Shown: one piece after another, positions 1-64,000 of the stretch
How the letters are laid out: the number at the start of each line of letters is the position of its first letter
Position numbering within the stretch: the stretch's first letter is position 1
From: Marinobacter nanhaiticus D15-8W
Lineage (GTDB): Bacteria; Pseudomonadota; Gammaproteobacteria; Pseudomonadales; Oleiphilaceae
NCBI RefSeq assembly: GCF_036511935.1
Contig: NZ_AP028878.1
Location: 2,604,001-2,668,000 of the forward strand
Direction of reading: 5' to 3'
Length of the DNA: 64,000 nucleotides
Made by a program: the position numbers and the translations under genes
The notes under the pieces: model-generated
The model's database searches: none
Told to the model about the DNA's origin: nothing
What the model saw: only the letters and a program-made list of their open reading frames with translations

Positions 1-212
1 TCCTGGCCAGATGCGCCGACGCTGCCGTTCTTTTGTTTGTATCCAAGATTCATGCGGTCCGTCTGGATTGATCGATAACAAAATGCATATCGGTAGTAGC
101 CAAAATTGGGATTTGTAGTATATCGACCCGCAACATAAGGTGGAGTGGTCTTAAGGACGCATACCTGTGGAAACAAAAACAACCGTGCCCCAGAGGCACA
201 CAGGAGACAGTG

Positions 213-1208
213 ATGTTACGCCTTCGTACGCTCAAAGCACTGGCACTCAGCGCCAGCCTCGCATGCCTGCCGATCACGGCCGTCCAAGCCGCACAGGACG
301 ACGTCACCATCGGCTTTATCGTCAAGAAACCCGAACAGGCCTGGTTCATCAATGAACAGCAGGCAGCCACGGAACTGGGTGAAAAGAACGGTTTCGAGGT
401 CGTCAAACTTTCCGGTGTCGATGGCCAGGAAGTTCTTTCGGCTATCGATAACCTCCACTCGCAGGGCGCCCAGGGTTTTGTCATATGCCCGCCGGATGTT
501 CGTCTTGGGCCAGTAATCAAGCGCCGTGCCGAGCAATACGACATGAAGGTCGTCACCGTGGATGATCGCTTCCTGAATTCCGATGGCGAGCCCATGCAGG
601 ACGTGCCACACCTGGGTATGTCCGGGTACAAGATCGGCCAGCAGGTGGGCAATGCCATCGCCAAGGAAATCGAAGCCCGCGGCTGGAACATGGAAGATGT
701 CGCTGCCCTGCGCATTACCAACTACGAACTGCCAACAGCCAAGGAGCGCACCGACGGCGCCACCGATGCGCTGCTCGATGCGGGATTCAATAAAGCCAAT
801 ATTTTCGACGCGCCGCAGCAGAATACTGACACCAGCAGTGCCTTCGCAGCAGCATCGCCGGTGCTATCCAAGCGCGGGAACTTCAAGCATTGGGTTATCT
901 ACGCGCTGAACGAGGAAAGCGTATTGGGTGGTGTCCGTGCCAGCGAACAGTATGGGTTGGCACCTGAAGACGTCATCGGCGTCGGCATCAACGGCTCCGG
1001 CGCCGCCTTCGCGGAATTTTCCCGGGAGAATCCTACCGGGTTCTTCGGCACCGTGGCCGTAAGCTCGACCATGCACGGCCGTGACAGCGCCGAGAATCTC
1101 TATACCTGGATCACCGGCGGTGATAAGCCACCGGCGAACACCGAGACCGCCGGTACCCTCATGACGCGCGATAACTGGCAACAGGTCCGGGAAGAGCTCG
1201 ACCTCTAA
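213..1208 (+). CDS. araF: L-arabinose ABC transporter, periplasmic substrate-binding protein AraF
   Basis: This is the periplasmic binding protein that delivers L-arabinose to AraGH. A signal peptide spans residues 1-26 (basic start, hydrophobic core, VQA cleavage site). The mature protein shows the E. coli AraF pattern throughout: a KKPEQAWF ligand-binding start, [18 protein letters not shown], and a VLGGVRA...GVGINGSGA hinge region. At 331 aa it matches the usual 329 aa. I chose ATG 213 over GTG 210 because AGGAG at 202-206 then has normal spacing. It is first in a six-gene operon, and a stem-loop follows it, as is common after highly expressed binding-protein genes. Related sugars as ligands cannot be excluded, but the arabonate-pathway genes downstream support L-arabinose. 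Confidence 0.93.
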
Positions 1209-1217
1209 ATCCGGGAC

Positions 1218-1234
1218 GGCGCCTTTCCGGCGCC
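1218..1234 (+). promoter_or_regulatory. Stem-loop between araF and araG
   Basis: GGCGCC, a 5-base loop, then GGCGCC lies 9 bases after the araF stop, with no T-run. Such hairpins commonly protect binding-protein mRNA and lower expression of the distal membrane genes. That role is inferred here. Confidence 0.55.
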
Positions 1235-1269
1235 TAACCACCCTGTCCAGCCATTATCGGAGCCCAACC

Positions 1270-2763
1270 ATGTCTGAGTCATACCTGCGGTTTGACGGCA
1301 TCTCCGTGGAATTTCCCGGCGTGCGAGCCCTGGACAACGTCTCATTCGAGGCCCATGCCGGAGAGGTCCATGCCCTCATGGGTGAGAACGGTGCCGGCAA
1401 ATCCACGCTGTTGAAGGTCCTGAGTGGCGTCAACAAGGTGACCGCCGGCGCACTCTGGATCAATGGTGAACGCCACGTGTTCGCCAATGAGCGCGAAGCG
1501 CTCGCCCAGGGGATCGCCATCATCTACCAGGAGCTGACCCTGTCGCCGAACCTCTCGGTGGCGGAGAACCTGTTGCTTGGCCAGTTGCCGCAGAAGAACG
1601 GCTTTATCGATCGTCGCACCATGCGTGAGAGCGCCATCAGCGTGCTCCGGGATCTCGGGGAGCAGGGCATCGATCCCGCCACTAAGGTCAGGGACCTGTC
1701 CATCGGCCAGCAGCAGATGATCGAGATCGGCCGTGCACTGCTGCGCAATGCCCGGATCATCGCGTTCGACGAGCCGACCAGCAGCCTGTCGGTGCAGGAA
1801 ATCCGTAACCTGAAGCGTATCGTCCAGCGTCTGCGTGACGAGGGCAAGGTCGTGCTTTACGTCACCCACCGGATGGATGAGGTGTTCGAGATGTGCGACG
1901 CCATCACCGTGTTCCGGGACGGCAAGCACATCAGTACTCATCCCACCCTTGAGCATATCGACCATGACCTGTTGGTCAGCGAGATGGTCGGCCGCGAGAT
2001 CGCAGATGTCTACGGCTACCGCAGCCGCGAGCACGGGGGTGCGGTGCTCGAAGTCAAGGATCTCAAGGGTCCTGGCGTACGGGTACCCGCCAGTTTCGAG
2101 GTGCGCCAGGGGGAGGTCTTCGGCCTGTTTGGCCTGGTCGGCGCTGGCCGCAGCGAACTGCTGCGGCTGGTATGCGGCGCCGTCAGTGCCGAAGAGGGCG
2201 CGGTGCACTTCAAGGGCGAAGCCTGTCAGTTCGCCAGCCCGCGGGAAGCTATCTACGCCGGTATCGCCATGTGCCCCGAAGATCGAAAGTCACAGGGGAT
2301 CTTCGCCATCGCTAGTGTTGCAGACAATATCAATATCAGCTGCAGGCGCTTTTTCTCACGCTGGAAAGTGTTCCGCAATGCCACGCGGGAGAAGGACAAC
2401 GCGCAAGACTACATTCGCCGCCTGCGAATCAAGACTCCGGGTCCTGAGACTCGCATCGGCACGCTCTCCGGCGGTAACCAGCAGAAGGCGATCCTGGCGC
2501 GCTGGCTGTCGGAAGACATCGACGTGTTCGTCATGGACGAGCCAACCCGGGGTATCGATGTCGGCGCCCGGCGGGACATCTATTCACTGCTCTACGACCT
2601 GGCGGAGCAGGGCAAGAGTGTCGTCGTGATATCCAGCGACCTTGCCGAGGTCAGCTCGATCTGCGACCGCATCGGCGTGATGCGCGACGGCGAGATGGTC
2701 GACATCGTACCGCGTGACCAGGCCACACCCGAACGTCTGTTGGGCCTGGCGCTGCCAGCCTGA
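1270..2763 (+). CDS. araG: L-arabinose ABC transporter ATPase AraG (two ATPase domains)
   Basis: Cytoplasmic ATPase that powers arabinose import through AraH. It has two tandem ABC domains in 497 aa (E. coli AraG has 504). Domain 1 has a canonical Walker [10 protein letters not shown], at 38-46, a LSIGQQQ signature and DEPTSSL. Domain 2 has the degenerate Walker A GLVGAGRS (Arg for Lys) normal for the RbsA/MglA/AraG group, then LSGGNQQK and [12 protein letters not shown] at 1258-1261 sits 8 bases before the ATG. It lies between araF and araH, so the transport operon is complete. Confidence 0.95.
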
Positions 2764-2788
2764 ACGCTTGATAAGAGAGAGAACAATC

Positions 2789-3805
2789 ATGGCTACCGAA
2801 AAACTGGCCCAGGCTCAGTCCTCAGCGGAGTTTGCGCCGGGGAAAGGGCGCGTCGGCCTGCCCAAGGCCATTCGCACGCTGATGGATACCTCGGGTCTCA
2901 TCGCAATCTTTATCCTGTTGTTTATCGGCCTGTCCGTGGCCGTGCCTGATTTCCTCACTGGCCGTAACATCGTCGGCCTGCTGCTGTCGGTGACCCTGAT
3001 CGGTACCATCGCCACCACCATGATGTTGGTACTGGCCTTGGGCGAGGTGGATCTCTCGGTGGCCTCCATCGTCGCCTTCACCGGTGTCGTGGCTGCCGTC
3101 ATCACCTCGAGTTCGGGAAGCGTCTTTATCGGTGTTGCCGCCGGCATCGCGGCGGGGGCGGCAGTCGGGGCCTTCAATGGATTCGTTGTTGCCCGGTTCG
3201 GTGTGAACTCACTGATTGCGACGCTTGCGGCGATGGAGTTCGTGCGCGGGCTGGCCTACATCACCTCGGGCGGTGATGCGGTGATGATTACCGTACCCGC
3301 CTTCTTCGACCTCGGCAGTGCCTCTTTCCTTGGGCTTACGGTGCCTGTCTGGACCATGATCTTCTGTTTCATCATCTTCGGCATCCTGCTCAACGTCACC
3401 GCCTTCGGCCGCAACGTACTTGCCACCGGCGGCAACGCCGAGGCCGCCAACCTCGCGGGGGTTAACGTGCGCCGCCTCAAGGTCACCGTGTTCGCCCTCC
3501 AGGGCATCGTTGCGGGTATCGCCGGCGTGCTGCTGACCTCCCGTATGGGGTTGGGCGATCCGAATACCTCCCTGGGCCTTGAACTGGCGGTCATCTCTGC
3601 CTGTGTGCTGGGCGGCGTGTCGCTCTCCGGTGGCGTGGCGTCAATTACCGGGGTGCTGGTGGGCGTGCTGATCATGGGCTGCGTGCAGAACGCCATGGGG
3701 CTGCTCAATGTGCCGACGTTCTACCAGTACCTGGTGCGTGGGGCGATCCTGCTGCTCGCGGTGCTCTTCGACCGCTGGAAGCAGTCCCGTCGAACCCGGG
3801 CCTGA
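2789..3805 (+). CDS. araH: L-arabinose ABC transporter permease AraH
   Basis: Inner-membrane permease of the sugar (BPD_transp_2) type, about ten hydrophobic segments in 338 aa (E. coli AraH 328). Family features seen are LALGEVDLSVASIVAF, GVNSLIATLAAMEFVRG, and the cytoplasmic ATPase-contact region around NVLATGGNAEAANLAGV. I chose ATG 2789, preceded by GAGAGA, because an in-frame upstream start would add a non-homologous tail that overlaps araG. It is followed 63 bases later by the first catabolic gene. Confidence 0.94.
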   Translation: MATEKLAQAQSSAEFAPGKGRVGLPKAIRTLMDTSGLIAIFILLFIGLSVAVPDFLTGRNIVGLLLSVTLIGTIATTMMLVLALGEVDLSVASIVAFTGVVAAVITSSSGSVFIGVAAGIAAGAAVGAFNGFVVARFGVNSLIATLAAMEFVRGLAYITSGGDAVMITVPAFFDLGSASFLGLTVPVWTMIFCFIIFGILLNVTAFGRNVLATGGNAEAANLAGVNVRRLKVTVFALQGIVAGIAGVLLTSRMGLGDPNTSLGLELAVISACVLGGVSLSGGVASITGVLVGVLIMGCVQNAMGLLNVPTFYQYLVRGAILLLAVLFDRWKQSRRTRA

Positions 3806-3868
3806 CAGCCCGGCATCCATCATCGTTTGTCCAACAAGTCTCGAATTCGCATTTGGGAGCACTATTCG

Positions 3869-5629
3869 ATGTCTGACCATGATCAGTCTGACAAGAAACG
3901 CCCGCTGCGCTCGGCAGCGTGGTTCGGCACGGCCGACAAGAACGGCTTCATGTATCGGAGCTGGATGAAGAACCAGGGATTTCCCGAGCATCTTTTCGAT
4001 GGTCGCCCCGTTATCGGTATCTGCAACACCTGGTCCGAGTTGACCCCGTGCAACGCCCACTTCCGCCGTATTGCGGACAAGGTGCGCCAGGGCATTCTCG
4101 AGGCCGGCGGCTTCCCGGTGGAATTCCCGGTGTTTTCGAACGGCGAATCCAATCTCCGACCGACTGCAATGCTCACGCGCAACCTCGCGAGCATGGACGT
4201 GGAAGAGTCCCTGCGCGGCAATCCGGTGGACGGCGTCGTCTTGCTTGTCGGCTGTGACAAGACCACACCAGCGCTGCTGATGGGAGCGGCGAGCTGCGAC
4301 CTGCCCACCATCGTAGTCAGCGGCGGGCCGATGCTGAACGGTAAGCACAAGGGCAAGGATATCGGGTCCGGCACCGCCGTCTGGCAGCTTTCCGAGCAGG
4401 TGAAGGCCGGCAAGATATCCCTCCATGACTTCATGGCGGCAGAAGCGGGCATGTCCCGCTCCGCAGGCACCTGCAACACCATGGGTACGGCTTCGACCAT
4501 GGCGAGCATTGCCGAGGCCCTGGGAACTTCGTTGCCCCACAATGCAGCGATTCCCGCCGTCGACTCTCGCCGCTATGTGCTGGCGCAGCTCTCCGGTAAC
4601 CGCATCGTGGACATGGTGAAAGAGGATCTCAAGCTCTCGAAGATTCTCACCCGTGAGGCCTTCGAGAACGCCATCCGCGTCAATGCCGCCATCGGCGGGT
4701 CGACCAACGCGGTCGTCCACCTCAAGGCGATAGCGGGACGTATCGGTGTGGACCTGGAACTCGACGACTGGACCAACATTGGTCGCGGCACGCCAACCAT
4801 CGTCGACCTGCAACCATCTGGCCGCTTCCTGATGGAAGAGTTCTATTACGCCGGCGGGTTGCCCGCGGTGCTGCGCCGACTCGGCGAGGCGAATCGTCTG
4901 CCATATCCGGATGCGCTGACCGTGAACGGCCGCAGTCTCTGGGAGAACGTCGCCGAGGCGCCGATCTACAACGATGAAGTCATTCGCACCTTTGACAATC
5001 CACTGTGCAAGGACGGCGGAATCTGTGTGCTGCGTGGCAACCTGGCGCCCCGAGGTGCGGTCCTGAAACCCTCTGCCGCGACCGCAAAACTGATGAAACA
5101 CCGGGGCCGTGCTGTGGTGTTCGATAACTTCGACCACTACAAGGCGCGTATCAACGACCCGGAACTGGACGTGGACGCGAGCAGCGTGCTGGTGATGCGT
5201 AACTGCGGTCCCAAGGGTTATCCGGGTATGGCGGAAGTCGGCAACATGGGCCTGCCTGCAAAATTGCTGGAGCAGGGCGTCACCGACATGGTGCGCATCT
5301 CCGATGCCCGGATGAGCGGTACCGCCTATGGCACGGTGGTCCTGCATGTGGCGCCTGAAGCGGCTGCCGGCGGGCCCTTGGGGGCGGTACGCGATGGCGA
5401 CTGGATAGAACTGGATTGTGAATCCGGCCGGTTACATCTGGATATCAGCGACGAGGAACTGGCCAGCCGGTTGAAGGCACAGGACGCCACGGCGGCATCG
5501 AGAGTCCTCGCCAGCGATGGTGGTTACCTCAAGCTCTACATCGAGCACGTACTGCAGGCCGACGAGGGATGTGATTTCGATTTCCTGGTCGGTCTGCGTG
5601 GCGCCAAGGTGCCATCCCACTCCCACTGA
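3869..5629 (+). CDS. L-arabonate dehydratase (IlvD/Edd family)
   Basis: Predicted to dehydrate L-arabonate to L-2-keto-3-deoxyarabonate in the non-phosphorylative arabinose pathway. It is an IlvD/Edd-family Fe-S dehydratase of 586 aa. Conserved cysteines lie in CNTWSELTPCN, VGCDKTTPA and AGTCNTMGTAS, with the C-terminal signature RMSGTAYGTVVLHVAPE. The first of these motifs is typical of sugar-acid dehydratases such as the Azospirillum/Rhizobium arabonate enzyme, not of IlvD. Start ATG 3869 follows GGGAG; the longer in-frame start at 3827 lacks a good ribosome site. Neighbouring araFGH and the semialdehyde dehydrogenase support arabonate. D-xylonate or another aldonate is possible, because family members are promiscuous. 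Confidence 0.88.
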   Translation: MSDHDQSDKKRPLRSAAWFGTADKNGFMYRSWMKNQGFPEHLFDGRPVIGICNTWSELTPCNAHFRRIADKVRQGILEAGGFPVEFPVFSNGESNLRPTAMLTRNLASMDVEESLRGNPVDGVVLLVGCDKTTPALLMGAASCDLPTIVVSGGPMLNGKHKGKDIGSGTAVWQLSEQVKAGKISLHDFMAAEAGMSRSAGTCNTMGTASTMASIAEALGTSLPHNAAIPAVDSRRYVLAQLSGNRIVDMVKEDLKLSKILTREAFENAIRVNAAIGGSTNAVVHLKAIAGRIGVDLELDDWTNIGRGTPTIVDLQPSGRFLMEEFYYAGGLPAVLRRLGEANRLPYPDALTVNGRSLWENVAEAPIYNDEVIRTFDNPLCKDGGICVLRGNLAPRGAVLKPSAATAKLMKHRGRAVVFDNFDHYKARINDPELDVDASSVLVMRNCGPKGYPGMAEVGNMGLPAKLLEQGVTDMVRISDARMSGTAYGTVVLHVAPEAAAGGPLGAVRDGDWIELDCESGRLHLDISDEELASRLKAQDATAASRVLASDGGYLKLYIEHVLQADEGCDFDFLVGLRGAKVPSHSH

Positions 5630-5657
5630 AAACAAAGCAAAATCAGGAGCAGGGCTC

Positions 5658-6650
5658 ATGCAACTTTATCAATGCTTAGACGCCGAGGGCGGCAAGCAGG
5701 TTATTGCGGTCGCCGATGGGGAAGCCACCGGGCGTGTACTGGACGGTGTCGGTGGCGTCTACGGTCTGGCACTGAAAGCCCTCGACAGGAACATCGGTTT
5801 GCAGGCGATGGTCAACGAGTGGCCGGGCAGCCGGCAAGTCGATATCGAGGAGCTGGCCAATGGCGATGAACTCCTGACCCCCATCGATCATCCAGACCCG
5901 GCCCACCTCTTGATTACCGGCACCGGCCTGACCCATCTCGGCAGTGCCGAGGGGCGGGACAAGATGCACCGACAACTGGAAGATACCGATTCGCTGACCG
6001 ACTCCATGCGCATGTTCCGGCTGGGACTGGACGGCGGCAAACCGGCCGGTGGTGCGCCGGGTGTGCAGCCCGAATGGTTCTACAAGGGCGATGGCAGCAT
6101 CGTCGTGGCCCCGGGCGAAGCCCTGGAGTCCCCCGATTTTGCGCTGGATGGCGGGGAAGAGCCTGAAATCGCTGGTGTCTACATCATCGACAACCAGGGG
6201 CAGCCCCGGCGCCTGGGCTTCGTGCTTGGCAACGAATTCTCCGATCACGTCACCGAGCGGCAGAATTACCTGTACCTGGCCCACTCCAAGCTGCGTGCCT
6301 GCTCCTTTGGGCCGGCACTGCGGCTGGGCGACTTGCCGGATGATATCCGCGGGATATCCCGTATTCGTCGGGATGGCCAGGTATTGTGGGAAAAGCCGTT
6401 CCTCTCCGGCGAAGCCAATATGTGCCACAGTATCGCCAACCTCGAGGCTCACCATTTCAAGTACGCCCAGTTCCGGCGCCCCGGTGATATCCACGTCCAT
6501 TTCTTAGGCACGGCAACCCTCAGTTGCGCGGATGAAATTACGACCCGGGTAGGGGATATCTTTGAGATAGAAGCGGAAATCTTCGGGCCCGTGCTTCGGA
6601 ACCCACTGGAGAAAGCCGATCAAGCGCTCGTCTCAGTCACTGATCTATAA
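5658..6650 (+). CDS. AraD1/GguC-like FAH-superfamily enzyme, probable 2-keto-3-deoxyarabonate dehydratase
   Basis: A 330-aa protein of the fumarylacetoacetate-hydrolase superfamily, AraD1/GguC type. It is recognised by LTDSMRMFRLGLDGGK, GVQPEWFYKGDGS, VYIIDNQGQPRRLGFVLGNEFSDH and AHSKLRACSFGP; the E/D residues in these blocks are the likely divalent-metal ligands. Position between arabonate dehydratase and the semialdehyde dehydrogenase implies that it converts L-2-keto-3-deoxyarabonate to alpha-ketoglutarate semialdehyde. This replaces the DHDPS-type dehydratase of other bacteria, and the reaction is inferred from context. Start ATG 5658 has AGGAG at 5645-5649; a longer in-frame start would overlap the upstream gene by more than 100 bases. 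Confidence 0.8.
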   Translation: MQLYQCLDAEGGKQVIAVADGEATGRVLDGVGGVYGLALKALDRNIGLQAMVNEWPGSRQVDIEELANGDELLTPIDHPDPAHLLITGTGLTHLGSAEGRDKMHRQLEDTDSLTDSMRMFRLGLDGGKPAGGAPGVQPEWFYKGDGSIVVAPGEALESPDFALDGGEEPEIAGVYIIDNQGQPRRLGFVLGNEFSDHVTERQNYLYLAHSKLRACSFGPALRLGDLPDDIRGISRIRRDGQVLWEKPFLSGEANMCHSIANLEAHHFKYAQFRRPGDIHVHFLGTATLSCADEITTRVGDIFEIEAEIFGPVLRNPLEKADQALVSVTDL

Positions 6651-6711
6651 ACGCCCGAGCATTCTTGTTCACCCATAGGACAGTTAACAGGACAACGTAC
6701 AGGAGGACGCA

Positions 6712-8304
6712 ATGCCCCAGATACTCGGTCAACAGTATATCGGCGGCCAAAGGGTCGCCACCGGCCAGGTCACCCTGAAAAGTCTGGACGCCACCACCGG
6801 TGAAACCTATCCGGTCGGCTTCATGGAAGCGACGGCTGACGAGGTCGCGGCCGCTGCCAGCGCGGCCGCCAAGGCCTTCGCCGAATACCGGGAGACCGAT
6901 CCGAACACGCGCGCAGGCTTCCTGGACGCCATTGCCGATGAAATCGATGGCCTGGGCGATGACGTGATCGCCGAAGTCCAGCGGGAAAGCGCATTGCCGG
7001 AGGCGCGGCTGAAAGGTGAGCGGTCGCGCACCAGCAATCAATTGCGAATGTTTGCCAACGTTGTCCGCCGCGGGGACTTCCTCGGACCGCGCGTCGACCG
7101 TGGCGATCCGGAGAAGCAGCCGCCCAAACCCGATATTCGCCAGATGAAGGTCGCACTGGGACCGGTCGCCGTCTTCGGGGCCAGCAATTTCCCATTCGCC
7201 TTCTCGGTTGCCGGAGGGGATACTGCATCGGCGCTGGCAGCGGGCTGCTCGGTAGTGGTCAAGGCGCATCCGGGTCACATGGTGACCTCCGAATGCGTGG
7301 CCAGCGCTATCGAACGCGCCGTCGAGAAAAGCGGTATGCCCGCGGGCGTGTTCAATATGATCTACGGCGACAAGGTAGGGGCCCAGCTCGTTCAGGAACC
7401 TGCCATCAAGGCCGTCGGCTTTACCGGCTCACAGAGAGGCGGTCGCGCGTTGTTTGATCTGGCTGCAGCGCGTCCGGAGCCGATCCCGGTGTTCGCCGAG
7501 ATGTCGAGTATCAACCCCATGTTCATGCTGCGCAGTGCCATAGAGCAGCAAAGCGAAGACATTGCCAAGGGCCTGGCCGGTTCAGTAGCCCTGGGCTGTG
7601 GCCAATTCTGCACCAATCCGGGCCTGGTAATTCTGGAGCGCTCGGCTGCGTCGCGCCAGTTTATCGAGAAGCTGGGGGCAGCGATTACCGAGCAACAACC
7701 CCAAACCATGCTTAATGCCGGCATACTTGAGAACTACGCCCGCGGCATCGAACGACTCAAAGGCCTCGACGGTGCCAAGGAAGTTGCCGTCGGGCAGGGC
7801 GGTGACAACCAGGCGGCGGCCCGCCTGTTCACCGCTGATAAGCAACTTTTATTGTCACAGGGTGAGAATGGCGAATCGCCGCTACTCGAAGAGGTGTTTG
7901 GCCCGGTAACCGTCGTTGTCGAAGTGGATAGCGCCGATGAACTGCTGACCGCCGCACGGAGCCTCAATGGTCAACTGACGGCCACGGTCTTTTCCGGCGA
8001 CGACAGCGAGCTCAGTGACCGCCACGAACTGTTGGCCGTACTCGAACAGAAAGTCGGCCGCCTGCTATTCAACGGCTACCCCACTGGCGTGGAAGTGAAT
8101 GACGCGATGGTTCATGGCGGCCCGTACCCGGCGACAACCGACGCGCGAGGTACCTCGGTTGGTAGTCTTGCTATCGAGCGGTACCTGAGGCCGGTGTGTT
8201 ACCAGAATATGCCGGATGTGGCGTTGCCGGATGCACTTAAGAATGCGAATCCGCTGGCGTTGTTGCGGCTGGTGGATGGGGCGTTTAGTCGGGAGGCGAT
8301 TTAG
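6712..8304 (+). CDS. Alpha-ketoglutaric semialdehyde dehydrogenase (NAD(P)+)
   Basis: Final step of the oxidative arabinose route: 2,5-dioxopentanoate to 2-oxoglutarate, which enters the TCA cycle. The 530-aa aldehyde dehydrogenase has the GASNFPFAFSVAGGDTASAL cofactor region, the general-base glutamate in VFAEMSSINP, and the nucleophilic cysteine in GCGQFCTNPG. These are traits of the KGSA dehydrogenase group and not of the PuuC/GabD types found elsewhere in the window. AGGAGG ends 5 bases before the ATG. It is last in the operon, and a palindromic repeat separates it from convergent fabH. No arabinose dehydrogenase or lactonase was found here. Confidence 0.9.
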   Translation: MPQILGQQYIGGQRVATGQVTLKSLDATTGETYPVGFMEATADEVAAAASAAAKAFAEYRETDPNTRAGFLDAIADEIDGLGDDVIAEVQRESALPEARLKGERSRTSNQLRMFANVVRRGDFLGPRVDRGDPEKQPPKPDIRQMKVALGPVAVFGASNFPFAFSVAGGDTASALAAGCSVVVKAHPGHMVTSECVASAIERAVEKSGMPAGVFNMIYGDKVGAQLVQEPAIKAVGFTGSQRGGRALFDLAAARPEPIPVFAEMSSINPMFMLRSAIEQQSEDIAKGLAGSVALGCGQFCTNPGLVILERSAASRQFIEKLGAAITEQQPQTMLNAGILENYARGIERLKGLDGAKEVAVGQGGDNQAAARLFTADKQLLLSQGENGESPLLEEVFGPVTVVVEVDSADELLTAARSLNGQLTATVFSGDDSELSDRHELLAVLEQKVGRLLFNGYPTGVEVNDAMVHGGPYPATTDARGTSVGSLAIERYLRPVCYQNMPDVALPDALKNANPLALLRLVDGAFSREAI

Positions 8305-8380
8305 ATATTGATGAGGAGTTGAGGGGCGGGAGTACGTTCTTCATTAATGGATTGCCGCTGAGGCGAGTGTTCAGAAAAAT

Positions 8381-8482
8381 GGGCACCTTCGGCGCCTCAG
8401 AAGCTGAAGCATCTGCTACATACTCGAGTTAGACGAAAAATGTAGCCGACGCTTCAGCTTCGGAGCAGTCCGAAGGGCTGCC
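8381..8482 (-). repeat. Dispersed palindromic element, copy 1 (reverse orientation)
   Basis: A ~100-bp three-hairpin element. Outer arms read GGCAGCCC..GGACTGC and GGCGCCGAAGGTGCC on the reverse strand. The central dyad pairs GAAGCTGAAGCGTCGGCTACA with TGTAGCAGATGCTTCAGCTTC. It matches copies near 26.3, 26.6, 26.8, 42.3/43.9 and 51.5 kb. It lies between two convergent genes and could act as a bidirectional terminator. Confidence 0.85.
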
Positions 8483-8512
8483 TAGGCTAGACCCGAAGCT
8501 TGAGGTCCGTCA

Positions 8513-9481
8513 TCAATAACGCAGCAATGCCGAACCCCAGGTAAAGCCACCGCCAAACGCTTCCAGCAGCAACACTTCATTCCGCTTGATCCGTCCGTCA
8601 CGGACAGCCACATCCAGGGCCAGGGGAATCGAGGCTGCAGATGTATTGCCGTGCTCGTTGACGGTTACCACCACCTGATCCATGGACATGTTCAGCTTCT
8701 TGGCCGTCGCCGCAATAATTCGCAGGTTGGCCTGGTGGGGCACCAGCCAGTCGATATCCGACTTCTGCATCTGGTTGTATTCAAGGGTTTCGTCGACGAT
8801 CTTGCCAAGGGTGTTCACGGCGACCTTGAACACCTCGTTACCCTTCATCTCGATAAACGCCTGGCCGGCCTTTACCCGCTCGAAATCGTCGGAAATACCA
8901 CAGGGCACATGCAGCAGGTCTTCGTACTGGCCGTCGGCGTGGATATGGGTGGAGAGAATGCCGGTTTCTTCGTTGGCTTCCAGCACCACAGCGCCGGCGC
9001 CGTCACCGAAGAGGACACAAGTACCGCGGTCTTCCCAGTTGACGATGCGCGAGAAGACTTCAGAACCGATCACCAGGGCTTTCTTGCTGGCGCCCGTCTT
9101 GATGAACTTGTCTGCTGTGGACAAGGCATAGACGAAACCACTGCAGACCGCCTGGATGTCGAACGCCGGGCAGCCCTGGATTCCCAAGCGCGCCTGGAGG
9201 ATGCAGGCACAACTGGGAAAGATCTTGTCTGGCGTGGACGTGGCGAAGACGATGAGGTCAATGTCCTGAACATCGATACCTGCAGCCTCGATCGCCTTCA
9301 GACTGGCCTGCTCCGCCAGGTCGACCGTGGTTTCGCCTTCGGCAGCAATATGTCGACGCTCGATACCCGTGCGCTCACGAATCCACTGGTCGGTGGTATC
9401 CACCATCTTTTCCATGTCTTTGTTGGTAAGAGCTTTTTCGGGCAAGTAAGAACCGGTACCGATGATTCGAGCGTAAGGCAT
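8513..9481 (-). CDS. fabH: Beta-ketoacyl-ACP synthase III (FabH)
   Basis: Condenses acetyl-CoA (or another short acyl-CoA) with malonyl-ACP to start fatty-acid synthesis. The 322-aa thiolase-fold protein has the full Cys-His-Asn triad: Cys113 in [11 protein letters not shown], His249 in [10 protein letters not shown] and Asn279 in EHGNTSAAS. The C-terminal [13 protein letters not shown] ends as in typical FabH. It stands alone, away from plsX, fabD and acpP, so it may be a second copy or serve starter units other than acetyl-CoA; the sequence does not decide. Upstream it faces a 390-bp divergent region. Confidence 0.94.
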
Positions 9482-9871
9482 GCGTAATTGTTCCCGGGTA
9501 AAGCGGACGCTGTATTTGGTTGAGCTATATCCAAGTGTAGTAGGACATCCTACATGGCGTGGGAGTCAGGGGTTATTAGCGATTTGTCAAAGGCCGGGTG
9601 TGAAATGACGGCAGGGTCAGCCCTTAAGCAGGCAATTGAGTGCAATCACCAAGTTCTTTGTTGAATTGGTTTGAGTCAGGAGGGTGCTCACACAGTATGA
9701 ATTATTTGCGAACAATGAACCGCTTCAAGGTATACATCGGATGATTATCGACTAAAGTAATTTAACCACCCAACCGACAGGTAAAACACACCTGATTAGA
9801 TAGTGCCACAGAGCGGTATCGCAGTTGCTGGCTTGTTGTTCAGGACGAGCGCTCAACCCGAGGAGGGCATC
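9482..9871. other. Divergent intergenic region between fabH and the sulfatase gene
   Basis: About 390 bases, AT-richer than the flanks, with no convincing gene on either strand. It must hold promoters for fabH (reverse) and the sulfatase operon (forward). I see no clear operator. Confidence 0.6.
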
Positions 9872-11527
9872 ATGCGATACACGATACGCGGCATCAGTCT
9901 GCGGCTTACGGCTATTCTGAGCCTATGCATCCTGGCGGCCCCCACATCCGCTCAGCAGACGGACGGTAGTCAAAACAGCCAAACCAACCAAGCCAGCCAG
10001 AACAATCAAAGTGGGCAGGAAAACGGACAGAAGCCCAACTTCCTGGTCATCTGGGGCGACGACATCGGCGTTCACAATGTCAGCGCCTATAACCACGGCA
10101 TCATGGGCTACCAAACGCCAAACATAGATAGCCTGGCGCAGGAAGGCGCCATGTTCACCGATGCCTACGCCCAACAGTCCTGCACCGCCGGACGCGCGTC
10201 CTTCATCCTCGGCCAGCACCCGTTCCGGACCGGTCTGTTGACCATCGGCATGCCCGGCTCACCCCATGGTATTCCCGACTGGGCGCCGACCATCGCCGAT
10301 ATGCTGAAGGACCATGGTTACACCACCGGCCAATTTGGCAAGAATCACCTGGGTGACCAGGATAACCACCTGCCAACCAATCACGGCTTTGACGAATTCT
10401 TCGGCAATCTTTACCACCTGAACGCCGAAGAAGAGCCCGAGAGTTACTACTACCCGAAGAATCCCGAGTTCCGCGAGAAGTTTGGACCGCGCGGTGTACT
10501 CAAGGCGTCCGCCGACGGGGAAATTGAAGATACCGGCCCGTTGACCCGCAAACGCATGGAAACCGTCGATGAGGAATTCATGGCGGCTGCGCTGGATTTC
10601 ATCGACCGCGCGAACCAGCAGGGTAAACCCTTTTTCGTCTGGTACAACGCGACCCGTATGCACGTGTGGACCCACCTCAAAGAGGAATCGGAAGGGGTAA
10701 CCGGCGTCGGCCTCTATCCAGACGGCATGGTGGAGCATGACAAGCAAGTGGGCCAGCTACTGGAAAAACTGGATGAGCTGGGCATCGCCGACAACACCGT
10801 GGTGATCTACTCGACGGACAACGGTGCGGAAACAGTGACCTGGCCAGATGGTGGCACCACGCCTTTCCATGGGGAGAAAGGTACGACCTGGGAAGGCGGC
10901 TTCCGAGTCCCGCTACTGGTCAAATGGCCTGGCGTCATCGAGCCCGGTCAGAAGATCAACGAGATTATCAGCCAGGAAGACTGGTTCCCTACTTTTGCGG
11001 CGGCCGTTGGTAACGAGAACATTGTTGAGGACCTCAAAGAAGGGACCACCATGAATGGCAAGGAGTGGCGAGTTCACCTGGACGGCTACAACATGCTCCC
11101 GTTCCTTTCCGGCGAAGAGGAAAAGAGTCCCAGACGCGAGATTTTCTACTTCGACCAGGGCGGGAATATGAACGCCGTGCGGGTCGAGGACTGGAAGATA
11201 CATTTCGCGGTCCTCAAGGGCGATATTTCCAGCGCTGTGCGTGAAATACCGGCCTGGCCCAAAGTGATTCACCTGCGGGCCGATCCCTACGAAAAGGCGT
11301 GGATGGAGTCTGAAATGTATCTACGCTGGTACGCTGAAAACACGATGTGGACGTTTGTGCCCGTACAGCAAAGACTCAAGGAATTTTTTGCCACACTCGC
11401 TGATTACCCCTACCAGATGGGATCGTCCCTCAATGCGGCCGGATTGGGCTACAACACCCTCAGAAACGAAGATCTGATGAAGCGCCTGGAGGATATCGAG
11501 AACATTCAACCCGCGCCGCGCCAGTAA
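9872..11527 (+). CDS. Exported sulfatase (arylsulfatase family, type I formylglycine site)
   Basis: Hydrolyses a sulfate ester in the periplasm or outside; the substrate is unknown. The 551-aa protein has a signal peptide (cleavage after TSA27), then a low-complexity Q/N/S-rich linker (residues 28-53). The alkaline-phosphatase-fold sulfatase domain follows, with metal ligands in WGDD (61-64), the cysteine to be converted to formylglycine at Cys104 in CTAGR, and YSTDNGAE. Alanine replaces the usual Pro of CxPxR, a variant frequent in this COG3119 subgroup. AGGAGG sits 5 bases before ATG 9872. No formylglycine-generating or anaerobic maturase gene is nearby. It precedes an exported HAD gene and the Bat operon. 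Confidence 0.88.
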   Translation: MRYTIRGISLRLTAILSLCILAAPTSAQQTDGSQNSQTNQASQNNQSGQENGQKPNFLVIWGDDIGVHNVSAYNHGIMGYQTPNIDSLAQEGAMFTDAYAQQSCTAGRASFILGQHPFRTGLLTIGMPGSPHGIPDWAPTIADMLKDHGYTTGQFGKNHLGDQDNHLPTNHGFDEFFGNLYHLNAEEEPESYYYPKNPEFREKFGPRGVLKASADGEIEDTGPLTRKRMETVDEEFMAAALDFIDRANQQGKPFFVWYNATRMHVWTHLKEESEGVTGVGLYPDGMVEHDKQVGQLLEKLDELGIADNTVVIYSTDNGAETVTWPDGGTTPFHGEKGTTWEGGFRVPLLVKWPGVIEPGQKINEIISQEDWFPTFAAAVGNENIVEDLKEGTTMNGKEWRVHLDGYNMLPFLSGEEEKSPRREIFYFDQGGNMNAVRVEDWKIHFAVLKGDISSAVREIPAWPKVIHLRADPYEKAWMESEMYLRWYAENTMWTFVPVQQRLKEFFATLADYPYQMGSSLNAAGLGYNTLRNEDLMKRLEDIENIQPAPRQ

Positions 11528-11592
11528 TGCGGGACCGGGGCGTCCGACTCGGGCGCCCCGCAAGATTCAGAATACAGCGTGGGGAAAACGCT

Positions 11593-12597
11593 ATGAGCTC
11601 CAATATGACAGCTGGAGGCCAGGTCTCCAGGTACCTGGCTCTGTTTGCTTTACTTTTCGGCGCGGTCGCGGCGAAGGCCGATCCACTGCCTTCCTGGAAC
11701 GAGACCGAAACCAAGGCGTCGATCATCGAGTTTGTCGAATCGGTGACCGATTCGGAGGCGGATACCTTTGTGCCTCAGGAAGACCGGGTTGCGGTCTTCG
11801 ACAATGACGGAACCCTCTGGGCCGAAAAACCGGTCTATTTCCAGTTTATGTTCGCCATGGATCGTCTCAAGGCCATGGCAAAGGATGACCCATCCGTATT
11901 GTCATCCGATGTTCTCAAAGCCGCCGCCGAGGGCGATATGGGCGCCGTTGCTCAATCGGGCGAAAAGGGTCTGCTGGAAATAATCGCTACAACCCATTCG
12001 AACCTTCCTGTCGACGCATTCCAGGCAGAGGCCGGTGATTGGCTGACCACGGCCACCCACCCGGAGACGGGCATGTTGTACACCGAAATGATCTATCAGC
12101 CCATGCTGGAGCTGCTGCGCTATCTCCGGGATGAAGGTTTTACCACCTACATCGTCTCGGGCGGTGGCGTTCATTTCATCCGGGCCTTTTCCGAGGATGC
12201 ATACAACATTCCCGCGAATCAGGTGGTCGGTACCACCGGAAAGAGTCATTACGAAGTCGTCGACGGTGAGCCGGTGGTCATGAAAGACCCCGGCATTGCA
12301 TTTATCGACGACAAGGAAGGCAAGCCCGTTGCCATTGATGCACACATTGGCAAGCGCCCGATTTTTGCCGGCGGCAATTCCGATGGCGACTTCCAGATGC
12401 TGGAGTGGACGACCGCCGGTGAAGGCCCGCGGATGGCTGTCATCGTGCACCATACCGACGCCGAGCGGGAATGGGCCTACGATCGGGAAAGTCATGTCGG
12501 CCGTCTCGAACGCGGGCTGGATGAGGCGGGTGAACGGGATTGGTTGCTCATCGATATGGCCCGGGATTGGGAGCGGGTATGGCCAAGGAATCCCTAA
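11593..12597 (+). CDS. Exported HAD-superfamily phosphatase
   Basis: Probable periplasmic phosphohydrolase of 334 aa. An N-terminal hydrophobic export signal (about residues 14-29, ending AKA) precedes HAD motif I, VFDNDGTLW (D70, D72). Motif II is TYIVSGGG. The late motif region is GNSDGDFQML, with a basic residue upstream in FIDDKEGKP. Start ATG 11593 is internal to a longer frame whose first 22 residues look non-coding. The next gene, moxR, starts inside its last 19 bases, so the two are translationally coupled. Substrate unknown; association with the sulfatase suggests scavenging of sulfate or phosphate esters. Confidence 0.8.
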   Translation: MSSNMTAGGQVSRYLALFALLFGAVAAKADPLPSWNETETKASIIEFVESVTDSEADTFVPQEDRVAVFDNDGTLWAEKPVYFQFMFAMDRLKAMAKDDPSVLSSDVLKAAAEGDMGAVAQSGEKGLLEIIATTHSNLPVDAFQAEAGDWLTTATHPETGMLYTEMIYQPMLELLRYLRDEGFTTYIVSGGGVHFIRAFSEDAYNIPANQVVGTTGKSHYEVVDGEPVVMKDPGIAFIDDKEGKPVAIDAHIGKRPIFAGGNSDGDFQMLEWTTAGEGPRMAVIVHHTDAEREWAYDRESHVGRLERGLDEAGERDWLLIDMARDWERVWPRNP

Positions 12598-13595
12598 TCG
12601 AACGTTCGGACGCCCGCGGCCAGATTGCCGCTCTCCAGGAGCGAATGGGCCAGGCGATTATCGGCCAGACCGCAGTGATTGAAAGGCTGCTTATCGGGCT
12701 TCTCGCGGATGGCAACCTGTTGGTGGAAGGGATGCCGGGGCTGGCCAAGACCCGAGCTATCAAAGCGCTGGCTCGCAATCTGGAATGTGCCTTCAGCCGC
12801 ATCCAGTTCACGCCGGATCTGCTGCCCGCCGATGTCACCGGTACCGAGATCTACTTCCGCACGGAAGCGGGCGGAGAGTTCCGTTTCGAGCCGGGTCCGA
12901 TATTCGCCAACGTCGTCCTGGCGGACGAGATCAACCGGGCACCCGCCAAGGTCCAGGCTGCCTTGCTCGAGGCGATGGAGGAACGGCAAGTGACGATTGC
13001 CGGCAAGACCCACCGGATGGAGCCGCTGTTTATTGTCATGGCGACCCAGAATCCGGTCGAGCAGGAAGGCACCTATCCGCTGCCGGAAGCGCAAATGGAC
13101 CGTTTCCTGATGCATGTTCACATCACCTATCCACCGGTGGAGGATGAGGTGGAGGTCATCCTGCTGGTACGCGGTGAAGAGCAGGCAAAGGCCGAGTCGC
13201 TGAAGACCGGTTTATCTGCGGAAAAACCGGCACCCATTCCGCAGGAGGCTGTGTTCGCCGCGCGCCGGGAGATTGCGGCCATTCACGTGTCCGACGCCAT
13301 GGTTCGGTATATGGCCGATATCGTGAACGCCACACGGATACCCGGGGAGTTTGGTGAGGACCTGCCACGCTGGATCGACATCGGTGCCAGCCCCCGTGCA
13401 AGTCTCGCGCTGGACCGCTGCGGTCGGGTGCACGCCTGGATGCAGGGGCGTAATTACGTCGATCCGGAGGACGTGCGCACCATTGCGCCAGATGTGTTGC
13501 GACATCGCTTGACCCTAAGCTACGAGGCGCAGGGCGAGGGCGTGACACCGGACCAGGTGGTGGACGAACTGCTTCGCCAGGTTGCCCTGCCTTGA
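12579..13595 (+). CDS. MoxR-family AAA+ ATPase
   Basis: Chaperone-like ATPase of 338 aa thought to assemble or activate partner VWA proteins. Walker A GMPGLAKT is at 51-58, Walker B/sensor region LADEINRAPAKVQAALLEAMEE, and ATQNPVEQEGTYPLPEAQMDRF is the MoxR hallmark. Start ATG 12579 is preceded by GGAG and overlaps the end of the HAD gene by 19 bases. DUF58, DUF4381 and VWA genes follow, the standard MoxR/Bat order, so the protein probably acts on the BatA/BatB membrane complex encoded next. Confidence 0.92.
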   Translation: MAKESLIERSDARGQIAALQERMGQAIIGQTAVIERLLIGLLADGNLLVEGMPGLAKTRAIKALARNLECAFSRIQFTPDLLPADVTGTEIYFRTEAGGEFRFEPGPIFANVVLADEINRAPAKVQAALLEAMEERQVTIAGKTHRMEPLFIVMATQNPVEQEGTYPLPEAQMDRFLMHVHITYPPVEDEVEVILLVRGEEQAKAESLKTGLSAEKPAPIPQEAVFAARREIAAIHVSDAMVRYMADIVNATRIPGEFGEDLPRWIDIGASPRASLALDRCGRVHAWMQGRNYVDPEDVRTIAPDVLRHRLTLSYEAQGEGVTPDQVVDELLRQVALP

Positions 13596-13608
13596 GGAGG
13601 GCCTCTCC

Positions 13609-14589
13609 ATGCGTGACCGAGCCGCCCGCATTCGTACCGGAACCCTGACGCCGAAACGTGTTCCAACGAATGAGTCACCCCATGTTCACGTCTCGTTGAG
13701 TCAATTGCGGGCCCTGGAGTTCGAAGCTCGCAGGCTCACGTTCCTGCCCAGGCAGCCAGCGCGCTCGGTGCTGAACGGCCGCCACGCCTCGAAGCTGCGT
13801 GGCCGCGGGCTCGATTTCGACAGCCTGCGTCACTACCTGCCGGGCGACGATATCCGCAGCATCGACTGGAAGGTGACCGCACGTACCGGCGAACCCCACG
13901 TCCGGGTGATGAACGAGGAGCGTGACCGTCCGGCGCTGATCGTCGTCGACCAGCGTATGTCGATGTTCTTCGGCTCGCGGCTCAATATGAAGTCGGTGAC
14001 CGCAGCGGAAATTGCGTCCTTGGCCGCGTTTCGCATCCTCGATCAGGGGGACCGGGTTGGCGGGATCGTTTTCGGGGACGAACAACTGGCCGAAATACGA
14101 CCCCAACGCCGGCGCGCCTCACTGGACCGTTTTCTCCAGGCGCTCACCGATGCCAACCAATTACTGCGGGCAGACGCACCCCCGGTGACGCCCGTATCGT
14201 TGACAAGGGTCCTGCAATCGGTGCTGCGTATTGCCACCTGGAACCATCTCGTCATCGTGTTGAGCGATTTCGACGTGGTAGACGACCAGACTGAGCGTCT
14301 GATCGCCGGAATCGCGCGGCATAACGATCTCATCCTGGTTCTGGTTACCGACCCGTTTGCCAAGCAGTTACCCGAAGGACTACGGCTGGTGGTATCCAAC
14401 GGTGAATTACAGGCCGATATCGATACCGGTGACCGCACCATTTACCGACGACTGACCGAAATGGCGGAAGGCCGTCTGGCACAGGTGTTGGATTGGCAGC
14501 GCCGTTTTGGCGTCCCGATCCTACCCATCAGTGCCGGCGAGGAAACGCCACCTCAGGTGCGTCGCCTGACCGGGCTAGTACCGCGATGA
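13609..14589 (+). CDS. DUF58 domain protein (Bat operon)
   Basis: Cytoplasmic VWA-like protein of 326 aa. It has the DUF58 signature GRGLDFDSLRHYLPGDDIRSIDW at about residues 65-90, followed by VRVMNEERDRPALIVVD. GAGGAGG lies 8 bases before ATG 13609, and the next gene starts at an ATGA overlap. Its role is undefined; it is a constant partner of MoxR and Bat proteins linked to envelope stress and aerotolerance in other species. Confidence 0.88.
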   Translation: MRDRAARIRTGTLTPKRVPTNESPHVHVSLSQLRALEFEARRLTFLPRQPARSVLNGRHASKLRGRGLDFDSLRHYLPGDDIRSIDWKVTARTGEPHVRVMNEERDRPALIVVDQRMSMFFGSRLNMKSVTAAEIASLAAFRILDQGDRVGGIVFGDEQLAEIRPQRRRASLDRFLQALTDANQLLRADAPPVTPVSLTRVLQSVLRIATWNHLVIVLSDFDVVDDQTERLIAGIARHNDLILVLVTDPFAKQLPEGLRLVVSNGELQADIDTGDRTIYRRLTEMAEGRLAQVLDWQRRFGVPILPISAGEETPPQVRRLTGLVPR

Positions 14590-15086
14590 ATGCGCAGGAG
14601 CCCGGCGCCGCTGCGCCCGATCTGATCAGCTTGATGGAGCGGTTGGCCGAGCCCTCGGAACCGCCGGCCGTCTCGATGTGGCCGCAAACCCAGGGCTGGC
14701 TCTGGCTAGGGCTTATCGTCCTGGTTGTGCTGACCTGGGTAGCTTGGCGCTCGATTCGTCGTTGGCGTGCCAACGCCTATCGCCGGGAAGCCTTGGCCGC
14801 GCTGAAGCGCTGTGGAGACGATCCTGCCCTGATTGCCCCGATATTGCGCCGTACCGCATTGGCGGCCTGGCCGCGGCGAGAGGTGGCGGGACTGACCGGC
14901 ACGGCGTGGCTTCGATTTCTCGACCAGACTGGCGGGAAAGGGCGGTTCGCCTCGAAAAGTGGCGGGGACCTGGTTCGCGCACCCTACGCACCAGATAACG
15001 AACGCGAGACCAACGCCAACCTCCGTTCATTGGCGGCGGAGTGGATTCGCCACCACCATGCACCGCCAACGGGTAAAGACCGATGA
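14586..15086 (+). CDS. DUF4381 membrane protein (Bat operon)
   Basis: Small 166-aa protein with one strong transmembrane helix (about residues 38-56, LWLGLIVLVVLTWVAW) after a proline-rich start. A basic cytoplasmic domain follows, with AALKRCGDDP and LRRTALAAWPRREVAGLTGTAWLRFLD, the typical DUF4381 block. Both ends overlap neighbours by four bases (ATGA), so it is translated with DUF58 and BatA. Function unknown beyond membership of the complex. Confidence 0.85.
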   Translation: MNAQEPGAAAPDLISLMERLAEPSEPPAVSMWPQTQGWLWLGLIVLVVLTWVAWRSIRRWRANAYRREALAALKRCGDDPALIAPILRRTALAAWPRREVAGLTGTAWLRFLDQTGGKGRFASKSGGDLVRAPYAPDNERETNANLRSLAAEWIRHHHAPPTGKDR

Positions 15087-16066
15087 TCTCCCTCGGCGCC
15101 CCCTGGGCCTTGGTCCTGTTGCCCCTGCCAATACTGATCTGGTGGCTCGTGCCGCCCTACCGGGAGCGGGTGCCGGCACTGCGTTTTCCTTTCTTCAGGC
15201 GCGTGGTTGAAGCGGCCGGCGCCCAAACGGGGCCCGGCGCCATCGTGCGGGTTCGACGTCGTCTGCAGATGATCGCTGCGATCCTGGGCTGGTGTTTGCT
15301 GATTCTCGCATTGGCGCAGCCGGAGCGGGTGGGCGCGCCGGTGGAAATGAGCCGCTCCGCCCGTGACGTCGTGCTGGCGATCGACATTTCCGGTTCGATG
15401 GACACCCGGGATTTCCAGAACCCTGACGGGCAGCCTGAGCAACGATTTGCGGCGGTGCGCGACGTGGTCGAAGACTTCGTCGCCCGGCGCGACGGCGACC
15501 GTATGGCACTGATCGTCTTCGGCTCGAAAGCCTACGTGCAGGCACCACTGACGGAGGATCTGAATACGGTCACTGAACTGCTGCAGCGTACCGAAGTGGG
15601 CATGGCCGGACCCCACACAGCGCTGGGCGACGCCATCGGTCTCGCAATTCGCACCTTCGAGGCTAGCGACATTGAGCAGCGGCTTCTTATTCTCCTATCC
15701 GACGGTAGCGATACCGCAAGCCGGATGAGCCCGGTAAACGCAGCAGCGATCGCCCAGGATCAGGGTGTCGAAATCTACACCATCGGCGTTGGCGATCCTC
15801 AAGCAAAAGGTGAGGAGAAAGTCGATCTGCAAACCCTCGAAACCATCGCCAAAAACACCCAGGGCGCTTATTTCTTCGCCGAAGATGAAACCGCTCTGGA
15901 GCATGTCTATCAGCGCATCGACCAGTTGGCACCGCGCGTCGTGGAGTCCCTGTCATACCGACCAAGGCAGTCACTGGCTTATTTTCCGTTGCTTGCCGCA
16001 GCATTGATTGGTCTGTTGACCTTGGGATGGTTGCAGTGGAGCGTTCGGCAAGGAGCGCTCACATGA
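15083..16066 (+). CDS. batA: BatA-type VWA membrane protein
   Basis: Inner-membrane protein of 327 aa with two N-terminal hydrophobic segments (about 8-22 and 62-79), a VWA domain and a C-terminal helix (about 297-317). The metal-ion-dependent adhesion site is intact: DISGSMD at 101-107, with later Thr/Asp in GPHTALGDAIG and LLSDGSDT. It overlaps DUF4381 and BatB by ATGA junctions. This is the metal-competent VWA subunit; the next gene has a degenerate site. Confidence 0.88.
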   Translation: MISLGAPWALVLLPLPILIWWLVPPYRERVPALRFPFFRRVVEAAGAQTGPGAIVRVRRRLQMIAAILGWCLLILALAQPERVGAPVEMSRSARDVVLAIDISGSMDTRDFQNPDGQPEQRFAAVRDVVEDFVARRDGDRMALIVFGSKAYVQAPLTEDLNTVTELLQRTEVGMAGPHTALGDAIGLAIRTFEASDIEQRLLILLSDGSDTASRMSPVNAAAIAQDQGVEIYTIGVGDPQAKGEEKVDLQTLETIAKNTQGAYFFAEDETALEHVYQRIDQLAPRVVESLSYRPRQSLAYFPLLAAALIGLLTLGWLQWSVRQGALT

Positions 16067-17589
16067 TCGATTGGAGCCTCCTGTTCAGCGCGTTTCATTT
16101 CATCCGTCCGTGGTGGCTGTTGCTACTGCCGCTAATCATCTTCCTGTGGTGGCGTACACGCCGGATCCATCGCTCGCGGGTAACGGTCGACGAAACGATT
16201 GCCCCGCATCTTCGCGAAGCGTTGACGGTGGGCTCGAGCGGCGAGCGACGTTGGCAGGCGATCGATGGCGTCGCGTTGAGCCTGGTTCTAGCCGTTTTTG
16301 GCGCTGCCGGTCCCACCTGGTCGCGGCAACCGGACCCTTTCGTGGCACAGTCCGCGCCGGTGGTCGTGGTCCTGAAAGTCACCCCGTCGATGCAGCAGAC
16401 CGATGTTGCACCGTCCCGACTGGAGCGCGGCAAGCAAAAAATCCGGGACCTGCTGGACCGACGAACAGGGGCACGAACCGCCCTGGTCGCCTACGCCGGC
16501 ACTGCTCACCGTGTCGTGCCGATGACGGAAGATCCTGCAGTCATGGTGCCTTATCTTGAAGGCCTGGAACCTGACGTCATGCCGAAGGAGGGCGAGGCGG
16601 CCGAGACAGGGTTGCAATTGGCGATGGACCTCCTCGAACGGGAAACCGAGCCGGGCGGTATTCTCTTTATTTTGGACGAATTGGCGGGCGCCGATGCTGA
16701 ATCGTTCAACGAGCCTTCCGCACCCTCCATTGCAGTCCTTACGACACGTCCGAGCGAAAGCCCGGACCGGGGGCTCGACTTATTGTCGGTGCCAGTAGTG
16801 ACGGTAACGCCGGACGACGAGGATCTGGACCGCATCGAAAGGGCATTGAACTCCGCCTATCGCCAGGCGTTGCTCGAAAACGTCGACCAACCCTGGCTGG
16901 ATCGTGGCCATTGGCTAGCCTGGCCGGCTGCCCTGTTGATGCTGCTGTGGTTTCGGCGGGGCTGGACCATGCGCTGGAGTGGTCTGGCAGTAATGGCGAC
17001 GCTGGTTGTACCGGCTGAGCCAGCTCGCGCCGACGGCTGGATCGACTGGTTCCTGACCCCGGACCAGCAAGGTCAGCTCGCATTCCACGACCGGGATTTT
17101 TCGGCGGCCGCCGAGCATTTCATTGACCCTCTCTGGCGCGGCTACGCACTCTATCGCAACGGGCAGTATGAGGAAGCCGTTACGACCCTGGACCGAATCG
17201 AAACCGCCCAGGCCGCCTTTATCCAGGGGATGGCCCACATCAAGTCCCGGGGTTACCGGGATGCCGTTCGGTCATTCGAGACCACCCTGCAGCGGGACCC
17301 GAACTATCCCAACGCCCAGTCAAACCTCGATGTGGCCCGGGAGATTGTCGATTACATCGAGCGCACCCGGGAACAGTCGGACACGGGAGAGGAACAATTG
17401 GGTGCGGATGAAGTGGTGTTCGACAACGAATCCAACCGGGGCGCGGAAACCCAGATGGAGGTGCCGCAGGAGCAGGGCGATGGGCCGCTGCTCAGCACCG
17501 AGCAGTGGATGAACACGGTCGACACCCGCACCGGAGATTTCCTGCGCCAACGCTTTATGATCGAAGCCCGTGACCAGGAGGCGCCATGA
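16063..17589 (+). CDS. batB: BatB/BatC-like protein: VWA domain plus TPR
   Basis: Membrane protein of 508 aa: N-terminal hydrophobic segments (15-30 and about 70-84), a VWA domain (about 95-270), a membrane segment (about 285-302), then a periplasmic tail with TPR-like repeats (AAEHFIDPLWRGYALYRNGQYEEAVTTLD, AVRSFETTLQRDPNYPNAQSNLDVA). It is therefore a BatB-BatC fusion. The adhesion-site motif DxSxS is replaced by KVTPS at 105-109, so metal binding is probably lost. Start ATG 16063 overlaps the batA stop. Confidence 0.83.
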   Translation: MIDWSLLFSAFHFIRPWWLLLLPLIIFLWWRTRRIHRSRVTVDETIAPHLREALTVGSSGERRWQAIDGVALSLVLAVFGAAGPTWSRQPDPFVAQSAPVVVVLKVTPSMQQTDVAPSRLERGKQKIRDLLDRRTGARTALVAYAGTAHRVVPMTEDPAVMVPYLEGLEPDVMPKEGEAAETGLQLAMDLLERETEPGGILFILDELAGADAESFNEPSAPSIAVLTTRPSESPDRGLDLLSVPVVTVTPDDEDLDRIERALNSAYRQALLENVDQPWLDRGHWLAWPAALLMLLWFRRGWTMRWSGLAVMATLVVPAEPARADGWIDWFLTPDQQGQLAFHDRDFSAAAEHFIDPLWRGYALYRNGQYEEAVTTLDRIETAQAAFIQGMAHIKSRGYRDAVRSFETTLQRDPNYPNAQSNLDVAREIVDYIERTREQSDTGEEQLGADEVVFDNESNRGAETQMEVPQEQGDGPLLSTEQWMNTVDTRTGDFLRQRFMIEARDQEAP

Positions 17590-18860
17590 ACGGACTCTGG
17601 CCACTGCTATTGATGCTGCTGGCTTCTCCGGCATTGGGCCAGGAGACGCCTGTACTGAAAACGGAATTCGAGCAAACGGAGGCCATCCCGGGAACGCCCC
17701 TTAGCTTGCGCCTCACGGTCCTGGTCCCCACCTACTTGCCGTCTCCCCCAGAGTGGCCCGGATTCGAGGCGCCCAATGTAATGGTACGACTACCCGAACG
17801 GTCGACAGGCCCGACCAGTGCTCGGGTTGGCGGCGAGACCTGGGCGGGTGTTACCCGGCATTACAGGCTCTACCCGATGGTCCCCGGCGAGTTTGAGATA
17901 CCTCCGCAGACCGTTCAGGTGACCTATGCCGATACGGAGAGCGGGGATAGGCGGCAGATCGATCTCACGACAGACCCGTTGCGTTTTCGCGGTGTGGTCC
18001 CGCCCGGCGCCGAATCGCTGGATCCGTTCTTCGCCGCCGGGGCGCTCACGCTGGAGCAAAGCCACGATGGCGGCGAAGGCCCGATGAAACCTGGCGACAG
18101 CCTGACCTGGTCAGTCACGGCCAAGGTTTCGGGAACCTCGCCGATGTTCCTGCCAAAGCTGCTGCCTGAACTGTCATTTTCCGGCGTTGCTATTTACCCC
18201 GATGAACCCGTTGTATCTGAAACGTCCGCCCGTGGCGTCATGGCTGGTACGCGCACGGAGAGTGTCACGCTTTTGGCCCAGGTGGGTGGTCAGTTTGAAG
18301 TCCCGGCGATTTCACTCGACTGGTACAACATAGCGAGCAGCCAGGTGGAAACGGCGTCGGTCGAGGGCTTTGCTTTCGAGATAGACGCGCCCCTGGCGCC
18401 GCCGTTAAAGGGCGTAGATTGGCGTTGGTTTCTGGGCATAGCGGTGCTGGCGTTGATAGGTATCCTGTTCGTTTTCTGGGGCGTACGGCGATGGGGTGGG
18501 GGCGTTCGCCAACGCTGGCACGTCGTCCGACAACGCCGCCTTACGTCCGAAGCTCATGCCTATCGCCAACTCAAACAAACTATCGCCCGACGGGATTTTG
18601 CGCGGCTCTACCCGGCATTGGATATATGGAGCGCAAAACAGGCTGGCCACGATCCGCGCCATGACCCGAACATCCGATCTGCACTCATAAGTCTCGGCCA
18701 AGCAAGATATGGCGGAAAAGACACGGCGAACACCGGGACGTTATGGAAATCCCTCGATCGTTCGGTTGCCCGTGCCCGGTCAGCGGCGGGCAGAAAAACC
18801 AAGGCTAAGCACGCGTTGCCGCCCCTCAATCCCGGTCCCCAGCGAGGGACCGCCGGGTAG
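17586..18860 (+). CDS. batD: BatD-like protein
   Basis: Membrane-anchored protein of 424 aa with a signal peptide (LLLMLLASPALGQ), a large beta-rich periplasmic domain beginning LKTEFEQTEAIPGTPLSLRLTVLV, and a single transmembrane helix at about 281-299 followed by a basic cytoplasmic tail. This is the BatD architecture. It overlaps batB by four bases and ends the operon. It is presumed to scaffold BatA/BatB. Confidence 0.83.
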   Translation: MNGLWPLLLMLLASPALGQETPVLKTEFEQTEAIPGTPLSLRLTVLVPTYLPSPPEWPGFEAPNVMVRLPERSTGPTSARVGGETWAGVTRHYRLYPMVPGEFEIPPQTVQVTYADTESGDRRQIDLTTDPLRFRGVVPPGAESLDPFFAAGALTLEQSHDGGEGPMKPGDSLTWSVTAKVSGTSPMFLPKLLPELSFSGVAIYPDEPVVSETSARGVMAGTRTESVTLLAQVGGQFEVPAISLDWYNIASSQVETASVEGFAFEIDAPLAPPLKGVDWRWFLGIAVLALIGILFVFWGVRRWGGGVRQRWHVVRQRRLTSEAHAYRQLKQTIARRDFARLYPALDIWSAKQAGHDPRHDPNIRSALISLGQARYGGKDTANTGTLWKSLDRSVARARSAAGRKTKAKHALPPLNPGPQRGTAG

Positions 18861-18957
18861 AGTGATCCTGTCTAAACCAGCGGTAAGCTGATGAACCCCC
18901 GTTAAGTTGCCTACAATGCCCTGGAGCGACATCAATTCCAGGACAGTGAGGTCACCT

Positions 18958-19911
18958 ATGCTCAGGCTTTTTGGCATCGACAACGGTGTTATCAAGGAAA
19001 TCGACACCACACCGGATCGACTTGCAGACAACCTGGCGTCTGCGGATTGGATCGATGCTCACGAACCCGACGAGCAAGAGCGTTCGCTTTTACAAAAGCT
19101 GCTCCACGGCGATGTGCCGGAGTTCGAGGAAGTCGAGGAAATCGAGGCGTCAGCCCGTTGCTTCGTCGACCAGGCTGGCATACACGTTCATTCACTGTTC
19201 GTGACGCAGAGTGAGGGGCGGCATGCCACGATTTCCGTGGCCTGCATCCTTCAGAAAAAGCGGTTGATCACCATCCGTGAGGGCGAAGTCGCCGACTTCC
19301 GTTTGATGCGCATGCGCGCCCGGCGCGGGCAGATCGAAGCTCGCTCACCGGCGGAACTCTTGGTAACTCTGTTCGAGCAGAAGCTGGAAAACCACGCGGA
19401 TACCCTTGAGGACCTGCATCGCCAATTGGAGGAAGTCAGTTATCTGGTACTGGAGGATGAAGAGGCGGAACTCAACGAAGCCATCGAGCAGCTGGCGCGC
19501 CTCGAGGACAGTAACGGCAAGATCCGCCTCTGCCTGATGGATTCCCAGCGCGATATTTCGTTCCTGTTGCGCCACCTTCGCCGGGACCCGGAACACGCCG
19601 ATACCCTGCGGGAAATCATGCGGGATGTGGAAACCTTGATGTCCCACACCACGTTCCTCTTCGACAAGATCAACTTCCTGATGGACTCCACCCAGGGGTT
19701 CATCAACATCGAACAGAACCAGATCATCAAGATCTTCTCGATCGCTGCCGTGGTTTTCCTGCCGCCGACGCTGGTAGCCAGCATCTATGGTATGAACTTC
19801 GAATTCATGCCGGAGTTGGACTGGCTATTGGGCTATCCGATGGCCATCGGTCTGATGATCATGGCTGGGATCGCTCCTTATCTTTACTTCAAGAAGAAGA
19901 ACTGGCTTTAA
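18958..19911 (+). CDS. CorA-family divalent-cation transporter
   Basis: Homopentameric Mg2+ (or Zn2+/Co2+) channel or transporter, 317 aa. A cytoplasmic, strongly acidic, alpha-helical N-terminal domain is followed by two C-terminal transmembrane helices. The selectivity motif YGMNFEFMPEL between them contains the invariant GMN. The helix-rich segment around 135-220 has long coiled-coil character typical of CorA. ATG 18958 is preceded by GTGAGG; a longer start at 18907 adds residues with no family match. The gene is close behind batD but has its own 97-bp leader. Confidence 0.88.
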   Translation: MLRLFGIDNGVIKEIDTTPDRLADNLASADWIDAHEPDEQERSLLQKLLHGDVPEFEEVEEIEASARCFVDQAGIHVHSLFVTQSEGRHATISVACILQKKRLITIREGEVADFRLMRMRARRGQIEARSPAELLVTLFEQKLENHADTLEDLHRQLEEVSYLVLEDEEAELNEAIEQLARLEDSNGKIRLCLMDSQRDISFLLRHLRRDPEHADTLREIMRDVETLMSHTTFLFDKINFLMDSTQGFINIEQNQIIKIFSIAAVVFLPPTLVASIYGMNFEFMPELDWLLGYPMAIGLMIMAGIAPYLYFKKKNWL

Positions 19912-20038
19912 ACCGCGCAAATTGGGTGAGGCAGTCAGCACTCTACCTACTCGGGTATATAGAGCGCCGCGGGTCCGGGCAGTTACGCTTAATTGCATAC
20001 TCTTTCTATAGAACGTCGATCACAGTCGGGAGAAGACG

Positions 20039-21526
20039 ATGAGAACCAGCGCGGAATGGAAAGCCCTTAGCGAATCGGTCACCTTGCGCGGACAGGCCTT
20101 TATCGCCGGCGAGTTCCGGGATGCGGTATCCGGCGAAACCTTCCCCTCCATCAACCCCGCGGCGGAAACGAAACTGGCTGATATTGCCAGCTGCGACACG
20201 GCTGATGTGGATCTGGCGGTCACCGCTGCCCGCAAGGCCTTTGATTCCGGCGTCTGGTCCGATCTGGCTCCGGGTGACCGCAAGCGTATTCTGTTGCGCT
20301 TCGCCGATCTGGTTGAAAAGCATGGCGATGAGCTGGCCGTACTGGACAGTCTGGATATGGGCAAGCCGATCAGCGAGATGATCAGCGTGGATGTGCCTGA
20401 TTCCATCGACTGTCTGCGCTGGACCGCCGAGTCGATCGACAAGCTCTACGGTGAAATCGCACCCACCGGTAACGACACCCTGGGTTTGATCAGTCACGAG
20501 CCCGCTGGTGTCGTGGCGGCCATCACGCCCTGGAACTACCCGCTGATGATGGCCTCCTGGAAAATCGCGCCGGCTCTGGCGGCGGGTAACTCGGTTATCC
20601 TCAAGCCTTCCGAGAAGAGCGCGTTGAGCGTGCTGCGCTTGGCGGAACTGGCGAAAGAAGCGGGCATTCCCGACGGCGTGTTCAACGTGCTGCCCGGCTT
20701 TGGCCACACTGCGGGCAAGGCGCTGGCGTTGCATAACGACGTCAACGTGCTCGCCTTCACCGGTTCCAGCCGTGTTGGCGGCCTGCTGATGGAATACGCC
20801 GGCCAGTCCAACCTGAAGCGGGTCTGGATCGAGGCGGGCGGCAAATCGCCCATGCTGGTGTTCGAGGATTGCGAGGACATCGAGAAGGCCGCATCAACCG
20901 CCGCGGCGGCGATCTTCTCCAACCAGGGTGAAGTGTGTATCGCCTGTTCCCGGCTCTACGTGCAGTCCTCCATTCGTGAACGTTTCACCGAAGCTCTGAT
21001 TGAGGCTGCGAAAGTCTATCGCCCCCGGAATCCGCTCGATCCCGAAACCCGTATGGGTGCCCTTGTCGACAAAACCCAGCTTGAAACGGTGGCGGGCTAT
21101 ATCCAGTCAGCGATCGATGAGGGCGCCCGGGTACTGACCGGCGGCGTGCCAGTCTCGACGCCGGGGAAAGGCTACTTCGTCGAACCCACCATCATCGGCG
21201 ATGCGCAGAACCATATGCGCTTCGTCCAGGAGGAAATCTTCGGCCCGGTGTTGGCGGTGGGTGAATTCAGTGACGAGGCTGAGGCGATTCGCCTGGCCAA
21301 CGACAACCGTTACGGCCTTGGGGCCTCAGTGTGGACGGCTAACCTGTCCCGGGCGCATCGGGTTAGCCGCAAGATCCAGAGCGGCATGGTGTGGGTCAAC
21401 GGTTGGGGCGGCGGCGACAGCACCATGCCGTTCGGTGGAATGAAAGCCTCCGGCTACGGCCGCGACAAATCCCTGCATTCGCTGGAGAAATACACCGACC
21501 TGAAAACCGTCTGGATCAGTCTCTGA
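20039..21526 (+). CDS. puuC: Gamma-glutamyl-gamma-aminobutyraldehyde dehydrogenase (PuuC/KauB-like)
   Basis: NAD(P)+-dependent aldehyde dehydrogenase, 495 aa. In the Puu route it oxidises gamma-glutamyl-gamma-aminobutyraldehyde to gamma-glutamyl-GABA. Catalytic Glu265 lies in WIEAGGKSP and Cys300 in NQGEVCIACSR; ITPWNYPLMMASWKIAPAL and the C-terminal PFGGMKASGYGRDKS are PuuC-type. It is transcribed alone toward a convergent LuxR gene only 5 bases away. Assignment to polyamine catabolism rests on the family and on neighbouring puuA/puuB-like genes. Related aminoaldehydes such as 3-aminopropanal are plausible substrates. Confidence 0.85.
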   Translation: MRTSAEWKALSESVTLRGQAFIAGEFRDAVSGETFPSINPAAETKLADIASCDTADVDLAVTAARKAFDSGVWSDLAPGDRKRILLRFADLVEKHGDELAVLDSLDMGKPISEMISVDVPDSIDCLRWTAESIDKLYGEIAPTGNDTLGLISHEPAGVVAAITPWNYPLMMASWKIAPALAAGNSVILKPSEKSALSVLRLAELAKEAGIPDGVFNVLPGFGHTAGKALALHNDVNVLAFTGSSRVGGLLMEYAGQSNLKRVWIEAGGKSPMLVFEDCEDIEKAASTAAAAIFSNQGEVCIACSRLYVQSSIRERFTEALIEAAKVYRPRNPLDPETRMGALVDKTQLETVAGYIQSAIDEGARVLTGGVPVSTPGKGYFVEPTIIGDAQNHMRFVQEEIFGPVLAVGEFSDEAEAIRLANDNRYGLGASVWTANLSRAHRVSRKIQSGMVWVNGWGGGDSTMPFGGMKASGYGRDKSLHSLEKYTDLKTVWISL

Positions 21527-21531
21527 GCACT

Positions 21532-22344
21532 TTACTGGGGCTCCTCCAACTGGTTCAGGTGGTTGATGAACTGGGTAAAGATTTCCGCCTGGGTGGAGGT
21601 GTTCAGCCGGGTGTGGATGTTCTTGCGATGCACTTTCACAGTGCCGACGCTGATCTTCAGGTGGTCGGCGATCGCCTGGGAAGAGAAGCCGCGAAGGATC
21701 AGTTCGGTAATTTCCCGCTCGCGCTGGGTGAGTACACCGCTGGCAAAGGTCCGCAGGGCACGCTTCATCGGTCCGTCAGAACGGCCGTACTGGAGGAACT
21801 CCCCGGCCTGGGCTTGCCAGAACTGGCGGACAAGCGCGCTGATCACCGGATAGAACTCCTGCAGCGCATTCAGCTCGGTGCGGGAGATGCTATCCAGGGA
21901 GGCCTTGCGGCCGAGCGTGATGGCGCAGGTCACCTTTTCATCCAGCCGGATCAGCAGGTTGATTTCGTCCACCAGGCCGAAGTTCTGGTAGCAGGTCTGG
22001 TAATACTCGGTGCTCTTGAACGAATCCGGCATGATCTCGGCCAGTCGCACAATACCCGGAGGCGTACCGTTCTTGATCGCGTGGAACAGCGGGTCGAGCA
22101 CGTACGCGTGTTTCAGGTACTGGCGCAGGGTATCGCTTTGCTCCTCCGGATCGGAAGGATGGACCAGAATTGGCCTCAGCGCCTTCTTGTAGGTCAGCAG
22201 CAGGATCGTATCGAAGAAGCACAAGGTCGACAGGAACGCCTCCAGCATCGCGGGAAAGCTACGCAAACGCTGGTGCTCTATAAGGACCGCAAGGTTTTTC
22301 TGCCAACTTTCGTTGGTCTGTATCTGATTGACGCGATCTCGCAT
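21532..22344 (-). CDS. LuxR-type transcriptional regulator
   Basis: A 270-aa regulator with a C-terminal GerE/LuxR helix-turn-helix at about 202-262 (LTQREREITELILRGFSSQAIADHLKISVGTVKVHRKNIHTRL). The N-terminal 190 residues match no receiver, PAS or autoinducer domain that I can recognise, so the signal is unknown. It is tail-to-tail with puuC and upstream of the SpuC-like gene on the same strand, which suggests local control of polyamine genes. That is inference. Confidence 0.85.
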   Translation of the reverse strand: MRDRVNQIQTNESWQKNLAVLIEHQRLRSFPAMLEAFLSTLCFFDTILLLTYKKALRPILVHPSDPEEQSDTLRQYLKHAYVLDPLFHAIKNGTPPGIVRLAEIMPDSFKSTEYYQTCYQNFGLVDEINLLIRLDEKVTCAITLGRKASLDSISRTELNALQEFYPVISALVRQFWQAQAGEFLQYGRSDGPMKRALRTFASGVLTQREREITELILRGFSSQAIADHLKISVGTVKVHRKNIHTRLNTSTQAEIFTQFINHLNQLEEPQ

Positions 22345-22435
22345 TGCACAACCTTTTCTGGTGTTTTCTTCTTTTCGATATTCAACGCTAATCCAGCCGC
22401 GGGGGCCGGAGCCAGTCCGGTCCCCCGGGCAAAGA

Positions 22436-23830
22436 TTATGCCCCAGTCATTCCCGCAACCCGAGCATAAGTTCGATCCAGGGCCTCGCGCAGGCGATTCA
22501 CCAACTCGTCCACCTCTGCGCGGCTAATGACCAGCGGCGGGGAGAGTACGATCCGGTTGCCACAGGCCCGTGCCACGAGCCCGCTTGCGGTGCATTCATC
22601 CCGGCACAGGGTGCCGATATCTTTATCGAAGAAGATGCGGCTCTGGCGGTCTTTCACCAGGGCCAGGCCGGCAATCAGTCCGATACCCTCGATGTGCCCG
22701 CACAACGGGTGTTCGCCGAGCACTTCCCGGAGACGATTCTGGAAGTAGGGCCCGATGTCCTTGGCCACCGCGTCTATAATGCGTTCGTCCCGCAATATGC
22801 GGATGTTCTCCAGCGCCACGGCCGCCGCCACCGGGTGTCCGGAGTAGGTGAAGCCGTGGGTGAATTCCCCGCCGGCGGCGATCAGGGTATCTGCGATACG
22901 ATCCCCCACGGCGACGGCCGAGATCGGCAGATAGCCGGACGACAGGCCCTTCGCCATGGACATGATATCCGGCTGGAAACCATACGTCTGGCTGCCAAAC
23001 CATTGTCCCGTGCGGCCAAAGCCGCAGATGACCTCGTCCGCCATCAGGAGTACGTCGTACTTGCGGCAAATACGCTGGATTTCCGGCCAGTAGGTACGCG
23101 GCGGTACAATCACCCCACCGGCACCCTGGATCGGCTCGCCGATAAACGCGGCAACGTTGTCGGGCCCGACTTCCAGGATCTTCTCTTCCAGTTCCCGGGC
23201 GCGCTGCAACCCGAATTCATCCTCCGAAATCCCGTTCGGATCGCCGTACCAGTAGGGCTGACGAATGTGGTGAATACCCGGCAGCAACGGTCCGCACTGG
23301 CTTTGCATATGCGCCATGCCGCCCAGGCTGGCGCCGGCGAGGGTGCTGCCGTGATAGGCATTCTCACGTGCAATCAGCAGCTTGCGATAGGGCTTGCCCT
23401 TGAGAGTCCAGTAATGGCGCACCATGCGGATGACGGTATCGATCGCCTCTGAGCCGGAATTGGCGAAGAAAACCCGGTTGAGATCGCCCGGCGTAATCTC
23501 CGCGATGGCCTGCGCCAGGGCCGTAACCGGCGCGTGGGTGCTTTGGAAGAACGTATTGTAGTAGGGGAGCACCTGCATCTGCTGGTGCGCTGCATCGATC
23601 AGTTCTTTGCGGCCATACCCCAGGTTTACGCACCAAAGACCCGCCATACCGTCGATCAACTGATTGCCTTCGCTATCCCACACGTATATGCCCTGGGCGT
23701 GGCTGATCGTCCGAACGCCTTTGCTGTTCAGCGCCTGGGTGTCGGTGAACGGGTGCAGGTGGTGCCGAGCATCGGCGTCTCGCATGGCCAGTTGTGCTTC
23801 GGCATTTGGCATTGTTGTTGTATGTGACAT
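22436..23830 (-). CDS. Class III aminotransferase, putrescine-pyruvate type (SpuC-like)
   Basis: PLP-dependent omega-aminotransferase of 464 aa. It transfers an amino group from putrescine or a similar diamine to pyruvate. Family blocks are ANSGSEAIDTVIRMVRHYW, YHGSTLAGASLGGM, IGEPIQGAGGVIVPP, MADEVICGFGRTGQWFGSQ and the Schiff-base lysine in SMAKGLSSGYLPISAV. ATG at 23830 is preceded on the reverse strand by GGGAG; a longer frame upstream would cross the operator region and is rejected. It is divergent from the glutamine-synthetase-like gene, sharing a promoter region with two palindromes. Confidence 0.87.
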   Translation of the reverse strand: MSHTTTMPNAEAQLAMRDADARHHLHPFTDTQALNSKGVRTISHAQGIYVWDSEGNQLIDGMAGLWCVNLGYGRKELIDAAHQQMQVLPYYNTFFQSTHAPVTALAQAIAEITPGDLNRVFFANSGSEAIDTVIRMVRHYWTLKGKPYRKLLIARENAYHGSTLAGASLGGMAHMQSQCGPLLPGIHHIRQPYWYGDPNGISEDEFGLQRARELEEKILEVGPDNVAAFIGEPIQGAGGVIVPPRTYWPEIQRICRKYDVLLMADEVICGFGRTGQWFGSQTYGFQPDIMSMAKGLSSGYLPISAVAVGDRIADTLIAAGGEFTHGFTYSGHPVAAAVALENIRILRDERIIDAVAKDIGPYFQNRLREVLGEHPLCGHIEGIGLIAGLALVKDRQSRIFFDKDIGTLCRDECTASGLVARACGNRIVLSPPLVISRAEVDELVNRLREALDRTYARVAGMTGA

Positions 23831-23928
23831 AACGGCTCCCGGCGGAAGAGTGGCTGCAATTACACTGACTGCGCAGCGAAATGGATGGGCGACCACCGGT
23901 ACCATAGAAAATGTCGTGTTTAGGGCGA

Positions 23929-23946
23929 TATACCCCCGAGGGTATA
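23929..23946. promoter_or_regulatory. Palindromic operator, polyamine site 1
   Basis: TATACCCCCGAGGGTATA is an 18-bp inverted repeat with one arm mismatch. It lies between the divergent SpuC-like and PuuA-like genes. A nearly identical site stands upstream of the PuuB-like gene (30017-30034). Confidence 0.7.
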
Positions 23947-24000
23947 GGGTTGCGTTTGACGAAAACCGATCTTCGGGAAGGGCGTGATGGCGGGGCAAAC

Positions 24001-24017
24001 ATACCCCCCGGGTTATA
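24001..24017. promoter_or_regulatory. Palindromic operator, polyamine site 2 (weaker)
   Basis: ATACCCCCCGGGTTATA is an imperfect copy of site 1. Its centre is about 72 bases away (near seven helical turns), and it lies about 70 bases before the PuuA-like start. Confidence 0.55.
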
Positions 24018-24087
24018 GATACACGTCTATCCGGATGGGATATCTTGGACCCCTGACTTCAGTAAAAAGCATTCAAGAGTGATGCGT

Positions 24088-25437
24088 ATGACGATTAACA
24101 ACAAACAGGACAAGAGCCGCGACCTGGATCTCTTTATCACGGACCTTAACGGTAACCTTCGCGGCAAGCGCCTCCCTGCCAGTGGCCTGAAGAAGGCCAG
24201 GAAGGAAGGGCTCAAGATGCCACGCTCGGTGGTGGGCTTCGATTTCTGGGGTGCAGACGTACTGGAGAATGGCCTTGTCTTCGAAACCGGCGACAGCGAC
24301 GGGATCTGCATGCCCGTTGCAGAGGAGCCCATACCGGTGCCCTGGTCCGAATCGCCGCGGGATCAGATGCTGGCGATGATGTTCAATCCGGATGGCACAC
24401 CGTTCGAGGCCGACCCACGCCAGGTCCTCAAACGCATCGTGGACCAGTTTTCCGAGCGGGGCCTGACGCCGGTCATGGCAACCGAGCTTGAGTTCTATCT
24501 CATGGATGCGGAATCGGAAAGCACCCAGCGTCCCATACCGCCGGCGCTGGCCGATGGCAAGGGCCGCCGCCTGGCGAACACGGAAGGCTTCGCGGTGGAG
24601 GAGATGGACGGTTTCGATGCCTTCTTCGCCGACGTTCGCGCGGCTTGCGAAACACAGGGCATCGGCGCCGATACCATTATCGCAGAGATGGGACCGGGGC
24701 AGTTTGAGGTGAACCTCAATCATGTCGCCGACCCGTTGAACGCTGCGGACCAGGCCATCCTGTTCAAGCGCCTGGTTCGGGGCGTATCACGCCGCCACGG
24801 CTATGCGGCCACATTTATGGCCAAGCCTTATGCGGAAGAGAGCGGCAACGGCTTCCATGTGCATTTCAGCCTGATCGATAAAGACGGCAACAACGTTTTC
24901 GACAACGGCACGGAAGAGGGCAGCGACCTCCTGCGTCATGCGGTTGCGGGCCTGATGCAACTGATGCCCGAAAGCATGCTGACCTTTGCACCCCACTTGA
25001 ACTCTTATCGCCGCTTTATGCCCGGCGCCTACGCGCCGACGTTTGCCAGTTGGGGTTACGAGAATCGCACCGTCGCACTGCGGGTGCCGGAAAGCCCGAA
25101 CGTGGCCCGGCGCATCGAACACCGGGTAGCTGGTGCTGATGCCAATCCATACCTGGTCCTCGCCACCGTCCTGGTCGGCGCACTGTATGGCATGGAACAC
25201 AAACTCCAGCCGCCGGCCGCGGTGGAAGGCGACGCTTACGCTGAGGAGAACCCCGAATTCCCGCTGCCTTGCGAATGGCAGGAAGCGACCGATCGCTTCG
25301 AGGAGAGCGAGATCCTGCGCGCGTATCTCGGCGAGGAATTCGTCCGTGTTTACGCGGAAGCCAAACGCCAGGAGCGCCGTCGTCTGAGTGAGCGGATCTC
25401 CGACATCGAGTATGAGGCTTATCTGGGCTTGCTCTGA
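24088..25437 (+). CDS. puuA: Gamma-glutamylputrescine synthetase-like (glutamine synthetase family)
   Basis: ATP-dependent ligase of the GlnA superfamily, about 449 aa. It is predicted to join glutamate to putrescine or another polyamine. Seen are a short beta-grasp start (DLFITDLNGNLRGKRLP), the metal-binding segment PVMATELEFYLMD, IIAEMGPGQFEVNLNH, the FMAKPYAEESGNGFHVHFSL block, and NRTVALRVPESPNVARRIEHRVAGADANPYLVLA. It lacks the adenylylation-tyrosine loop of true GlnA. ATG 24088 is favoured because AAGAG at 24075-24079 is 8 bases away; ATG 24082 and GTG 24079 are alternatives. It is co-directional with the amidotransferase. Confidence 0.85.
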   Translation: MTINNKQDKSRDLDLFITDLNGNLRGKRLPASGLKKARKEGLKMPRSVVGFDFWGADVLENGLVFETGDSDGICMPVAEEPIPVPWSESPRDQMLAMMFNPDGTPFEADPRQVLKRIVDQFSERGLTPVMATELEFYLMDAESESTQRPIPPALADGKGRRLANTEGFAVEEMDGFDAFFADVRAACETQGIGADTIIAEMGPGQFEVNLNHVADPLNAADQAILFKRLVRGVSRRHGYAATFMAKPYAEESGNGFHVHFSLIDKDGNNVFDNGTEEGSDLLRHAVAGLMQLMPESMLTFAPHLNSYRRFMPGAYAPTFASWGYENRTVALRVPESPNVARRIEHRVAGADANPYLVLATVLVGALYGMEHKLQPPAAVEGDAYAEENPEFPLPCEWQEATDRFEESEILRAYLGEEFVRVYAEAKRQERRRLSERISDIEYEAYLGLL

Positions 25438-25513
25438 TTTAAGTCGTTCCAGGATCCATGCCTGAAATCCTTCCCGCAATACGCGCGGCGCGGTCGCGTG
25501 TCAGGAGCAACTG

Positions 25514-26245
25514 ATGAGTCTGAAGATAGGCATTCTCGCCACCGGTATCACCCCGGATAAGCTGATAGAGACCCACGGGTCCTACGCGGACATGTTCGTG
25601 GCGCTGTTCGGTCGGGCCGGATACGACTTTGACTACGACGTTTATGATGTCCGCGATGATGTTTTCCCTGAATCCGCGCACGCCTGCGATGCCTGGATCG
25701 TCACCGGCTCCAAGTCCAATGTCTATGAACAGACGCCCTGGATGGCCCGGCTCAAAGACCTGATCCTTGAAATCTACGACCTGGGTCGGCCCATCGTCGG
25801 TATATGTTTTGGCCACCAGATCGTTGCCGAAGCGTTCGGCGCGGACGTCGATAAATATCTCGAGGGTTGGGGTGTGGGTCTGCATACCTACAAGCTGGAA
25901 AAGGATATCCCGGAGCTGTCATCTCTCGGCGGCAAATTCACCTTGAACGCCGTGCATCAGGATCAGGTGCTGACCAAGCCGAAGCAGGCGGAGGTTCTTG
26001 CATACTCGGCATTCTGTCCCTTCGCGGCGCTGCAGTACGACAACCGTATCCTTACACTCCAAGCGCACCCGGAATTCAATCTGGCGTTCGAAACCGAGCT
26101 GCTCCAAGCGCGCCGGGACGATCCTATTCCTGCAAACGTGACGGATGACGCCTTGGCTGGACTGGGTAAGGCTTCGGCGCACACCGATTCGCTGCAGGTG
26201 GCGCATTGGATGGCCAATTTTCTTTTGCAGAAGGTTGAGCGGTAG
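25514..26245 (+). CDS. Class I glutamine amidotransferase-like hydrolase, possible gamma-glutamyl-GABA hydrolase
   Basis: A 243-aa GATase1 protein with a complete nucleophile/triad set: Cys98 in GICFGHQ, and His185 and Glu187 in QAHPEFN. It follows the PuuA-like gene by 76 bases, where PuuD (which removes glutamate from gamma-glutamyl-GABA) would be expected. It belongs, however, to the GuaA/YfeJ-like branch and not to the C26 PuuD branch, so it may be a non-orthologous replacement. That function is inferred from context. Its last ~20 codons are copied twice downstream in a 258-bp tandem array. Confidence 0.78.
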   Translation: MSLKIGILATGITPDKLIETHGSYADMFVALFGRAGYDFDYDVYDVRDDVFPESAHACDAWIVTGSKSNVYEQTPWMARLKDLILEIYDLGRPIVGICFGHQIVAEAFGADVDKYLEGWGVGLHTYKLEKDIPELSSLGGKFTLNAVHQDQVLTKPKQAEVLAYSAFCPFAALQYDNRILTLQAHPEFNLAFETELLQARRDDPIPANVTDDALAGLGKASAHTDSLQVAHWMANFLLQKVER

Positions 26246-26284
26246 CTCTCGTTAGTTCCCGCCCGTGTTAAGGTCCGAACCCAA

Positions 26285-26384
26285 GGGCCCTGGCGGGCCC
26301 TCCGAAGCTGAAGCGTCGGCTACATTTAAGTAGATAACTCAAGTGTGTAGCAGAAGCTTCAGCTTCTGAGGCGCCGTAGGTGCC
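26285..26384 (+). repeat. Dispersed palindromic element, copy 2
   Basis: Same three-part structure as copy 1: GGGCCCTGGCGGGCCC hairpin, long central dyad GAAGCTGAAGC..GCTTCAGCTTC, and GGCGCCGTAGGTGCC hairpin. It lies 40 bases after the amidotransferase stop. Confidence 0.85.
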
Positions 26385-26542
26385 CGATTCAATCCCTTCA
26401 GACCATGCCTCGGCGGGGCTGGATGAGGCGGCAGCCCCCTGCCGATTTGCTATAGGTGGCGCATTGTATGGCCAGTACCCTTTTGCAGAAGGCTGGGCGG
26501 TAACTTTCGTTAGTTCCCGCTCGCTTTAAGGTCCGAACCCAA

Positions 26543-26643
26543 GGGCCCTGGCGGGCCCTCCGAAGCTAAAGCGTCGGCTACATTTAAAGCAGATAACTCG
26601 AGTGTGTAGCAGAAGCTTCAGCTTCTGAGGCGCCGTAGGTGCC
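26543..26643 (+). repeat. Dispersed palindromic element, copy 3
   Basis: Second copy within the tandem array. It differs from copy 2 at a few positions, for example GAAGCTAAAGC in the left arm, which weakens the dyad. Confidence 0.85.
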
Positions 26644-26801
26644 CGATTAAATCCCTTCAGACCATGCCTCGGCGGGGCTGGATGAGGCGTCAGCCCCCTG
26701 CCGACTCGCTGCAGATAGCGCATTGGATGGCCCGTTTTCTTTTGCAGAAGGTTGAGCGGCAGCTTTCGTTAGTTCCCGCTCGCTTTAAGGTCCGAACCCA
26801 G

Positions 26802-26903
26802 GGGCCCTGGCGGGCCCTCCGAAGCTAAAGCGTCGGCTACATTTAAAGCAGATAACTCGAGTGTGTAGCAGAAGCTTCAGCTTCTGAGGCACCGTCAGGT
26901 GCC
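26802..26903 (+). repeat. Dispersed palindromic element, copy 4
   Basis: Third copy in the array. It shares GAAGCTAAAGC with copy 3, so units 2 and 3 are more recent relatives of each other. It ends GGCACCGTCAGGTGCC. Confidence 0.85.
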
Positions 26904-26936
26904 TGATCCCTCCCGTAATTCCACCCCGAGTGCACA

Positions 26937-26973
26937 GAAAAAAGCCGAGCAAGGTACGAACCCGGCCCGGCTT
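26937..26973 (-). terminator. Rho-independent terminator of the nhaC-like gene
   Basis: On the reverse strand AGCCGGGC, a loop and GCTCGGCT are followed by a run of six T. The site is about 20 bases beyond the nhaC-like stop codon. Confidence 0.85.
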
Positions 26974-26990
26974 CTCCAATTCAAAACGCC

Positions 26991-28508
26991 CTAGGCAATC
27001 GCATACCCCATAACAATAAACGACACGAACGCCAGCGTCGCACCAATCATGGCATAGGGTATCTGCGTCAACGCATGCTGCATCGGCGTACAGCCGGAAC
27101 CGGTGGAAGTCAGTACCGTCGAGTCGCTGAAGAAACAGGCGTGGCTACCGAATGCCGAAGCCGAGAGCAGGGCGCCGACGGTGAGCGGCATGGACATATC
27201 CATTGCCTGGGCCATCGGTATAACAATGGGCAGGGACACGACAAACACGCCCCAACTGGAGCCGGTGGAGAACACCACGGCAGCCATCGTAGCGAACACC
27301 AACGCAGGCAGGAGTTCCGGCGAGAGGTAAGGGCTGATGGTATCGATGATGTACGTGGTCATACCCAGCTCATCGTTGATCGCTTTCACCATGAAACCGG
27401 CGCAGACCACCGCGATCGGATGGAGCATCACCTTGAACCCATCGAGCATGGAATCGGTCAGCTCGCCAAAGGTCATCAGTCGCTGCGCGAAATAGAGAAC
27501 CATGGTGAAAATCGATGCCACCAAGGCACCCAATAATAGATCGATTTCATAGTAGATACTGGCGATGATCAGCACGGCCATCGGCAGCAGGAAGTTCATC
27601 AGGCCCACCGGGATAGAGGTGCGGCGAACATTCGATGTGTCGAACCCCACATCCTCGACGCCGTCCGGGACCGGCTGACCGTTACGCGCGCGCTCCTCGG
27701 CCTTCTTCATCGGGCCAAAGTCTTTCAGTAGACCAAAAGCTACCAGGAACACCACCACGATTGCCGCCCAGCCATAAGCCATGTAGGGGATCGATTCGAT
27801 ATACAGGGACATGCCCTGACCATCGGGCACGGCGCCGTTCTCTTCGAGTAACGCCCCGAAGTACACCGCCCAGGTCGAAATCGGCACCAGGATACACACC
27901 GGTGCGGCTGTTGAATCGACCAGGAACGCCAGCTTCTCCCGGGATATCTTGAAGCGGTCGGTGAGGTTCTTCATCGACGCCGATACGGCGAGCGAATTTA
28001 GGTAATCATCGATAAACACCGCAAGACCAAGAAAAGACGTGGTCAACATGGTGCCGCGCTTGGTCTTGATACGGTTGGCGAGCATCTGGCCGAAACTCAG
28101 CACGCTGCCGCCACGCTCAAGCATGTTGATCAGTCCGCCCATCATGCCGCAGACCAGCACGATCCAGGCGATGGTCTCGTTCTGGACCACGTTCATGGAC
28201 AGTTCGCCGAGGCTGCTGAAAAGGTTGGTCGGGTCGATCAAGAGGGAACCGGCGATGATACCGGCAAAAATGGATTCGAGGGGGCGTTTGGTCTTTATGG
28301 CGATAATGACAATCAGGAGGGACGGCAACAAACTCAATACACCGTAGGCTCCATCCTCCCCCTGCCAGGTCGACATGTAGGCGAAGCACGCCAGTATTGC
28401 TCCGTAGCCCAGGATCGATAACGACGTGCCCCGACCGGGGTCATCTTTCAGGCCACGACCCACTGTCGTGGCCCCGCTATCTGTTCGCATCGTGTCATCT
28501 GTCATCAT
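26991..28508 (-). CDS. NhaC-family Na+/H+ antiporter-like transporter
   Basis: Polytopic inner-membrane protein of 505 aa, about 11-12 hydrophobic segments. Family blocks include SIFAGIIAGSLL, FLGLAVFIDDYLNSLAVSASM, DSTAAPVCILVPISTWAVYFG, FSTGSSWGVFVVSLPI and GSHACFFSDSTVLTSTGSGC. The usual role is cation/proton or amine/proton exchange. Because it sits between the PuuA-like and PuuB-like genes, it is a candidate carrier for a polyamine, GABA or a related compound. That is inference. ATG 28505 is an equally possible start. Confidence 0.83.
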   Translation of the reverse strand: MMTDDTMRTDSGATTVGRGLKDDPGRGTSLSILGYGAILACFAYMSTWQGEDGAYGVLSLLPSLLIVIIAIKTKRPLESIFAGIIAGSLLIDPTNLFSSLGELSMNVVQNETIAWIVLVCGMMGGLINMLERGGSVLSFGQMLANRIKTKRGTMLTTSFLGLAVFIDDYLNSLAVSASMKNLTDRFKISREKLAFLVDSTAAPVCILVPISTWAVYFGALLEENGAVPDGQGMSLYIESIPYMAYGWAAIVVVFLVAFGLLKDFGPMKKAEERARNGQPVPDGVEDVGFDTSNVRRTSIPVGLMNFLLPMAVLIIASIYYEIDLLLGALVASIFTMVLYFAQRLMTFGELTDSMLDGFKVMLHPIAVVCAGFMVKAINDELGMTTYIIDTISPYLSPELLPALVFATMAAVVFSTGSSWGVFVVSLPIVIPMAQAMDMSMPLTVGALLSASAFGSHACFFSDSTVLTSTGSGCTPMQHALTQIPYAMIGATLAFVSFIVMGYAIA

Positions 28509-28629
28509 ATTTACCCGTTTCTTGATTTGTTATGGAACCGCGGCGAGAGCCGTCACCGCGGCATACGGGGCATTCTGATTTCGCCGGGCCGCAAGCACGC
28601 GACGCCGTTATTGTTGGAAGCGGGTGAAA

Positions 28630-29913
28630 TCAGATACCGAGCTGATCACGCAGGTTGTAGTACCAGGCCCCCATAGCGGTGAGTGGAATGCGGAACATCC
28701 GGCCGCCGGGGAACGGGTACTGAGGCAGGTTCGAAAAGATATCGAATCGCTCTGCCTGGCCCTGGATAGCGTCACTGATCACTTTCCCCGCCAGGTGGGT
28801 GCAGGTGATGCCGTGGCCGCTATAACCTTGCGCGTAATAGACGTTGCTGCCGATGCGGCCGAACTGAGGCAGGCGCATTAGCGTCAACAGGAAGTTGCCG
28901 GTCCAGGCGTAATCGATCTTGACGCCTTTCAATTCCGGGAATGTCTTGAGCATCTTTGGCACGATCAGGGATTCCACCTTTTCCGGCTCGCGGGCGCCGT
29001 AGGTCACGCCGCCGCCGTAGATCAGCCGGCCGTCGCCGGAGAGGCGGAAATAGTCGAGGAGGTAGTTACAGTCCTCGACGCAGTTGTCCTTGGGCAGCAG
29101 CCGGCGCTGGACCTCCTCCAGCAGTGGCTCGGTGGTGATGACCTGGGTACCGCAGGGCATGGCCTTGGATTCGAGCTTCGGCAGCAGGCCATTGAGATAG
29201 GCATTGCCGGCGACCAGCACATAATCCGCCTCCACGCAGCCTTCCTCGGTGTGTACCACCGCCTTGTCACCTTCGCGAATGCGCAGCGCCGGCGAGTTCT
29301 CGTAGATGACGCCGCCCAGGGACTCGACAGCTGCCGCTTCGCCCAGCACCAGGTTCAGTGGATGGAAATGGCCACCGCTGTGGTCGAGCAGACCACCGGT
29401 GTAGCGCTCGGAGCCCACGTATTGCTGGATCGCCTGCCTGTCGAGCAGTTCCAGCTGCTTGTGGCCGTGGGATTCCCAGAGTTTCTGCTTGCCCACCAGC
29501 TCGTCGAACTGTTTGCTGTTGCAGGCCGCGAACAGGCCGCCATCCTTCAGGTCGCACTGGATGCCGTACTGCTGGACAAAGCGTCGGATGATGCGGCCGC
29601 CTTCGAATGCCATCTGGCCCATCTCGGCGCCGACTTTCTCGCCGTAGTGCCGCTCGATGAAGTCGATATCGCGGCTATAGCTGTTGACGATCTGCCCACC
29701 ATTGCGGCCTGAGGCGCCAAAGCCGATGCGGCTGCCCTCGAGGACAACCACCTTGTAACCCTTCTCGGCCATATGCAGGGCGGTGGACATGCCGGTAAAA
29801 CCGGCGCCGATGATGCAGATATCCGCGGTCACATGCTCCTGGAGGGTCGGGCGGGCGGTTTTGTCATTTGCCGATGCCGCGTAATAGGAATGGGTATGGG
29901 ACGTTGTTGGCAC
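28630..29913 (-). CDS. puuB: Gamma-glutamylputrescine oxidase-like FAD oxidoreductase (PuuB-like)
   Basis: DAO-family flavoenzyme of 427 aa that would oxidise gamma-glutamylputrescine to the aminoaldehyde with release of ammonia and H2O2. The dinucleotide-binding motif ICIIGAGFTGMSTALHMAEKG starts at about residue 33, GFGASGRNGGQIV follows, and the C-terminal YYAQGYSGHGITCTHLAGKVI closes the FAD site. It is a separate unit with a perfect-arm palindrome 104 bases before its start. With the PuuA- and PuuC-like proteins it completes the oxidative gamma-glutamylation branch. Confidence 0.88.
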   Translation of the reverse strand: MPTTSHTHSYYAASANDKTARPTLQEHVTADICIIGAGFTGMSTALHMAEKGYKVVVLEGSRIGFGASGRNGGQIVNSYSRDIDFIERHYGEKVGAEMGQMAFEGGRIIRRFVQQYGIQCDLKDGGLFAACNSKQFDELVGKQKLWESHGHKQLELLDRQAIQQYVGSERYTGGLLDHSGGHFHPLNLVLGEAAAVESLGGVIYENSPALRIREGDKAVVHTEEGCVEADYVLVAGNAYLNGLLPKLESKAMPCGTQVITTEPLLEEVQRRLLPKDNCVEDCNYLLDYFRLSGDGRLIYGGGVTYGAREPEKVESLIVPKMLKTFPELKGVKIDYAWTGNFLLTLMRLPQFGRIGSNVYYAQGYSGHGITCTHLAGKVISDAIQGQAERFDIFSNLPQYPFPGGRMFRIPLTAMGAWYYNLRDQLGI

Positions 29914-30016
29914 GGTGTTGCTCCCGAAACATCGTTGAATCTTGACCGGCTTCTTAGTCGCTACCGGTTTGGTATTGGCATGACCACAACGTTACGGAGA
30001 AGTGACGACCCCGTGA

Positions 30017-30034
30017 TATACCCCTCGGGGTATA
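30017..30034. promoter_or_regulatory. Palindromic operator, polyamine site 3
   Basis: TATACCCCTCGGGGTATA has 8-bp perfect arms. It lies upstream of the PuuB-like gene (reverse strand), and the same motif occurs at 23929-23946. Confidence 0.75.
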
Positions 30035-30182
30035 TTTTGGGAGATCAATCATTGCAGGTGGACCGGAACGGTGCAGAGCTCCGGAAGCCCGCCCCGAAGC
30101 GGTGCTCAGGGCAGGTTGGAGGAAGGGTGCGAGATAATAAGTGAGGGGAAAAAGGCCGGCGCCGGAGCGCTGGCCGGAGAGG

Positions 30183-31460
30183 TCAGCTCAAGGCGGCAAA
30201 AGCCTCGTCAAGACGATCCATGCCTTCATCGATGAGCGTGTCGCTGATGGTCAACGCCGGAAGGAAGCGGATGACATTACCGCGAATGCCGCAGGACAGC
30301 AGGATCAGACCATGGCGGCTCGCTTCCCCGATCAGGGCTTTGGTCAATTCCGCGTCCGGCTTGCTGGCCTCGCCGTCGACCACGAGTTCCATCGCGATCA
30401 TCGCGCCAAGGTTGCGGATTTCGCCGATACGCTGGGGGAATCGGCTTTGCAACCGTTCCAAACGCCCCACCATGCGTTCGCCGATCTGTAGTGCGCGCTC
30501 GCAGAGGTTCTCTTCCTCGATAACCTCCAGCACCGCCAACGCAGCGGCGCAGCCAATCGGCGATCCACCATAAGTGCCGCCCAGGGCACCGGGGCCCGGC
30601 TGGTCCATGATGTCTGCCTTGCCCACCACAGCGGAAATCGGGAAGCCACCGGCGATACCCTTGGCCATCGTCATCAGGTCCGGTTCGACGCCCGAGTATT
30701 CAGTTGCGAATAGGCGGCCGGTGCGGGCGAACCCGGTCTGGATTTCGTCGGCGATCAGCAGGATCCCGTGCTGGTCACACAAGGCCCGTAGCGCCTGCAT
30801 GAAGGCCGGCGGCGCGGCATAGAATCCGCCTTCGCCCTGGACTGGCTCGATGATGATGGCCGCGACGCGATCCGGCTCGATATCGCAGGTGAACAGGTCA
30901 TCGAGTGCCGCCAGTGAATCGGCCACCGACACCCCGTGATAGGCGTTCGGATAGGGCGCGTGGTAGATCTCGCCGGGGAAGGGTCCGAAACCCGCTTTGT
31001 AGGGTTTGACCTTGCCGGTGAGGCCCATGGTCATGTTTGTGCGTCCATGAAAGCCGCCCTTGAAGGCAATCAGCCCCGAACGTCCGGTGTAGGAGCGAGC
31101 AATCTTCACACAGTTCTCCACCGCTTCGGCGCCGGTGGTAACGAAGATGCTCTTCTTCGGGGTATCGCCCGGCGCGGCGGCGTTGAGCTTCTCGGCCAGT
31201 TCCACCGCCGAATCATAGGGCGTGACCATCAGGCAGGTGTGACTGAATCGCTCTACCTGCGCCTGTACGGCGGCCTGGATCCTGGGATGATTGTGCCCAG
31301 TGTTATTCACCGCGATGCCGGCGCCGAAATCGATGTAGCGGTTGCCTTCGACATCCCAGATTTCAGCGTTGCGCGCCTTATCGACGTAGACCGGGTGCAG
31401 GGCACCCTGACCCTGGGCCATGGCCTTGGCACGGCGTTCGTGCAGGGTTTGATTCGACAT
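30183..31460 (-). CDS. gabT: 4-aminobutyrate aminotransferase (GabT/PuuE)
   Basis: PLP enzyme of 425 aa that converts GABA and 2-oxoglutarate to succinate semialdehyde and glutamate. Class III signatures are seen: VTTGAEAVENCVKIARSYTGR, FHGRTNMTMGLTGKV, IIEPVQGEGGFYAAP, LIADEIQTGFARTGRLFA, and Schiff-base lysine in TMAKGIAGGFPISAV. It is co-directional with gabD and 62 bases downstream of it, so the two are probably one operon (gabD-gabT). Delta-aminovalerate is a likely second substrate. Confidence 0.93.
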   Translation of the reverse strand: MSNQTLHERRAKAMAQGQGALHPVYVDKARNAEIWDVEGNRYIDFGAGIAVNNTGHNHPRIQAAVQAQVERFSHTCLMVTPYDSAVELAEKLNAAAPGDTPKKSIFVTTGAEAVENCVKIARSYTGRSGLIAFKGGFHGRTNMTMGLTGKVKPYKAGFGPFPGEIYHAPYPNAYHGVSVADSLAALDDLFTCDIEPDRVAAIIIEPVQGEGGFYAAPPAFMQALRALCDQHGILLIADEIQTGFARTGRLFATEYSGVEPDLMTMAKGIAGGFPISAVVGKADIMDQPGPGALGGTYGGSPIGCAAALAVLEVIEEENLCERALQIGERMVGRLERLQSRFPQRIGEIRNLGAMIAMELVVDGEASKPDAELTKALIGEASRHGLILLSCGIRGNVIRFLPALTISDTLIDEGMDRLDEAFAALS

Positions 31461-31522
31461 GGTTGTCTCCTTGGATGATTGTTCTCAAACGACTATTCGT
31501 GAATGGCAGGAAGCAAGCGGAC

Positions 31523-32986
31523 TCAGCGAATACCGCCCATGCACAGGTATTTGATCTCGACGAAGTCATCGATGCCGTAGCGGGAGCCTTCGCGGCCGAT
31601 GCCGGATTCCTTGATACCGCCGAACGGGGCGACTTCCGTGGAAATCAGCCCTTCGTTGATGCCGACCATGCCGTACTCGAGCGCTTCCGCCACCCGCCAG
31701 ACGCGGCCGATATCCCGGCTGTAGAAATAGGCAGCCAGACCGAACGGCGTGTCATTGGCGAGCGCCACCGCCTCGGACTCTTCGGTAAAACGGAATACGG
31801 TGGCTACCGGCCCGAAGATTTCGTCCTGGGCGATGCGCATAGCGGGCGTCACACCGGTGAGGACCGTCGGTGGATAGAAGTTGGGGTAATCCGGAATAGC
31901 TTCGTCCTGCTGGTCGATCCGTGCGCCGTGGGACAGGGCGTCCTCAACCAGATTACGGACCTTGGTGACCGCCTTGTCATTGATCAAAGGACCGATCGTG
32001 ACGCCTTCGCCGAAGCCATCGCCAACCTTCAAATCGCGCACTGCGGCGTTGAGTTTTTCGACGAAGGTATCGTGGATGCCGTCCTGGACAAGGATGCGAT
32101 TGGTACAGACACAGGTCTGGCCGGCATTACGGAACTTCGAGGCCATCAGGCCGGCCACCGCCGCGTCCACGTCCGCATCATCGAAAACGATAAAAGGCGC
32201 ATTGCCGCCCAGCTCCAATGAGACTTTCTTGACCGTGTCCGCGCATTGGCGCATCAGGAGCTTGCCCACGGGGGTGGACCCTGTAAAAGACAGCTTCCGT
32301 ACCCGCGAATCTTCGCAAAGCACGCGGCCCACTTCAGGCGACTGCAGGGTCGTCACCACATTGATCACACCATTGGGAATACCCGCCTGCCTGCTCAGTT
32401 CGGCCAGGGCCAGTGCGCTCAATGGCGCATCCTCGCCGGGCTTGATCACGACGGTACAACCCGCCGCCAGGGCGGGGGCCACCTTGCGAGTGATCATGGC
32501 GATCGGGAAGTTCCAGGGGGTAATGGCGGCGACGACGCCTATCGGCTGTTTGATGGTAACCAACCGCTTGTCGCTGCCGTGGGCCGGAATCACGTCCCCG
32601 TAGATCCGTTTGGCTTCCTCGGCGAACCACTCGACGAAGGACGCGCCGTAGACGACTTCGCCACGGGCTTCAGCGAGCGGCTTGCCCTGTTCCGTGGTCA
32701 TAATGCGCGCCAGATCATCCTGGTGCTCGACGATCAGGTCGAACCAGCGGCGCAGGAGATTCGCTCGTTGCTTTGAGGTCAACGCCTGCCAGGGTTTGAG
32801 GGCTGCGTCCGCCGCATCGATAGCCGCAGTGGTCTCATTGGCACCGAGGTCCGGTACGTCGACGACTCTTTCGCCGGTCGCCGGATTGAAGACCGGGAAG
32901 CTGTGGCCTTTTCCAGCATCGATCCATTGCCCATTCACATAGGCCTGCGCCCGGAACAAATCGGAGTTGTTCAGTTTCAGCGTCAT
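31523..32986 (-). CDS. gabD: Succinate-semialdehyde dehydrogenase (GabD)
   Basis: Oxidises succinate semialdehyde to succinate with NAD(P)+. The 487-aa protein has Glu258 in SLELGGNAP and the nucleophile Cys292 in AGQTCVCTNR. The second cysteine two residues away (Cys294) is the redox-switch partner seen in GabD. ATG 32986 is chosen because GGGAGAGG precedes it; a longer frame would run toward the LysR promoter. It is transcribed divergently from the LysR gene at 33153, the usual arrangement for a local regulator. Confidence 0.92.
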   Translation of the reverse strand: MTLKLNNSDLFRAQAYVNGQWIDAGKGHSFPVFNPATGERVVDVPDLGANETTAAIDAADAALKPWQALTSKQRANLLRRWFDLIVEHQDDLARIMTTEQGKPLAEARGEVVYGASFVEWFAEEAKRIYGDVIPAHGSDKRLVTIKQPIGVVAAITPWNFPIAMITRKVAPALAAGCTVVIKPGEDAPLSALALAELSRQAGIPNGVINVVTTLQSPEVGRVLCEDSRVRKLSFTGSTPVGKLLMRQCADTVKKVSLELGGNAPFIVFDDADVDAAVAGLMASKFRNAGQTCVCTNRILVQDGIHDTFVEKLNAAVRDLKVGDGFGEGVTIGPLINDKAVTKVRNLVEDALSHGARIDQQDEAIPDYPNFYPPTVLTGVTPAMRIAQDEIFGPVATVFRFTEESEAVALANDTPFGLAAYFYSRDIGRVWRVAEALEYGMVGINEGLISTEVAPFGGIKESGIGREGSRYGIDDFVEIKYLCMGGIR

Positions 32987-33152
32987 AACATCCTCTCCCG
33001 CCTGAACTGGTGTCCGTGGGGCCACCAGCTAATTTGTGACTTGGAAAGGATGGTAATCAGCGTCCACTGTCTGATAAATCAGAAAGTTTCTATCTATACG
33101 TTGAGCGTGGTAAAACATTAACCGATGGTTTTGCAGTGAGGGCAACAAGGCG

Positions 33153-34070
33153 ATGAAAAAAGACCTGAAGGTCAAACTCGGCCAGGTCGGTGACTATGAG
33201 ATCCGCCTGCTGAAGGTTTTCGAAGCGGTCGTGGAATGCGGCGGTTTCTCGGCAGCGGAGAGCGAGCTGAGTATTGGTCGTTCCACCATCAGTATCCATA
33301 TTGCCAACCTCGAGGAACGGCTGGACCTCAAGCTGTGCCGGCGCGGGCGGGGCGGATTCTCGCTCACCGAGGAAGGTATCGAGGTCTACGAGCTGATGAA
33401 GGGGCTGTTTTCGGCACTGGAAAGCTTTCGCTCGGGGGTCAATGCGCTGCACGTCACGCTGACCGGCGAGCTAAGGATTATCGCCAGCGATGCCATCTGT
33501 ATGGACCCAAAGCTAAAACTGTCGGATACCATCGCCCGGTTCACCGAAGCCGCGCCGGATGTGAACGTGCTGCTCGATGTAAAAGCCCTCAACGATATCG
33601 AGCGCATGATCCTCAACGACGAAGCGGATATCGGCTTCATTCCCTGCCACCGGCAGTTGTCCGGGCTGGACTACCGTACGCTCTATCTCGACCCGTGCCA
33701 TTTATATTGTGGTCGCGCCCATCCGCTATTCGACGCGAAACCGTCGACCACCTTGCTGGCCCAGGTATTGACCAGCAAGGTGGTTCACGCCGGTATCCAC
33801 ACCAGCCCGGAAGTGGGCTCCCAACTGTCCGACATGAACAAGGCGGCGATTTCCTACTTCTACGAGGCCCGCCTGGCCATGATCCTGTCCGGCGCCTATA
33901 TCGGATTCATGCCGGACAGCTATGTGGAGCGGCACGTTGAGGCCGGGGAATTGCGGGCATTGGTGGCGGAGAGTAAACACTATGCGCTGGAAGTTGTCGC
34001 GATCACACGGACCCATGGCCGGGCCAACCGGGCGCGGGACCTGTTCATGGATCTGCTGACCGATCGATAA
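33153..34070 (+). CDS. LysR-family transcriptional regulator, divergent from gabDT
   Basis: A 305-aa LTTR with an N-terminal winged helix-turn-helix (about 18-77: RLLKVFEAVVECGGFSAAESELSIGRSTISIHIANLEERLDLKLC). A periplasmic-binding-like effector domain follows from about residue 100 (TGELRIIASDAICMDPK). The 166-bp divergent spacing to gabD implies control of GABA degradation, with GABA or a semialdehyde as a plausible effector. No clear T-N11-A site could be fixed by eye. Confidence 0.88.
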   Translation: MKKDLKVKLGQVGDYEIRLLKVFEAVVECGGFSAAESELSIGRSTISIHIANLEERLDLKLCRRGRGGFSLTEEGIEVYELMKGLFSALESFRSGVNALHVTLTGELRIIASDAICMDPKLKLSDTIARFTEAAPDVNVLLDVKALNDIERMILNDEADIGFIPCHRQLSGLDYRTLYLDPCHLYCGRAHPLFDAKPSTTLLAQVLTSKVVHAGIHTSPEVGSQLSDMNKAAISYFYEARLAMILSGAYIGFMPDSYVERHVEAGELRALVAESKHYALEVVAITRTHGRANRARDLFMDLLTDR

Positions 34071-34412
34071 CACGGCTGTCGACACTGGTTTGACTGTATT
34101 TCGCACCCGTACCAGATACGGCCCCGCTATCTAACAATGGGTTCGTGACTCCCAGGGACGCAACGCGTCGTCCCGTTCGACTGGAGGCCCGGCGAGCAAA
34201 AGCTTCCGGTAACCTTTCTGGTGCAATGCCATTCCTCACCGTACCTTCTACTTTGAGCCCGTCTGGATTTTATTCTTTTTTCGTCTAAAGTTTACCTTAA
34301 CGTAAGGTGGAGCTTGTGATACATCTTGAGACCCTGAACTGACCGCGTTGGTCATTGAACCGCTCTGGGGACCGCACAACGCTGGAAAGATAAAACAACA
34401 ATAGGAGCCAAT
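34071..34412. other. Intergenic region before the acyl-CoA ligase operon
   Basis: About 340 bases without a gene. It contains the MerR-type operator at 34290-34307 and presumably the promoter of the ligase operon. Nothing else was recognised. Confidence 0.65.
34290..34307. promoter_or_regulatory. MerR-type operator (ligase operon)
   Basis: GTTTACCTTAACGTAAGG matches the GTTTACGTnnACGTAAAC dyad before the merR gene in most positions. It stands 105 bases before the ligase start. Confidence 0.65.
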
Positions 34413-36062
34413 ATGAGCCTTCCCGAATACGCCACCGTGTACAACAATTTCGATGCCGCCGCTCTGGAGACTGAGATCCTGGATGGAAGGCTGGGCAGCG
34501 GCCTCAATGTGTGCCACGAGATCTGCGACAAGTGGGCGACCGATCCTGGCAAAGTAGCTCTCTACTATGAAAAAGCCGGGGGTGGTGAGGGCGTACTGAC
34601 GTTTTCCCAACTCAAAGAGGCCTCCGGACGATTCGCGAATTACTTGAAGTCCCAGGGCATTGAAAAGGGTGATCGAGTCGCTGCGCTGCTACCCCGCACC
34701 CCGGAACTGCTGATCGTTATCGCCGGAACCCTGCGTGCCGGTGCCGTCTACCAGCCGCTGTTCACCGCGTTTGGATCCGGTGCCATCGAATACCGGTTCG
34801 AGCGGGCTGACACCAAGCTGGTGGTCACCGACCCGGAGAACTTCCCCAAGCTGAACGACGTTAAGCAATGCCCGCCGGTTGCCTGCGTGAATGCTGCAGC
34901 TGTCGAGGCGGACGTGCCTGACTTCGAAGAGATCCTCGCTGCGCAGTCCAGCGCATTCGAACCGGTCATGATCAACGGCGACGATCCATTCCTGCAGATG
35001 TTCACCTCCGGTACCGTCGGTAAATCCAAGGGTGTCGCCGTACCCGCTCGCGCACTGCTCGCGTTCTACATCTATATGAAGTACGCCATCGACCTGCGGG
35101 ATGAGGATCGGTTCTGGAACGTGGCCGATCCGGGCTGGGCTTACGGTCTCTACTATGCGGTGGTTGGGCCGCTATTGATGGGGCACGCGACCCACTTCAA
35201 TCCGGGCGGTTTCACACCGGAAACCACCTACGACATGATCCGCAAGTACAAGATCACCAACCTGGCGGCGGCACCGACGGCTTACCGGATGCTCAAGGCT
35301 AACGACCACGTGCTCCCCGAGGGCGAGAACCTGGGGCTGCGGGTCGCCAGCAGCGCCGGTGAACCGTTGAATCCAGAAGTGGTGAACTGGATCCAGAGAC
35401 GCCATTTCTGTCCGGTAAAAGATCATTACGGGCAAACCGAAACCGGCATGACCTGTTGCAACTTCCATGGGCTTAAGCACCCGGTCCGGGCGGGCTCGAT
35501 GGGCTATGCCTCGCCGGGCCACAAGGTTGTCGCGCTGGACGGCAACAACAAGGTTGTTGAGCAAGGCGAAGTAGGGCAGTTAGCAGTAGATGTCGCGGCC
35601 TCGCCCCTGTTCCACTTCGATGGTTATACCTGGGGCGAGAAGGACCCGTTCGTGAACGGCTATTACCTGACCGGCGACATGGTGATCAACCACGGCGACG
35701 GTTGTTTCTCGTTCAGCGGGCGCGACGACGACATCATTACCACTGCCGGTTATCGCGTTGGACCTGCGGACGTTGAAAGCACCCTCCTGGAACATGCGGC
35801 GGTCGCCGAATCCGGCGTGGTGGGCAAGCCCGACGAAAAGCGGGGGTCGATCATCAAGGCCTACGTGGTCATCAAGAGCGATCAGGAACCCGCGGACGAG
35901 CAGGCCCTGAAGGACGAGCTGCAGGAGCTCGTGCGCCGACGGCTGTCGACCCACGCTTTTCCCCGGGAAATCGAGTTCGTTGATGAACTGCCAAAGACAC
36001 CGAGCGGCAAGATCCAGCGCTTCGTCCTGCGTAATCGTGCCAAGGATGAAGAAGAGGCATGA
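34413..36062 (+). CDS. Acyl-CoA synthetase (acetyl/short-medium-chain type)
   Basis: Adenylate-forming ligase of 549 aa that activates a carboxylic acid to its CoA thioester. The P-loop is FTSGTVGKSKGVAVP, followed by DHYGQTETGMTC, YYLTGDMVINHGDGCFSFSGRDDDIITTAGYRVGP and the catalytic lysine in LPKTPSGKIQRFVLR. It resembles AcsA and medium-chain synthetases more than FadD; the substrate cannot be read from sequence. ATAGGAG precedes ATG 34413, and the thioesterase gene starts within its stop codon. The MerR-type operator and the adjacent importer suggest uptake and activation of an organic acid or amino-acid-derived acid. Confidence 0.85.
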   Translation: MSLPEYATVYNNFDAAALETEILDGRLGSGLNVCHEICDKWATDPGKVALYYEKAGGGEGVLTFSQLKEASGRFANYLKSQGIEKGDRVAALLPRTPELLIVIAGTLRAGAVYQPLFTAFGSGAIEYRFERADTKLVVTDPENFPKLNDVKQCPPVACVNAAAVEADVPDFEEILAAQSSAFEPVMINGDDPFLQMFTSGTVGKSKGVAVPARALLAFYIYMKYAIDLRDEDRFWNVADPGWAYGLYYAVVGPLLMGHATHFNPGGFTPETTYDMIRKYKITNLAAAPTAYRMLKANDHVLPEGENLGLRVASSAGEPLNPEVVNWIQRRHFCPVKDHYGQTETGMTCCNFHGLKHPVRAGSMGYASPGHKVVALDGNNKVVEQGEVGQLAVDVAASPLFHFDGYTWGEKDPFVNGYYLTGDMVINHGDGCFSFSGRDDDIITTAGYRVGPADVESTLLEHAAVAESGVVGKPDEKRGSIIKAYVVIKSDQEPADEQALKDELQELVRRRLSTHAFPREIEFVDELPKTPSGKIQRFVLRNRAKDEEEA

Positions 36063-36475
36063 GGGTCACGTTCGAAGAGCTGCAGGCGTTTCTTGAAGAG
36101 CAGTTCCCCCAGGGCGCGGCCTATGGCGCCCTGCAAAAACTTGGGGACGGCTGGGCGGAAATGAAGCTGGAGGTGGATGAACAACACCTGCGGCCGGGTG
36201 GAACCGTTTCCGGCCCCGCAATGATGGGGCTGGCCGATGTCACGCTATACGCCGCACTGCTGAGCCGGATCGGTCTGGTTCCACTGGCCGTTACCACCAA
36301 CCTCAACATCAATTTCCTGCGCAAACCCGCCGCCCATCAACCGATTTGGGCGAGGGCTACGATGCTGAAAGTGGGCCGCACAATGGGGGTGGGGGAGGTG
36401 TTTGTCTACTCCGAGGGCGGCGAGGAACCCGTTGCCCATTCCACGATGACGTACTCGATCCCGCCGGAAAGGTAG
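36059..36475 (+). CDS. PaaI-like hotdog-fold thioesterase
   Basis: A 138-aa single hotdog domain likely to hydrolyse acyl-CoA. The family block GGTVSGPAMMGLADVTLYAALLS supplies the active-site acidic residue; NLNINFLRKPA follows. It overlaps the ligase by four bases and is 4 bases before the hydrolase, so ligase, thioesterase and hydrolase form one transcript. The thioesterase may recycle CoA from dead-end products. Confidence 0.85.
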   Translation: MRVTFEELQAFLEEQFPQGAAYGALQKLGDGWAEMKLEVDEQHLRPGGTVSGPAMMGLADVTLYAALLSRIGLVPLAVTTNLNINFLRKPAAHQPIWARATMLKVGRTMGVGEVFVYSEGGEEPVAHSTMTYSIPPER

Positions 36476-36479
36476 CGCC

Positions 36480-37289
36480 ATGCAAACGCAAGACTTGAGG
36501 GTATCGCTGGGCGAGGGGATGACGGTGGAAGCTCGCCGCATCCAATACCCGAGGTCCAACGGACCGACGTTGGTATTCCTGCACGAATCCCTCGGCAACA
36601 TCGATCTTTGGCGCCGGTTTCCCCAGCGCCTGTCCGAGGCGACCGGCTTCGACGCCCTGATCTACAACCGGTTGGGTTACGGCGACTCGTCCGATGAGCC
36701 GTTGCCCCGCCCCTACGACTACCAGGAAAGGGAAGGTGCTGTCGTTCTGCCGCGGCTGCTGGACGCGCTAGACCTGGACGAAGTAATCCTGATTGGCCAC
36801 AGCGATGGTGGATCCATTGCACTGATTGCTGCCGGCGTTCTCGGCGATCGAGTGAAGGGGCTCATCACAATGGCGGCGCATACCTATGCCGACTACCTGA
36901 CGACGGAAGGCATCCAGGCCATGAAAGTGCGGTACGAGGAGACCAATCTTCGGGAAAAGCTACAACGCTATCACGGCTCCCGAACCGACGATCTTTTCAG
37001 CGCCTGGCATACCGTCTGGCTGGACGAAGACTTCAACGCCTCCATGGACTTCAGTCACTGGCTGGCGCGGATTCAATGCCCGTCTATGATCATTCAAGGC
37101 GACGCAGACGAATACGGGGTGCCGGAACAGGTAACGGATATCGTCGCGGGTATCGGGCCGTCCGCCCGAGCGCTTTTCATGCCCGGCACGGGCCACTCGC
37201 CACACCTGGAACAACCAGAGCCGCTGGTCGAATTCGTTTGCGACTTTTTGCTAAGCGACTCCTCGGTTAAAAACCAAGTTCTTTGTTGA
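36480..37289 (+). CDS. Alpha/beta-hydrolase
   Basis: A 269-aa alpha/beta-hydrolase with nucleophile elbow GHSDGGS (about residues 104-110), oxyanion strand VFLHESLGNIDLW, late Asp in IIQGDADEYG and His in GTGHSPHLEQP. Esterase, lactonase or C-C hydrolase activity is possible. It ends the ligase operon one base before the palindromic operator of the livG promoter. Confidence 0.84.
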   Translation: MQTQDLRVSLGEGMTVEARRIQYPRSNGPTLVFLHESLGNIDLWRRFPQRLSEATGFDALIYNRLGYGDSSDEPLPRPYDYQEREGAVVLPRLLDALDLDEVILIGHSDGGSIALIAAGVLGDRVKGLITMAAHTYADYLTTEGIQAMKVRYEETNLREKLQRYHGSRTDDLFSAWHTVWLDEDFNASMDFSHWLARIQCPSMIIQGDADEYGVPEQVTDIVAGIGPSARALFMPGTGHSPHLEQPEPLVEFVCDFLLSDSSVKNQVLC

Positions 37290-37290
37290 C

Positions 37291-37308
37291 GTTTACGTAT
37301 ACGTAACT
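37291..37308. promoter_or_regulatory. MerR-type operator (liv transporter operon)
   Basis: GTTTACGTATACGTAACT nearly matches the dyad GTTTACGTnnACGTAAAC. It sits immediately after the hydrolase stop and 53 bases before livG. Confidence 0.7.
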
Positions 37309-37360
37309 TTAACATCGGATTTAGTTCAAGCTTACAACAATAACAAAGGTAAACTGGCTC

Positions 37361-38164
37361 ATGAGTGAACCGTGCGTTCTTGAGACCCGCAACCTTGTCA
37401 AGGAGTTCAAGGGATTCGTGGCCGTCGACGACGTGAATCTGAAGATTCAGAAAGGCCATATCCACGCCCTGATCGGACCCAATGGCGCAGGCAAGACTAC
37501 CGTCTTCAACCTGCTTACCAAGTTCCTCACGCCTACCCGCGGCCATATCCTGTTCAAGGGGCAGGACATCACCGCCATGAAATCTGCAGCCATAGCCCGT
37601 AAAGGGGTCGTGCGTTCGTTCCAGATTTCGGCGGTATTCCCGCACATGACCGCGTTGGAGAACATCCGTATCGCCCTACAGAGCTTCGAGGGCACCTCCT
37701 TCAGCTTCTGGAAATCCGGTGCGTCCCTGAACCGGCTCAACGAACGCTGCCTGGAACTGCTGGACGCCGTCGGTCTCGCCGAGTACGCCAACACCACCAC
37801 CGTCGAACTCGCCTACGGCCGCAAACGCGCTTTGGAGCTGGCCACCACGCTGGCCATGGAACCGCAACTCCTACTGCTGGACGAGCCCACCCAGGGCATG
37901 GGCGCGGAAGATGTGGACCGGGTCGTTGAACTGGTCCGTAAGGCGGCGCAGGGCCGGACGGTTCTCATGGTCGAGCATAACCTGAGCGTGGTCAGCAAAT
38001 TATGCGATCGCATTACCGTACTGGCTCAGGGCGCTGTTCTGACGGAGGGCGATTACGACACCGTTTCGGCCGATCCCCAAGTACGCGAAGTGTATATGGG
38101 CCGGGATGGCAGCGGTGAACGGGGCGCCGCCTCAGCGCCAAACAAGACGGAGGCGGCCCAATGA
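37361..38164 (+). CDS. livG: Branched-chain-type ABC transporter ATPase LivG
   Basis: Cytoplasmic ATPase (267 aa) of a hydrophobic-amino-acid-type (HAAT) importer. Walker A is GPNGAGKTT, the Q-loop lies in RSFQISAVFPHMTALENI, the signature is the family's degenerate LAYGRKRALELA, Walker B is LLLDEPTQGM and the switch His is in MVEHNLSVV. The C-terminal tail after YMGR (DGSGERGAASAPNKTEAAQ) is an unusual disordered extension. The next gene begins within its stop codon. Confidence 0.9.
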   Translation: MSEPCVLETRNLVKEFKGFVAVDDVNLKIQKGHIHALIGPNGAGKTTVFNLLTKFLTPTRGHILFKGQDITAMKSAAIARKGVVRSFQISAVFPHMTALENIRIALQSFEGTSFSFWKSGASLNRLNERCLELLDAVGLAEYANTTTVELAYGRKRALELATTLAMEPQLLLLDEPTQGMGAEDVDRVVELVRKAAQGRTVLMVEHNLSVVSKLCDRITVLAQGAVLTEGDYDTVSADPQVREVYMGRDGSGERGAASAPNKTEAAQ

Positions 38165-38883
38165 GTCATGAACAGGATCGCGACTACGAACAGCTGCGGG
38201 TATCCGGGCTGCATGCGTTCTACGGTGAGTCCCACATCCTCCATAGCATCGACCTGGTCGTGAAGCGAGGCGAACTGGTTACGTTGCTGGGCCGCAACGG
38301 CGCCGGGCGCAGTACCACGCTCAAGTCGATCATGAACATGGTCGGACGCCGCACGGGCTCTATCGTGATCAACGGCGAAGAGACCATGACGCGCGCACCG
38401 CATCATATTGCAAGGTTGGGCGTAGGCTATTGCCCCGAACATCGGGGCATTTTTTCAGGCCTCAGCGTCCAGGAGAATCTCACCCTGCCACCGGTAGTGC
38501 GAAGCGGCGGCATGAGCCTGGAAGAGATCTTCTCCATGTTTCCCAACCTCTACGAGCGCCGTTTCAGTCAGGGCGGCAAGCTCTCCGGCGGCGAGCAACA
38601 GATGCTGGCCATGGCCCGTATCCTGCGCACCGGCGCCAATATGCTGTTGCTGGATGAAATCACCGAAGGCCTGGCGCCGGTCATCGTCGAGAAACTCGGC
38701 GAGGTCCTGGTCAAGCTCAAGGAGAAAGGGCTGACCATCGTCCTGGTGGAACAGAATTTTCACTTCGCTGCCCCTCTGGCCGACCGCCATTACGTGGTCG
38801 AGCATGGGCAGATCGTGGAAGAAGTCAGTGCCGACGAGCTGAGCGCCAAGCAGTCGGTCCTGGATAGCTATCTGGGCGTCTGA
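38161..38883 (+). CDS. livF: Branched-chain-type ABC transporter ATPase LivF, with Walker A Arg
   Basis: Second ATPase (240 aa) of the importer. Signature LSGGEQQMLAMARIL, Walker B LLLDEITEGLAP and VLVEQNFHFA are canonical. The Walker A reads GRNGAGRST, with arginine for the invariant lysine (AGR codon GGG CGC AGT). This substitution occurs in some LivF-like proteins, so it need not be inactivating; hydrolysis may be driven mainly by LivG. Confidence 0.88.
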   Translation: MSHEQDRDYEQLRVSGLHAFYGESHILHSIDLVVKRGELVTLLGRNGAGRSTTLKSIMNMVGRRTGSIVINGEETMTRAPHHIARLGVGYCPEHRGIFSGLSVQENLTLPPVVRSGGMSLEEIFSMFPNLYERRFSQGGKLSGGEQQMLAMARILRTGANMLLLDEITEGLAPVIVEKLGEVLVKLKEKGLTIVLVEQNFHFAAPLADRHYVVEHGQIVEEVSADELSAKQSVLDSYLGV

Positions 38884-39000
38884 CCTACAGCACTAAGAAG
38901 AGCCTCGAAAGGCGACAGGGCAAGACCCCTAAATAAGATAGGGCGCAATACAAACAACGATAAACCCGAACCAGCGCAACACAGTAGCGGAGAAACAACA

Positions 39001-40215
39001 ATGACAATGATGAAGAAGCTTCTGACCTCAGCCGTTGCCTCAGCCGTGATGGTAGGTGGCGCCCAAGCCGCAATTTCCAACGATACCGTCAAGATCGGTT
39101 ACCTGGCGGATATGTCCGGCACCTACCGTGACCTCGCAGGCCCCAACGGCCTCAAGGCGATGGAAATGGCGATCGCCGACTTCGGCGGCAAGGTGAAGGG
39201 CGCCAAGATCGAGGTGGTGAGTGCCGATGACCGCAACAGTGCGGACGTTGCCTCAAGCACCGTGCGCCGCTGGATCGAGAATGAAAATGTGGACCTGGTC
39301 GCCGGGCTGGTGGCCTCGTCGGTCTCCATCGCAGTCAGCGATATCCTTGAGGAAAACGACAAGCTGGGCATCGTTTCCGGGTCTGCGGCGTCAAGCATCA
39401 CCAACGAGCACTGCACGCCGAACCATATCCACTACGTCTACGACACCTATCCGCTGGCCAACGGGACTGCCAATGCAGTGGTCAAGGAGGGCGGAAAGAG
39501 CTGGTTTATCCTGACGGCGGACTACGCATTCGGCCATGCGCTCGAGGGCGATGTGACCCGCGTTGTCGAGGAAAACGGGGGGGAAGTGATCGGCACACTC
39601 CGCCACCCGTTCCCGACCCCGGATTTCTCCTCGTTCATACTGCAGGCGCAGGCTTCAGGTGCTGACGTTGTAGCGCTCGCCAACGCCGGTGCGGATACCA
39701 CCAACGCTATCAACACGGCAAGCGAATTCGGCGTTACCCAATCCGGCCAGACCCTGGCGGCGCTGCTGCTGTTTCTGACCGACGTTCACGCATTGGGCGT
39801 AGAAGCGGCACAGGGCATCCAACTGACCACCGGCTGGTATTGGGACATGAACGATGAGACCCGCGCCTGGTCCGACCGCTTCATGGAGCAAACCGGCGTC
39901 CGTCCAACCATGGTCCATGCCGGCATCTACTCCAGCACCCTGCAATATCTCGAGGCCGTCGAAGCGACTGACTCCGACGACGCCCAGACCGTCCGCAAGC
40001 AGATGATGGAAACGCCCATCAACGATATGTTCGCCACCAACGGCAAGATCCGCGAAGACGGTCGCATGGTGCATGACATGTACCTGGCGGAAGTGAAGAC
40101 ACCGGACGAGTCCGAGAACGAGTGGGATCTCTACAAGATCGTGCGCACCATCCCCGGCGACGAAGCCTACCGTCCGCTTTCGGAGAGCAAGTGCCCGCTG
40201 GTCAGCAGCAAGTAA
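39001..40215 (+). CDS. HAAT-type periplasmic substrate-binding protein (LivK-like)
   Basis: Periplasmic type I binding protein (Peripla_BP_6), 404 aa, with a signal peptide (MKKLLTSAVASAVMVGGAQA). The mature start NDTVKIGYLADMSGTYRD and VSGSAASSITNE, VYDTYPLANG, YAFGHALEGD and TPDFSSFILQAQASGADVV are typical of branched-chain or amide-type HAAT ligand binders. The true ligand is unknown; aromatic acids, branched-chain amino acids and amides all use this family. CGGAG precedes the ATG. It separates the ATPases from the permeases, and a hairpin follows. Confidence 0.87.
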   Translation: MTMMKKLLTSAVASAVMVGGAQAAISNDTVKIGYLADMSGTYRDLAGPNGLKAMEMAIADFGGKVKGAKIEVVSADDRNSADVASSTVRRWIENENVDLVAGLVASSVSIAVSDILEENDKLGIVSGSAASSITNEHCTPNHIHYVYDTYPLANGTANAVVKEGGKSWFILTADYAFGHALEGDVTRVVEENGGEVIGTLRHPFPTPDFSSFILQAQASGADVVALANAGADTTNAINTASEFGVTQSGQTLAALLLFLTDVHALGVEAAQGIQLTTGWYWDMNDETRAWSDRFMEQTGVRPTMVHAGIYSSTLQYLEAVEATDSDDAQTVRKQMMETPINDMFATNGKIREDGRMVHDMYLAEVKTPDESENEWDLYKIVRTIPGDEAYRPLSESKCPLVSSK

Positions 40216-40274
40216 GCGCGTAATCCAGGAGGCTTCCCTGACTGTGAGCCCGGAAAGTCTCCTGCCTCTACGCC

Positions 40275-40295
40275 GACGGAGGCACGTCCGCCGTC
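40275..40295 (+). promoter_or_regulatory. Stem-loop between binding protein and livH
   Basis: GACGGAGG, a five-base loop and CCGCCGTC form a stem with one mismatch and no T-run. It is probably an mRNA-stabilising or partial-attenuation hairpin. Confidence 0.45.
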
Positions 40296-40320
40296 CGCAC
40301 TGCTTTTTGGAGTTCGCAAC

Positions 40321-41208
40321 ATGTCCATGATTTTCGGTGTCCCCCTTGCGGTGCTGTCCGGTCAGCTGCTGATCGGGGTTATCAACGGCGCGTTCTACGC
40401 GTTGCTGAGCCTGGGATTGGCCGTTATTTTCGGCCTGCTCAAGATTATCAACTTCGCCCACGGGGCGATGTATATGCTCGGTGCGATGGCCACCGTGATT
40501 CTGTTCGACAACCTGGGCGTCAACTATTGGGTAGCGCTCTTTGTCGCGCCCCTGCTTGTGGGGGCCCTTGGGGTCATCATCGAGTATTTCCTGCTGCGTC
40601 GTATCGCAGGTCAGGATCATATCTATAGCCTGCTGCTGACCTTCGGTGTGGCGCTGCTGCTTCAGGGCGTGTTGACGAACATCTATGGCGTGTCGGGACT
40701 GCGCTATGCCATACCGGAACTGTTCAAGGGCGGCGTCAACCTCGGTTTTATGTTCCTGCCGTACTACCGGGCCTGGGTCATCGTGGTTGCCCTGGTGGTT
40801 TGTCTCGGGACCTGGTTCATGATCGAGAAGACCAAACTGGGCGCCTACCTGCGCGCCGGCGCCGAAGACGCCCAGCTCATGCAGGGCTTCGGTATCAATG
40901 TGCCGCTGCTGGTGAGCCTGACCTACGGGTTTGGCGTGATGCTTGCCGCATTCGCCGGGGTCCTGGCAGCGCCGATCTACTCGGTTACCCCCGTGATGGG
41001 CTCGCATATCCTGATTACGGTGTTCGCGGTGGTTGTGATTGGTGGCCTGGGTTCCATCGGCGGTGCGATTATCACCGGAATTCTGATGGGTGTGATCGAA
41101 GGGCTGACCAAGACCTTTTATCCACCGGCTTCGACCGCGGTGATCTTCCTGGTCATGGTGCTGGTCATCATGTTCCGGCCTTCGGGTCTGTTTGGTAAGG
41201 AGGCGTAA
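40321..41208 (+). CDS. livH: HAAT ABC transporter permease LivH
   Basis: Inner-membrane permease, 295 aa, about eight hydrophobic segments. LivH blocks are INGAFYALLSLGLAVIFGLLKIINFAHGAMYMLGA, the EAA-like cytoplasmic segment RAGAEDAQLMQGFGIN, and VFAVVVIGGLGSIGGAIITGILMGVIEG. It is followed after 2 bases by livM. Confidence 0.91.
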   Translation: MSMIFGVPLAVLSGQLLIGVINGAFYALLSLGLAVIFGLLKIINFAHGAMYMLGAMATVILFDNLGVNYWVALFVAPLLVGALGVIIEYFLLRRIAGQDHIYSLLLTFGVALLLQGVLTNIYGVSGLRYAIPELFKGGVNLGFMFLPYYRAWVIVVALVVCLGTWFMIEKTKLGAYLRAGAEDAQLMQGFGINVPLLVSLTYGFGVMLAAFAGVLAAPIYSVTPVMGSHILITVFAVVVIGGLGSIGGAIITGILMGVIEGLTKTFYPPASTAVIFLVMVLVIMFRPSGLFGKEA

Positions 41209-41210
41209 TC

Positions 41211-42206
41211 ATGAGCCAGTCATTCGATCCGGCCACTATCCACAAAGCCATCCTGGAACAGCAGAAGGCCGATGACCGCAAGAAGATGATGCTCAACGGC
41301 GTGCTGGTCCTGCTTCTCATGGCGGCGCCTTTCGCGATCTACCCGGTCTTCCTGATGAAGATCCTGTGCTTTGCGCTGTTTGCCGTGGCTTTCAACCTGC
41401 TGTTCGGCTTCACTGGTTTGTTGTCCTTCGGCCACGCCGCGTTCCTGGCCGCCGGCAGCTACACCACGGGCTACCTGCTAAGCAACTATTCCGGCCTGAC
41501 CACCGAGCTGGGCATCCTGGCCGGAACCGCGGTCGCCACGGTGCTGGGCCTGGGCTTCGCCGTGCTGTCGACCCGTCGCCACGGGATCTACTTCGCCATG
41601 GTGACGCTGGCGCTGGCGCAACTGGTCTTCTTCTTCCTGGTCCAGGCGGAGTTCACCGGTGGCGAGGATGGCATGCACGGCATTCCCAGAGGGCACCTGC
41701 TCGGATTGATCAACCTCGAGAACAACCTGACGATGTACTACTTCGTGTTGGCCGTGTTCCTGGGCTGCTATCTGCTGGTGCAGCGCGTCGTCACCAGTCC
41801 GTTCGGACAGATATTGAAGTCGATCAAGCAGAACGAGCCCCGCGCTATCTCCCTCGGCTACAACGTTAATCAGTACAAGGTGTTGGCCTTCGTCATCTCC
41901 GCAGCTCTGGCGGGATTGGCGGGTTCGCTGAAATCCGTGGTGTTCCAGCTGGCTTCGCTGAACGATGCCCACTGGCATATGTCCGGGGAAGTGATCCTGA
42001 TGACTCTGCTTGGTGGGGTGGGGACGCTACTGGGGCCAGTGGTGGGCGCCACTTTTGTGGTGAACATCGAGTATCAGCTGTCGCAGGGACCGCTGCGGGA
42101 CTGGGTGGACCCGATCCTGGGCGGGATCTTTATCCTCACCGTACTGGCGTTCCGCAGTGGTATCGTGGGTGAGATCAACAAGTTCGTGAATAAGAACCTG
42201 CGTTAG
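41211..42206 (+). CDS. livM: HAAT ABC transporter permease LivM
   Basis: Second permease, 331 aa. A short charged N-terminal tail precedes about nine hydrophobic segments. LivM blocks are FNLLFGFTGLLSFGHAAFLAAGSYTTGYLL, LKSIKQNEPRAISLGYNVNQYKVLAFVISA and ILMTLLGGVGTLLGPVVGA. GGAGG lies 7 bases before the ATG, inside the end of livH. It is the last gene of the transporter operon; a repeat-rich convergent region follows. Confidence 0.91.
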   Translation: MSQSFDPATIHKAILEQQKADDRKKMMLNGVLVLLLMAAPFAIYPVFLMKILCFALFAVAFNLLFGFTGLLSFGHAAFLAAGSYTTGYLLSNYSGLTTELGILAGTAVATVLGLGFAVLSTRRHGIYFAMVTLALAQLVFFFLVQAEFTGGEDGMHGIPRGHLLGLINLENNLTMYYFVLAVFLGCYLLVQRVVTSPFGQILKSIKQNEPRAISLGYNVNQYKVLAFVISAALAGLAGSLKSVVFQLASLNDAHWHMSGEVILMTLLGGVGTLLGPVVGATFVVNIEYQLSQGPLRDWVDPILGGIFILTVLAFRSGIVGEINKFVNKNLR

Positions 42207-42246
42207 ATTCGCTGGCGAGTGCATTGCTGGTAGTTAGGCGTTAACT

Positions 42247-42279
42247 GGGGCAGCCTTTCAGGCTGCTCCGAAGCTGAAG
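42247..42279 (+). repeat. Dispersed palindromic element, copy 5, left part
   Basis: GGGGCAGCCTTTCAGGCTGC hairpin and the left half of the central dyad, ending GAAGCTGAAG. It is broken here by an insertion; the remainder resumes at 43881. Confidence 0.85.
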
Positions 42280-42509
42280 AGAGTGTTGCAAAAGTAGCCG
42301 TATCTCAAAAGTACCGGCATAAACTCCCTCTCCCCTCGCGGGAGAGGGCCGGGGAGAGGGGGTAGCGCCGTCAGGCGCTCATCGTTGCCAGAGCCGACTT
42401 CGAGCGAGGCTTTCGCCTCGCCCCCCTCTCTCCAAACCTCCGCTCCGCGCCCCGGCCCCTCGCCAGAGGCTCTGGGCGTTCCGGCGGGCGAAGCGCTGCT
42501 CCGCTACTT

Positions 42510-43818
42510 TGTGCAACCGGAACATAGGTAACACTTTGAACCGGCAACATGGGTTACACCTATTCCCCCGCATGCCACTCGCATGCGGGCTCCAATCGCG
42601 CGGTTTTGAGGTTAATATGACCGAGCAGATGGGTGCTGTATCGCACCTCGACCCGGTCATTCTCCACCTCTTGCAGGCCTACGCGATGTCTGGCTAACAG
42701 CCCGCTGATGTAGATCAGATGGCCCTGCCACTTGATTTCGCCGTTGTGACGAACGTTGCGAACCGCCTGGTCCACGTTATATTCAATCGGGCGCAGCACG
42801 GGCGAGTACCGACGCCTTGAGGGCTGATACACGCTGGCCGGTGTTTGCCTGCCCAGCGCCTCATGGCTGCGTTGTTCGTTAAACTCCTCACGGAATGCCT
42901 GCAGCGTGGTCTGTTGCTGCATCAAGCTTGTCCCGCGCATCCGTCCACCCACTGCTCGATTCAGTGAACCGTGCATGCGCTCGTGACGGGCATTCTGTGT
43001 GGGCGTTCCCGGCTTGCTACGATGCACCCCAATGCCCAGCTCGACCCACCATTTCGACAGTCGCGTCAGACCTCCTGCTGAGCGACTGGCGAAGGGCGCC
43101 CCGTTGTCGGACAAGATCCCCTCCGGCAGACCGTACTCATGGAAAACCCATTCCATAATCGGCTTCGCCTGGACGTAGTCTGTTGCGCTCACGCCATGAC
43201 AGCCCAAGACATAACGGCTGGCATTGTCGGTTACCGTGAGCGGATAACACCAGCGCCCGCCGGCCGTCCGGTACTGCCCCTTGTAGTCCACACTCCACAG
43301 CGCATTATTGCGATCACCCAGTTCAAACGGTTGCGGGTCGGCCGGGTACGGCCGCTTGTAGCGCCGTTTCTTGACCAGACCCGCCGCTTTGAGTATCTCA
43401 CCGGCCGTGCTGTCTGCCGGCAATGCCATCGCCGGTTCTAGCTCACGCAAGCGGTCCAGAACCTTCTTGGGGCCAAAGCTGGGATGGACTTTCTTGATCG
43501 CCACAATCTGTTCAGCCACGTCCTCCGTCACTGCATGTGGGCAATAGTGCGGCGCTCGGGAGCGCTCCTGCAGCCCACCGGCACCTTCCTCCTGGTAGCG
43601 CCTGATCCACTTGTAAGCCGTCTTGCGGCTAATGCCGTAGCCGCGGGCCAGATCGCTTACACCGTGCCCGCCCTGCAGCCAGGCCGCGATCAACTGCATC
43701 TTCAGATCCATTACACAAGTCTCTTTCCAGGGCATGGGCGCGTCCTCCTTGCCCATACCGTAACTTGTGTAACCCATGTTCCCGGCTTGAGGTGTTACCT
43801 ATGTTGCCGGTTTGCACA
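42510..43818 (-). mobile_element. IS481-family insertion sequence (about 1309 bp)
   Basis: Terminal inverted repeats of about 50 bases are at 42510-42559 and 43767-43818. Both start TGTGCAA and share CCGG, AACATAGGTAACAC and GGGAACATGGGTTACAC-type blocks. A single full-length transposase is encoded between them on the reverse strand. The triplet CTT flanks both ends, too short to prove a target duplication. The element looks intact and may be active. Confidence 0.9.
42560..43735 (-). CDS. IS481-family transposase
   Basis: DDE transposase of 391 aa. An N-terminal helix-turn-helix (GVSDLARGYGISRKTAYKWIRRYQEEG) is followed by the rve catalytic core with Asp in WSVDYKGQY, Asp in LSDNGAPF and Glu in ARHERMHGSL. 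The ATG at 43735 (MPWKETCV, the usual IS481 start) has AGGAGG about 9 bases upstream. An in-frame start inside the right inverted repeat is less likely. The stop directly abuts the left inverted repeat. No frameshift or truncation was seen. Confidence 0.93.
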   Translation of the reverse strand: MPWKETCVMDLKMQLIAAWLQGGHGVSDLARGYGISRKTAYKWIRRYQEEGAGGLQERSRAPHYCPHAVTEDVAEQIVAIKKVHPSFGPKKVLDRLRELEPAMALPADSTAGEILKAAGLVKKRRYKRPYPADPQPFELGDRNNALWSVDYKGQYRTAGGRWCYPLTVTDNASRYVLGCHGVSATDYVQAKPIMEWVFHEYGLPEGILSDNGAPFASRSAGGLTRLSKWWVELGIGVHRSKPGTPTQNARHERMHGSLNRAVGGRMRGTSLMQQQTTLQAFREEFNEQRSHEALGRQTPASVYQPSRRRYSPVLRPIEYNVDQAVRNVRHNGEIKWQGHLIYISGLLARHRVGLQEVENDRVEVRYSTHLLGHINLKTARLEPACEWHAGE

Positions 43819-43880
43819 CTTCCGCCTACACCCCGCCAGGGGAGAGAGGCTTCAAGCCGCAATCCTTTGCAATACCCTCT

Positions 43881-43951
43881 AAGCGTCGGCTACACGGCCA
43901 GTCAACTCGAGCATGTAGCAGAAGCTTCAGCTTCTGAGGCGCCGAAGGTGC
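43881..43951 (+). repeat. Dispersed palindromic element, copy 5, right part
   Basis: Continues the copy interrupted at 42279: CGTCGGCTACA, central loop, TGTAGCAGAAGCTTCAGCTTC, then the GGCGCCGAAGGTGC hairpin. The first AAG is the probable target duplication. Confidence 0.85.
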
Positions 43952-44014
43952 TATCTTTGCTCCCTTCGGCGTGCCATACCACGAAAGTTAACTCGCGCAT
44001 CCCTGCGCTGAAAC

Positions 44015-45703
44015 CTACTTTTCCCCCTGCAGCTCCTCAATCGAAATTTCCCGCATCCTGAACTTCTGGATCTTCCCGGTGACCGTCATCGGGAAGCTAT
44101 CCACGAACTTGTAGTTCTTGGGAATCTTGAAGTGGGCGATCTGGCCCTTGCAGAAGGCGATCAGGTCGTCGGCATCCAACGGATCAGCGTCCGGCCTTAA
44201 TTTCACCCAGGCAATCAGCTCTTCGCCGTATTTCTCGTCGGGAATGCCGGTCACCTGGACCTCTTCGATCGACGGATGGGTGTAGAGGAACTCTTCGATC
44301 TCTTTCGGGTAGATGTTCTCACCGCCGCGGATGACCATGTCCTTGATCCGGCCGACGATCTGGATAAAGCCGTCTTCGTCCATGGTGGCGAGGTCACCGG
44401 TATGCATCCAGCCGGCGTCGTCGATGGCTTCCCGGGTCTTTTCCTCGTTGTTCCAGTACCGCAGCATAACGCTGTAGCCACGGGTGCAGAGCTCACCGAT
44501 TTCACCACGGGGAACGACGTTGCCCGTCGCCGGATCGACAATTTTCGTTTCCAGATGTGGCTGGGTGCGCCCGACGGTGGTGACCTGTTTCTCAAAGGGG
44601 TCAAGGGAACTGGTCTGGGTGGATACCGGACTCGTCTCGGTCATACCGTAGGCGATCTGGACCTCTTTCATATTCATCTTGTTGTTGACCTTCTTCATTA
44701 CCTCCGCGGGGCAGATGGAGCCGGCCATGATGCCCGTGCGCAGGCTAGACAGGTCGTAGGATTCGAATTCCGGAACCGCCAGTTCGGCGATAAACATGGT
44801 GGGCACACCGTAGAGCGCCGTTGCCTTTTCCTGGTGGACCGCCTGCAACACGGATGTCGGCTCGAAGCCCTCATCCGGATAAATCATGGTCGAGCCATGG
44901 GTAATACAGCCCAAATTGGCCATGACCATGCCGAAGCAGTGATACAGAGGCACCGGAATCACCAGGCGATCCTTCTCGGTAAAACGCTGGCTCTCGGCAA
45001 CGAAATACCCGTTGTTCAGGATGTTGTGGTGGGTGAGGGTGGCGCCCTTGGGATTGCCGGTGGTGCCGGAGGTGAACTGGATGTTGATCGGGTCATCGAA
45101 CTGAAGCTGGGCCTGGACCTTGTCCAGTTCGTCCTGGCTAACCTTGCTGCCGGACTGTACGAACTCGTTCCAGGTCCACATACCGTCATGTTTGTCGGCA
45201 TCCAGGTTGATAACAGCGCGCAATTCCGGGAGGCGAGCCGCCTTCAGCTCGCCGGGCTTGGCGGCTTTCAGTTCCGGCGCCAGCTCGTACAGGGTCTTGC
45301 GGTAATCCGATGCCTTGAAGCTGTCCGCCGTGACCAGCACGCTGACACCGGCGAGGTTCATGGCGAACTCCAACTCGTGCATGCCATAAGCCGGATTGAT
45401 GTTGACCAGTATGGCACCCACCTTGGCGGTGGCAAACTGGGTGACGGTCCACTCATAGCGGTTGGGGGACCAGATGCCGACCCTGTCGCCCTGCTTGACG
45501 CCGATCGCCAGGAAGCCGCGGGCGGCCTCGTTGACCTTGTCGACGAATTCACGATAGGTCCAGCGAATGTCCTGATGCAGACAGACCAGGGCCTCGGTAT
45601 CGGGGAATGTTGCGGCGGTGCGGTCGAGCATGGCGCCGATGGTCATGCCCAGCAGCGGGGTCTCTGAGGTTCCGCTGGTGTAACTTGGAAGGGTGATGTT
45701 CAT
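44015..45703 (-). CDS. Acyl-CoA ligase (FadD-like AMP-binding protein)
   Basis: Adenylate-forming ligase of 562 aa. The P-loop is [18 protein letters not shown], then [55 protein letters not shown] and the catalytic lysine in [14 protein letters not shown]. It belongs to the medium/long-chain branch; ligases of this type are often found with LiuR-regulated branched-chain acid genes. It is the last gene of merR-AhpD-like-ligase, transcribed from the operator-bearing promoter at 46.9 kb. Substrate unproven. Confidence 0.86.
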
Positions 45704-45793
45704 TACCTCTGCCTCCGTATTTGTTGTAGTCAGGCTCGGCTTTTGTCGTTAGAACGGGTTGTTGTAGTCGGGGGCGAGCAGGGCGGGGGCCTG

Positions 45794-46372
45794 CTAGCGG
45801 CTTTGGCTGTGGTACTCGGGGTTGGGTCGCATATCACTGGCGATCGCGACGCGATTGGACATGTTGTAGAAACCGATCAGGTTACTCAGGTCCCAGATGC
45901 CACGGTCGCTAAGACCCGCATCGCGCAGGACCTGGATATCGTCCTCGGTTACCGTCGCCGGCGAGCGCGTGAGGTGCGACGCGAAATCCAGCATCGCCCG
46001 CTGACGCTTATCCAGTTTGGCGCTGCGGTAATTCATTACCATATGCTCGCCCAGCACAGGATCGTCACTGAGCACCCGCACCGCCGCGCCATGGGCCACC
46101 AGGCAGTAGAAACACTTGTTCTCTGAGGAAACCACCACCGCAACCATTTCCCGCTCCAGCTTACTGAGCTCGCCTTCGCCCAGCATCAGCTCGTTGTAGA
46201 GGTGGGTGAACCCCTCCAACTGCTTCAGGTTCTGGCTGTAGGCGGTGAGTACGTTCGGGATCATCCCCAGTTTTTCCTGGCAGATCGCGAAGTATTTCTG
46301 GGTGTCCTCCGGCATGTCCGCGATTTCAGGAATCGGGAGATCAAGGGCAACCACATTCTTGTTCTGGTTCAT
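45794..46372 (-). CDS. AhpD/carboxymuconolactone-decarboxylase-like peroxidase-related protein
   Basis: All-helical 192-aa protein of the peroxidase-related CMD subgroup. The redox motif is CFYC (87-90) with His94 (CxxCxxxH), preceded by acidic EREMVAVVVSSEN. AhpD relatives use this pair to reduce peroxides or peroxiredoxins. It lies between merR and the ligase with short gaps (38 and 90 bases), so it is probably co-transcribed. What it protects or modifies is unknown. Confidence 0.82.
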   Translation of the reverse strand: MNQNKNVVALDLPIPEIADMPEDTQKYFAICQEKLGMIPNVLTAYSQNLKQLEGFTHLYNELMLGEGELSKLEREMVAVVVSSENKCFYCLVAHGAAVRVLSDDPVLGEHMVMNYRSAKLDKRQRAMLDFASHLTRSPATVTEDDIQVLRDAGLSDRGIWDLSNLIGFYNMSNRVAIASDMRPNPEYHSQSR

Positions 46373-46410
46373 GTCGGATCCTTGTCGTCACACGTCGTGT
46401 CATAGCTGTA

Positions 46411-46860
46411 CTAGGGCTGATCGTTGGCTGCCGCCTTTTCCTTTTTCGCCGGCGCTTGCTGCGCTTTCTTTCTTTTTTGCAGGTCAGCCAGCGCTTCGCG
46501 GCAGCGTGTTTCGGCGACATCCATCTCCATCTCGGCCTGCGCGATATCCTCCTTCTGCTGCTCAAGCATTGCGCGCTTGCGGCTCAGGGTTTCAAGCATC
46601 AGTAGTAACTGCTTTTCGTTGCCGCTGAGGGTCTCGTCCCAAAGATCGAAAAGCTCCTTTGTCTCGGCCAGGGAAAATCCCATGCGCTTACCCCGCAGGA
46701 TGAGCTTGAGCCGGACCCGATCCTTGGAGCTGAAGATTCGCGTTTGCCCGTTGCGAGAGGGCTTAAGTAACTCCTGGTCCTCGTAAAACCGGATACTCCG
46801 CGTCGTTACATCGAACTCCTTGGCGAGTTCGCTAATGCTGTACGTTTCTTTTTTGACCAT
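46411..46860 (-). CDS. MerR-family regulator, LiuR-like
   Basis: A 149-aa MerR protein: winged helix DNA-binding domain at about 7-75 (YSISELAKEFDVTTRSIRFYEDQELLKPSRNG), a coiled-coil dimer helix (about 85-128) and a lysine/alanine-rich tail. It lacks the metal-binding cysteine array of CueR or MerR, having only one Cys, and resembles LiuR, which controls branched-chain amino-acid breakdown. A perfect-arm dyad lies 33 bases before its start. Near-copies precede the ligase and liv operons, implying a local regulon with autoregulation. Confidence 0.86.
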   Translation of the reverse strand: MVKKETYSISELAKEFDVTTRSIRFYEDQELLKPSRNGQTRIFSSKDRVRLKLILRGKRMGFSLAETKELFDLWDETLSGNEKQLLLMLETLSRKRAMLEQQKEDIAQAEMEMDVAETRCREALADLQKRKKAQQAPAKKEKAAANDQP

Positions 46861-46893
46861 AGCGGCTTCCTTTTTTGAACTAGATTAGATTAA

Positions 46894-46911
46894 GTTTACG
46901 TAAACGTAAAC
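46894..46911. promoter_or_regulatory. MerR-type operator (autoregulatory)
   Basis: GTTTACGTAAACGTAAAC has perfect 8-bp arms around AA and lies immediately upstream of merR. Near-copies are at 34290-34307 and 37291-37308. Confidence 0.78.
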
Positions 46912-47131
46912 CCATTTGGAGCGAGATTCCAAACGCATACTGCCTGGCGGAGAAGTACTGATGAATCCGGGGACTGGCATTGGATACAGGGTCGTCGAGG
47001 AGGGTTCACTGCTGCCTGCCGAGGATGGTGCTGGTATGTCCGCTTGGCCTGTTTATTGATCCCGTCCAGCGTGGCGATAAGGATACGAGAAAGGAACCGG
47101 GACGTCCTCCCCCGTGTCGATTCCGTTGCGA

Positions 47132-48163
47132 TCAATTTACCCCGTAGCGGCGGCGACGCTCAAAGCGGAAGAACCCCTCTTCCTCCTCACGAGCGATGGT
47201 TGGCGCGGTCACACCAAAATGTTCCTGGCGCAGGGCCTGCAGGGCACTTTCCAGCTCCTGACCAGACAAGCGCTGCGAGATTGCCTCGCGCTCTGCCATA
47301 TACGCTTTGCCTTTGGTCCACTTTTCCTGCCTTGCCTGGTCTTCTTCCGCGAGTTTTTCGACTACAGCGTCGGAATAGCCTAGTTGCCGCCGTAGGTCAT
47401 TGATCTTTTCCTGACGCTCGTCCGCCGGCAGGGCCTTGAGCTGTGACTGGACGCTATCCATGCTGAAGAGCGTGTGCCCGAGCGCGCCGGATCCGGCCAT
47501 TTGCGCAGTGAGATCGTTTCCGTAGAGCTCATCGACGGTGGTCTGGAGTTGGAAAGCCAGCTCCTGCAGTTGCAGCTCGTCGGCCTGGTTGAGTCGGGAA
47601 AGGGAGTGGGCGAAATCTTCAGATTTCTGTTCCAGTGCGTTCCGCTCATCGGCCCAGATCTGGTTGGCAAGGTCCCCGAAAATCGCTTCCCGCTGCTGCC
47701 AGAGGGCTGCCTGGCGCTCCATTACGCGAAGGCCTTGCAGTCGCAGCTCGTTGTCCTCGAGCCAAGCCTGGTAGCGTTCGAGATCGGTCATCAGAGCCAG
47801 GATCTTTACCTTTAGATCGGGGAAGGCGAGCTGGATCGCCCTGGTAAACAGTTCCGCGCCGTTATCAGGATGCATCTCAAGAAGCTCGTGCCGTTCATTG
47901 AATAGGCGGGCCTGGGTGGCAGGATGCTCAATGGTTTCCCCGTAGCGTTCCAGGTATTGGACGGCAAGCTGCATGGCCAGGTTTGGCTTTGCTGATGTCT
48001 CGGGAGGCGTAGAAGTCGGCTGGATACGCGCGGATTGTCCAGTCGTTGATCGATCTTCGGTAACGGGACCAACGTCCTGATCGGTGTCGCCAAACCAGGA
48101 ATAGGCAGCGAGACTGACCAGCGTAACCGCAGCTAAGGCGGGAAGGGAAAACTTGAGTTTCAT
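47132..48163 (-). CDS. Membrane-anchored helical protein, lipase-chaperone (LifO)-like
   Basis: A 343-aa protein with one N-terminal membrane anchor (about 5-24), a low-complexity Ser/Thr/Pro linker (about 35-60), then long charged helices rich in Glu, Gln and Arg. Length, anchor and the ALWQQREAIFGD and LQALRQEHFG segments resemble lipase-specific foldases. However, I do not find the RxxFDY signature that marks that family. The SGNH-hydrolase lipoprotein gene lies directly upstream on the same strand, which supports a hydrolase/foldase pair. It could equally be an unrelated coiled-coil protein. Confidence 0.5.
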   Translation of the reverse strand: MKLKFSLPALAAVTLVSLAAYSWFGDTDQDVGPVTEDRSTTGQSARIQPTSTPPETSAKPNLAMQLAVQYLERYGETIEHPATQARLFNERHELLEMHPDNGAELFTRAIQLAFPDLKVKILALMTDLERYQAWLEDNELRLQGLRVMERQAALWQQREAIFGDLANQIWADERNALEQKSEDFAHSLSRLNQADELQLQELAFQLQTTVDELYGNDLTAQMAGSGALGHTLFSMDSVQSQLKALPADERQEKINDLRRQLGYSDAVVEKLAEEDQARQEKWTKGKAYMAEREAISQRLSGQELESALQALRQEHFGVTAPTIAREEEEGFFRFERRRRYGVN

Positions 48164-48225
48164 AGAGGCTTCCTTCGAGGTTCCGACAGCCAGAATAATT
48201 CCGGCTGCCGGGATCCAGTCTCCAG

Positions 48226-48999
48226 TTATAGCAACGGCTGCAGTTCCGGCCAGATCAGGTCGGCGATCTTCTTCGAGCCACTCTCGGCGGGATGGATGCC
48301 GTCGAAGATGATATCGCGGTCAGTGATCACCGGGCGCGGATCCACGAACGCGCAGTCCAGGATTGAGTTCCGACAGGCCCTGGCCAGGGTCTGGTTACCG
48401 TAATCCACGGCTTCCTCCATGCTATCGAGCCGGAACAGCCCGTTCTTGGTGTGGTAGTAACCCACCAGGATACCGTTCTTGGCGCCCGCCTGAGCCACCT
48501 CATTAAGGAAATCGACGCCCTCGACGTAGATATCGTCGATCATGTCCTTGCAGTCCTGACTGAGTTGGCCAAAGCGGTACCATGGCGTCTTGCAGTTGTT
48601 GGGATCCAGCGCAATGGCGGGGATCAGGATGTCGTTGCCGCCGCCATCACCGACCATCGTGTCGATGTCTGGATTGTCCGCTACGGCTTCGCGGAACTGG
48701 TCAGGCACAGAGGGCGTAATCAGGCTGCCACTAAGCTCTGCACCGGAAACCGTATAACGGCGGAAGGTTTCGCCGGCCTTGGCCTCCAGCTGGTCCTGGA
48801 TTTCGCCGGACAGGGCGAAGATCGAGTCACCGACGAACACCACCTGGTCGTTATCGGCGTCGGTGACCTTCTCGTTGCTCAGCAGGTAGCCGAGATCGCT
48901 ACACCCGCCCAGTGCGGTCGCACATAGCAGCGCAGCCAGGCCTCGCTGAATACTTGAGGCGTTGAATCGGTAGGTTCGGCGTCCATATGTACTTGTCAT
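48226..48999 (-). CDS. SGNH/GDSL-type hydrolase lipoprotein
   Basis: Predicted lipoprotein of 257 aa with lipobox LGGC (Cys33). The SGNH blocks are nucleophile Ser59 in VGDSIFALSG, GGGND at about 118-122, and the Asp/His pair in FDGIHPAESGSKK. It would be an esterase, lipase or thioesterase anchored in the envelope; four further cysteines may form disulfides. It is followed 62 bases later by the foldase-like gene. It is divergent from the selenium cluster and seems unrelated to it. Confidence 0.83.
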   Translation of the reverse strand: MTSTYGRRTYRFNASSIQRGLAALLCATALGGCSDLGYLLSNEKVTDADNDQVVFVGDSIFALSGEIQDQLEAKAGETFRRYTVSGAELSGSLITPSVPDQFREAVADNPDIDTMVGDGGGNDILIPAIALDPNNCKTPWYRFGQLSQDCKDMIDDIYVEGVDFLNEVAQAGAKNGILVGYYHTKNGLFRLDSMEEAVDYGNQTLARACRNSILDCAFVDPRPVITDRDIIFDGIHPAESGSKKIADLIWPELQPLL

Positions 49000-49312
49000 T
49001 GTTCGGGCTCCGTTTTGTAAGGGATCAAGCGTCGTCCTGAAATGGCCAGACAGGCGTTTCCATTAACGACACCTTTACCTTTGTCCACGAGCCGAACCTT
49101 CGCCAAGGTACAGGGTGACAAAAGCCTTGTTAGAAGCGGCCAACAATTAAGTAACGTGAACTGGATCCCGTTTCACCCCGGTTTCTGATCAGATTCGCTG
49201 GCGGCCCGTATATTCGATTACCGCAATAGCGAATAGGCGATCGGTTTCAAAAGCCGGAAAGCGTACAATCAAGTGCAATTTTTCCATAACGAAGCCAACC
49301 GACGGGGGCAAC
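49000..49312. other. Divergent intergenic region before the selenium cluster
   Basis: 313 bases with no gene. It contains an inverted repeat TATTCG..CGAATA (49211-49235, 13-base spacer) about 80 bases before the first cluster gene, a weak candidate operator. No selenium-specific riboswitch or SECIS-like hairpin was recognised. Confidence 0.55.
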
Positions 49313-50671
49313 ATGGACGACCGAGCAAGTTTGCTTCAGGCGTTGGACCAGACCCGGAACCGCACCCTGGCGCTAATTGAATCCTTGGGGAACGACCGGT
49401 TGCAGGTTCCCTATCATCCAGGCGTCAACCCGCCACTCTGGGAAGCGGGTCACTGCGCGTTTTTCTACGAAACCTTCGTGCGCAAGCCTCTCGACGGCAA
49501 GGAATCGTATGACCCGTCGATGGACGAGATCTGGGATTCGTTCCACCTGGATCACGAGGACCGCTGGAACCCGGAGCTCTTTCCCGCCAAGGCGGACACC
49601 CTGCATTACTTCGACACGATCTACCGGGCCATGCGCGAGCGCATCCAGGAGGCGCCGCTGACGGACCAGGCGCATTACCTGACCAAGTACGCCATCTTCC
49701 ACCAGAACATGCACGTCGAGTCGATGATCTGGTGCCGTCAGACCGAGGGCTATCCGCCGCCCCCCAGTGCGAGGACGACTCCGGACGATATTCCGGCCGC
49801 AGATCCGGACGTTCACGGCGATGCCGTAATTCCCGCTGGACGCTACCGGATCGGCATGCCGGGGCAGTCCCCAGACTATGCCCGCCAGGATTTCGCCTTC
49901 GATAACGAGAAGCCCGGCTTTGCCGCGGAGGTTCCTGGCTTCAGCATATCGCGCACCCTGGTCAGCAACGGGGACTTCCAGGCCTTTGTCGAGGACGGCG
50001 GCTACGAACGACGCGAGTTCTGGAGCCAGGGCGGGCGCAAATGGCTCGACACCGAAATGGACCTGGCATTCGGTACCGCCGAATCACCGCGCTATGGCAA
50101 GCCGGCACATCCCTACTACTGGCGGCGCGGAGTCGAGGGATGGGAGGAGCGTCATTTCGATCGGTGGCGCCCGCTGCGCGCGGATTTTCCCGTGAAGCAT
50201 GTGAGCTATTGGGAAGCGGAAGCCTACTGTCGCTGGGCCGGCCGGCGCCTGCCCACGGAAATCGAGTGGGAAGTGGCCGCGCTGGGTAACCGCCCGGATG
50301 CGCCGTTCCGCCGCTTCCCCTCGGGTAACGAAATGGAGCCGTCGCGGGTGGATATGAATGGCACCGGCCTGGCCAGCCAGCCTGTAACAGCGTTACCGGA
50401 AGGCGAGAGCCCCTTTGGCTGCCGCCAGATGGTAGGCACGCTCTGGGAGTGGACCAGCGACCAGTTCCTGCCTTACGACGGGTTTGCAGTGGACGTTTAT
50501 CCCTTCATGTCTACGCTGCAGTTCGGCAACCACAAGACCACGCGGGGCGGGTCCTGTGCCACGTCCTCCATACTGATCCGCGGCACGTATCGGCAGGCCT
50601 ATCTGCCACAAAGGCATGATGTGTTCGTCGGCTTCCGTACCTGTGCCATCGATAGTCCGGAGAATGCATGA
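49313..50671 (+). CDS. ovsA: EgtB/SenA-like non-heme-iron enzyme, probable 5-selenohistidine-forming OvsA
   Basis: Predicted to attach selenium (from a selenosugar) to the imidazole C5 of histidine. The 452-aa protein has a DinB-type helical domain (1-165) and a C-type-lectin/FGE-like domain (170-447). The three-histidine iron site is visible: His47 in LWEAGHCAF, and His130 and His134 in [10 protein letters not shown]. The lectin-like part has [37 protein letters not shown] and a family end VFVGFRTC. EgtB, SenA and OvoA share this fold. Coupling to an OvoA-type methyltransferase, plus senB and selD nearby and no egtD, points to ovoselenol and not selenoneine. The gene name follows my recollection of the published ovoselenol pathway. 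Confidence 0.8.
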
Positions 50672-51426
50672 ATCCGTACGAGACCGACGAATTACTCGCA
50701 CAGTACCTGGATTTCCATTACGGTCCCGAGCATTTCGGCGTGCCGAATTATCCGCGCGCCTGCGCTGAACTGGGTATTGCGGCACTCGGTAATAGCCCAT
50801 GCGTGAAGGCACTGGACCTGGGATGCGCGGTCGGCCGAAGCAGCTTCGAACTGGCGCGCTGTTTTGCCGAGGTCACAGGGATCGATTTGTCCCACCGGTT
50901 TATCGAGACCGCGTCGAGACTCGTGGAGCAGGGTGCTCTCGGTTATCAGGTACCTGATGAGGGGGAGCTAAAGATCGAACGCCACGCGGATCTTGATGCG
51001 CTGGGTCTGGCCGAAACCAAAGATAGGGTGCGATTCACTCAGGGGGATGCCAGTCAGGTCGACCCCAATCTTGGATCGTTCGATCTGGTGTTTGCAGGCA
51101 ATCTCATCGACCGGCTGAATGATCCTGCCGCTTTTCTCGCGCAAATGCCCGATCTAGTCCGTCCCGGTGGTGTACTGTTAATCACGTCGCCGTACACGTT
51201 GCTAACGGAGTACACGCCAAGGTCAAACTGGATCGGTGGCTTCGAGCAGGACGGAAGGTCCGTCCGGGTCATCGATGGTCTGCGCCAACACCTTGAGCCC
51301 CAATTTTCGCTCCAGCCGTCCACACGCGACCTACCGTTTGTGATCCGCGAAACGAGCCGCAAGTTTCAGCATACGTTGGCTGAGGCATCGGTCTGGAAGC
51401 GGGCTGAGGCGGACGGCGCTGTATGA
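50668..51426 (+). CDS. ovsM: OvoA C-terminal-like SAM methyltransferase, probable selenohistidine N-methyltransferase OvsM
   Basis: Class I methyltransferase of 252 aa. It matches the C-terminal domain of ovothiol synthase: [18 protein letters not shown], the SAM motif [17 protein letters not shown] (48-63), [24 protein letters not shown] and [20 protein letters not shown]. In OvoA this domain is fused behind the sulfoxide synthase and methylates the imidazole nitrogen of 5-thiohistidine. Here it is a separate protein with a 4-bp ATGA overlap after the EgtB-like gene. Together they give about 704 aa, close to a full OvoA. Predicted product: N-methyl-5-selenohistidine. Confidence 0.82.
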
Positions 51427-51476
51427 GGGTGACGGCAAGCGAGGGTCCGAATTCGTTCTCGAGTCGCCTTTTAACA

Positions 51477-51577
51477 GGCAGCCCTGTGGGCTGCTCCGAA
51501 GCTGAAGCGTCGGCTACATTTCCCAGTCAACTCGAGTATGTAACAGAAGCTTCAGCTTCTGAGGCGCCGCAGGTGCC
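51477..51577 (+). repeat. Dispersed palindromic element, copy 6 (inside the selenium cluster)
   Basis: GGCAGCCCTGTGGGCTGC hairpin, long central dyad and GGCGCCGCAGGTGCC hairpin. It is the only copy between co-directional genes, 50 bases after the methyltransferase stop and 84 before senB. It may cut or reduce read-through to senB. Confidence 0.85.
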
Positions 51578-51661
51578 CAAACCTTTCGAGCTCTCGGTAG
51601 CCACCGGCACAACCGCAGCCTCCGCAAATAAAACCATACGGCAAATAGACAGCGCACCCCC

Positions 51662-52627
51662 ATGCTAATCCGTTTGATAACCCCACCAGGCACCCAGCAA
51701 ATCGGTGGCGGAAACCACGCAACGGCCGAGCGCTGGGCGGAACTCTTGCGCTCCCTGGGGTATGAGATAGTCATCGCCGACCGATATGGCGACGAAGCGG
51801 CCGACCTGATGATCGCCTTGCATGCGTGGAAGTCCGCCGAGGCCATCCAGCGCTACCGAATGCGCCATCCCAAAGCGCCGCTGATCGTAGCGCTCACCGG
51901 CACCGACATCTACCGCTACCAGCATTCCGATCCGGAAGTGACAAACCATTCCATGCAGCTTGCCGATGTGCTGATCGGCCTGCACGAGCGTGTAACTGGC
52001 GATATTGACCCAGCGTTCTCTGGAAAGGTTGAGGTTGTGCTCCAGTCGGCGGTAGCGCCAGGGCATGCGGAAACCAGTAAATCCGACGGCTTTGAAATCT
52101 GCCAGATAGCCCACCTCCGTGAAGAGAAGGACCCTTTTCGAGCGCCACTGGCGGCTCGCGGGTTACCGGAAGCGTCGCGCGTGCGCATCGCCCATGCAGG
52201 GAAGGCCTATTTCGACGACTGGGCCCGGCGGGCCAAAGAGGAAGAAACGCAAAACCCCCGCTATAGCTGGCTGGGAAATCTGGAACGTGAGGACATATGG
52301 GCGCTCATGGCCCGCAGCAGCGCCCTGGTGATCAGCTCAGTTTCCGAAGGAGGTGCAAACGTAGTGTCCGAAGCCTGTGTGGCGGGTTTGCCCATCCTCG
52401 CCTCGAGGATACCAGGCAATATCGGCTTACTGGGCGAGGACTACGCCGGATATTTCCCGGTCGGTGACTCCGTCGCGCTTCAGGTACTGATGCAGCGATT
52501 GGAGGACGACGCCAACTTTTGGAACCAACTACGTGGTCACTGTCGTACAAGAGCTGCCTTGTTAACCCCGGCAGCCGAACGAGCCTCCCTCCAGCGGGCC
52601 ATCGAACGCTGTCTCAAACCAGGCTAA
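51662..52627 (+). CDS. senB: Selenosugar synthase SenB (TIGR04348-type glycosyltransferase)
   Basis: GT-B glycosyltransferase of 321 aa. In characterised systems SenB uses selenophosphate and a UDP-sugar to form a selenosugar, the selenium donor for C-Se bond formation. Features seen are GNHATAERWAELLRSLGYE near the start, LIVALTGTDIYRYQ, and the donor-site block SSVSEGGANVVSEACVAGLPILASRIPG. No strong Shine-Dalgarno precedes ATG 51662. Its last 14 bases overlap the convergent selD gene, so the selenium donor and selenosugar genes are tail-to-tail. It is recognised by family pattern, and its neighbours agree. Confidence 0.86.
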   Translation: MLIRLITPPGTQQIGGGNHATAERWAELLRSLGYEIVIADRYGDEAADLMIALHAWKSAEAIQRYRMRHPKAPLIVALTGTDIYRYQHSDPEVTNHSMQLADVLIGLHERVTGDIDPAFSGKVEVVLQSAVAPGHAETSKSDGFEICQIAHLREEKDPFRAPLAARGLPEASRVRIAHAGKAYFDDWARRAKEEETQNPRYSWLGNLEREDIWALMARSSALVISSVSEGGANVVSEACVAGLPILASRIPGNIGLLGEDYAGYFPVGDSVALQVLMQRLEDDANFWNQLRGHCRTRAALLTPAAERASLQRAIERCLKPG

Positions 52628-54884
52628 TCGGTCCGATGGCGTCACCCTCCGGCAAGATCTCACCAACAATCGTTGTGTGACGATAACCAAGGGCAACCAG
52701 TGCGGCCACCGCATCGTCGGCACGCTCAGCGGGCACACTGGCCAGCAAGCCACCCGAGGTCTGGGGATCGAAGGCCAGCGGGTAACGTGAATGCTTTATG
52801 GCGTCTTCCTGATTGTTGATTGCACGACGCAAACGGACATTTGCAGGTTGTAGCGAGCTGAGGATGCCGGCTGCAACCGTTTCCTCGGCGCCAGGCAGCA
52901 AGGGCAGACGATCCAGCTCGATCCGGGCATCCACACCTGACGGACGGGTCATTTCCACCAGGTGGCCAACCAAGCCGAACCCGGTGATGTCGGTGCAAGC
53001 CGTCGCACCGTGCGCACGTAGGCATTCGGCGGCTTTCTGGTTGGACTGGGCCATCGAGATAAGGGCAGTATCAATCCAACGGCCATCGGCCTTGAGCTGG
53101 GCATGGGCTGCGAAGAGGGTGCCCGTGCCCAATGGCTTGGTCAGGATCAGCACGTTACCCGGCTGCATCCCGCCTTTCTTCAATACCGTATCCGGATCGA
53201 TCAGCCCGTTGACGGCAAAACCAAGCGCCAGTTCCTGGCCTTCTCCGGTATGACCGCCGACCAGCGCGCAACCGGCTTCGTTCAGGGCCTCGACAGCACC
53301 GGACATCATCTGGAAGACGGTATCTTCGACCTTTGATTCCAATCCCGGGGGAACCGTAGCCACCGCCGTCGCGGTCTGCGCTTCAGCACCCATGGCGAAC
53401 AGATCGCTGAGGCTATGAACGGCGGCAATACGCCCAAACAGGTAAGGATCGTCGATAAAGGCACGGAAGAAATCCACGCTGTGCACCAGGGCCTTGTCAG
53501 GTGGAATGCGCATGACCGCCGCATCGTCAGGATCATGCAGGCCGACCAGCACATCGTCCCGTTGGACTGTGGTAAGGCGTCCGATCGCCCGGCTTAGCAC
53601 AGAGGCGCCCACCTTGGCGCCGCAGCCTCCACATCGCATGGCGATTGCCGAAAGCGCCTGGGCAGCTTCCTCGCCCTGGAGCGCGACTTCAGGTTGCCCT
53701 GTCTTTCCGGATTCCGCGTCCATGGCTGGCAGGTCGTTGAACTTGCTCATGAAGCGTCGGTCGATCCAGTCTTTCCAGCGCCATACCCAATTGCCCTCGA
53801 AACCGAGGCCTCCCCGCGAAGCGACGGCGTGGCGGTCGCCGGTACTGATCAGTGCCAGCCAATGCTTTTGTGGGCGGAAAGGCCTCGGCGACTTGCCAGT
53901 AACAATCCGCCTCAGGTTTGTTGCCAGCGGCGGGCCCTGCCGCACAGCCATCACACCGGCTTTTTCCCGGGGGTGATTGATCATCGTCGCAATATCCCCG
54001 GCGGCAAAGACCCGCTCGTCGCTGAGGGACTGCAGGGTATCCCCAACCTCGATAAAGCCATCCTTATCAAGATCGAGCCCTGTTTCGGCAAGCCAAGGAG
54101 CGCCTCCTGCGCTGGTCACCCAAAGAATTTCGTCGGCGGGGTAGCGCTGGCCGTCGGCACAGACCAGGGCGTGATCCTCAACGGCCGTAATCCGACTCTG
54201 CTGATGCACCTGCACGCCGCGTTCCCGTAAGACCCGCTCAAACCGACGTTGTACGCTGGGCGCGTGCGTGGGGAGTATCTGATTTCCGGCGGTAAACAGG
54301 TGATATTCCAGACCGTGTGCATCCAGCCCCATGGCCTCCAAATCTCGCTTGAGCCGATACTGCATGGCCAGAAGCAGCTCAACGCCTCCTGCGCCGCCGC
54401 CCACTACCACTATGCGCAAGTCTCCATGATCCCGCTCGATACGGTCCAGCAACGACACCCATCGTTCATTGAACAGGCTGATCGGTTTGACCGGCGTGGT
54501 CATCTCCGCAGCGCCGGGCACCTGCGAGACCTGCGGCGTCGCCCCGATGTTTATCGACAGGTAGTCGTACGCCACGGCTGGGCGGGATTTACACAGAACC
54601 TGCTGCCCGTCGCGATCCAGGCCGGCCACTTCATCATGGATAAATCGCGCGCCAGCAAACTCCGCCAATCGCCGCAGGTCGATGTGTATGTCGTCGTAGC
54701 TGTAATGCCCCGCCACATAGCCAGGCAACATGCCCGAGTAGGGCGTATGGGCATCGGGACTAATCAATGTAAGCCGAACGCCTGGAACCGGCTTCATGGC
54801 AAAACGTCGCAGTACGCCCACATGGCTGTGGCCGCCGCCGATGAGCACGATATCGCGAAGAACGGGTTGGCTGTTTTGCTTCAT
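52614..54884 (-). CDS. selD: Flavoprotein-selenide, water dikinase fusion (SelD/SenC)
   Basis: Makes selenophosphate from selenide and ATP. The 756-aa protein has an N-terminal NDH-2-like FAD/NAD(P) oxidoreductase (FAD site IVLIGGGHSHVGVL at 12-25, second dinucleotide motif VVVGGGAGGVELL at 159-171, AAGDIAT near 294-300). A C-terminal SelD domain begins at about 410. The SelD active site reads GGCGAK (419-424), i.e. catalytic Cys421 and Lys424; it is Cys, not selenocysteine. LVGGHTGEG and FDPQTSGGLL are SelD motifs. ATG 54884 is preferred because homology begins there, but 54941 is possible. Next to senB, it likely serves as SenC. Confidence 0.9.
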   Translation of the reverse strand: MKQNSQPVLRDIVLIGGGHSHVGVLRRFAMKPVPGVRLTLISPDAHTPYSGMLPGYVAGHYSYDDIHIDLRRLAEFAGARFIHDEVAGLDRDGQQVLCKSRPAVAYDYLSINIGATPQVSQVPGAAEMTTPVKPISLFNERWVSLLDRIERDHGDLRIVVVGGGAGGVELLLAMQYRLKRDLEAMGLDAHGLEYHLFTAGNQILPTHAPSVQRRFERVLRERGVQVHQQSRITAVEDHALVCADGQRYPADEILWVTSAGGAPWLAETGLDLDKDGFIEVGDTLQSLSDERVFAAGDIATMINHPREKAGVMAVRQGPPLATNLRRIVTGKSPRPFRPQKHWLALISTGDRHAVASRGGLGFEGNWVWRWKDWIDRRFMSKFNDLPAMDAESGKTGQPEVALQGEEAAQALSAIAMRCGGCGAKVGASVLSRAIGRLTTVQRDDVLVGLHDPDDAAVMRIPPDKALVHSVDFFRAFIDDPYLFGRIAAVHSLSDLFAMGAEAQTATAVATVPPGLESKVEDTVFQMMSGAVEALNEAGCALVGGHTGEGQELALGFAVNGLIDPDTVLKKGGMQPGNVLILTKPLGTGTLFAAHAQLKADGRWIDTALISMAQSNQKAAECLRAHGATACTDITGFGLVGHLVEMTRPSGVDARIELDRLPLLPGAEETVAAGILSSLQPANVRLRRAINNQEDAIKHSRYPLAFDPQTSGGLLASVPAERADDAVAALVALGYRHTTIVGEILPEGDAIGPISLV

Positions 54885-55258
54885 GGCGTTGACTTGACGG
54901 GTTGATTGGAACACCAACTGACCATAACGACGGCCTGGCATGAAAGAACGTGCGTAAAACGCTTTGATTTGCGCAGATTATGCTTGTTGTAGGGGCGTGC
55001 AGCGCTGTCGGGATGGTACCTGACATCCTGGCTGGCGCGCCAGTTGATATGCCCGACCGTCCGGGGATCGGGCCACGGTCAACGATTCATCAAAGTGCGA
55101 CCACGATAAATAGGTCTTGCCCAGCGCCTGATACATCACCAGAAGTGATGATAAGAATGTCGAAACAGAATTATTCCTGCGCTACATCACCATAAATAAT
55201 CACCCAACGACATGGTTTTCTCGGACATTCCGAGAATGACGCAAAAGGGAGTTGGGGA
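54885..55258. other. Divergent intergenic region with two palindromes
   Basis: 374 bases, AT-richer. A hairpin CATCAC..GTGATG is at 55134-55150 and a perfect dyad TTCTCGG-ACATT-CCGAGAA at 55218-55236, 22 bases before the kinase-like gene. No gene was seen. Confidence 0.6.
55218..55236. promoter_or_regulatory. Perfect palindrome before the kinase-like gene
   Basis: TTCTCGGACATTCCGAGAA has 7-bp arms and a 5-bp centre, with no T-run after it. An operator or 5'-UTR hairpin is likely. Confidence 0.55.
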
Positions 55259-56035
55259 ATGAATTCTACAGAGTGCTCTTCCTGGGACCATCTCAATTGC
55301 AAAGCGCCGTTGCCTCCGAATCATCAACGGTCGTCACACTGGTACAAGGCGAAGATCTCTGTAGGCACAGATCCGCAGGGCGAGAAAAAAATACTCAAAG
55401 CGTATCCCTCGCCAGGGTTTCCCATCAGATACTACTTCCTCGCCCTCGCTAACCGTGAATACAGGATGTTGAAGCGGGTTGAAGGGCTGCCATTCACGCC
55501 AATGGACGTGGGACGGGACCGACGCGAGGGGAATCTCATTTCTTACCAGTATATCGACGGACGTTCGATTAAAGCTGTGAGCAAAAGCGACACCATCCCG
55601 AAGGACTTCTTTCCCAAGCTATATTCCGCTGTCCTCGACTTGCACCAGCAGGGCACAGCCCACCTCGATCTGGGTAATTCGGGCAATATACTGGTCACAC
55701 GGAATGGCAATCCGGTCATCATCGACTTTGGATCAGCGTTCTCGCTGGAACGTCTCCCCGGATACCTGCAACGCTGGATGCGAAAGAAAGACCTGCTTGG
55801 GATGCTGAAACTCTGGCGGCGATTCGATAGAGAAACGATGCCTGCCTTTTTACTCGAGTATTACCGGCGTAACTACAAGAAGAATATTTACACCCCCAGG
55901 CGTTTCTACAAGGCGACAAAGAGACACTTGTTAAAAAGGCTTGCACGTCGCTCGGCAAGCAATGCGGACGATGCGGCAATCCTCAGAATCGTAGGGCTAT
56001 TTTTTGGACTCATGGTTTTGATTTCGCTCTGGTAG
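55259..56035 (+). CDS. Kinase-like membrane-tethered protein (RIO/LPS-kinase type), function unknown
   Basis: A 258-aa protein with a minimal protein-kinase fold. It has a probable ATP lysine in KKILKAYP (about 47), catalytic loop HLDLGNSGN at 135-143 and metal-binding DFG at 156-158. The loop form HxDLxxxN resembles LPS core (Waa/Kdo) or Bud32/RIO kinases and not Hanks kinases. The C-terminal 18 residues form one hydrophobic segment, preceded by a strongly basic stretch, consistent with inner-membrane attachment. Lower GC and more Lys/Tyr than its neighbours suggest it was acquired. GGGAGTTGGGGA precedes the ATG. Substrate unknown. Confidence 0.7.
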   Translation: MNSTECSSWDHLNCKAPLPPNHQRSSHWYKAKISVGTDPQGEKKILKAYPSPGFPIRYYFLALANREYRMLKRVEGLPFTPMDVGRDRREGNLISYQYIDGRSIKAVSKSDTIPKDFFPKLYSAVLDLHQQGTAHLDLGNSGNILVTRNGNPVIIDFGSAFSLERLPGYLQRWMRKKDLLGMLKLWRRFDRETMPAFLLEYYRRNYKKNIYTPRRFYKATKRHLLKRLARRSASNADDAAILRIVGLFFGLMVLISLW

Positions 56036-56177
56036 GTTCGGTGCATATGTACAGACCTCCCGGACCTGGTCATAGGCGAGTAGCTTGTGGGTTTGATATG
56101 GTCTGGGAATAGCGTGATGTCGGCGGTTTGTCATCGCAACCCTATGCCATTCATCCCAATGATTAGAGGTGTGCAAC

Positions 56178-57335
56178 ATGAGCCAATCCGCAATCCCGGA
56201 AACGATGAAAGCAATGGTGCTGACCGGCCATGGCGACGTGGACAAGCTGGTATATCGGGAGGATGTGCCCACGCCCAAACCTGGTCCCGGCGAGGTTTTG
56301 GTCAAGGTAACGGCGACCGCCAAGAACAATACGGACCGAAAGGCGCGTGAAGGCCTCTATCCCACGAAAGATAAGGGCGACGTCACCTCCTTTGCCATGG
56401 GCGGAGAACCCACCCTGACATTTCCTCGCATCCAGGGCGCCGATGTCGCAGGGCAGGTGGCCGCTGTGGGCGAAGGCGTCGATGAGAAACGGATCGGCGA
56501 GCGGGGCCTGCTGGATTTCAACATCTATCCGGATAAACGGCGCGATATCAACCTAACGCCGGACTACTACGGGCACGGTGCCGATGGCGGATTTGCCGAA
56601 TACATTGCGGTGCCTTCCGATCAATTCCACCACATACCCAACCCGGAGCTGGCAGATGCCGAATTGGCGGCGATGGGGATGTGCTCCTACCAAACGGCCT
56701 ACCACATGATGACCTCCGCGCGAGTCAAAGCCGGTGAGCGTGTCCTGGTGACCGGCGCCAGCGGTGGTGTCGGAACGGCCCTGATCCAGCTCTGCCGCAT
56801 CGTCGGCGCGACACCCTATGCGCTAAGCACGCCAAGTAAGGCCGAGTCTCTCAAAGCGCTTGGCGCCGAGGCTGTGTTGGACCGTTCCGATATGGGCCAG
56901 TTCGAGGAACGGGTGAAGGACGTCACCGGCGGCGCGCCATTCGATGCGGTGATGGATCTGGCCGGCGGCGAGATGACCAACCAGTTCATCGACGCGATGA
57001 TCTTCGACATGAAATCGCGCAAGGACTATCCGCGGCTGAGTATTGCCGGCGCCAGTGCGGACAATGTATCGGAGATCATGTGGACGCGGATCTACCTGTA
57101 TCAGGTACAGATATTCGGCGTATCCCACGGTACCCGCGAGGAAGCCGAACAATTGATGGACTGGATCCGGGGCGGCCAACTCAAACCCATCCTTCACGCG
57201 GCGTTCAAACTGTCCGATCTGCACGAGGCGGAGCGCTATTTTGTCACTCGGGGCAGCGGATACTTGGGGAAGATCGTGATCGTGCCCGAATCCGAGTGGG
57301 AAAAGCATGGGGCGCGATTCGCCCTGTCCTCTTAA
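56178..57335 (+). CDS. MDR-superfamily alcohol dehydrogenase/quinone oxidoreductase-like protein
   Basis: Medium-chain dehydrogenase of 385 aa. A GroES-like N-terminal domain (VLTGHGDVDKLVYREDVPTPKPGPGEVLVKV) precedes a Rossmann domain with VLVTGASGGVGTALIQLCRIVGA. The structural-zinc cysteine cluster is absent, so it is probably a zinc-independent NADPH oxidoreductase. ATG 56178 has AGAGG 8 bases upstream; a GTG 9 bases earlier is too close. It is a monocistronic unit. Confidence 0.85.
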   Translation: MSQSAIPETMKAMVLTGHGDVDKLVYREDVPTPKPGPGEVLVKVTATAKNNTDRKAREGLYPTKDKGDVTSFAMGGEPTLTFPRIQGADVAGQVAAVGEGVDEKRIGERGLLDFNIYPDKRRDINLTPDYYGHGADGGFAEYIAVPSDQFHHIPNPELADAELAAMGMCSYQTAYHMMTSARVKAGERVLVTGASGGVGTALIQLCRIVGATPYALSTPSKAESLKALGAEAVLDRSDMGQFEERVKDVTGGAPFDAVMDLAGGEMTNQFIDAMIFDMKSRKDYPRLSIAGASADNVSEIMWTRIYLYQVQIFGVSHGTREEAEQLMDWIRGGQLKPILHAAFKLSDLHEAERYFVTRGSGYLGKIVIVPESEWEKHGARFALSS

Positions 57336-57707
57336 CGGCAGGGTGTAAGTATATAGACAGGCTATCTGAGAGCGGGCATCCCGGGCGGCGACACGAACAC
57401 CTAGGCCAGATTCGATCCAATTCTCAAGACGGAAGCCAAAAGACCTTTTGTACAAGTGGGCACGTCTTCTGGCCTCGCATAGGTGTTATAAAGTAACAGC
57501 TGAGAATGGGCACCGAACCCTCTCTATCTATTTGTTAATGAAACTAGGGTAAAGTTGCCGACCAAGAAGCCACTTAAAGCAGTACGGCCATCGTTTGGTT
57601 GAAACGTTTGATCTGACGGGGCGTCGTCAGAAAGAACGCGCGGGAACCATGTAGGGTACTGGAAACAGGCAATCCTGGAAGATTGCCTGGCAGGTCTGAC
57701 TGAAGGC
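57336..57707. other. Convergent intergenic region
   Basis: 372 bases between the MDR gene and the cupin gene. It contains the terminator at 57667-57690. Otherwise I see no gene, repeat or operator. Confidence 0.6.
57667..57690 (-). terminator. Hairpin terminator of the cupin gene
   Basis: CAGGCAATC, a short loop and GATTGCCTG, followed on the reverse strand by TTT, about 20 bases after the cupin stop. Strong stem, weak T-run. Confidence 0.65.
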
Positions 57708-58151
57708 TTAATCTTTCTTGACCGGGCCTGCGAGGTAGACATCATCGGTTACCGCTTCGAACCAATCGACAGGTTTGCCGTCCTGCGCTTCCTGGATAGC
57801 CACGTGCTGCATCGCCGTCTTGTCCGTAGCGCCATGCCAGTGACGGCGTCCACAGTTGCACCAGATCAGGTCACCCGGACGAATCTCCGTCTTCGGACCA
57901 CCTTCGCACTGCGTCCAGCCTACGCCATCTGTAACCAGTAGAATCTGTCCCAACGGATGACTATGCCAATGGGTGCGTGCCCCGGGTTCAAAGTTGACGA
58001 CGGCGAGGCCTACGCGCGAAGGCTCGGGTGCACTGAACATGGTGTCGATACGGACATTGCCGGTAAAGGTTTCAGCGGGTCCCTCGATAGCCTCTGTAGA
58101 ACCGGCGCGCTGGATTTGCATATCTTCGGATGACTTATCGGACTCACTCAT
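57708..58151 (-). CDS. Small cupin-domain protein
   Basis: A 147-aa single-domain cupin. Metal ligands lie in HWHSHPLGQ (motif 1, His-x-His with a later Gln) and GRRHWHG (motif 2). Proteins of this kind are often paired with CMD or oxidoreductase genes and some are hydroxynitrile-lyase-like, but no activity can be assigned. ATG 58151 has GGAGG about 9 bases upstream. It is divergent from a LysR regulator that probably controls it. Confidence 0.8.
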
Positions 58152-58253
58152 GGAAAAGGCCTCCGTTAATTGGACGGTCACACATGTGATCCGTCATGGG
58201 GAAAGTTACCGCTAAACAAAAAGTAGCAAACATCGATTGAATAGATTAAGTGT

Positions 58254-58268
58254 TGAATTATAAATTCA
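58254..58268. promoter_or_regulatory. Palindrome between cupin and LysR genes
   Basis: TGAATTATAAATTCA has perfect 6-bp arms around ATA. It sits 21 bases before the LysR start in the shared divergent region, a candidate LysR binding site. Confidence 0.5.
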
Positions 58269-58288
58269 GCTTGAAGCGGAGCTTCATA

Positions 58289-59188
58289 ATGGTAAATCAC
58301 CACCTGGACGACCTGGCGGTTTTCGTGGCCGTTGGGCGCGAAGGCAATTTCACCAGGGCGGCGGCTCATCTCGGAGTTTCCCCGTCCGCTGTAAGTCAGA
58401 CCGTCCGGAGCCTGGAAGAACGCCTGGGCGTCCGTTTATTGACGCGTACGACACGCAGTGTGACTCGGACAGAAGCAGGGGAGAAGCTTTGGCGATCCAT
58501 AGCGCCGTTGCTGGACCAGATCGATGAGCATCTATCGGCGGTTGCCGATTACCGGGAACATCCGGCAGGAACGGTAAGGATAACGGCCGATGAGTTTGCC
58601 GTGCGCTTTATACTGTGGCCCAAACTCAAACCGTTACTGGATACCTATCCGGAAATTACGATTGAACTGACCACCGACTATGGCCTGACGGACATCGTTG
58701 CCGAACGGTTTGACGCAGGGGTGCGAGTGGGTGGTGTCATTGCCAATGATATGATCGCAATGCCCATCGCGCCACGAATGCGCCTGGTAACCGTCGCCTC
58801 GGCGGATTACCTCGCCCGGCACGCCGCGCCCCGGACGCCAGCGGAATTGACCGGTCACCGCTGTATTAACCTCCGCCTCCCGACCCAAGGTGGACTCTAT
58901 CCCTGGGAGTTCGGAAGCGGGGAACATGAATTCAGGGTTCGCGTTGACGGCCCGTTGATCATGAATAGCGTATTGCAGATTCTGCAGGGGGCCATCGAAG
59001 GGGTGGGCTTGGCCCAACTGCCCAATGGCCTGGTTCAGGACTACCTGGACCGTGGTGAGCTGGTTGAAGTCCTGCGGGAATGGTCCGAGCCCTTCGAGGG
59101 TTACCATCTCTACTATCCCAATAGACAGCAAACGGCGGCCTTTCGGGTCGTCCTTGATGCGCTGAAGTCCGGTGCTATTCAAGACTGA
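58289..59188 (+). CDS. LysR-family transcriptional regulator
   Basis: A 299-aa LTTR. The N-terminal winged helix-turn-helix spans about 5-62 (DDLAVFVAVGREGNFTRAAAHLGVSPSAVSQTVRSLEERLGVRLL), followed by TRTTRSVTRTEAGEKL and an effector domain of the CrgA/DmlR-like group. ATG 58289 has GGAG 7 bases upstream; a longer frame would run through the palindrome. The divergent cupin gene is the probable target. Confidence 0.87.
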   Translation: MVNHHLDDLAVFVAVGREGNFTRAAAHLGVSPSAVSQTVRSLEERLGVRLLTRTTRSVTRTEAGEKLWRSIAPLLDQIDEHLSAVADYREHPAGTVRITADEFAVRFILWPKLKPLLDTYPEITIELTTDYGLTDIVAERFDAGVRVGGVIANDMIAMPIAPRMRLVTVASADYLARHAAPRTPAELTGHRCINLRLPTQGGLYPWEFGSGEHEFRVRVDGPLIMNSVLQILQGAIEGVGLAQLPNGLVQDYLDRGELVEVLREWSEPFEGYHLYYPNRQQTAAFRVVLDALKSGAIQD

Positions 59189-59240
59189 ACGCCCGAAACC
59201 CCGGCTCTGGTAATGCCGGCTTGCACTTACCTTTTCTGAC

Positions 59241-60107
59241 TCAATCAGGAAACACCACTGTCCGGTTGCCGTGTAAAAATACCCGTTTCTCGATGTGATA
59301 ACGCACTGCCCGGGCCAGGGTCTGGCTCTCTATATCCTGACCTTTGGCCACCAGGTCCTCAGGGTAGTGGCCATGATCGACCGGTTGTACACCCTGGGTA
59401 ATGATGGGCCCCTCGTCGAGGTCGTCGTTGACGTAGTGGGCGGTTGCGCCAACCAGCTTAACTCCCTTTTCCCAGGCCTGATGATACGGCTTTGCGCCTT
59501 TGAAACCCGGCAGCAGTGAATGGTGGATATTGATGGCGCGGCCGTCCAGCCGAGCAGCCAGCTCCGGCGACAGGACCTGCATATAGCGCGCAAGCACGAC
59601 CAACTCACAGCGGTATTCCCGTATCAGTCGCCAGAGTTCGGTTTCCTGTTGGGGTTTGGTCTCCGCCGTAATGGGCAGGTGGAAATAGGGGATACCGTGC
59701 CAGTCCGCCAGGGGCTTCAGGTCAGGGTGATTTGACACGATAAGCGGTATGTCCATCGCCAGTTCGCCCTTGCGGAAACGGTAGAGCAGGTCGTTGAGGC
59801 AGTGATCAAATTTGGACACGAGGATAGCCACCCTCGGGCGATGATCGGGCGATGTGAGCTCCCACTGCATGTCAAACGGGGCAGCCCGATCCCCGAATAT
59901 CGAACGGAATCGCTCGAGGGAGTCCTCCCCCTTCAATGGACGCAGTTCAACGCGGATGCTGAAACTTTTCGTCGCACGATCGTCGTAGGAATTCATCGCG
60001 ACAACATAGTTTTCCGTTTCCGCCAGGGCGCGGGTGACCACGTCGACCGTACCCAGGCGGCTCGGACATTGGGCGGTGAATATCCATAGGTCTTCGTTGA
60101 TAGCCAT
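59241..60107 (-). CDS. purU: Formyltetrahydrofolate deformylase PurU
   Basis: Hydrolyses 10-formyl-THF to formate and THF. The 288-aa protein has an N-terminal ACT regulatory domain (about 1-85) and a formyltransferase-fold catalytic domain with VAILVSKFDHCLNDLLYR, INIHHSLLPGFKGAKPYHQAW and HYVNDDLDEGPIITQ. It is next to sarcosine oxidase genes, whose reaction loads THF with one-carbon units, so it would balance folate pools. It is transcribed with soxG after a 59-base gap. Confidence 0.94.
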   Translation of the reverse strand: MAINEDLWIFTAQCPSRLGTVDVVTRALAETENYVVAMNSYDDRATKSFSIRVELRPLKGEDSLERFRSIFGDRAAPFDMQWELTSPDHRPRVAILVSKFDHCLNDLLYRFRKGELAMDIPLIVSNHPDLKPLADWHGIPYFHLPITAETKPQQETELWRLIREYRCELVVLARYMQVLSPELAARLDGRAINIHHSLLPGFKGAKPYHQAWEKGVKLVGATAHYVNDDLDEGPIITQGVQPVDHGHYPEDLVAKGQDIESQTLARAVRYHIEKRVFLHGNRTVVFPD

Positions 60108-60166
60108 TGCGCTGTCTTTCCCGGAGTCAGGTCTTCTTTAACTGTTGCTTCGTCAGTAGGCGGGAT

Positions 60167-60892
60167 TCAGCCCGCCACAGTGCCAACGTCAGACCTATCG
60201 CCGACGTTTGTCCTTTCCGGCAATGGCGGCTCGCCGATAGAAAGGCCATATTCACCGGCAGCGTCGGCCAGCCATCGCCAGATGTAGTCGGCGAAACTGC
60301 GTCTTACGATGAATGCCCAGTCGTCATCGCCGAGACGACGCAATGTCGCCTGTGATTTGGCCAGCACGGTCGTTACGACTTTGCCGACCGGGAAATTACG
60401 GTCGTGAACGTCATAGGGGCAACTCTTCATGATGACCGACCTGGCCTCGGCTCCCGACAACCGGACGACAGTCTGGCCCCCGCCCACATTGATTACGGCA
60501 TAATGCCCATGAAGCTGAGTACGCAACTGGTGCTCCATAAGGAAAGCCTGGTCACCGGGTCCTATGAGTAGCCACTCGTCCGGCGTAATCCAGCTCAATG
60601 ACCAGTCATCGTTTTGGCTGCTTTGCAGCGGACCGGGCAGCTCGAACCCCGTTGCGGCCTTGACGCCTTTACGAAATTCCTCTGATTCTCCATTACCACG
60701 CAGGATCAGGTGGGTTTTCAGGGCGTCTTCCCACATGAAGACGCCAGCCCGCGTTGCTGTGTCCTCCGGCCTGGAAGGACGCATCTCGCAAAGCGGACTC
60801 CGGGCAGGCACGTCGGCAGCAGGTCGTTGGTCCATCAGGGCGACACCCGGCTTTGTGGCCTCGGTGATCGCGGCATGGTTGAGATCAGACAT
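60167..60892 (-). CDS. soxG: Sarcosine oxidase gamma subunit SoxG
   Basis: Accessory subunit (241 aa) of heterotetrameric sarcosine oxidase. SoxG blocks are SLSWITPDEWLLIGP, VINVGGGQTVVRLSGAEARSVIMKSCPYDVHDRNFPVGKVVTTVLAKSQATLRR and FIVRRSFADYIWRWLADAA. The ATG at 60892 lies just inside the end of soxA and is preceded by GGAGAG; a longer frame reading back into soxA is rejected. It is followed by purU. Confidence 0.92.
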   Translation of the reverse strand: MSDLNHAAITEATKPGVALMDQRPAADVPARSPLCEMRPSRPEDTATRAGVFMWEDALKTHLILRGNGESEEFRKGVKAATGFELPGPLQSSQNDDWSLSWITPDEWLLIGPGDQAFLMEHQLRTQLHGHYAVINVGGGQTVVRLSGAEARSVIMKSCPYDVHDRNFPVGKVVTTVLAKSQATLRRLGDDDWAFIVRRSFADYIWRWLADAAGEYGLSIGEPPLPERTNVGDRSDVGTVAG

Positions 60893-63800
60893 TTTGACGC
60901 TCTCCTTTCGGGTCCAGGAAGATCGTGCTGCAGATTTCCGCTTCGACGACTTCGCCATTATCGAGGGGGTAGTAAACGATATCGCCATCCCGATTGTGGC
61001 CATTGCGGATCAATCCCATGGCGATGGAACGTTTCAGGTTGGCGCTGTAATAGCTCGAGGTGACATGTCCCAGCATGCGCATTGGCTTGGGCTGGTTCGG
61101 ATCGTTGACGGCCTGGGCGCCTTCCGGCAGTACGATGGCAGGGTTACGGGTTTTCAGGCCAACCAGTTGCTTGCGATCGGGGCGCACGCAATCCTCCCGC
61201 TTCATGCCACGCTTGCCAATGAAGCTGAAGGGCTTGTCCTCCTTGACGGCCCAGCTCATGCCGAGGTCATAGGGATGCACAGAGCCATCGGTATCCTGGC
61301 CGGCAATGATGAAACCCTTTTCCGCGCGCAGGATGTGCATGGTCTCGGTACCGTAGGGTGTGAGCTCGTATTTGGCGCCATGCTCAAACAAGGCTTCCCA
61401 GACGTGCAGGCCATAATTCGCCTGTACATTGATTTCGTATGAGAGTTCGCCTGTGAAGGAAATGCGGAACACCCGGGCGGGCACACCCGCCACGGTACCC
61501 TGGCGCCAGTCCATGAACCTGAAGTTGTCCTTGTCGAGATCGATGTCATCAGTGAGTTCAGACAGGAGTTTGCGTGCGTTCGGCCCCGCGATAGTCATCG
61601 TGGCCCAGTGGTCGGTCACGCTGTTCATGTAGACTTCCAGCTCAGGCCACTCTGTCTGGTGATAGAGTTCCAGCCATTCCAGAACGCCGGCAGCTCCGCC
61701 GGTTGTGGTTGTCATCAGGAAATGGTTCTCGCCCAGGCAGGACGTGACGCCATCATCGAACACCATGCCGTCCTCTTTGCACATCAACCCATAGCGGCAT
61801 TTACCGGGTGCCAGCTTGGCCCAGGCATTGGTATAGATCCGGCCCAGGAACTCGCGGGCGTCTTTGCCCTGGATATCGATCTTGCCAAGGGTGGATGCGT
61901 CGAGAATGCCCACGCTGTTGCGAGTAGCCAGGCATTCACGGTCCAGTGCCTGCTGCATCGTTTCGCCCGGCCTGGGGTAATACCAAGGACGCTTCCATTG
62001 ACCCACGTCTTCGAACAGCGCGCCGTGACTGACATGCCACGCGTGCATTGCGGTATACCGCATGGGATCGAACAGATCATTGCAGTGGCGGCCGACGATA
62101 GCGCCAAAAGTGACTGGCGTGTAGTTGGGCCGGAAGATGGTTGTGCCCGTCTGGGCAATGGTTTGATTCAGCGACTTGGCCGCGACAGCCATTCCATTGA
62201 TGTTGCCGAGCTTGCCCTGGTCCGTACCAAAACCCATCGCGGTATAACGTTTGACGTGTTCGATGGATTCAAACCCCTCTCGCGTCGCCAACTCAATGGC
62301 CGCCGCAGTGACGTCGGTCTGGAAGTCTACAAACTGCTTGGGAGCCCGGCTGTTCGGTTTATGGTGGGGGACGCAAAACAGGGCCATCGGGCGCAGTTCC
62401 GCTGCGATTTCGGTGGACGGCACCGGAAGAGGTTCCGTGGGATAGCCTGCGCGGGTTGCCGCCAGAGCGCCGACTTCTGCGCCATTTTCGAGGCATTTAT
62501 CCAATCGGAACCGCCCGGTCACCGCTCCCGCTACGAGCTGCTTCTGTACCGTACTGCCAGGTACGAAACCGATAACGTCATCGTCCCAGACGGGACGACT
62601 ACCGGTGTGGCATGACAAGTGAACCACCGGACTCCAGCCACCGGAGGTCGCCAGGGTATCGCAAGCCAATAGCTGGTCGCTTCCGGCAACCTGACTGCCA
62701 TCAGCGCTAAGTCCGCACAGGACGGCCCCCTGGACCCGTTTGCGACCCCGCGCTTCAATGACGGCGTGGCCGGTATGTAATTTAATACCCCGACGGCGGG
62801 CTTCATCCTGTCGGGTGCCGCCCACACCCTGCCGTGAATCCACGATAGCCACGACTTCGCGACCGGCATCCTGCCAGTCAAACGCGGTCTGGTAAGCATT
62901 ATCGTTGGTCGTCATCAATACGAGCCGATGGCCGGGAACGACCGCATAGCGCTTGATATAGGTCGATACTGCTGACGCCAGCATACAGCCCGGCAGGTCA
63001 TTGTTGCCGAACACCAGCGGGCGCTCATGGGCCCCGGTTGCAAGCACGACCCACTTAGCCCTGACCCGATGCATGCGCTGGCGTGACTGGTTGGCCGGGG
63101 CCCTGTCGCCAAGGTGATCGGTGCGGCGTTCGTGGATCGTCAGGAAATTATGGTCGTGGTACCCATTGACGGTCGAGCGGGGCAGCAGCAGTACGTTGGC
63201 GTTACCCGCCAGTTCATCAAGCGCCGTCTTAACCCAATCGGCTGCCGGTCTGCCGTCGATGGATTCACTGCTATCCAGCAACGAACCGCCCATTTCGGGC
63301 TGTTCATCGGCTAGAATCACCCGGGCGCCGGAACGACCAGCAGACAGGGCAGCCGCTAACCCGGCAGGCCCCGCGCCAACGATGAGGACGTCCGCGTGGT
63401 GGTTAAGGTGATCGTACGTATCCACATCCGGGAGCCGTGGTGAGCGACCAAGACCGGCGGCTTTGCGGATATATTTCTCGTAGGTTTCCCATGCGGCCTG
63501 CGGGAACATGAAGGTCTTATAGTAAAACCCGGGGGGCAGCATGCGTCCGAACAGGGCGCCGATGACGCCAAGGAAGTCGAAGTTCAGATTCGGCCAACCA
63601 CTGGTGGGTTCGCTGACCAGGCCTTCGAACAGTTCCTGCTGGGTTGCCCGGACATTCGGTGTCTGTGTGGCCTCTGTTGCGCCGACCTGGAAGATCGCAT
63701 TCGGCTCCTCGGCGCCTGCAGCAACGACGCCTCGTGGTCGGCTGTACTTGAAGCTGCGCCCGACGATATCAACGCCATTGGCCAGCAGCGCCGAGGCCAG

Positions 63801-63905
63801 CGTATCGCCCGCGAATCCCTGGTAGGTCTGGCCGTTGAACGTAAACGTTAGCGGCCGGTTGCGATCGATTCTGCCACCACGCTCGATACGGTTGGGTTGG
63901 TTCAT
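60885..63905 (-). CDS. soxA: Sarcosine oxidase alpha subunit SoxA
   Basis: Large subunit (1006 aa) that oxidises sarcosine with THF to glycine, H2O2 and 5,10-methylene-THF. Domain order is a ferredoxin-like N-terminus (FNGQTYQGFAGDTLASALLA), a dinucleotide-binding domain with DVLIVGAGPAGLAAALSAGRSGARV at about 173-197, a second nucleotide site, then an aminomethyltransferase/folate-binding C-terminal half with TNAWAKLAPGKCRYGLM and GELSYEINVQANYG. Full length, no frameshift. GAGGGG precedes the ATG; soxD ends 10 bases upstream. Confidence 0.95.
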   Translation of the reverse strand: MNQPNRIERGGRIDRNRPLTFTFNGQTYQGFAGDTLASALLANGVDIVGRSFKYSRPRGVVAAGAEEPNAIFQVGATEATQTPNVRATQQELFEGLVSEPTSGWPNLNFDFLGVIGALFGRMLPPGFYYKTFMFPQAAWETYEKYIRKAAGLGRSPRLPDVDTYDHLNHHADVLIVGAGPAGLAAALSAGRSGARVILADEQPEMGGSLLDSSESIDGRPAADWVKTALDELAGNANVLLLPRSTVNGYHDHNFLTIHERRTDHLGDRAPANQSRQRMHRVRAKWVVLATGAHERPLVFGNNDLPGCMLASAVSTYIKRYAVVPGHRLVLMTTNDNAYQTAFDWQDAGREVVAIVDSRQGVGGTRQDEARRRGIKLHTGHAVIEARGRKRVQGAVLCGLSADGSQVAGSDQLLACDTLATSGGWSPVVHLSCHTGSRPVWDDDVIGFVPGSTVQKQLVAGAVTGRFRLDKCLENGAEVGALAATRAGYPTEPLPVPSTEIAAELRPMALFCVPHHKPNSRAPKQFVDFQTDVTAAAIELATREGFESIEHVKRYTAMGFGTDQGKLGNINGMAVAAKSLNQTIAQTGTTIFRPNYTPVTFGAIVGRHCNDLFDPMRYTAMHAWHVSHGALFEDVGQWKRPWYYPRPGETMQQALDRECLATRNSVGILDASTLGKIDIQGKDAREFLGRIYTNAWAKLAPGKCRYGLMCKEDGMVFDDGVTSCLGENHFLMTTTTGGAAGVLEWLELYHQTEWPELEVYMNSVTDHWATMTIAGPNARKLLSELTDDIDLDKDNFRFMDWRQGTVAGVPARVFRISFTGELSYEINVQANYGLHVWEALFEHGAKYELTPYGTETMHILRAEKGFIIAGQDTDGSVHPYDLGMSWAVKEDKPFSFIGKRGMKREDCVRPDRKQLVGLKTRNPAIVLPEGAQAVNDPNQPKPMRMLGHVTSSYYSANLKRSIAMGLIRNGHNRDGDIVYYPLDNGEVVEAEICSTIFLDPKGERQNV

Positions 63906-63915
63906 GGTTCGCCCC

Positions 63916-64000
63916 TCAGGCCTGCTGTGTATCGTTGGTTAGGGTCACGCTGGGCTTTTCGCCGATCCGGTATGTTTCCAGGATCTCGTAGCTCTGGGTG
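63916..64000 (-). CDS. soxD: Sarcosine oxidase delta subunit SoxD (3' end only)
   Basis: The reverse strand encodes the C-terminal 27 residues of a protein, ending SYEILETYRIGEKPSVTLTN-type sequence and TGA at 63918-63916, which matches the end of SoxD (zinc-binding small subunit). The rest lies outside the window. Position directly before soxA fits the standard soxBDAG order. Confidence 0.8.
   Translation of the reverse strand, partial: TQSYEILETYRIGEKPSVTLTNDTQQA

Follow-up and report, generated by a model that had tools for sequence, protein, structure and literature searches.

Probable ovoselenol biosynthesis cluster in Marinobacter nanhaiticus D15-8W

The ovoselenol pathway was reportedly described by Kayrouz et al. 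in Nature Chemistry in 2024. In the ovothiol pathway (OvoA/OvoM), histidine is also the acceptor, OvoA uses cysteine, and the pathway is not known to include SenB. The selenoneine pathway of Variovorax paradoxus (SenA-SenB-SenC) combines selenosugar supply by SelD and SenB with an EgtB-fold enzyme, SenA, which takes hercynine as acceptor; it is not known to include an OvsM. The ovoselenol enzymes are represented by two groups of PDB entries, titled "Selenoxide synthase OvsA" (8u41/8u42/8ux5) and "5-selenohistidine N-methyltransferase OvsM" (9bxh/9bxj/9bxk). The existence of ovoselenol, an antioxidant, is reported in PMC13188914, and PMC10702425 describes the SelD, SenB and SenA steps of the selenoneine route as established in relatives. 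A literature search found no paper on selenohistidine and, among the matches listed for OvsA and selenium, none on this enzyme. It also found no paper on ovothiol in Marinobacter; the side observations made here may nevertheless already be published.

Gene content and layout of the locus

In a window of 64,000 nucleotides from M. nanhaiticus D15-8W, a sequence-only reading had proposed a probable ovoselenol cluster of four genes. All four were found where it had placed them, and the proposal was borne out by phylogeny and active-site comparison. The locus is very probably an ovoselenol biosynthesis cluster with a predicted product, and thus a new example of an already described bacterial pathway that adds selenium to histidine. 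It has all four components of the ovoselenol pathway, matching OvsA and OvsM residues and clades, and adjacent ovsA and ovsM. Unlike in that pathway, however, its SelD is an FAD-oxidoreductase fusion encoded convergently with senB. Furthermore, in the locus whose OvsA is identical to the part of 8u41 that was printed (L123, genome G172), senB lies upstream of ovsA.

Three of the genes, ovsA (49313..50671), ovsM (50668..51426) and senB (51662..52627), lie on the plus strand and span 49313-52627, and ovsM overlaps ovsA by 4 nt, its ATG running into the ovsA stop codon (ATGA). The selD gene (52614..54941, minus strand) converges on senB with a 14-nt overlap and is not part of a shared operon. A promoter scan of 48900-55300 detected no sigma-70-like promoter (shuffle mean, 2.3), and no Rfam match was present in 44000-60000. 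Carriage on plasmids was also considered, but only 7 of 72,556 plasmid records matched at an E value of 1e-40 or better, the best at 39% identity.

A kinase-fold gene is located near the cluster (55259-56035) and another near the egtB-egtD genes of the same genome (L006:2598-3866); their products are 28% identical over 217 aa. In a sister genome (G145), which has all four cluster genes in the same order and with different immediate neighbors, the kinase-fold gene is absent beside the cluster.

The selenoxide synthase and the selenoneine alternative

The ovsA product (452 aa) is an EgtB-fold protein with DinB_2 and FGE-sulfatase domains, assigned as a non-heme iron selenoxide synthase. Its best solved relative in a phmmer search was 8u41 (678 bits; 63% identity over 450 aa), followed by 8ux5 (670 bits), EgtB (186 bits) and SenA (159 bits). 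In a 139-row tree, it fell inside an OvsA clade of 47 rows (SH-aLRT, 99), which is sister to 70 SenA-like rows, and OvoA was separated from it by a long branch. The tree includes the L123 protein, which is identical to the printed 450 residues of 8u41. The protein lay outside the EgtB clade and scored 268 bits with TIGR03440 (cut-off, 360). This phylogeny, together with the residue comparison below, had been suggested as a check by the sequence-only reading, and it placed the protein with OvsA and outside SenA, EgtB and OvoA.

Residues were compared in an alignment of 157 rows (65 OvsA, 70 SenA-like, 18 EgtB and 4 OvoA). The predicted iron ligands His47, His130 and His134 were indeed present in all 157. 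At three acceptor-site positions, the protein carries Met399, Gln428 and Ala429, whereas SenA and EgtB have Tyr, Asn and Phe; since the motif used to label rows as OvsA includes Met399, the Met399 column is circular. Gln428 and Ala429 were found in 65 of 65 OvsA rows, while SenA-like rows have Asn (66 of 70) and Phe or Tyr (70 of 70). Ala429 alone is no marker of OvsA, because all four OvoA rows also have Ala. The OvsA variant in 8ux5 carries Tyr, Asn and Phe at precisely the equivalents of positions 399, 428 and 429.

We considered whether the cluster makes selenoneine, with the EgtB-fold enzyme acting as a SenA on hercynine from the genome's EgtD. The names assigned to relatives say SenA, and the protein passed the NCBIfam SenA model (438 bits; cut-off, 420). 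However, this call is not specific, because the L123 OvsA also passes the model (428 bits). By clade and by acceptor-site residues the protein is not a SenA, and it is only 32% identical to the Variovorax SenA (P0121). As the sequence-only reading stated, there is no egtD in the window, but the statement fails for the genome, which has an egtB-egtD pair at C1:1464039-1466419 (EgtB, 541 bits with TIGR03440). Hercynine is thus probably available in the cell, and the argument for histidine as acceptor from a missing egtD does not stand; it must rest on OvsA membership instead. With ovsM directly 3' of ovsA as a further point against it, selenoneine production by this locus is very improbable. Free histidine is the inferred acceptor of the window OvsA, judged from its sequence.

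Methylation and selenosugar synthesis

The ovsM product (252 aa) was identified as a stand-alone SAM-dependent 5-selenohistidine N-methyltransferase. It scored 297 bits with TIGR04345 (ovoA_Cterm; cut-off, 170) and 365 bits with 9bxh (69% identity over 245 aa), in comparison to 46-50% identity with OvoM and OvoA C-terminal domains. The methyltransferases of the window, the sister genome, Marinimicrobium and 9bxh formed one clade (support, 100/100). In line with these data, the coupled stand-alone methyltransferase, previously described as OvoA-C type, was confirmed and placed with OvsM. An AU test did not reject a single origin of all stand-alone methyltransferases (p = 0.074).

The homology to the ovothiol N-methyltransferase raises the alternative of a sulfur pathway, in which an OvoA-like enzyme would work with an OvoM-like methyltransferase. 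The TIGR04345 score, a TIGR04344 match of the EgtB-fold protein and the Ala shared with OvoA at position 429 are compatible with it. However, the TIGR04344 match (122 bits) is far below the cut-off of 400, and the methyltransferase is encoded by a separate, unfused gene. The long branch to OvoA, the higher identity to OvsM than to OvoM, the adjoining senB and selD, and the strict co-occurrence of SenB in the genomes tested also speak against an ovothiol pathway, which we regard as hardly credible.

The senB product (321 aa), predicted as SenB, was verified as this Se-glycosyltransferase (selenosugar synthase): it scored 386 bits with TIGR04348 (cut-off, 300) and shares 37% identity with 8k5u over the portion printed. 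Its residues N18, T21, K156, E229 and E237 align with N20, T23, K158, E231 and E239 of the studied SenB, the roles of which are given in PMC10891094.

We suggest the following route. The SelD fusion would convert selenide and ATP to selenophosphate, from which SenB would make a selenosugar with a UDP-sugar. With iron and O2, OvsA would join this selenosugar and free histidine at the imidazole C5, forming a selenoxide that would release the sugar to leave 5-selenohistidine. OvsM would then methylate an imidazole nitrogen, yielding ovoselenol, the expected product of the locus. The reaction details of OvsA and OvsM belong to the background; what was computed here is which genes are present and in what order, to which families they belong, which residues are conserved and how the genes co-occur across genomes, and we infer that the window copies are expressed and catalyze the same reactions as their relatives.

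An OvsA-clade enzyme with an altered acceptor or methylation pattern could instead lead to a further selenometabolite. The link to ovoselenol is based on sequence, and at 63% identity to a characterized OvsA the substrate could have shifted. Yet every position that distinguishes OvsA from SenA-like rows has the OvsA residue in this enzyme, and the window OvsA and OvsM each fall among the PDB proteins of those names, so that a different product is scarcely to be expected. The fallback of a further selenometabolite was not needed, since the protein groups with OvsA.

The SelD fusion, co-occurrence and selenium supply

The selD product (775 aa), which would take the role of SenC, matched both TIGR03169 (531 bits; cut-off, 310) and TIGR00476 SelD (305 bits; cut-off, 125). 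It was below the cut-offs of TIGR04369 "fusion_not_SelD" (481; cut-off, 700) and of the SelD model PRK00943 (225; cut-off, 299). The earlier assignment as Cys-type SelD was correct (C437xxC440, key residues kept); additionally, the protein is a fusion with an FAD-dependent, NADH-dehydrogenase-like oxidoreductase. Position 54884, where the cluster had been thought to end, is an internal ATG at residue 20 (MKQNSQP); because the SelD of the sister genome starts at the equivalent residue, it is probably the true selD start. An FAD-type N-terminal domain with a Cys-type, CxxC-containing SelD is also described for the Ndh-SelD fusion of marine bacteria in PMC2398784 and PMC4561486.

All 18 OvsA genomes tested had both SenB and the TIGR04345 methyltransferase above cut-off, and none of 8 relatives lacking OvsA had either one; the two co-occurred with OvsA even where the genes are scattered, and senB and selD were about 4 kb apart or less in 16 of the 18. 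For many Marinobacter loci (e.g., L022, L024 and L026-L029), the stretch retrieved contained OvsA but neither ovsM nor senB. The idea that such genomes make another product was weakened by the presence of both genes in all 18 genomes searched whole, a set that leaves out the genomes of these named loci.

The cluster SelD is the only SelD above cut-off in the genome. By tblastn, four of four same-genus genomes keep an Ndh-SelD fusion at the usual selD site, whereas the window fusion adjoins ovsA-ovsM-senB; the usual site is empty here and in one sister, where the cluster copy is also the sole selD. A genome search for tRNA selenation found SelU; SelA was looked for and not found. Because the usual site is empty and the cluster selD is the only copy, tRNA selenation probably depends on this copy.

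Tentatively, a self-contained selenium island may have been acquired horizontally with its own FAD-SelD, after which the native selD was lost and the operon came to supply selenophosphate for tRNA selenation. A freed OvoA C-terminal domain may likewise have replaced OvsM in some Marinobacter-type relatives, with sulfur and selenium histidine pathways swapping parts. We hold this joint reading to be possible but somewhat doubtful, and rated it lower because the same-genus SelDs did not form one clade.

In summary, the locus adds a gammaproteobacterial ovoselenol cluster backed by residue, tree and co-occurrence evidence. Since the standard SenA annotation model also takes in OvsA, databases probably assign selenoneine production too often. 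Gln428/Ala429, Met399 and a neighboring OvsM together offer an easy way of distinguishing genomes with the ovoselenol pathway from those with the selenoneine pathway. With the empty selD site, the link between a selenometabolite operon and the selenium supply of tRNA becomes testable.

Identity of the cluster

The four genes that the sequence-only reading had assigned to the cluster are present where it placed them: ovsA (49313-50671, + strand), ovsM (50668-51426, +), senB (51662-52627, +) and a gene for a FAD-oxidoreductase/SelD fusion (52614-54941, - strand). Family scans placed the EgtB-fold protein above the SenA cut-off, assigned the next two products to ovoA_Cterm and SenB, and placed the fusion above the cut-offs of TIGR03169 and TIGR00476; on TIGR04369 ("fusion_not_SelD") it scored 481, below the model cut-off of 700. 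Both in the window and in the sister genome G145, ovsA shares 4 nt with ovsM, and the convergent senB and selD share 14 nt.

The top two PDB matches of the EgtB-fold protein were the selenoxide synthase OvsA entries (678 and 670 bits), followed by EgtB (186 bits) and SenA (159 bits). From 159 homologous rows, L119 and L120 (window copies) and L068 were removed and 17 OvsA rows were thinned, leaving 139 (47 OvsA, 70 SenA-like, 18 EgtB and 4 OvoA; a fifth OvoA locus, L104, fell below the collecting threshold). Rows were labelled by active-site motif, OvoA by locus instead. Each group formed one clade in the quick tree (SH-aLRT 99, 91, 100 and 100, respectively), and OvsA was sister to the SenA-like group (SH-aLRT 83) in this tree, for which the tool warns that the long EgtB and OvoA branches meet. 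The window protein grouped with those of G145 and Marinimicrobium within the OvsA clade. Another row, L123, matched all 450 printed residues of the OvsA structure 8u41.

His47, His130 and His134 were present in 157/157 aligned rows. Met399, Gln428 and Ala429 were found in all 65 OvsA rows; Met399 belongs to the labelling motif, while Gln428 and Ala429 lie outside it. At these columns, SenA-like rows carry Tyr (68/70), Asn (66/70) and Phe or Tyr (70/70), EgtB rows Tyr (18/18), Asn and Phe (17/18 each, one unreadable), and OvoA rows Phe, Tyr and Ala (4/4, where the alignment is least sure). The Met399 column is presumably that of EgtB Tyr377. In PDB 8ux5, an OvsA variant, the three places hold Tyr, Asn and Phe, and since it swaps exactly these residues, its depositors evidently took them as determinants. 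PMC10903977 names Tyr377 as an active-site residue of EgtB.

OvsM shows 69% identity with the OvsM structure 9bxh, compared with 50% for an OvoA C-domain and 46% for OvoM. It shared one clade with 9bxh (support 100/100) in a methyltransferase tree from which 9bxl, L103 and L139 were left out as long branches; they were included in a quick tree. SenB keeps Asn18, Thr21, Lys156, Glu229 and Glu237, which align with N20, T23, K158, E231 and E239 of the studied SenB. According to PMC10891094, activity of the latter was nearly abolished by K158A and by E239A, and was <20% in E231A and <10% in the N20A/T23A double mutant. The window SelD resembles Ndh-SelD fusions in carrying CxxC, as reported for them in PMC2398784.

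Together, the OvsA clade and active-site residues, the OvsM clade and the SenB/SelD residues bear out the earlier assignment. Judged by its sequence, this is an ovoselenol cluster, of a kind already known and published in 2024, and its product would be ovoselenol.

Genomic context and co-occurrence

The window's genome, 100% complete at 5.41 Mb in 2 contigs, contains a single gene above the SenA-model cut-off, the window ovsA, and one each for SenB, TIGR04345 and SelD. SelU scored 351 (cut-off 220), and SelA had no match in this genome. The sequence-only reading argued partly from a missing egtD that free histidine is the acceptor; the absence holds for the window only. By profile matches above cut-off, an egtB-egtD pair lies at C1:1464039-1466419 (L006:7040-9420), with EgtB at 541 bits (cut-off 360) and the adjoining EgtD at 401 (cut-off 291). 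Therefore, ergothioneine is probably produced alongside ovoselenol. Near the ovoselenol and ergothioneine loci lie two kinase-fold genes (55259-56035 and L006:2598-3866, respectively) that belong to the same family (28% identity over 217 aa), probably by coincidence.

Of the window's own genome and its relatives, 77 in all, 19 had an OvsA-type match at ≥60% identity. In G161 this match is a fragment at a contig edge, and that genome was left out of later searches, so that the sample comprised 18 OvsA genomes and 8 of the 58 without OvsA. SenB and TIGR04345 were each above cut-off in 18/18 versus 0/8, in related genomes that amount to fewer than 26 independent trials. The genes ovsA, ovsM and senB lay together in 8 of the 18, ovsA-ovsM lay together with senB elsewhere in 4, and all were apart in 6. 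Since the genes co-occur even where apart, this is more than linkage. The fusion itself is older and more widespread: a fusion-sized SelD frame was detected in 22/26 genomes, with or without OvsA.

In gammaproteobacterial contigs (L044-L047), OvsA adjoins a SenA-like gene, and such pairs possibly serve two selenometabolites. Basal OvsA-clade proteins of Planctomycetota and Verrucomicrobiota (L048-L052) are accompanied by senB, with OvsM absent within the fetched stretch; the product there is perhaps unmethylated 5-selenohistidine.

The NCBIfam model NF041186 (SenA, "equivalog") exceeded its cut-off on the OvsA proteins of the window, P0004, P0098, L048 and L030, and on L123, which agrees with 8u41 at every printed residue. 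L051 and L044 fell just under the cut-off; a Variovorax SenA (P0121) scores 525. "Selenoneine synthase" is the name that a source gives to 27 of the 120 OvsA relatives listed, and most others are nameless.

Possible methyltransferase exchange and the empty selD site

Four OvsA genomes (G178, G185, G188 and G190) each have one TIGR04345 gene above cut-off, and no OvoA match was found in them in the search of 77 genomes. Their stand-alone methyltransferases (that of G178 placed through the identical P0241) fell among relatives' OvoA C-domains, split from the OvsM clade with support 100/99. G187 has a stand-alone OvoA-C-type gene and a full OvoA. G189 (L171, L196, L197) has OvsA and SenB without OvsM, and its sole TIGR04345 match above cut-off lies within a full-length OvoA. 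These data suggest that the role of OvsM passed to an OvoA methyltransferase domain in some OvsA genomes; since a single origin of all stand-alone methyltransferase genes gave p 0.074 in the AU test, this remains a suggestion. Stand-alone methyltransferases of Marinobacter-type OvsA genomes (L199:7480-8238, L173-L176, L213), placed among OvoA C-domains, may substitute for OvsM.

In same-genus genomes without OvsA, selD is flanked on one side by a gene for an HHH-domain protein and on the other by one for a phosphonate-binding protein (4/4), as in G183. Both flanking genes are intact in the window's genome (L211, C1:2741001-2756000) and in G145 (L212), with no selD between them. tblastn detected no selD remnant at the site, the one 10-residue match (E 0.68) lying inside another gene, and the only SelD above cut-off in either genome is the one beside ovsA-ovsM-senB. 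In G178, senB lies beside selD at the usual selD site; in G189, senB occupies that site and selD is gone. One explanation of the empty site is simple relocation of selD. In a 12-row SelD tree, the two cluster SelDs stood apart from the same-genus SelDs, and a constraint holding the six together, with the groups defined in advance, gave p-AU 0.016. Nor do the four same-genus SelDs form one clade. We prefer replacement of selD by an acquired gene over relocation. In summary, the cluster is ordinary as a finding, and the two evolutionary side observations are of value.
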